From a virus, in the IMG/VR virus record IMGVR_UViG_3300043444_000430, positions 1-21,233 of that record: a stretch of 21,233 nt of DNA; one strand, given 5' to 3'. Shown one piece after another: positions 1 through 21,233 of the stretch. A program made the position numbers and the translations under genes. The first letter of the stretch is position 1, and each line of letters begins with the position of its first letter. The notes beneath the pieces are model-generated. The model did not search any database. It had not been told where the DNA came from and worked only from the letters and a program-made list of their open reading frames with translations.

Positions 1-228
1 CAATGCGTAAGATTGCTGACCGTCAACAAAATTGAATGTGTATGTTTTACGTAAAACAGGCCATGCACCTTGTGCTGTTTCTGTGCTGGCACACTCTGTG
101 CCCTCTGCATTAGCCAATGCCACAAGCTGTATAACTTGCTGGTCTTGATTGCCAATGCAAGAGCTGGGCGCGGTGATATTCATTTCGCTGCACGCTTGTT
201 GCACAAGAGCCAAAAAAGATAAACCCAT
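1..228 (-). CDS. SU10-type head-tail adaptor protein (3' end outside window)
   Basis: This is the N-terminal 76 codons of a gene that runs off the left edge. The start MGLSFLALVQQACSEM, followed by a segment with QDQQVIQLVALANAEG, matches the opening of phage adaptor proteins of the SU10 type, which form the ring under the portal and join the head to the short tail. The ATG at 228 has an AGGGG Shine-Dalgarno a few bases upstream. It follows the capsid-associated genes directly, which is where adaptors usually lie. The family assignment comes from recall of the N-terminal pattern (a short helical start, then the D-Q-V/Q-QLxALAxxEG block). The C-terminal half cannot be checked here. Confidence 0.75.
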   Translation of the reverse strand, partial: MGLSFLALVQQACSEMNITAPSSCIGNQDQQVIQLVALANAEGTECASTETAQGAWPVLRKTYTFNFVDGQQSYAL

Positions 229-249
229 AAAAACCCCTGTGCAATAAGA

Positions 250-627
250 TTATGCAGAAATAATAGCACCAATGTTTACAGTATCAAGCAACGTGAGTAC
301 CGCGCCTTTACCTGCCGCAACACTAACACCTGCGTTAGTTGAGCCATTGTTGATTTTGTAACCAACAGGAGGGTACACGGTCAATGTGTTAGCACCGAAA
401 TTGTACACAGTGCAAGTATCACCAGTAGCGTTCTGGTTAGGCACGGGAAATGCCACCACGCCAGTTGATGCCGCAGTTGTGCCAACTACATTAATTGTAT
501 CCAGCAAATTAAGCGCAGTGGCTTGTGTTGAGCCTGTAGCGGTTAATCCTGTGGTAACAGTGCCGACAATCGCCTGTGCTTGTAAATTAGGCGTTCCAGA
601 GCCTAATAAAGCTGCTCTAAATGTCAT
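250..627 (-). CDS. Small beta-rich phage structural protein
   Basis: This 125-residue protein is rich in Thr, Ala, Val and Gly, has few charged residues, and no signal peptide or membrane segment. It carries two related strands, ALNLLDTINVV near residue 38 and VLTLLDTVNIG near residue 110, and a central NFGANTLTVYPPVGYKIN block. Proteins with this DGANxLxVYPP-type core recur in the late operons of podophages beside the capsid and adaptor genes, and are annotated as hypothetical or minor virion proteins. Its start overlaps the end of the upstream gene by 11 bases, and the Shine-Dalgarno is weak (AAAGATAAAAG), which fits translational coupling. A virion role is inferred from composition and position. 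Its exact place in the particle is unknown. Confidence 0.6.
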   Translation of the reverse strand: MTFRAALLGSGTPNLQAQAIVGTVTTGLTATGSTQATALNLLDTINVVGTTAASTGVVAFPVPNQNATGDTCTVYNFGANTLTVYPPVGYKINNGSTNAGVSVAAGKGAVLTLLDTVNIGAIISA

Positions 628-1294
628 CTTTTATCTTTCTTTTTCTGGTAGTGATAACATCGTCATCGCTTTGGTTTTTATCTAATGCAGCGACTTGTGC
701 CTGCAATTTTGCTAATTGCGCGGCAAGCTGTTCGTTGCTTTCTTTAATGGCGCGATTTTCTTCGGTCACTTCTGCTAATGCTTTGAGACTTTCATTCTTT
801 TTCAAGAAGTCCTTAGCTTGCATTGCGTGTTTTTCAGCCTTGCCACCCAATGAACGCAATGTTTCATAAGTCGCAGCACCTAATTGTTCAATAGTATTGA
901 TGCCACGGCTTTTATAAAAAGCCATATCATCCTTGTTCAAAAAGTTTGCAAAGCTAAGAGATAAACCGCCTACAGCATCATTGATGCCTTCTTTGTAGCG
1001 TACCCACTCATAAGGGAACCGCGCAGGGTCTGGTAAACGCCGTGAAAGACCATCTCCATCCACAGGCATACCCTCAAAATCAACCTTGCGGTCATAAATC
1101 GTTGTGGGCGATGTCTGACCACGGGGCAGCATGCGAATGTAATCAACCTCTTGATAGGTGGGTGCGCCCGCTGCAATCATGGCAGCAGTTGATTCCTCTA
1201 CCTTAGAGTAAAAAGTCACCTCCCAAACAGGATGTTCTTCTTTGTCGTACACTTTATCAGCGGCACTTGCTACTTTGAAGTCATACAATGACAT
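617..1294 (-). CDS. Conserved phage protein with C-terminal coiled coil
   Basis: This 225-residue protein begins MSLYDFKVASAADKVYDKEE. The N-terminal two thirds contain a conserved-looking block, LPDPARFPYEWVRYKEGI (about residues 87-104), of a type seen in hypothetical proteins beside capsid genes of many phages. From about residue 150 to 210 it becomes charged and helical with heptad character (KAEKHAMQAKDFLKK and then EENRAIKESNEQLAAQLAKL), a likely coiled coil. The tail ends with basic and acidic clusters. The ATG at 1294 has AAAGGTG upstream. Position between a decoration-like gene and the adaptor suggests a late role in assembly or the virion. I cannot name a biochemical function. Confidence 0.6.
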   Translation of the reverse strand: MSLYDFKVASAADKVYDKEEHPVWEVTFYSKVEESTAAMIAAGAPTYQEVDYIRMLPRGQTSPTTIYDRKVDFEGMPVDGDGLSRRLPDPARFPYEWVRYKEGINDAVGGLSLSFANFLNKDDMAFYKSRGINTIEQLGAATYETLRSLGGKAEKHAMQAKDFLKKNESLKALAEVTEENRAIKESNEQLAAQLAKLQAQVAALDKNQSDDDVITTRKRKIKDDI

Positions 1295-1303
1295 TAATCA
1301 CCT

Positions 1304-2143
1304 TTAAGTTATTGCACCTTGTGCAAAAGGATTATTGATATAAATCACGCCTTGTGAGGACGTTGTGGTCGCAGAAGGCAACGTGATTGCATCACCACCA
1401 ACCCCGATAACAGAACCAATACTTGCCACGGTTTGGGCATTCAAGATTTGTTTACCAGTAGCCGCCGTTGTACTCACCACACCTACAGCACCACCATAAT
1501 ACACGGGCGCACCAACGCTCGCAATGGCAGCAGCATTGACCACAGCATTACCTGCAATCTGTACCCAGCCATATTCGTTTGCTAACAAAGATGTGTATGC
1601 AACACCAAGGCTGCGACCAGTATTTGCGGTACCATCCCACAAGCCAACAGTCTGCACCAATGAACCGCTTACGATTGATTGAGTAAATGAAACAACTGAA
1701 CCTTGGCGAATAGTACCATAGGTGTATGTTCCAACAGTGGTGGCAGCAACAGTTACGTTAGAAACAGTGATGGTGTAAGTGGTAGTTGTGGGAACTGACT
1801 GCACCACATAAGTACCTACGTAGGTACTAGGTACCTGACCAACAAGAACCACTTTGGCACCAGTTGTTAAGTTATGCGCCGATGATGTTGTTACAGTGGC
1901 AGTGTTACCGCTTACAGTGATGCTGCTGATAGTCGCACCAGCGGTATCTGTTGATGGGGCACGTACATAAATAAAACGACCAGTGCCAAGATAAGGGTCT
2001 ACGGCATCAATGGTTTGGTTTAATGATTCATTGAATGCACCAAAGCGCAATGAATTGATGTAGTAAGGCACGGTGCCGTTGAACGATTGTGAAAGGTCAA
2101 CAGCTTGTACACCAATGCCTGTTCCAGTGCTTTGAAAAGTCAT
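1304..2143 (-). CDS. Capsid decoration-like protein with an inserted beta domain
   Basis: This 279-residue protein lies directly downstream of the major capsid gene, where decoration proteins or capsid cofactors commonly sit. Residues 1-62 (containing YLGTGRFIYVRA) and about 145-279 (RQGSVVSFTQ, then LLANEYGWVQIAGNAVV and APVYYGGAVGVV) look like one beta-rich fold. The EYGWVQIAG phrase is typical of phage decoration-like proteins. Between them lies a Thr/Val-rich segment, about residues 71-142, with the pattern SSAHNLTTGAKVVLVG and TYVGTYVVQSVP. This AHxLxxGxxVxxxG...YxGTxxVxSVP pattern is a mobile beta domain found in many virion proteins and seems inserted here. The Shine-Dalgarno is AAAGGAT. 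The decoration role is inferred from position and fold pattern. Confidence 0.6.
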   Translation of the reverse strand: MTFQSTGTGIGVQAVDLSQSFNGTVPYYINSLRFGAFNESLNQTIDAVDPYLGTGRFIYVRAPSTDTAGATISSITVSGNTATVTTSSAHNLTTGAKVVLVGQVPSTYVGTYVVQSVPTTTTYTITVSNVTVAATTVGTYTYGTIRQGSVVSFTQSIVSGSLVQTVGLWDGTANTGRSLGVAYTSLLANEYGWVQIAGNAVVNAAAIASVGAPVYYGGAVGVVSTTAATGKQILNAQTVASIGSVIGVGGDAITLPSATTTSSQGVIYINNPFAQGAIT

Positions 2144-2156
2144 TTTCTATCCTTTA

Positions 2157-3152
2157 TTAGTTAAAAAGAACGCCATGAAAACGGCGCAAATTACACGTCA
2201 TTTCACCAGCAAAGAAAATCGGAATTACTGACGCGTCTTGGTTGACCGACATACGTTTATCACCTTGTGCAACAATGTTACGGTCTTTGTGTGGACGGAA
2301 TTTCATATACTTAGTATTTACAAAGTACATGGTGTTTGCAGGGCAGGCACCATTGAAACCACCATCTAAAATCACATCAGCATTCAAGAAACGTAAGCCA
2401 CGGAATTCAGCTAACTTACCATCACTGGCATCAGCTACCCGTTGACGCGCCTCTAACGCAGTCTGGAAATAGTTGAAGTAGTTATTGTCGGTCACAATCA
2501 AGTTGGGGCATTCACGACCGCGAATAAGTTGATTCCATACGTTATGCATCAATTGTGTGATTGTCGTAGCATTAACAGTGTATCCATTAGCAGAGGCTGA
2601 ATAAGCAATATTGCGCCATACACGGGCAGCAGTAGCGCGTGAGGCATCGATGCCACCAACTGTACCAGTATTAGGGGTTTTGCTAATAAGCAACTGTAAG
2701 CCACCTAATTGCATACCACCGAATGCCGAACCATCGCTATATACCGAAGTGCCAAGCAAGTTATACATTGAGTCAATGGCGTTATCCATACGCGCACCGA
2801 GTAAGTCAATGTAACGTGATTGACCAGAGTTTTGCAGTTCCTCTAATCCACTAATGCTTACGGTCACCGCAGCTTGTTTCAGGTTAAATCGTGCCTCGGT
2901 TAAAAACTGTTGAGGCGAAATATCTAAAGTTTGCATCCCGCTGTAGAACGATGCGGTATCGTTTTCGCTGTAAGCCAAAGGCTCGGTAATCGCACCACCT
3001 TCACCATCACACACTAAAACACGACCAGATTGGCGCATTGCAGTGAGTAAAGCGTTGTTATTAGTAACACCATCGGCAATCTCTTTGCGGCGCAAATACA
3101 AAGAAGTGGTGATAATGTCGTTAGCGTTACTGTTTAATAGTTCAGTAGACAT
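2157..3152 (-). CDS. Major capsid protein
   Basis: This 331-residue protein is the expected size and in the expected place, after portal and scaffold, for an HK97-fold coat protein. It starts MSTELLNSNANDIITTSLYL, has an N-terminal helix, a long mixed alpha/beta centre with QTLDISPQQFLTEARFNLKQ, and a segment around residues 195-230 containing MHNVWNQLIRGRECPNLIVT, resembling the A-domain of podophage coat proteins. The C-terminal part (TKYMKFRPHKDRNIV, ending in a beta segment) also fits. No prohead protease gene is nearby, so maturation may depend on the scaffold alone. The start has AGGAT upstream at good spacing. The family call rests on recall of the pattern and strong gene-order context. 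Confidence 0.85.
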   Translation of the reverse strand: MSTELLNSNANDIITTSLYLRRKEIADGVTNNNALLTAMRQSGRVLVCDGEGGAITEPLAYSENDTASFYSGMQTLDISPQQFLTEARFNLKQAAVTVSISGLEELQNSGQSRYIDLLGARMDNAIDSMYNLLGTSVYSDGSAFGGMQLGGLQLLISKTPNTGTVGGIDASRATAARVWRNIAYSASANGYTVNATTITQLMHNVWNQLIRGRECPNLIVTDNNYFNYFQTALEARQRVADASDGKLAEFRGLRFLNADVILDGGFNGACPANTMYFVNTKYMKFRPHKDRNIVAQGDKRMSVNQDASVIPIFFAGEMTCNLRRFHGVLFN

Positions 3153-3160
3153 ATTTTATC

Positions 3161-4171
3161 CTAACGTTTTTGGTTCATGACATATCTTAAAGCTTCAGCA
3201 TTGCTGCTGAATTTTGGTAAATCTTCTTGAAATACACCACCTGCACTTGTCGCCTTTGGCGATACTGCTGCTTTTTTAGCCCGCTCTAAGTCTTGAGCGT
3301 TTTTATTTACAGCAGTCTGCGGTGCTGTTGGTTTGGTTATACGCAACATCGCCAATGCCCTATCAGTAGCATCGGCTAGAATATCAACTGGCTTCTTGCC
3401 ACGATATTCTTTTTCATTGAATTGAATTATATTCGCTACTGCCGCCTCAACTTCTGGATTCTTTAATATCGGATTTGACTCGACAAAAGCTTCCATCTCT
3501 TGCTTAATCGGCATGAATTGTTGTTGTTCCTGCGCCTGCTTCAATGCTTGCAATTCGTGCCGCAAGGTATGAAGCTCGTCAGGCACAATATTGTTTTGCA
3601 CTTGCTGGGGTGCGGTTACCAACGATTGTATATCAATACCATAGCTATTTGCAATACTGGCTAATGCTTGCTGCTTTGCATACGGTGTGCCTCGACGTAA
3701 AACACGCTCGTGTTGCAATAATGGCTCAACAACCTGTAACGGGTCTTGCACGCCAAGCTCTTGAAAGTATGATTCATAGTTCTTGAATACATTCTTCGCG
3801 CGCTTACCAAACTCTCGCTCTTCGTCACGCTTTTGAAAGCCTAGCGCAATATCTTTTTCGCGTCTGGCAATATACTCTTTTGCTTCCTGATTCCAGTTTT
3901 CATAACTATGTGCATACTCACCTGTGATATACCCCGGCGGCTTGTCTCTTTTTTCTCTTGGCTTATCTTCAACAGTTTCGCGCGATTCTTCTTCGTTCGT
4001 ATGCTCTTTTTCTTCTGGTTGTTCTTCGGGTTCTTGCTCTGGAGCGGGTGTTTCTTCTTGTTCTGGTTCGTCTTTTAATGGCACAGCAACTTCTTCTTGC
4101 TGTTCTTCTTTTGGTTTGCCTGCAATCTCCATCGCCTCACGCACTGCATCTGCAAAATTGATATTAGACAT
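3161..4171 (-). CDS. Capsid scaffolding protein
   Basis: This 336-residue, highly charged, mostly helical protein lies between the zinc-ribbon gene after the portal and the major capsid gene. Residues about 18-80 are very rich in Glu and Pro (blocks such as EPEQEETPAPEQEPEEQPEE) and probably disordered. They are followed by a basic patch and then PPGYITGEYAHSYENWNQ with a helical segment KEYIARREKDIALGFQKR. That W...A..YI.RRE.DI..GF pattern is common in scaffold proteins of P22-like and other podophages. The extreme C-terminus is short and basic (NQKR), as expected of the coat-binding tail of scaffolds. AAGGG precedes the ATG. No protease motif is visible. It would direct procapsid assembly and then leave or be removed. 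Confidence 0.8.
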   Translation of the reverse strand: MSNINFADAVREAMEIAGKPKEEQQEEVAVPLKDEPEQEETPAPEQEPEEQPEEKEHTNEEESRETVEDKPREKRDKPPGYITGEYAHSYENWNQEAKEYIARREKDIALGFQKRDEEREFGKRAKNVFKNYESYFQELGVQDPLQVVEPLLQHERVLRRGTPYAKQQALASIANSYGIDIQSLVTAPQQVQNNIVPDELHTLRHELQALKQAQEQQQFMPIKQEMEAFVESNPILKNPEVEAAVANIIQFNEKEYRGKKPVDILADATDRALAMLRITKPTAPQTAVNKNAQDLERAKKAAVSPKATSAGGVFQEDLPKFSSNAEALRYVMNQKR

Positions 4172-4174
4172 AAA

Positions 4175-4588
4175 TTACCCTTTTCTTTGCTGCACTACTG
4201 CGGCAGCTTGTTTAATATGCTCTGCGGTCGTTTTAAATTTTTTAGGTTCAAAAGAGCCTATGTTTTCATTGCCTATTTCTTCATAGTTATTACGTTTCAA
4301 AAAATCTTGATGATGTGAACGGCTGGTAATGTATTGAGGTTTGCCCGTCTCTTTATCAGCGGCAACCGTGAGATATGGCGTAATATCACGCATAACAATA
4401 GGTGCTGCCAATTTAGATTTTTTTGGATAATGTGCAACCATAGTGTGACCGCAGCATGTTGGTGGCTCAAGAGGCATAGATGCGCCATATTCATCAAGTA
4501 TTTTAACAAAATTCGTAATCAGATTGCCGCAATGTTCGCAGCTCCAATCTTTGTAACGCCATAAACCTTTTTCATGCGTTGCTTGCAT
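4175..4588 (-). CDS. Small zinc-ribbon phage protein next to portal
   Basis: This 137-residue protein starts MQATHEKGLWRYKDWSCEHC. I chose the ATG at 4588 because AGAGGA lies five bases upstream. A longer reading starting at 4642 would run deep into the portal gene. The chosen start overlaps the portal stop by 17 bases. Cysteines at residues 17, 20, 45 and 46, with His48, give a CxxC...CCGH zinc-ribbon-like pattern. The second half has a DITPY block, then YITSRSHHQDFLKRN and YEEIGNENIG, which matches a family of small conserved proteins lying beside portal genes in many phages (SRSxHRxxLKxxGxxEVGNE). The cellular role of this family is unknown to me. Zinc binding is inferred from the cysteines. 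Confidence 0.65.
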   Translation of the reverse strand: MQATHEKGLWRYKDWSCEHCGNLITNFVKILDEYGASMPLEPPTCCGHTMVAHYPKKSKLAAPIVMRDITPYLTVAADKETGKPQYITSRSHHQDFLKRNNYEEIGNENIGSFEPKKFKTTAEHIKQAAAVVQQRKG

Positions 4589-6764
4589 CTGTGTCCTCTT
4601 TTTTGTTTTTTGCCGCCATTTCGGCAATTTGCATTTTAACATTATTTTCGTATTCTACGCGCCATTTTTCAAAATCTAGTTTTTGTTGTTCTAATTGTTG
4701 TTGATACTGCATTTGTTGCATTTTATGTAAATGGTCTAAATCCGCCTGGTATTTAGCGTCACGCGATTGCATTTCTTGATTGTGCTGCGCCACCATCATA
4801 TCCATTTGCGCTTGCTTCTCCTCAAGCATAGCTGTCTGTTGCGCCTTAGCCGCCTCTGCCTGCATATTGTTTTGCATAGTCTGTTGGTCAATTTGCGCTT
4901 TGGCTTGCATCTTTTGCGTCTCAAGCTGCATTTTCTGCTCAAGCTCTGCCATCTTTGGGTCTTGCTTTGGTTGTGGGTTTTGTGCCGCCTGTATGGCTTG
5001 CTGTACCCAATCACTTAAGACTTGCTCTGTCTCTTTGCCTACTTGATACCCACGCACGCCAAACATAAACAATTGCGCCAACACTGGTACCATTGACGGG
5101 TCTTGTTGTGCTGCTGGTAATACTTCATTGATATAGCTGCCAATAGCCTTAATAAATTCGACACGGTCGGCGCGGTCTTGTATCTGGTCTTGTTTGATTG
5201 TGCTATCAGTTTCAATATCAATACGCATACACCGCGCAGGGTCATCGCGTAATAATGCCATAACATCATCGAAAGCGGGCTTTTTTAGCATCGTATTTAT
5301 TTCGTCAGGGCGATTGTATTGCAGCTCTGGCAACATGCCGCCTTGACTAATATAAGCCTTTTCTTCATTAGTAAGTAAGCCCTCGCCACCAATCTGCCGA
5401 ATAGTCTTTTCGCTGAATTTTTCAGATATTATTTCACCAAACAACCGAATGACATCACGCACAAAACGTTGCACTTCTTGTTGACGGTCATTGATACGCA
5501 ATAACGCATATTGCCCTTTGGTTCTTACGCCTGTTGCGGTTTCTTGTGCGTCGCTCTCACCACGTAAGATATCTGAAATACCCGTAATTTCATAAAGCTG
5601 ATTTTTGATATTATCAAAAGCAATATATAGGTATTCCAATGCCTTAGACACGTCTTGCAATGGAAAGAATTGAATAGCGTTTTGTAATCCACCACGTTCG
5701 CCCATAAGGTCAGCCATATTGACGGGCACAAGTTGATTTTCGTTTGCTGCCGACATCATTTTATCCATTCCTGCCGCAGAACTATCATAACAACCGCGCA
5801 CTGATACAATCTTTTGAATAGAGTTTATCCGTGTCGCTAATATATTAAGTTGTTCAGCCTGTGATTTGTACTGTTGATACTCGGGCACTGGTATAAGCGT
5901 TTTGTTGGTCGTATTTGCCAACAATGGACGTGGACACGGGAAAAAACCTTTCAATTCTAGTGGGTCATCCTGTACATCGAGAAATTCTTGACCGTCTTTT
6001 TGCAAGAAATACACCTTCTTGCTGCGCGCGTCCCATACCTCATAGATAATTGCGGTCAATGGCTTATTTGTATCTTCATCGGCATTTTGGCGTTCGTCCT
6101 TCTCTTTTTCGTAATCGCCATATGTAATATTAACTGTTTTCTCTTTGCCAAAACGTTCTTCAACGGCTTCTTTGCTTAATCGAATGCGCCGCCATACCAT
6201 GAACACTTCAGACCATATTTTACCGATATTGTGCCCAAAATCATCTACATGCACAAAATCAGCGCAAACGTCCTCGAAATATAATTCTTCTTGTTCTTCG
6301 TATTGTGTATCTTCGGCTAAATCTGTTTCAATTTGCACTTGCTCGGTTTTGATAGTTGGCTCGTAACGAATCCACACTGTGCCGCGACCGAGTAACAGCC
6401 AATCAAACGCAGATTGCCGCATCGTGTGCTTGAATTCGTCGCTATCAATAAAATAGTTCAAGCATCGCTCTAAAACCACGCTTGCTTCACGGGCTACAGC
6501 ATCGCTTGCATTGAAACGCCGTGAAACATCAGGCTTAGGATTGCGTGAATACACCGCAGGCAAAATAGTTTGCATGTTTGACCACAGAATGTTGAATTTC
6601 TGCAAATCCTGCGACGATGCAATCTTATTTGATATAAGAATACTGCTTGAGTGTTGTGAACGATATATTTCTTCAATTATACGACATGTTTCAGACCATG
6701 CTTTCACATCGCTGTTTTTTTCATATTCAGCTATAATATTCTTAATATTATCAATTTTTTTCAT
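4572..6764 (-). CDS. Portal protein (podovirus type) with long Gln/Met-rich C-terminal helix
   Basis: This 730-residue protein has the size and order of a podovirus portal, the dodecameric ring through which DNA enters and leaves the head. Residues about 55-135 (ILWSNMQTILPAVYSRNPKP and the FDWLLLGRGTVWIRYEP block) and about 380-440 (YEITGISDILRGESDAQETA followed by TGVRTKGQYALLRINDRQQE) fit P22- and SU10-like portals, where the ITGISDxLRGxxxxxETAxG segment is typical. The last roughly 138 residues (593-730) are almost pure Gln/Met/Ala/Glu/Lys helix, probably a coiled coil or barrel helix. The Shine-Dalgarno is weak (AGGCATAAAA). Terminase lies upstream, but six fibre-like genes separate the two. 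Confidence 0.9.
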   Translation of the reverse strand: MKKIDNIKNIIAEYEKNSDVKAWSETCRIIEEIYRSQHSSSILISNKIASSQDLQKFNILWSNMQTILPAVYSRNPKPDVSRRFNASDAVAREASVVLERCLNYFIDSDEFKHTMRQSAFDWLLLGRGTVWIRYEPTIKTEQVQIETDLAEDTQYEEQEELYFEDVCADFVHVDDFGHNIGKIWSEVFMVWRRIRLSKEAVEERFGKEKTVNITYGDYEKEKDERQNADEDTNKPLTAIIYEVWDARSKKVYFLQKDGQEFLDVQDDPLELKGFFPCPRPLLANTTNKTLIPVPEYQQYKSQAEQLNILATRINSIQKIVSVRGCYDSSAAGMDKMMSAANENQLVPVNMADLMGERGGLQNAIQFFPLQDVSKALEYLYIAFDNIKNQLYEITGISDILRGESDAQETATGVRTKGQYALLRINDRQQEVQRFVRDVIRLFGEIISEKFSEKTIRQIGGEGLLTNEEKAYISQGGMLPELQYNRPDEINTMLKKPAFDDVMALLRDDPARCMRIDIETDSTIKQDQIQDRADRVEFIKAIGSYINEVLPAAQQDPSMVPVLAQLFMFGVRGYQVGKETEQVLSDWVQQAIQAAQNPQPKQDPKMAELEQKMQLETQKMQAKAQIDQQTMQNNMQAEAAKAQQTAMLEEKQAQMDMMVAQHNQEMQSRDAKYQADLDHLHKMQQMQYQQQLEQQKLDFEKWRVEYENNVKMQIAEMAAKNKKEDTDASNA

Positions 6765-6772
6765 TTTTATGC

Positions 6773-7057
6773 CTATAACTGATGTATTTTAATCGTTGGT
6801 GCACCACCAATAGCATGTGCCACTGATAAGCTGTCATTAGGTCGCAATATAATCGCACCATTCACAATGCCAGTGACGGCAAAAGATTCGCCGTCATGAC
6901 TCAAACTCACTTCACTAACATTGCCACCAATGATAAACAGCTGTTGCATCGCTGTAGACTGATTTTTATATACCATCGGGTTAGTAGATGCTTTAGGCAA
7001 TGTAATCACTTCAGAGGCACCAGAGCCTACAACAATGCTTTGTGAGCGTACAGCCAT
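6773..7057 (-). CDS. Small beta-rich phage protein, likely virion component
   Basis: This 94-residue protein begins MAVRSQSIVVGSGASEVITL, and ends with a run of alternating hydrophobic residues (GGAPTIKIHQL). It is rich in Val, Ser, Ile and Gly, without cysteine, membrane segments or known catalytic motifs, and looks like a compact beta sandwich. The start overlaps the stop of the upstream gene by one base (TAATG), so the two are probably translationally coupled. In layout it resembles the 108-residue protein at 11128-11454: both have a short strand pattern, then RPNDS or RPTDS near the C-terminal half. Position in a block of fibre-like genes suggests a minor virion protein. Function is not known. 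Confidence 0.5.
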   Translation of the reverse strand: MAVRSQSIVVGSGASEVITLPKASTNPMVYKNQSTAMQQLFIIGGNVSEVSLSHDGESFAVTGIVNGAIILRPNDSLSVAHAIGGAPTIKIHQL

Positions 7058-8388
7058 TACAATGTCCCCAATGCAGGTGTGTTAATTGCAGATATAGCAA
7101 ATACAGTTTGCGCCGTGCCGCCATTAGTGACACGCACACGCCACTGGTTAAGTATACCGTTCGCGGCACTCGAGCCACTCCATTTAAGTGTAGTCGGAAC
7201 GTTCGCCGCTAATGTTCCAGATACAGCCGTGTACCATGTTGCACCACCACTTGGCGCGTGTTGTATCTCAAATCCATTCGAAGCACTAGCTACATCAGAA
7301 ACAGCCGTAGCAACGATATTAAATGCACCGCTTAACGATTGCCCTGTGGATGTGTATACACCAGCACTACCAAGAGCAGTGGCGTTATTAGCGGAACCGT
7401 TACTTGCTGTGGCAGTGATGGTAGCAACAACGCTAGCGGTGTTCGTAACATTGACGCTTAATGCTGTTCCGCTTGTGTTTACAGGGCGCACTAACACCGC
7501 GCTGTTTAAGATAGAGCCGCTGCCTGACATAGTGTTAGATGCACGCTCTGTAGCACTTGTCACGTCAATCATTGATGGTGTTGTGGGTACGATGCAAGGG
7601 CGATAAATATTGTAATCTATCGAGGCTGCAGGTGCCGTACCGCCATGGACAATTCTAAACCGCAAGGCATACCATTTAGTGGGGTCTAAACGCACCCCTT
7701 CACCAGTGAATGGCGCGGTGTTGGATGATGGTGACGTGTTGAGTCCACTGTAAGCATTGCCTGACGTAAAGTTAGAGCCTTGCCCTTCACAAAATAACGA
7801 TAGCCCTTTGGTTGTGAAATTGAATCGATACAAATTACCTGCAATCAAGTTAGGGCTACTACCTAAACGGTTTTGCACCGTGTTTAAAGCAGGCCACGCA
7901 CCAGATGGGTATTGCGCCAACACATCGCCATACGAGCGCACATAATGCAATATTGCGCTATTGCTTGGCTGGTAGCGCATTTGATAACAATTTCGTGCAT
8001 CTTTTACTTGCGCTGATGTGCCTTGTGTAATTACGCAGTTTGCAGGGTCTGAAATGACCTTGCCCGCATCAACCTCGACTATTTCAATATAAAAGTTCTG
8101 GTTTGTTGTGCCCGTGTTTACACTTCTATCAACACCGAAAGTAATCTGCGCACCAAGCTGAAACGCTTTTTTTAATATCAACACGGTTTCACTGTTGGCA
8201 GTTGTGCCACTACTAACAGTATAATAACCCATATTCAAAGCATTGCTACTTCCAGTGCTTGTGGTCATGCCCGTACCAAGAGAAGCATACCAGTTGCTAT
8301 CACTGGTAAGTGTGCCGTTACACGGGGCTTCAAATGGTGTGTCCGTGGTAGTAATTAACTGCGGCATATAGCCATAATATTGCGCCAT
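7057..8388 (-). CDS. Fibre-associated or appendage structural protein
   Basis: This 443-residue protein is rich in Ser, Thr, Asn and Ala. The first 270 residues look like one beta-rich globular unit, possibly a jelly roll. They contain GAQITFGVDRSVNTGT, then NFYIEIVEVDAGKVI and KWYALRFRIVHGGTAPAASI, with alternating hydrophobic strands and aromatic residues that could form a carbohydrate-facing sheet. Residues about 275-443 are a second, lower-complexity beta region (NTSGTALSVNVTNTASVV) ending in a short domain with WRVRVTNGGTAQTVFAI. No enzymatic motif is seen. It is coupled by one-base overlaps to both neighbours, within the cluster between terL and the portal. A tail or head appendage is inferred. 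Receptor or glycan binding is only a possibility. Confidence 0.5.
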   Translation of the reverse strand: MAQYYGYMPQLITTTDTPFEAPCNGTLTSDSNWYASLGTGMTTSTGSSNALNMGYYTVSSGTTANSETVLILKKAFQLGAQITFGVDRSVNTGTTNQNFYIEIVEVDAGKVISDPANCVITQGTSAQVKDARNCYQMRYQPSNSAILHYVRSYGDVLAQYPSGAWPALNTVQNRLGSSPNLIAGNLYRFNFTTKGLSLFCEGQGSNFTSGNAYSGLNTSPSSNTAPFTGEGVRLDPTKWYALRFRIVHGGTAPAASIDYNIYRPCIVPTTPSMIDVTSATERASNTMSGSGSILNSAVLVRPVNTSGTALSVNVTNTASVVATITATASNGSANNATALGSAGVYTSTGQSLSGAFNIVATAVSDVASASNGFEIQHAPSGGATWYTAVSGTLAANVPTTLKWSGSSAANGILNQWRVRVTNGGTAQTVFAISAINTPALGTL

Positions 8389-8705
8389 TAATTGTACTCC
8401 CAGATATTTGCAGCAACATCAACAGCAACAGTTGAAGCTATTTGAATAATATCGCCTACATTACACGGTATGTTTTCGAGCTGCATCGTTGCACCGCCAT
8501 TGACCGAATTAAGATATATATCTTTATGCAGATTCACTGTGTTTGTACCATCGTTCTTGGTGACCGTGATGTATGCTGGACCAATACCACTTGGCATAGA
8601 TACATTGATGTATCTGAAATTAATATTTTTACCAGTTGTGCCCGTGTATATCGTGGTAGCAGTAGTCACCCCCACAAGCTGAGGATTTACAATAACAAGT
8701 GTCAT
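8388..8705 (-). CDS. Small beta-rich appendage protein
   Basis: This 105-residue protein starts MTLVIVNPQLVGVTTATTIY. It has a jelly-roll-like alternation: TTIYTGTTGKNINFRYINVS, then an AYITVTKNDGTNTVNL strand, then a segment with ENIPCNVGDIIQIAS, finishing in IWEYN. The pattern resembles small phage virion proteins whose N-terminal part reads ttlYtvPagkta.vr.i.vcN and which often accompany tail fibres. It overlaps the upstream gene by ATGA and the downstream one by a single base, so it is part of the appendage operon. Whether it is a virion subunit or an assembly factor cannot be told from sequence alone. Confidence 0.5.
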   Translation of the reverse strand: MTLVIVNPQLVGVTTATTIYTGTTGKNINFRYINVSMPSGIGPAYITVTKNDGTNTVNLHKDIYLNSVNGGATMQLENIPCNVGDIIQIASTVAVDVAANIWEYN

Positions 8706-8989
8706 TCTTCACCAACCACGTCCTTTGATGATACAATAAACCGAATACTATCTAAATTAAGCACCACATTGCAGCCAAAATCATTTAGAACTTTTACAGC
8801 AACGGCGGCTTTTTTGTAGTTTGCATCGTTCTTTGCGGCAAAAACTTCCTCATCACTCAAAGGCAATAGTTTTTCTGTTTTTACCTCGATGATTTCACCT
8901 GTTTCTAGGTCAATATCTTCACTGATGACCGTTTCAAACTTTGGTTTGTAGTTTTTATTAAGATAATTCAGTGTAATAACTTTGGTCAT
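8702..8989 (-). CDS. Small conserved-context phage protein, possible fibre partner
   Basis: This 95-residue soluble protein begins MTKVITLNYLNKNYKPKFE. It has an acidic beta-like stretch (VISEDIDLETGEIIEVKTEK), a helix region (SDEEVFAAKNDANYKKAAVAVK), and a C-terminal strand-rich part (NVVLNLDSIRFIVSSK). It has no transmembrane or signal sequence. Unlike its neighbours it is charged and not Ser/Thr-rich, so it is less likely to be a repetitive fibre itself. It is linked by ATGA overlaps to the 713-residue fibre gene before it and the small beta protein after it. A chaperone or linker for the fibre is conceivable from this position alone. I do not recognise the family. Confidence 0.5.
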   Translation of the reverse strand: MTKVITLNYLNKNYKPKFETVISEDIDLETGEIIEVKTEKLLPLSDEEVFAAKNDANYKKAAVAVKVLNDFGCNVVLNLDSIRFIVSSKDVVGEE

Positions 8990-11127
8990 AGTGCCCCCAT
9001 AGCAAAAAAAGTAATATCGGCGTCAGAATACCCGCCACCGCCCCCACCTGTATTATTAATCCAAGAAGGAGCAGAACCGCTGCCGTTAGTTTGTAAGATT
9101 TGTCCCGATGTTCCTGCCGCCAATATAGCTAATGTACTGCCCGTGCTGTAGACAATCCCACCGTTGCTGGCCGTTAGTGCCGTGCCAGTGCCACCATTTG
9201 CCATTGAAACAGTGCCGCTAGTAATCTGATTGCCATTAATCGCAATGCTTGTACTACCAGCCGCTGTTAATCGCCCCTGCCCATCAACTGTATAAGTTGC
9301 TACGCTCGATGCGCTGCCATAACTGCCAGCAGTAACTGCGGTATTTGCTAAATTAAGCGTTATATTCCCGCTTAAATCACCACCGCCGCTTAAACCAGTG
9401 CCCGCCGTTACCGTGCGTGTGTTTGGCACTGCGTCAGTTATGCCATATCCTGTAATGGTCGTAGGCGTACTGGTAATACTACCCCATGCAGGCGTCACCG
9501 TAGTGCTACTTGCAGATGTCACACGACCCTTTGCATCAACAGTAACCACGCTTGATTGTGTTGCGCTGCCATATGTGGCCGCACTAACCCCACTGTTAGG
9601 CAAATCAGCTGCAACCATTGAACGCAAATCAACAGTGCCCGTAGTGCCATCAGGCGTGGCTAAAAACTGATTCCCCGTCAATCCAGTGGTTTTATTGACT
9701 GTGATTGTGCCACTTAAGGTAATAGGTGAATTACTTACAGTGAGCCATGAGGCATTGGTTGACACACCAACGCTTGTGACCGTGCCAGAGCCACCACCAC
9801 CGCCGCCGGGGTTGACCCATGATGGCGCAAATCCTGTACCATTGGTTTGCAATACCTGCCCTGATGTGCCTGGAGCCAACACCGCTAAAGCCGTGTCAGT
9901 CGTATAAACAACAGAACCTTGCACTGGTGTAATACCAAGACGAACAGTATCAACAGTGCCAGATGTAACCTGATTGCCGTTTATGGCAATGCTAGTTGTC
10001 CCCGCCGCAGTAAGCTGCCCTTGTTGGTTTACCGTGAATGTAGGCACACTCGATGCAGTGCCATAAGAACCGGTGGTAACAGCCGTGTTTGCTAATGATA
10101 TCGTTCTATCGGCGGATAGATTGCCACCACCTGTTAAGCCTGTGCCCGTAGCAATCTGACGTGTATTCGATACAGCATCAGTGATGCCATAACCACTGAG
10201 CGTTGTCGGTGTTGATGTGATATTTCCCCACGCAGGCGAAATAGTTGCTTCAGACGCACTGGTAATGCGCCCCTTAGAGTCCACCACTAATACAGCCGAA
10301 TTAACCGCGCTACCGTAATTACCAGCCGTGACGCCGCTGGTAGGCAAATCACCTACGACAAGATTGCGCGGCGACAATCCACCTGCTGAACCATCAGGCG
10401 TGGCTAGCACCTGATTTGCTGATTGACCTGTTGCCGACGTAATTGCAATCGTGCCAGTTGTCGTAATAGGCGCACCTGAAACACTCAACCACGCAGGCGC
10501 AGTAAGATTTACCGACGACACCGACCCTGTAGCATTGACCGTGGTAATACCTGTGCCAGCATTGTAATTGACCGTTGTGTTTGTGCCACTCGCAACACTC
10601 GTGCCAATAATGCCCTGCACTGTGCTTGTAAGTGTGGCTGCATCCTGTTTTGCGTCTAATGCTGATTGCAGACCAGTGACGTTAGCAATCGTGTGTGTGT
10701 GGACTAATGCCGCCTTACCTGCGAGCGATGTATCAATCTGCGACTGTGTGTAATATCGTGCATCACCGCGCGCAGTGTTAAAATATTGTAAGTGGTCATC
10801 ATTGCCAAGATTGGTTAGCGCACTATGGCTTGTAACGCCGCCGCTTGTAATATCTACCGCGACATTGCCCGAACCATCGCTTGTTGCCGTAACACCGCTA
10901 CCAGTGAAGTTAAACGATGTTACCGCGCCTGTAATCTGCGTGCCTTCGTCTTTTACAGGAATTGCACTACCAGCACCGCCGCCTGTAATAGTGACCGTAG
11001 CAACACCGCTACCATCAACTGTTGTGCTAACGCCTGCGCCACTAAAGTTTATTGCTTGCACGTCTTTTGTAAGCGTGCTGCCCTGCCCTTGAATGCCTAC
11101 TGGCTTATCAGAGCTTCTTAAACTCAT
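8986..11127 (-). CDS. Large repetitive fibre protein
   Basis: This 713-residue, Gly/Thr/Ser/Ala-rich protein has a clear repeat layout. Residues 22-51 and 68-97 are related 30-residue strands (AINFSGAGVSTTVDGSG versus SFNFTGSGVTATSDGSG). Residues 100-165 hold the typical fibre block ALTNLGNDDHLQYFNTARGD then YYTQSQIDTSLAGKAALVHT, common in phage tail and head fibres and likely a triple-stranded shaft. Residues 202-447 and 449-699 are two imperfect copies of one roughly 245-residue unit, each with LATPDG, GYGITDA, SIAINGNQ, SGQxLQTNG and a glycine-rich end (six glycines). The C-terminus ends YSDADITFFAMGAL, with no chaperone or peptidase domain. The gene lies between terL and the portal, so head versus tail attachment is open. 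Confidence 0.8.
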   Translation of the reverse strand: MSLRSSDKPVGIQGQGSTLTKDVQAINFSGAGVSTTVDGSGVATVTITGGGAGSAIPVKDEGTQITGAVTSFNFTGSGVTATSDGSGNVAVDITSGGVTSHSALTNLGNDDHLQYFNTARGDARYYTQSQIDTSLAGKAALVHTHTIANVTGLQSALDAKQDAATLTSTVQGIIGTSVASGTNTTVNYNAGTGITTVNATGSVSSVNLTAPAWLSVSGAPITTTGTIAITSATGQSANQVLATPDGSAGGLSPRNLVVGDLPTSGVTAGNYGSAVNSAVLVVDSKGRITSASEATISPAWGNITSTPTTLSGYGITDAVSNTRQIATGTGLTGGGNLSADRTISLANTAVTTGSYGTASSVPTFTVNQQGQLTAAGTTSIAINGNQVTSGTVDTVRLGITPVQGSVVYTTDTALAVLAPGTSGQVLQTNGTGFAPSWVNPGGGGGGSGTVTSVGVSTNASWLTVSNSPITLSGTITVNKTTGLTGNQFLATPDGTTGTVDLRSMVAADLPNSGVSAATYGSATQSSVVTVDAKGRVTSASSTTVTPAWGSITSTPTTITGYGITDAVPNTRTVTAGTGLSGGGDLSGNITLNLANTAVTAGSYGSASSVATYTVDGQGRLTAAGSTSIAINGNQITSGTVSMANGGTGTALTASNGGIVYSTGSTLAILAAGTSGQILQTNGSGSAPSWINNTGGGGGGYSDADITFFAMGAL

Positions 11128-11454
11128 TTAGTTACCTATACCAAGAGCAATAACGACTTTAGCAGTTTGTCCCGAAGCACATACAGCATCAACCCACAAC
11201 CAACCATTCACGCTATCAGTGGGGCGGGTGATAACGACACGCTCGCCTGCTGTAAGCATGTAGCCGCTTTCAGCTACTGCCACCGTTGTTGCCGCAGTAG
11301 TGCCGAACTTAAAGAACACCTCACCAGTGCCGCGATTTTTTAGCTCCATGGCATTTAAGTTAGCATTACCACCAACGATTAAGGTGGGGCTGCTGGTTGA
11401 TGTAACATTGAGGTATGTGCAGTTTTGGTTAGGACTAAACGCTAGGGAAATCAT
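11128..11454 (-). CDS. Small beta-sandwich phage virion protein
   Basis: This 108-residue protein begins MISLAFSPNQNCTYLNVTST. The centre reads LNAMELKNRGTGEVFFKFGT, then GYMLTAGERVVITRP, WLWVDAVCASGQTAKVVIAL. The N-x-G-x-x-x-VFxxFG...G...L..GE.xxIT...W.....ASGxAxVxV pattern is typical of small phage proteins with a beta-sandwich fold found near fibre or baseplate genes. The gene starts three bases after terL ends and is followed directly by the fibre gene. Its size and missing catalytic residues argue for a structural or capping role. I cannot give a precise family name. Confidence 0.55.
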   Translation of the reverse strand: MISLAFSPNQNCTYLNVTSTSSPTLIVGGNANLNAMELKNRGTGEVFFKFGTTAATTVAVAESGYMLTAGERVVITRPTDSVNGWLWVDAVCASGQTAKVVIALGIGN

Positions 11455-11457
11455 TTA

Positions 11458-12765
11458 TTAGCCTTTCATTAGTTCGTTGATGGTCATTTCTTCCCAGAAT
11501 ACAGGCTTTTTAGGCTTTTGCTGCGATTTATGCACAATATGCCATACTTGCGCAATAATTTCAAACGCATCGCACGCATGGCTTGACCAATCATGATACG
11601 GCTCTGGATTGTTTGTTAGTTTTTTATCATCTTTCTTAAAATGATAATTACGCAATGCCGCAAGCCCTTCTTCCTCACACTTTTTATCAAACCAACAACG
11701 CTCTAACGTAAGCCTTGCCGCCTCTATTTGGTTTTGTTGTGTCGTCGCTGGCACGCGCGTAAACTTAATACCGCAAGCAAGCGCACGGTCGTAAACGCTT
11801 TTACCACCAGATGCTAAGTATTTATTGCCCACGTCATGTGGGGCATAGTGTGCCGCATAATTATATTCATATTTACGACCACGCTCTAACACAACACGGG
11901 CATAATGCGCCATATCCTGCCCGTTATTTTCGTAATAATCGAGAAGGTGTATTTCATCGCGCACAACTTGCCACCACCATATAGATGTTGCATCGCCCCA
12001 ACCCAAGTCCCACGCTGTGTATATTTTACTCGCAGGCAATATGTCATGCCCTAGCCTGCCATCACGCATTACTTTGGCAATGTATTCGCCATATACCGCA
12101 CCAGTCACAGCAGCATCAAAGCTACACTCAAATTCTTGCTCATACTCATTTTCAGACATGAACATACGCGCACGCTTTAATTCGTCCTCACCAATCAAGC
12201 CGCTCTCTGATGCACGCAATATTTGCCGAAACCAATAATCAGGGGCTTTTTCGGCTTCTTTGTATATTTGCCCCAACACATTAGACCAGCCTTTTGGCGT
12301 ACCCGACACATCAAGCCACCCCTTGCGGTCAACCAACGTAGGGAATATGACCTCACTCAACACTTTACGCGATATATCTTGACCTTCATCAACTACGACA
12401 CCATCAAAATAGTTGCCGCGCATCCTATCGGCATTGTGTGCGCCATATAACCGTATTTCAGCACCATTGAACGGCAATATCAGACTTAAATCTACCTCGT
12501 TGGTTTTCGCACCAAAATCAAATAAAGGCAGTGAATATTGTTTCAAATATGCCCACGCTATATCTTTAGCATGGGCTTGTGATGGGGCGAGATACGCGAA
12601 TTTAGGGCGATTATTTTGGCAAACAAGAGCGGCTTTAATAAGTTTGTTAATACGCGCAACGGTTTTACCAGCACGACGATGACACACTGAAATGCACATA
12701 CGCTTTTTAGAAGCGTGATATGGCTTAAAAACTGACCTACATTTATAAGGTAGGATAATTTCCAT
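11458..12765 (-). CDS. terL: Terminase large subunit
   Basis: This 435-residue protein is the ATP-driven DNA packaging motor with a nuclease domain. The ATPase part shows a Walker A motif H29-R-R-A-G-K-T35, a Walker B motif with VVVDE at residues 123-127, and a coupling motif SGTPKG at 154-159. The C-terminal RNase H-like nuclease part has AWDLGWGDAT with Asp253, APHD with Asp311, and HDWSSHACDA with Asp393 or Asp399, the expected acidic metal ligands. The length is within the usual range for compact phage large subunits. It starts inside the terS stop (TAATG overlap), so the two are coupled. TerL uses ATP to load DNA through the portal and cuts it at each end. Confidence 0.95.
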   Translation of the reverse strand: MEIILPYKCRSVFKPYHASKKRMCISVCHRRAGKTVARINKLIKAALVCQNNRPKFAYLAPSQAHAKDIAWAYLKQYSLPLFDFGAKTNEVDLSLILPFNGAEIRLYGAHNADRMRGNYFDGVVVDEGQDISRKVLSEVIFPTLVDRKGWLDVSGTPKGWSNVLGQIYKEAEKAPDYWFRQILRASESGLIGEDELKRARMFMSENEYEQEFECSFDAAVTGAVYGEYIAKVMRDGRLGHDILPASKIYTAWDLGWGDATSIWWWQVVRDEIHLLDYYENNGQDMAHYARVVLERGRKYEYNYAAHYAPHDVGNKYLASGGKSVYDRALACGIKFTRVPATTQQNQIEAARLTLERCWFDKKCEEEGLAALRNYHFKKDDKKLTNNPEPYHDWSSHACDAFEIIAQVWHIVHKSQQKPKKPVFWEEMTINELMKG

Positions 12766-13256
12766 TATTCATCATCGCCTTGCCACTTAATAACAATTGA
12801 TGATGGCGTTTTTTGCTCTGTAGCGTCTTGGTCACGCCATTTCATACGTGCTTTTGTCCACCAGATTTGCGCCGTTACGTTGCCGCTTATTGCTTGCTGA
12901 TGCAATGCAAATGCTACTTTTGAATTAGCGTCGGCGATACCGTCAACCAACTCGCGAGCAAACAGTTTTTGTAGCGTCTCAACAGATATGCCGTATTTGC
13001 CTTGTTTTTCAAAATACAACGATGCGGCAATCTGCTCTTGTGGTATACCAACTGATGCCAATGCACGCACATTATTACGCTGTAATTCAGTCACTGTGTA
13101 AAATGTTGGCTTCGGGTCATTGAAATCACCCTGTGCAAATCGTTCTGATATATCTTTTACAGTCCGTCTTGGTTTATTATCTTTTATAGGTTCCGATTTT
13201 TTGGGGCTGCCGTCTTTTCTAGGGCGACCACGTTTCTTAATTATATCGTTGCTCAT
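12765..13256 (-). CDS. terS: Terminase small subunit
   Basis: I place the start at 13256 because a GAGG site lies five bases upstream. An upstream reading to 13361 has no such site and crosses inverted repeats. The product is 163 residues. The N-terminus KKRGRPRKDGSPKK (residues 7-20) contains a GRP core like an AT-hook, which could add DNA contact. Residues about 60-100 (RALASVGIPQEQIAASLYFE, then GISVETLQKLFARE) look like a helix-turn-helix. Residues 115-140 end with QAISGNVTAQIWWTKARMKW, the usual end of this TerS type. TerS binds the packaging start site and presents DNA to TerL, whose gene follows with one base overlap. The HTH and the GNxxAQIWWxKxRMxWR ending are the main support. Confidence 0.85.
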   Translation of the reverse strand: MSNDIIKKRGRPRKDGSPKKSEPIKDNKPRRTVKDISERFAQGDFNDPKPTFYTVTELQRNNVRALASVGIPQEQIAASLYFEKQGKYGISVETLQKLFARELVDGIADANSKVAFALHQQAISGNVTAQIWWTKARMKWRDQDATEQKTPSSIVIKWQGDDE

Positions 13257-13274
13257 ATACACCTCAATGTATGG

Positions 13275-13315
13275 TGGCGTGGCACTGTTGCACAGCATAT
13301 AAAAAAACCACGCCA
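13275..13315. repeat. Inverted repeat just upstream of terS
   Basis: TGGCGTGG at 13275-13282 is mirrored by CCACGCCA at 13308-13315, with a 25-base spacer. On the minus strand the left arm is followed by a run of seven T. It lies in the 5' leader of terS. It may fold in the mRNA or bind protein. There is no proof for either. Confidence 0.5.
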
Positions 13316-13323
13316 TAAAATAA

Positions 13324-13370
13324 TTGTGATGTGTGCGGAGATAGGCAAAGAGATGATACACACATCACAA
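13324..13370. repeat. 12-bp perfect inverted repeat upstream of terS
   Basis: TTGTGATGTGTG at 13324-13335 is the exact reverse complement of CACACATCACAA at 13359-13370, with 23 bases between. The arms are too far apart for a simple intrinsic terminator and have no T run. Position just before the small terminase gene makes a packaging site or operator plausible. Confidence 0.6.
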
Positions 13371-13401
13371 GTTAATGGCAAAGACCAGATATACCATTAA
13401 C
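13371..13401. repeat. 8-bp inverted repeat abutting the 12-bp repeat
   Basis: GTTAATGG at 13371-13378 pairs with CCATTAAC at 13394-13401 across 15 bases. It starts at the base after the 12-bp inverted repeat ends, so the two together form one block of about 78 bases. An AT-rich stretch lies just beyond it, at about 13405-13432. Confidence 0.5.
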
Positions 13402-13414
13402 GCCATCATTTTAT

Positions 13415-13678
13415 TTAATTATTTATTTTATGCAACAAATAAGATAGCCCACATTCATTTTTAATTGATTCATCAATTAATGATTGATTGAAATCATTAT
13501 ATCTTTCAAACATGTCCTTGATTGCCTGATCTAATTCTTTTTGTATTTTTCTGTTTCTTCTTTCAATTTCCGTAATAAGAAACATTTCATCTATTGATGA
13601 ATAATAGACTGTTTGCTTTGATATCCTGAGATTTTCGTTTGATATAAACGGCATGTGATTTTCACCCATCTCAACCAT
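13415..13678 (-). CDS. Hypothetical phage protein
   Basis: Starting at the ATG at 13678 gives an 87-residue protein (MVEMGENHMPFIS...). That start overlaps the upstream stop by eight bases and has AAAGGA eight bases ahead. The ATG three codons upstream sits right against the same site. The protein has a short N-terminal segment, then a long charged helix region around ITEIERRNRKIQKELDQAIK and MFERYNDFNQSLIDES, which may form a coiled coil. It has no cysteine motif beyond a single Cys, no membrane span and no recognisable catalytic residues. It is the last gene before the inverted-repeat gap upstream of terS. I do not recognise it. Confidence 0.45.
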   Translation of the reverse strand: MVEMGENHMPFISNENLRISKQTVYYSSIDEMFLITEIERRNRKIQKELDQAIKDMFERYNDFNQSLIDESIKNECGLSYLLHKINN

Positions 13679-14012
13679 TGCCGCCATCCTTTGCTTGTTG
13701 AATTGCTTGAGACGCCTTAAAACTTAAATCCTCTAACACATCGCATAGGTTTTTGCGTTTTTTCTCGTCATATACAGAGTGCCACAAGATTGTGCTTGCT
13801 GCGTCTATTAAATCTACAGCAACTTGGATTGCGGCAACTTCTAGCTTTGCGTAATCGCCAATAGCTTTGGTGTCTTGAGGCGACACATAATCAGCACATA
13901 GCTTGTATATACGCTGGTATGGTAAATTTGAAAGTTCAGCTAAATGGTTTTGATTTTTCTTTTCTATCTTTGTTAATTCCGACAAGATAATGTTAAGGTC
14001 TTGGTTATTCAT
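13671..14012 (-). CDS. Hypothetical helical phage protein
   Basis: This 113-residue protein begins MNNQDLNIILSELTKIEKKN. It looks wholly helical, with NHLAELSNLPYQRIYKLCAD and later EVAAIQVAVDLIDAAS, and ends in KASQAIQQAKDGGNG. The first 55 residues have a weak resemblance to a helix-turn-helix (LAELSNLPYQRIYKLC with AD-Y-VSPQD following), so it could be a small DNA-binding regulator, but the match is not convincing. An ATGA overlap links it to the gene before, with GGGAG just ahead of the start. It has no enzyme motif. Function unknown. Confidence 0.5.
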   Translation of the reverse strand: MNNQDLNIILSELTKIEKKNQNHLAELSNLPYQRIYKLCADYVSPQDTKAIGDYAKLEVAAIQVAVDLIDAASTILWHSVYDEKKRKNLCDVLEDLSFKASQAIQQAKDGGNG

Positions 14013-14197
14013 TTCTCCCTCTCATTCTCTAAGATTTTCAGCACCAATTTATCACGTTCAGATAATAAACTTTTCAGGCAAGTTTTATTCCAATAACTAC
14101 TTTGTGCCAGTCCTGCTTGATATATTCGTTTGTTGAGTTCCATGTATTCGTTTTTAAGCTGCTCAAGTGTTTTAGGTAATTCACTCATGGAAATCAT
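14009..14197 (-). CDS. Hypothetical small helical protein
   Basis: This 62-residue, strongly charged protein starts MISMSELPKTLEQLKNEYME and continues through LNKRIYQAGLAQSSYWNK to a basic/acidic helix LLSERDKLVLKILENEREK. Most of it should be helical, with heptad-like Leu spacing. The ATG at 14197 overlaps the upstream gene by 17 bases and has only a weak AGAAAG site. An internal ATG at 14188 is an alternative. It shares an ATGA junction with the next gene, so it is probably expressed by coupling. I recognise no family. Confidence 0.4.
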   Translation of the reverse strand: MISMSELPKTLEQLKNEYMELNKRIYQAGLAQSSYWNKTCLKSLLSERDKLVLKILENEREK

Positions 14198-14594
14198 ACA
14201 ATCTTTCTAATGGTCTAGAAATAAGCAACTGACATACACCGTGTTCTAGCTCTAATGTTTTTAGATTTTTCTCATGCCATTCAATCAATGCTTTTTCGGC
14301 ATTTTTATCCTTGAGTGCATTGATGTATTTTTTCATAACATCAATCAAAAGATAATACATTTGAATGAATATGTATTCGGCACATTCGTGGCAAGTGCAT
14401 TGTCTTATGTCTCTTTGTATTGATAATAGTTTTCTTCTTGATGATAGATGCCAATCAGCCATTAATGGGTCTTGTAACTTCATGCGACAAATATCAGCAT
14501 AATAACTAGATTGCCTTAATAATCCTTCTATTGAATGCCTATTTTTGGGTTGTTCTTTTGGCTTATTAAAAAAAGATAGTAAATTTTTAAACAT
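14181..14594 (-). CDS. Hypothetical phage protein with CxCHEC motif
   Basis: The reading frame is open to a GTG at 14606, but the ATG at 14594 has GAGG six bases upstream, so I use it (137 residues, MFKNLLSFFNKPK...). The N-terminal part is basic. The centre contains RDIRQCTCHECAEYIFIQMY, with three cysteines and a histidine close together that could bind a metal but do not match a zinc finger I know. The rest is helical (YINALKDKNAEKALIEWHEK). There is no signal peptide or certain membrane span. It overlaps both neighbours and is part of a run of short unknown genes between the nuclease and terminase. Function unknown. Confidence 0.45.
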   Translation of the reverse strand: MFKNLLSFFNKPKEQPKNRHSIEGLLRQSSYYADICRMKLQDPLMADWHLSSRRKLLSIQRDIRQCTCHECAEYIFIQMYYLLIDVMKKYINALKDKNAEKALIEWHEKNLKTLELEHGVCQLLISRPLERLYDFHE

Positions 14595-14602
14595 TTTCTG
14601 CC

Positions 14603-14944
14603 TCACTCATTAAACATTTCCGTTACAACAAACTGTTTGCCTTTTTTCTGCACCACCACAAACGTAAACCATGTGTATATATTTGCTGCGACTTTGATTT
14701 TTACCCGTGCATCATCACGCCAGAATCCTTTGACCTCGTGCATTTCGATGTAGCCCTCTTTGTTCACCACGAAAAAATCAGGCGTGTACGTTGTGTTATC
14801 TGCGAGGCGCAGCTTTATCGGTGAGTACATATAGCTTTGTATTTCACCGATGATATATCGAGCATGCAGCACCGCCGCATATTCTGCTTCGGTTTTGCTT
14901 GCGTATTGTGGATGCGGTGTGCGTGTTTTAGCTTTCATCGTCAT
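14603..14944 (-). CDS. DUF1064-like PD-(D/E)XK nuclease
   Basis: The frame extends to TTG at 14950. ATG at 14944 (113 residues) or ATG at 14938 with TTGAG upstream are the realistic starts. Near residues 17-21 is TEAEYAAVL, followed by YSPIKLRLADNTTYTPDFFV with the Asp of PDF at residue 56, and then YIEMHEVKGF with the E-x-K pair at 70 and 72. This E...PD...ExK layout is that of DUF1064-type phage nucleases, which belong to the PD-(D/E)XK superfamily and resemble Holliday junction resolvases. A basic helix follows (ARVKIKVAANIY). A role in clearing branched DNA before packaging is inferred, given terminase downstream. The start overlaps a frameshifted small gene. Confidence 0.7.
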   Translation of the reverse strand: MTMKAKTRTPHPQYASKTEAEYAAVLHARYIIGEIQSYMYSPIKLRLADNTTYTPDFFVVNKEGYIEMHEVKGFWRDDARVKIKVAANIYTWFTFVVVQKKGKQFVVTEMFNE

Positions 14945-15121
14945 ACTCAAAAAGCAATTTACTCAATGGAGTACCACACAATGCAATAAAAATGTTATCT
15001 ATTGCTTGTTTCCCCTCTATATCGGCGGCATCGTATATGTTTGCCACGTCAGTTTCATAAATTCTTTATCGACGTCCCCAAATGCCATATAGGAAGCAAT
15101 TTTTGTGCATAAATCGTTCAT
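14928..15121 (-). pseudogene. Small gene split by a -1 frameshift
   Basis: An ATG at 15121 overlaps the thyX stop by ATGA and opens MNDLCTKIASYMAFGDVDKE, but this frame stops at a TAG at 15017-15019 (34 residues). The -1 frame then continues with YETDVANIYDAADIEGKQAI and on to GTPLSKLLFEYDDES, ending at TAA 14928-14930, which gives a natural junction with the next gene. The switch would lie near the GATAAAGAATTTATG stretch at about 15052-15067. One added base there would give a single protein of about 64 residues. It may be a real lesion, a sequencing or assembly indel, or programmed frameshifting. I see no classical slippery heptamer. The product is small, acidic at its end and unrecognised. 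Confidence 0.5.
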
Positions 15122-15864
15122 TTTATCCCCCATGTTTCATTATCATAGTTTGCCAATAATTCTTTACGTTCCGCATGTAATGCTTGCCGCATCTTCTCTT
15201 GTGCTGCAATCAGCTTATGCAACCAAAACATCGTCATCGGATATAACGGCGTTAGAATGTCATTGACCTGATTAGCCACCATACGCACCTCTTTTTGTGC
15301 ATTGGGTGCAGTACGCAATGCCACGAAATTCATCCACGCATTTAACGTGCCCGTAGCAATAACCTTGGTCATGGTACATTGAGGCAGTAACCGCCGCGCT
15401 GTTTCGTTGGCAATATCGATATCAATCAGGTTGCGGTATGTGGCATATGATGATGCCACGCTATCCGTAACCATTCTATCTAATATCTTATCATCCATAA
15501 CTACACCACTGCCCTGTTTTTTGTTGGTGACAGCTTCACGCAGTTCTACTCGGTCAAATTCACACGCAGACACATAACGATAACTTTTGCTATTGAACGC
15601 TGTATCAGACATCTGCACGCCTATTTTGTGCGTAGACATCTGCGCGAATATATCTAGTGATACCTCAAAAATAAACGATATTGACGGGTGTCTAAACGGC
15701 GATGTGTGACCATCGATAATCAACCATCCAAGCAACCCAAAATCTTTTTTATTCGTGACAAGCTCGCCATTGTTGTCAAAGTTATCAAAAGACACACGGG
15801 CTATTTGTGCGATTTCTTTATCGCTGAATGTGTGATTGTGGTATTTAACGGTTGATTTAGTCAT
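15118..15864 (-). CDS. thyX: Flavin-dependent thymidylate synthase
   Basis: This 248-residue protein should make dTMP from dUMP with methylene-tetrahydrofolate, FAD and NAD(P)H. The start pattern KEIAQIARVSFDN, the HTSPFRHPSISFIFEVSLDI block at residues 53-72, and the C-terminal part (TARRLLPQCTMTKVIATGTL, then MNFVALRTAPNAQKEVRMVA) match ThyX. The signature is divergent. The usual RHR-x7-S region reads THKIGVQMSDTAFNSKSYRY (78-97), with HK in place of HR and about six extra residues before the S-x-R-Y part. The start at 15864 follows AAAAAGGATGCACA, a leader also seen before other genes here. The dCTP deaminase-like gene at the right end would feed the same pathway. Confidence 0.9.
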   Translation of the reverse strand: MTKSTVKYHNHTFSDKEIAQIARVSFDNFDNNGELVTNKKDFGLLGWLIIDGHTSPFRHPSISFIFEVSLDIFAQMSTHKIGVQMSDTAFNSKSYRYVSACEFDRVELREAVTNKKQGSGVVMDDKILDRMVTDSVASSYATYRNLIDIDIANETARRLLPQCTMTKVIATGTLNAWMNFVALRTAPNAQKEVRMVANQVNDILTPLYPMTMFWLHKLIAAQEKMRQALHAERKELLANYDNETWGIK

Positions 15865-15903
15865 TGTGCATCCTTTTTATCCTAGAACGGTAACTTTTAA
15901 TAT

Positions 15904-16374
15904 TTATTCTATTGCCTTATTGTTTTTATGCCAAGTTGAATGACACAAATTACACAGCCATCTAACATCTAATGGTTTGTTGTAATCGTCATGATGAGCT
16001 TCTATTTTTTTTGTGCTTCCACAATTTTCACATTCGTTTTTTCTCATTAAGAATCCATATTTCAAAGCATTTCCAACCATTGTTCTTGCCTTGTATTTCT
16101 TAGGGTGAAGTTCTTTATGTTTTTTTAATGATTTTGCATGGCTGATTTTGTAACTTTCTGTTTTTGCATAATCCTTCCTTGCTTCTACTCTATGAGGTAG
16201 ATTCGCTCTTTTTTTTTCATACTCTTTATAATATTCCTTTTTTTGTTTGTAATTTTTAGATACATCTTTTTTGCAACAGTTTTTACATTTATTTAATCTC
16301 CCATCAGCCATTTTTTTATGAACATAAAAGAAGTCAACAGGAAATACATTTCCGCATTTGAAACATTTTTTCAT
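15904..16374 (-). CDS. HNH endonuclease with N-terminal zinc ribbon
   Basis: This 156-residue basic protein has two parts. The N-terminus MKKCFKCGNVFPVDFFYVHK, with Cys4, Cys7, Cys30 and Cys33, forms a zinc-ribbon-like head. A Lys/Tyr-rich helical linker (about 36-108) follows. Then comes an HNH nuclease core, CENCGSTKKIEAHHDDYN (115-132) and WLCNLCHSTWHKN (139-151), with the HH-D pair and a second CxxCH. This arrangement is common for free-standing phage HNH endonucleases, often intron-less homing enzymes that insert next to replication genes. It lies between ssb and thyX, following a palindrome. It could be a selfish insertion or have a phage role. The start MKKC is close to GGTGAACGGTT, a moderate ribosome site. 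Confidence 0.85.
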   Translation of the reverse strand: MKKCFKCGNVFPVDFFYVHKKMADGRLNKCKNCCKKDVSKNYKQKKEYYKEYEKKRANLPHRVEARKDYAKTESYKISHAKSLKKHKELHPKKYKARTMVGNALKYGFLMRKNECENCGSTKKIEAHHDDYNKPLDVRWLCNLCHSTWHKNNKAIE

Positions 16375-16385
16375 AACCGTTCACC

Positions 16386-16414
16386 AGTGTGTTAAAATGG
16401 AACTTTAACACACT
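16386..16414. repeat. 11-bp stem hairpin between ssb and HNH gene
   Basis: AGTGTGTTAAA at 16386-16396 and TTTAACACACT at 16404-16414 are perfect complements with a seven-base loop. No long T run follows on either strand, so it is not a clear intrinsic terminator. It sits 12 bases before the HNH start, where it could limit translation or mark an insertion edge. Confidence 0.6.
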
Positions 16415-16425
16415 TTGCTTGTAAA

Positions 16426-16443
16426 TGCCATTTTAAAATGGCA
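16426..16443. repeat. 18-bp perfect palindrome over the ssb stop codon
   Basis: TGCCATTTTAAAATGGCA reads the same on both strands and includes the TAA stop of ssb. A dyad of this kind often binds a dimeric protein. It shares TTAAAATGG with the hairpin at 16386-16414. Chance within AT-rich sequence cannot be excluded. Confidence 0.55.
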
Positions 16444-16876
16444 CGTCATCCGAAATATCATCGATAGCCACGGCGGTTTTACCCGTGTCTGGCTGCTCGA
16501 TTGCGTCATTGTCATCATCGTTGTTATTGCGTCCACCAAGTAGCTTTAATTGGCAGTTGTATCCATCAAGAACAATTTGCGTTGCCTTTTTTTGAATGCC
16601 GTCCTTGTCCGTGTATTCGTTGGTTCTGATTGTGCCTTCGATATAAATAAAGCTGCCTTTGCGTACGTATTGGTCAACGACATTGGCAATAGCTTCATTG
16701 AAAATAATGATATTATGCCATTCGGTTTTCTCTTTTTTTTCACCTGTGGCTTTATCGCGCCATGGTTCACTTGTCGCAATGCTTAATTTGATTATTTTTT
16801 TACCTAATTTTGTGTACGATACCTCTGGATCACGACCTACACGCCCGATTAATGTTGCTCGATTTAAACTTGTCAT
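16433..16876 (-). CDS. ssb: Single-stranded DNA-binding protein
   Basis: This 147-residue protein has a full OB fold: MTSLNRATLIGRVGRDPEVS at the start, then KLSIATSEPWRDKATGEKKE and TEWHNIIIFNEAIANVV, IEGTIRTNEYTDKDGIQKK. A low-complexity linker rich in Asn and Asp follows from about residue 115. The protein ends with the acidic tip ISDDVPF, like the partner-binding tail of bacterial SSB. It would coat single strands in replication and recombination, with the VapE ATPase and the nucleases as likely partners. AGGTGA precedes the ATG at 16876. The stop codon lies within an 18-bp palindrome. The gene follows a 39-residue membrane peptide, with only seven bases between them. Confidence 0.95.
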   Translation of the reverse strand: MTSLNRATLIGRVGRDPEVSYTKLGKKIIKLSIATSEPWRDKATGEKKEKTEWHNIIIFNEAIANVVDQYVRKGSFIYIEGTIRTNEYTDKDGIQKKATQIVLDGYNCQLKLLGGRNNNDDDNDAIEQPDTGKTAVAIDDISDDVPF

Positions 16877-16883
16877 ACGTCAC

Positions 16884-17003
16884 CTATTTGAAAAAAACGA
16901 GAATTGTAAGCAATAGAACTATTGCCCACATAGGACCTATGGTAATAAACAAACCCCATAGTAACAGCCCTAGAATTATCAGGATAATAAACACAAGTGG
17001 CAT
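16884..17003 (-). CDS. 39-residue membrane peptide
   Basis: An ATG at 17003 directly follows the TAA of the HTH gene (TAAATG), and GGAG lies six bases upstream. The product is MPLVFIILIILGLLLWGLFI, then TIGPMWAIVLLLTILVFFK, in total 39 residues. It is almost wholly hydrophobic, with two membrane spans joined by a GP turn. It has one charged residue, the final Lys. The stop lies seven bases before ssb. The good ribosome site, the tight fit between two genes and the strongly biased composition support a real gene. It could be a holin-like or stress peptide, or a membrane-acting inhibitor, but no function can be assigned from sequence. Confidence 0.65.
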   Translation of the reverse strand: MPLVFIILIILGLLLWGLFITIGPMWAIVLLLTILVFFK

Positions 17004-17210
17004 TTATTGCTCCAGCTCTGCTTTAATTGCGTAAAAAGCGTTAACGTGGTCTATGTTTTTCATTTTGCGATTACCATTAGCCCACAAGCTCACCATTGAA
17101 TAAGACACTGGTACGCCTATTTTTGTTGACCTATCCGCATAGGCGCGTGTGGTAAGCCCGTATTTAAGCAAGAACTGTTCAAACTCTTGCTTTGTTGGTG
17201 ATTTTAGCAT
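17004..17210 (-). CDS. Small Cro/XRE-like helix-turn-helix protein
   Basis: This 68-residue protein reads MLKSPTKQEFEQFLLKYGLT, then RAYADRSTKIGVPVSYSMVS, then LWANGNRKMKNI. The IGVPVSYSMVSLWANGNRKM segment fits the XRE pattern of a turn, a recognition helix with S.VS.W, and a G.R.M end. It is short, with no room for a dimerisation or cleavage domain, so a Cro-type or small antirepressor-like role is plausible. The start overlaps the stop of the acidic gene by one base (TAATG). It lies downstream of the operator at 17542, which it may bind. That link is inferred from position and has not been shown. Confidence 0.6.
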   Translation of the reverse strand: MLKSPTKQEFEQFLLKYGLTTRAYADRSTKIGVPVSYSMVSLWANGNRKMKNIDHVNAFYAIKAELEQ

Positions 17211-17497
17211 TAAGAATCACCGTCCTGAATATCCTGCTTTTGCTGCTCGATAAATGCCTTGATTTCGTCGATAGTCGCAAGAATCTCACCAGACCAGCCA
17301 ATTTCATTAGTATGCTCAAATTCTGTATATTCATTGCTTTTTGCAATTAAAAATTCTTCTTCAGTTTCTTCGCAATACACCAAAACATGCTCTTCAGCAT
17401 ATTGAGTAATCTGCTCAAACCATAACTCGAATAAATCATGGTCTAAGAGGTTCTTTACATCATGAATAAAATCTTCAAATTCCTGTTTGCTCGTCAT
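17210..17497 (-). CDS. Very acidic 95-residue phage protein
   Basis: I use the ATG at 17497 (MTSKQEFEDFIHDVKNLLDH...). AAGGAG lies ten bases ahead, and the consensus promoter P1 lies directly upstream. A longer reading to 17554 would begin inside that promoter. By my count the protein has 26 Asp/Glu and five Lys, with no Arg, a net charge near -21 at 95 residues. A core YAEEHVLVYCEETEEEFLIA suggests a beta sheet with acidic edges, flanked by helices. This resembles the composition of DNA-mimic and other inhibitor proteins of phages (Ocr and Arn type), but no sequence family is recognised. It is the first gene after P1, followed by the HTH gene. Confidence 0.6.
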   Translation of the reverse strand: MTSKQEFEDFIHDVKNLLDHDLFELWFEQITQYAEEHVLVYCEETEEEFLIAKSNEYTEFEHTNEIGWSGEILATIDEIKAFIEQQKQDIQDGDS

Positions 17498-17525
17498 TGT
17501 TGTGCATCTCCTTGTTTGATAACTG

Positions 17526-17554
17526 ATTATATCATGATTGTTTAATTGTGTCAA
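17526..17554 (-). promoter_or_regulatory. Consensus sigma70 promoter P1
   Basis: On the minus strand TTGACA at 17554-17549, a 17-base spacer, and TATAAT at 17531-17526 match the consensus exactly. It faces the acidic-protein gene starting at 17497. The -35 box overlaps both an operator-like dyad and the stop codon of the 77-residue gene. Confidence 0.85.
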
Positions 17555-17561
17555 CGATTAC
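17542..17561. promoter_or_regulatory. Operator-like dyad O1 at P1
   Basis: TTAATTGTGTCAACGATTAC is a near-palindrome with two mismatches to the perfect dyad at 18267. It covers the -35 region of P1, where a bound dimer would block RNA polymerase. The small HTH protein at 17004-17210 is a candidate ligand. Confidence 0.6.
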
Positions 17562-17784
17562 TTACGATATTGTGCCGATAAAGAATAACAATCTTGCTAT
17601 CGACAATAGCAAAAGCAATTCGACCAACTCCAGTTGATACCGCGAGTCCTTTTGTTTTCTTTTTTAATGCACGAACAGTACGACGACCCGTGAACAGTGT
17701 TGCCATTTGCTTGCTGTCATGTTTGGCAATGTAAATCGGCGTGTGTACGTCATTGAGCATGGCCTGAATTTCATCATCGGTCAT
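17551..17784 (-). CDS. Small basic hypothetical protein
   Basis: This 77-residue protein reads MTDDEIQAMLNDVHTPIYIA, then HDSKQMATLFTGRRTVRALK and KKTKGLAVSTGVGRIAFAIV, ending YRHNIVSNR. The N-terminus is acidic and the rest is basic, with a beta hairpin-like end. The first 14 bases (ATGACCGATGATGA) are identical to the first 14 of the membrane protein gene upstream. AAGGAT lies nine bases ahead of the start. The stop codon overlaps the -35 box of P1. No domain is recognised. It lies after the membrane protein, from promoter P2, and might work with it. Confidence 0.55.
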   Translation of the reverse strand: MTDDEIQAMLNDVHTPIYIAKHDSKQMATLFTGRRTVRALKKKTKGLAVSTGVGRIAFAIVDSKIVILYRHNIVSNR

Positions 17785-17786
17785 TT

Positions 17787-18224
17787 TTATTTATCCTTAT
17801 CGCGAAACATTTCTGTACGTTCTCTTAGGTCGTATGCAAAAAAGCTTTCTGGGTGTACTATCTTTAATAATTCAAGCCGCTTTTTACCTATTTTTGTAAA
17901 AAACAATGAATACAGGTAACCCCACCAAAGCCCCATAAAAATTGCCGTTCCAGATAAAACCTCAATGGGAAATTTTAAAAGCAGGAACAGATAACCATAA
18001 AGCATAATGATAAGAGGCATACATGCGGCAATAAAAGAAATAAAAAGAATCATACAAACAAAAAAAGCTATTTTTTCTATAAAGAGGTCAATAAAACCAA
18101 CAGCAATCAGCCAATAAGGTAATTTATGCCCTCTAATTCTGTTAGCGCAATAAACAAAATACCCAATCGGCATAAGTGATAATAATATCATCACTGCATA
18201 CTTTGTCGCGTCATCATCGGTCAT
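17787..18224 (-). CDS. Polytopic membrane protein
   Basis: I start at the ATG at 18224 (145 residues). AAAGGAGG ends six bases ahead, while the ATG at 18230 directly abuts it. After MTDDDATK come hydrophobic segments at about residues 9-26 and 37-50, a long one at about 52-83 (possibly two spans), and one at about 88-109, giving four or five spans. The C-terminal 35 residues are soluble and charged (TKIGKKRLELLKIVHPESFF onward). There is no signal peptide. It is the first gene after P2, next to a small basic gene. Polytopic small proteins at an early position can act in superinfection exclusion, but no family match supports that here. Confidence 0.65.
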   Translation of the reverse strand: MTDDDATKYAVMILLSLMPIGYFVYCANRIRGHKLPYWLIAVGFIDLFIEKIAFFVCMILFISFIAACMPLIIMLYGYLFLLLKFPIEVLSGTAIFMGLWWGYLYSLFFTKIGKKRLELLKIVHPESFFAYDLRERTEMFRDKDK

Positions 18225-18250
18225 GTGCATCCTCCTTTGTCCGATACATC

Positions 18251-18279
18251 ATCGTACCATAGCTGTTTAATTGTGTCAA
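18251..18279 (-). promoter_or_regulatory. Promoter P2, twin of P1
   Basis: On the minus strand TTGACA at 18279-18274, a 17-base spacer and TACGAT at 18256-18251 (four of six matches to the -10 consensus). The first 16 bases after and including the -35 box equal those of P1. It faces the membrane protein gene at 18224. Confidence 0.7.
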
Positions 18280-18286
18280 CAATTAA
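18267..18286. promoter_or_regulatory. Operator-like perfect dyad O2 at P2
   Basis: TTAATTGTGTCAACAATTAA has perfect 8-bp arms around a GTCA centre. It covers the -35 box of P2 and is almost the same as O1 at 17542. A degraded version, TTTAAATTGTGTAAC, occurs at about 18346-18360. Confidence 0.65.
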
Positions 18287-18323
18287 TTTGCATTGAGGCG
18301 CATGTTTTTAGGTGACAACCATT

Positions 18324-18344
18324 GACCACCACGCGACCACCACG
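18324..18344. repeat. GACCACCACG direct repeat
   Basis: GACCACCACG occurs at 18324-18333 and 18335-18344, separated by one base. A related inverted block, GGTGGTTGTGGTGGTTATG, lies at about 18391-18409. Similar ACCAC units lie near 18695 and 18770. Confidence 0.5.
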
Positions 18345-18474
18345 GTTTAAATTGTGTAACTGCCTGATATTGTTATGTTTTTATGCTTATGGTGGTTGTG
18401 GTGGTTATGAATCACCATATAGCTTTCCCGAAACGATTTAGCCAAGAAATCTGCCGTTGTTGAATTTTGCAATC

Positions 18475-18578
18475 AGTGTTCTTGAGCATGAACACTGAAG
18501 AACACTTAAGAACACTGAATTTTTTCGCGTAAGTCATTGATATATCTATATATTATATATACAAGTGGTGAAGTGTTC
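18475..18578. repeat. GAACACT iteron-like array
   Basis: GAACACT occurs at 18490, 18500 and 18510, exactly 10 bp apart, so all face the same side of the helix. AGTGTTC, its reverse complement, is at 18475-18481 and 18572-18578. The first two units form a dyad with 7-bp arms. An AT-rich stretch lies between the main array and the last unit. Confidence 0.65.
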
Positions 18579-18652
18579 TTGTTTATAAGAAAAATAAAAA
18601 CACCATATTTAGGGGTATTAGCGTATCGCGCTCTATATAAATCAATGACTTA
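18530..18652. repeat. TAAGTCATTGAT long-range inverted repeat
   Basis: TAAGTCATTGAT at 18530-18541 and ATCAATGACTTA at 18641-18652 are perfect 12-bp complements with 99 bases between. A third copy of the core, CAATGACTTA, lies at 18737-18746. The region between the arms is AT-rich. Confidence 0.6.
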
Positions 18653-18787
18653 GCTTATAGTGTTATATAAATTGCATAGGGCTAAATAGCCGCAACACCA
18701 CTTATGACCACTGATTTGCGTTTTTTTCTTATTTCACAATGACTTATGTGTGTTTTTGCCAAGTGTTGCTCACCACTGGCTAGGCAT

Positions 18788-18815
18788 AAAAAAAGCACCC
18801 GTTTTATGGGGTGCT
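18788..18815 (-). terminator. Intrinsic terminator after VapE gene
   Basis: On the minus strand a 7-bp stem, AGCACCC with GGGTGCT (plus-strand 18794-18800 and 18809-18815), has an eight-base loop and runs into seven T. It lies 13 bases past the VapE stop and has the usual form of a Rho-independent terminator. Confidence 0.8.
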
Positions 18816-18828
18816 CTTGGTGTTCTGG

Positions 18829-20133
18829 TTACTTGAATGGCGGCATAAAATACAACGTCCTGCCGTCTCGTATTCGTGTTTGTGTGTTCATTGAGCGCAG
18901 CACCGCCGCGCAGCGGTTCACCTCGCGATTACCTTTTGCAATATCCTTTACACCAATGTGTGTAGCCACCTGTGTTGCGGTCATTTCTGTTGTCGGGTTT
19001 CTCGACCAGTCAAATACAGTGCTGATATTCTCCTCGATGGGGCATACCTGTGTGTGACCACGTAAATGTTGTTGTAGCTTCTCGGTTTCACTGGTATTTA
19101 GCCAGTATGGTGCCTTAGTATTGTACCAGAATTGCACCTCTGCCCAAACCTGTTGCATGTCGAACTTGTGACGATAGTCAATTTTATCCGCAGGAATGAC
19201 CCAGAAACGCCTGTTTCCCGTGGTGTCGTGCAAAAACTTATAATCATTCACACTAGAGAAGAAAACCGTTCTACGGGCAAATTTCGTGCTTCTCTTATCG
19301 TATGGCAGGCGGTACACATCGCAAGAATTTGTGATGAATGCCTTAAGCTGTGCAATGTCGCTCTTGCGGAATGTTGCATCTAATTCGCCTAGCTCTACCA
19401 GCCAATGTTGTAACGCTTGGTGTACGCTGTCTTTATCCGATGGGTTCAATATAACGCCTGCCTTGGTGGCCTCTAAATTTCGCGGCACAAGCGTGTTAAA
19501 CCACCGTGTTTTTCCGATTCCTTGGTCTCCTTGGAATACTAGCACCCCGTGCGCCTCTACGCCGTCAGGCTCGACTAAAGCGGCATATGCTGAAATCATC
19601 CATTTTCGAATTAACACATCGCGTAATGCTGTATCTTTGGTTGTGATAGTGGCAAAGAAATCATCAAGGCGCGACTCACCGTCCCAAGGTTTGCTATTTA
19701 TCCAATCAAGAACGGGGTTAAATTTATTAGCGCGTGCGATTGTGTTTATAAAACTAGGCACATCGCCAGTTTGCATATTGTAATAATTGCAATGGCTTTT
19801 AATTTTGGATAATTGCTCCTCGCTGTAATCCACTGGCTTGTCATCGATATACAACACTGTTTCGCGCCGCTGTTCGTTGTATTTTGGTTTTATGCCCATA
19901 CTATCGAGCAATGCCGTAAGATTTTCGAGTGTAGTTTTCACAGAACGCTCTTTGCGTTCAGAATAATGAAAAAATTCAATTTCTTTTTTTGAGGCTTTTT
20001 TAATTGCATTATTTTTTTCTTCTTGCTCTTTATCTCGCTCTAAAACAAGAGAATCTAATTCATCATTAGATAAATCAGAATTGTTTTTTTCATTGACATA
20101 AATATCTGTCAATGGCATATAATCATCCTGCAT
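18829..20133 (-). CDS. VapE/VirE-type P-loop replication ATPase
   Basis: Starts at ATG 20133 (434 residues) or ATG 20118, the latter with AGGA upstream, are both likely. A reading to 20196 crosses a hairpin. After a charged N-terminal region, the core starts around NPVLDWINSKPWDGESRLDD. A Walker A GDQGIGKT lies at about residues 202-209, followed by a Walker B-like WLVELGELD at about 244-252, VFFSSVNDYKFL and GNRRFWVI at about 306-313. This is the VirE/VapE fold, which acts as a helicase or loader and is often fused to a primase. No primase motif is evident here. The gene ends at a terminator followed by the repeat-rich region at 18287-18787. A phage replication initiator role is inferred. 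Confidence 0.8.
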   Translation of the reverse strand: MQDDYMPLTDIYVNEKNNSDLSNDELDSLVLERDKEQEEKNNAIKKASKKEIEFFHYSERKERSVKTTLENLTALLDSMGIKPKYNEQRRETVLYIDDKPVDYSEEQLSKIKSHCNYYNMQTGDVPSFINTIARANKFNPVLDWINSKPWDGESRLDDFFATITTKDTALRDVLIRKWMISAYAALVEPDGVEAHGVLVFQGDQGIGKTRWFNTLVPRNLEATKAGVILNPSDKDSVHQALQHWLVELGELDATFRKSDIAQLKAFITNSCDVYRLPYDKRSTKFARRTVFFSSVNDYKFLHDTTGNRRFWVIPADKIDYRHKFDMQQVWAEVQFWYNTKAPYWLNTSETEKLQQHLRGHTQVCPIEENISTVFDWSRNPTTEMTATQVATHIGVKDIAKGNREVNRCAAVLRSMNTQTRIRDGRTLYFMPPFK

Positions 20134-20158
20134 AGGTACTTTCTTTCTAAGAATAATG

Positions 20159-20189
20159 AAACCACCGTGGTTCAGACGGTGGTTTTTTT
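20159..20189. promoter_or_regulatory. Hairpin upstream of VapE gene
   Basis: A 10-bp stem (20159-20168 and 20176-20185) with a seven-base loop is followed on the plus strand by four more T. Read on the plus strand it is a good intrinsic terminator, yet no plus-strand gene is seen. On the minus strand it overlaps the expected start of transcription from the promoter at 20187, so it may be an operator or 5' hairpin. Confidence 0.6.
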
Positions 20190-20215
20190 GTATCAAAACA
20201 AACCATGATTGTCAC
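20187..20215 (-). promoter_or_regulatory. Putative promoter of VapE gene
   Basis: On the minus strand GTGACA at 20215-20210 (five of six to TTGACA), a 17-base spacer, and TACAAA at 20192-20187 (four of six), with TG one base ahead as in an extended -10 element. It points to the VapE gene and overlaps the hairpin at 20159-20189. Confidence 0.5.
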
Positions 20216-20227
20216 GACATATTAAGA

Positions 20228-20515
20228 TTAATCGTCAGGAATAATAATCATGTTATTAGCCACCATATATTCCATGCGATACGCTTCGTATAAATCGCCA
20301 CCAAGATGATAAACAGGGCAGCCCTGCTCGATTTTCATTTCAATCATACGCTCGGCATTATGCCATACTGCTGTTGGTACCTCTAATGCGCCGATAGGGT
20401 GCGCCATCGCCCACACAATCGATGCGGTCACTGGGTCAGTATTGCTATATCTTGCTTCAAATTCATGCCAATCATCTTCGAAAAAGGCATTGATTTTATG
20501 CCCTGAATAGGTCAT
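20228..20515 (-). CDS. Hypothetical phage protein
   Basis: The ATG at 20515 (95 residues, MTYSGHKINAFFEDDWHEFE...) has AGGGAT ahead and is preferred over a reading to 20542. The protein is acidic at the N-terminus. It contains NTDPVTASIVWAMAHPIGAL and HNAERMIEMKIEQGCPVYHL, and ends MIIIPDD. There are single histidines and cysteines but no evident metal site, and no membrane span. It lies between a nuclease and the VapE gene, apparently with its own promoter-like element and hairpin upstream. I do not recognise the family. A role in replication is suggested only by place. Confidence 0.5.
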   Translation of the reverse strand: MTYSGHKINAFFEDDWHEFEARYSNTDPVTASIVWAMAHPIGALEVPTAVWHNAERMIEMKIEQGCPVYHLGGDLYEAYRMEYMVANNMIIIPDD

Positions 20516-20547
20516 TATAATCCCTGTAGTTACTGAGAACACACCTT

Positions 20548-20578
20548 AGACACCGAGTACGAATCGGTGTCTTTTTTT
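20548..20578. promoter_or_regulatory. Hairpin upstream of gene at 20228-20515
   Basis: A 9-bp stem, AGACACCGA at 20548-20556 with TCGGTGTCT at 20564-20572, has a seven-base loop and is followed on the plus strand by six T. As with the VapE hairpin, on the minus strand it overlaps a -10-like TATAAA with an upstream TG (20576-20584). It is either a plus-strand terminator or a control element. Confidence 0.6.
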
Positions 20579-20584
20579 ATACCA
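20576..20584 (-). promoter_or_regulatory. Possible extended -10 promoter element
   Basis: TGGTATAAA on the minus strand resembles an extended -10 box followed by a run of A. No good -35 box is found at 16 to 18 bases. It is reported because its arrangement with the hairpin copies that upstream of the VapE gene. Confidence 0.3.
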
Positions 20585-20586
20585 TA

Positions 20587-20991
20587 TTATCCGTGATGCA
20601 TAAGCTCCATTTTATTCCATGAATTCAATGGCGCCAAGTCATTGATTTCCCTCATTAATAAATGAATATTTCCTTTGCGCTCAAAAGCAAGCCACGCATG
20701 TTGTGCCGACCATGCACAATCATGGTTTTGTTTTTTGCTGAAGAAGGTAACAGATTTTTTTAATTGCTGTTTCCCCTTTGCTATTGCATAGCCATTCCAT
20801 GTCTTTTGTTCTTTAATTTCTAAAAATACAACCTCATTGTTTTTGTTTGTCAGTACTGCGTCAATTTCTCCGACAACACGATCCCCCTCATAATATACAA
20901 TGTTTTGTCCGATTATTTCACAATCCATAGTTTTAGCAATTAATTCCGCAATATATTGTTCGTTATTTTGATTTATTGTTGTCTCAAACAT
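20587..20991 (-). CDS. PD-(D/E)XK-like nuclease domain protein
   Basis: This 134-residue protein has the short core of a PD-(D/E)XK enzyme. IVYYEGDRVVGEIDAVLTNK (31-50) carries Glu42 and Asp44, VVFLEIKEQKTW (54-65) gives the E-x-K pair at 58 and 60, and AIAKGKQQLKKS (69-80) supplies the conserved Gln and basic residues. N-terminal helix QYIAELIAKTM completes the fold. Proteins of this design include Holliday junction resolvase-like and restriction-like enzymes, and phage recombination nucleases. It is intact by eye and preceded by AGGG at suitable spacing. Its place near the replication ATPase suggests DNA processing. The exact substrate cannot be deduced. Confidence 0.6.
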   Translation of the reverse strand: MFETTINQNNEQYIAELIAKTMDCEIIGQNIVYYEGDRVVGEIDAVLTNKNNEVVFLEIKEQKTWNGYAIAKGKQQLKKSVTFFSKKQNHDCAWSAQHAWLAFERKGNIHLLMREINDLAPLNSWNKMELMHHG

Positions 20992-21067
20992 AATTGCACC
21001 CTATGTAGTAAGTCGTGACGAAATGTCACAACTTCAACAATTTTAATGCAATGTAGTTGATATTAGG

Positions 21068-21233
21068 TTAACAAGCTGGTACTGGCATCGGTGGCTGGTT
21101 TTGATATTTGCCGTTGTATGCCGTTACTTTTTTATCCAAGAGCAAGAACCGCACCGCCGCGATAGGATAGCCAAGAGGCAGCGTAAACGTGTTGCTGGTC
21201 GCATTGAATAGCTCTAGTGTCAAATACCCCTGC
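21068..21233 (-). CDS. dcd: dCTP deaminase/dUTPase-family protein (5' end outside window)
   Basis: Only the C-terminal 54 codons are present. They read QGYLTLELFNATSNTFTLPL, then GYPIAAVRFLLLDKKVTAYN, then GKYQNQPPMPVPAC. The G.LTLEL.N....L.L..G..IA..RF pattern and the Y.GKYQ.Q ending are typical of the trimeric dCTP deaminase/dUTPase fold, in particular of dCTP deaminases. Such enzymes turn dCTP into dUTP, or directly into dUMP in bifunctional forms. That would feed the phage ThyX at 15118-15864. The catalytic Glu and nucleotide-binding motifs lie upstream of the window. A dUTPase cannot be fully excluded, though GKYQ favours the deaminase branch. Confidence 0.75.
   Translation of the reverse strand, partial: QGYLTLELFNATSNTFTLPLGYPIAAVRFLLLDKKVTAYNGKYQNQPPMPVPAC

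Follow-up and report, generated by a model that had tools for sequence, protein, structure and literature searches.

Two copies of a single promoter-operator-leader cassette, lying on the minus strand of an incomplete phage genome, probably drive two early operons that are both repressed by a small HTH protein encoded in one of them, an Aca-type autorepressed regulon to which we assign a probability of about 0.58. The window analyzed here is the entire IMG/VR record IMGVR_UViG_3300043444_000430 (21,233 bases). Portal, terminase and major head protein genes were found in the record, and the closest named terminases, approximately 50% identical, are those of podoviruses such as Rhodoferax phage P26218. 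All main genes are carried on the minus strand, where the order runs from a 134-aa nuclease-like gene through a 95-aa gene, a VapE-type helicase and roughly 530 bp without genes to cassette B, followed by the membrane protein, the 77-aa protein and cassette A, and then by the acidic protein, the HTH protein, a 39-aa hydrophobic peptide, a single-strand DNA-binding protein (SSB), an endonuclease and thyX.

The cassettes are located at 17563-17512 (A) and 18288-18237 (B) on the minus strand, and are 75% identical across 52 nt before entering a common AAGGAG-ATGCACA leader. Their promoters and leaders are:

17526 to 17554, minus strand: promoter A, TTGACA, 17 nt, TATAAT, with a TG extended -10 (promoter scoring; predicted start near 17519)
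18251 to 18279, minus strand: promoter B, TTGACA, 17 nt, TACGAT, with a TG extended -10 (promoter scoring; predicted start near 18244)
17498 to 17513, minus strand: leader A, AAGGAGATGCACAACA, ahead of the ATG at 17497 (sequence reading and leader count)
18225 to 18237, minus strand: leader B, AAGGAGGATGCAC, ahead of the ATG at 18224 (sequence reading and leader count)

The initial annotation held that the two cassettes align end to end, and this is borne out by direct reading and by their rank as the top direct repeat within 15800-21233 (52 nt, 75% identity, spacing 725; repeat search); the common core, 17-base spacer, similar -10 and shared leader that it listed are all present. Local alignment of A with B scores 35, compared to a maximum of 20 across 5,000 Markov shuffles. 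With the -35, extended -10, SD and start left unshuffled, none of 20,000 further shuffles reached this score (maximum 32), and the likeness therefore exceeds that of two good promoters plus ribosome sites. The identical core, TTGACACAATTAAACA, has exactly two occurrences on the minus strand (17554-17539 and 18279-18264), and a search of the record tolerating up to three mismatches gave no others. Ten of its bases fall in the spacer after TTGACA and include most of a dyad's right arm. Sigma-70 promoters have no spacer consensus. The strongest conserved block comprises the -35 box, the right dyad arm and the spacer, rather than the -10. Promoter A scores 12/12 and promoter B 10/12, the best two of the region, with one further site, before thyX, also at 10/12; a TG, absent from the initial annotation, stands one base ahead of the -10 in both cassettes. 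The combined leader (AAGGA, 0-2 nt, ATGCACA) was observed twice where 0.005 occurrences are expected by chance. RNA structure in the cassette leaders was not above shuffles, and Rfam returned no match. A third similar leader, AAAAAGGATGCACAATGAC, precedes thyX downstream of the 10/12 promoter, where there is no comparable -35 dyad; the thyX leader AAGGATGCACAATGAC lies at 15875-15860, and MHND-stop there would form a tiny overlapping frame.

In both cassettes the -35 box is covered by a dyad of two 8-bp arms flanking 4 bp:

18267 to 18286, minus strand: candidate operator dyad B, TTAATTGT-TGAC-ACAATTAA, arms perfect (dyad analysis)
17542 to 17561, minus strand: candidate operator dyad A, GTAATCGT-TGAC-ACAATTAA, two mismatches in the left arm (dyad analysis)
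18345 to 18357, minus strand: ACACAATTTAAAC, a candidate additional half-site lying upstream of promoter B, resembling an operator half-site with one inserted base (expected 0.06)

A 20-bp dyad over the -35 box had been reported for both copies, and both are indeed there, that of A with two mismatches, but the supposedly perfect 20 bp of B are palindromic at 16 of 20 positions, the 4-bp TGAC center being asymmetric. A dyad of the quality of B arises by chance in a random 60-nt stretch of the same composition with a probability of about 0.009. The final codons of the 77-aa gene also form the left arm of dyad A.

Downstream of cassette A the following genes are found:

17210 to 17497, minus strand: acidic protein, 95 aa, pI 4.05, 26 Asp/Glu (ORF)
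17004 to 17210, minus strand: 68-aa HTH protein, the proposed repressor for both cassettes (weak profile match and structure model)
16884 to 17003, minus strand: 39-aa hydrophobic (membrane) peptide, directly after the HTH stop (TAAATG; open frame)
16433 to 16876, minus strand: SSB, the next operon A gene (family search)

The acidic-protein gene is the first behind promoter A, in agreement with the initial annotation. The HTH gene, which had been described as following this promoter, does belong to operon A, as its second gene; it begins inside the acidic gene's stop codon (TAATG). The SSB is probably also made from operon A.

In a profile search the 68-aa protein gave a weak match solely to phrog_4779, a transcriptional regulator (E 0.017). 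Its single-sequence model (pLDDT 86, pTM 0.72) contains four helices, and comparison of this model by Foldseek and VIA-align recovered mostly small HTH domains, the nearest folds being C.Kpn2I (Z 8.8), HigA2, POU domains, TP901-1 CI and Aca2, with Aca10 at Z 7.4 (TM 0.76 on the target) and Aca11 at Z 6.3. Fold scores under Z 9 are commonplace for small helical proteins, and these scores thus establish the fold class and not the family. Among PDB sequences, including those of the Aca2, Aca10 and Aca11 structures, no HTH protein matched at E values up to 5. An HTH fold for the 68-aa protein, as proposed earlier, is supported by the structure model. The acidic, 77-aa and membrane proteins gave no convincing family match; matches to the isocitrate lyase, TrkH, HcgF and CreD families were weak and were regarded as noise, and a structure predicted for the acidic protein reached pLDDT 51 and was set aside.

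Operon B contains two genes, the starts of which carry a direct repeat:

17787 to 18224, minus strand: membrane protein, 145 aa, GRAVY 0.71, first gene of operon B (ORF)
17551 to 17784, minus strand: 77-aa basic protein, pI 10.3, second gene of operon B (ORF)
18211 to 18224, minus strand: ATGACCGATGATGA, copy 1 of the 14-nt direct repeat, opening the membrane gene (repeat search)
17771 to 17784, minus strand: ATGACCGATGATGA, copy 2, at the start of the 77-aa gene (repeat search)

The membrane protein gene is led by the cassette as had been described, but operon B also includes the gene for the 77-residue protein, the stop codon of which overlaps promoter A at its -35 box. The ATGACCGATGATGA repeat bounds the membrane gene exactly, and at least two matches, with mismatches allowed, arise in 1 of 100 shuffles. 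We infer that the cassette may originally have served the 77-aa gene, with the membrane gene later inserted, or the start duplicated, behind it.

The promoter activity, binding, repression and timing that make up the proposed mechanism are predictions from these features. After infection, host RNA polymerase would transcribe both operons at once from the sigma-70 promoters, and operon A would yield the acidic protein, the HTH protein, the small membrane peptide and probably the SSB. As it accumulates, the HTH protein, acting as a dimer, would occupy the -35 dyads, block RNA polymerase and close both operons, and its binding to both dyads is plausible. As in acr-aca operons, autorepression would set in with a delay and limit expression to an early pulse; duplication of the cassette would have placed the second operon under the same control. 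Cassette A combines a perfect -10 with the poorer operator and cassette B a weaker -10 with the perfect operator, and B would therefore be repressed first and more tightly; the poorer operator A would let the repressor hold itself at a working level. Repression by the HTH protein is supported by the likeness of the cassettes beyond the promoter boxes, by the presence of a -35 dyad in both and by the best promoter scores of the region, as well as by the TAATG-coupled HTH gene within operon A, with its confident model and its resemblance to small HTH regulators. It is weakened by the poor family match (E 0.017), by the lack of specificity of Z scores below 9, and by a left arm in dyad A that is both coding and degenerate.

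Further support comes from a second locus with the same architecture and unrelated sequence. A survey for a sigma-70 promoter followed by an SD and a start was made over 165 sequences, the window included (1.77 Mb, redundant), and yielded 460 candidates, seven of which have a perfect dyad with arms of at least 8 bp over the -35. Several loci have pairs of similar promoters; among the pairs listed, as we read them, both members have a good -35 dyad only in the window and in the locus L064. The VapE of L064 is 37% identical to that of the window, and the sequences TAGGTGTTGACATCAACACTTA and TAGGTGTTGACATTAACACCTA cover the -35 boxes of two of its promoters (7099-7120 and 8380-8401), a 22-mer being found at both sites and in none of 200 shuffles. 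The first of these promoters drives an ArdC-type anti-restriction gene (PF08401, E 1e-19; phrog_7245, E 2e-58). Since the dyad sequences of L064 are unrelated to those of the window, the two share a design and not homology, and as a single case met after many loci were inspected, L064 cannot show that the design marks anti-defense genes. A serine recombinase gene is located at the end of the L064 locus.

An unlikely explanation is that the cassettes are only strong early promoters with a favored ribosome site, which recombination copied when genes were inserted; the dyad would then be a by-product and no operator. Promoter-leader duplications without dyads do occur in other sampled phage loci (for example L020), the leader before thyX lacks a -35 dyad, and the exact flanking of the membrane gene by the 14-nt repeat would fit a region shuffled by recombination. 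A by-product would not account for a conserved block that centers on the -35, right arm and spacer and not on the -10, nor for the rarity of perfect 8-bp dyads at this position (7/460) and the HTH gene inside the operon. It is improbable that the HTH protein instead activates transcription or belongs to a lysis-lysogeny switch as a Cro-type component: its size and fold are Cro-like, and upstream of it are a VapE helicase gene and a non-coding region, but the dyad over the -35 favors repression, the main genes are unidirectional, and no integrase or CI-type gene was present among the proteins scanned from this incomplete 21-kb record, the smaller frames of which were scanned in part. A palindrome at the -35 of an early phage promoter can be a binding site for host proteins, and a host regulator reading the dyads in place of the HTH protein would weaken the case for autorepression. 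It is nevertheless very improbable that the dyads are operators for a host transcription factor through which the phage senses the physiological state of its host, as the near-operator sequence TAATYGTTGACACAATTAA gave only 8 scattered matches in 85,000 genomes, in unrelated phyla; being so few and in unrelated hosts, they are attributed to chance.

No match to the same operator core was found in IMG/VR. The 16-mer TTGACACAATTAAACA matched 50 IMG/VR stretches, about the chance level, among which no promoter cassette was seen by eye. For the membrane, 77-aa, acidic and HTH proteins, no relatives were found in the public collections searched for each, so the comparison with related phages suggested in the initial annotation speaks neither for nor against the operators. 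A 19,382-base IMG/VR contig (L071) is, judging by its 100% identical terminase (TerL), the same virus; it spans from approximately window position 16111 to about 3.3 kb past base 1 and stops short of the promoter module. In all other loci of TerL relatives the small genes of the module are absent.

The view in the initial annotation that this combination was unfamiliar is too strong, since acr-aca operons (PMC9410906) and plasmid p576 (PMC8708921) have such designs; the control module is of an ordinary kind, and it is the genes here that are unfamiliar. In acr-aca operons (Aca1-10) one or more small genes are followed by a gene for a single-domain HTH protein of 60-70 aa, the Acas associated with Acr being mostly 60-65 aa, and in each bacterial Aca family tested the core promoter contains an inverted repeat and is repressed by the Aca (PMC9410906). 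The window likewise has a TAATG-coupled gene for a 68-aa protein with a four-helix model and an inverted repeat inside a sigma-70 core promoter, with autorepression as the proposed mechanism; it differs in having no known acr gene, an HTH protein without sequence match to the Acas in the PDB, and a second operon with the same promoter-operator. On p576, several operons, including that of the repressor itself, are under copies of one repressor-bound promoter, an establishment regulon (EGeRS2 and its repressor) in which the repressor's own promoter is repressed less strictly (PMC8708921). The same is proposed here, with two promoter copies and the HTH protein as the presumed repressor. The p576 sites are paired heptamers (TTATCCC) just upstream of the -35, in contrast to a single dyad over it, and p576 is a plasmid with ardC, whereas the phage window has none. 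The early regulatory sequences of SIRV2 type with Aca8 also place a common sequence before many small early genes, with repression by an encoded HTH protein proposed, but in an archaeal virus with TATA/BRE promoters and 11 copies as opposed to two (PMC11065993). Cluster K mycobacteriophages carry a repeated start-associated sequence with AGGAG (SAS/ESAS), with an inverted repeat upstream in about half, which is thought to act in translation initiation (PMC3203893). These number 11-19 copies of the 13-bp GGGATAGGAGCCC, with 17-bp inverted repeats and a variable spacer; the window has two or three copies of an AAGGAG-ATGCACA leader instead and does not belong to this class.

If repression by the HTH protein is right, the window would provide a small, new repressor whose two natural operators differ in quality, and a compact example of two operons shut off at different points by the same phage repressor. 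The general idea linking shared early regulatory sequences to anti-defense genes (PMC11065993) would then extend from archaeal viruses and plasmids to podoviruses with uncharacterized early genes. By analogy with these systems, a tentative and rather doubtful extension is that an Aca-like repressor of a new family controls a new counter-defense set made up of the acidic protein (perhaps a DNA mimic), the 77-aa basic protein and the membrane protein, and that the twin-operator design recurs, in different sequences, in other VapE phages (L064 with ArdC); searching for paired -35 dyads would then uncover new anti-defense genes. That the first genes are anti-defense genes has a similarly low probability.

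The stretch of about 530 bp without genes (18290-18829), just downstream of the VapE helicase gene and of a terminator-like hairpin with T7 (18815-18787, minus strand), looks like a replication origin with iterons. It contains GAACACTGAA three times head to tail (18490-18519, one copy mismatched) with inverted copies nearby, as well as two copies of GACCACCACG. The sequence is AT-rich between 18540 and 18660, and 18530-18548 forms a 19-nt inverted repeat with 18634-18652. The 134-aa protein at 20587-20991 is likely a small nuclease and shows weak matches to DUF4143, the NucS C-terminal domain and the PADLOC candidate family PDC-M29B (E 3e-7). On the plus strand, opposite to the main gene direction, two strong terminator-like hairpins with T-runs are found at 20158-20186 and 20548-20572.
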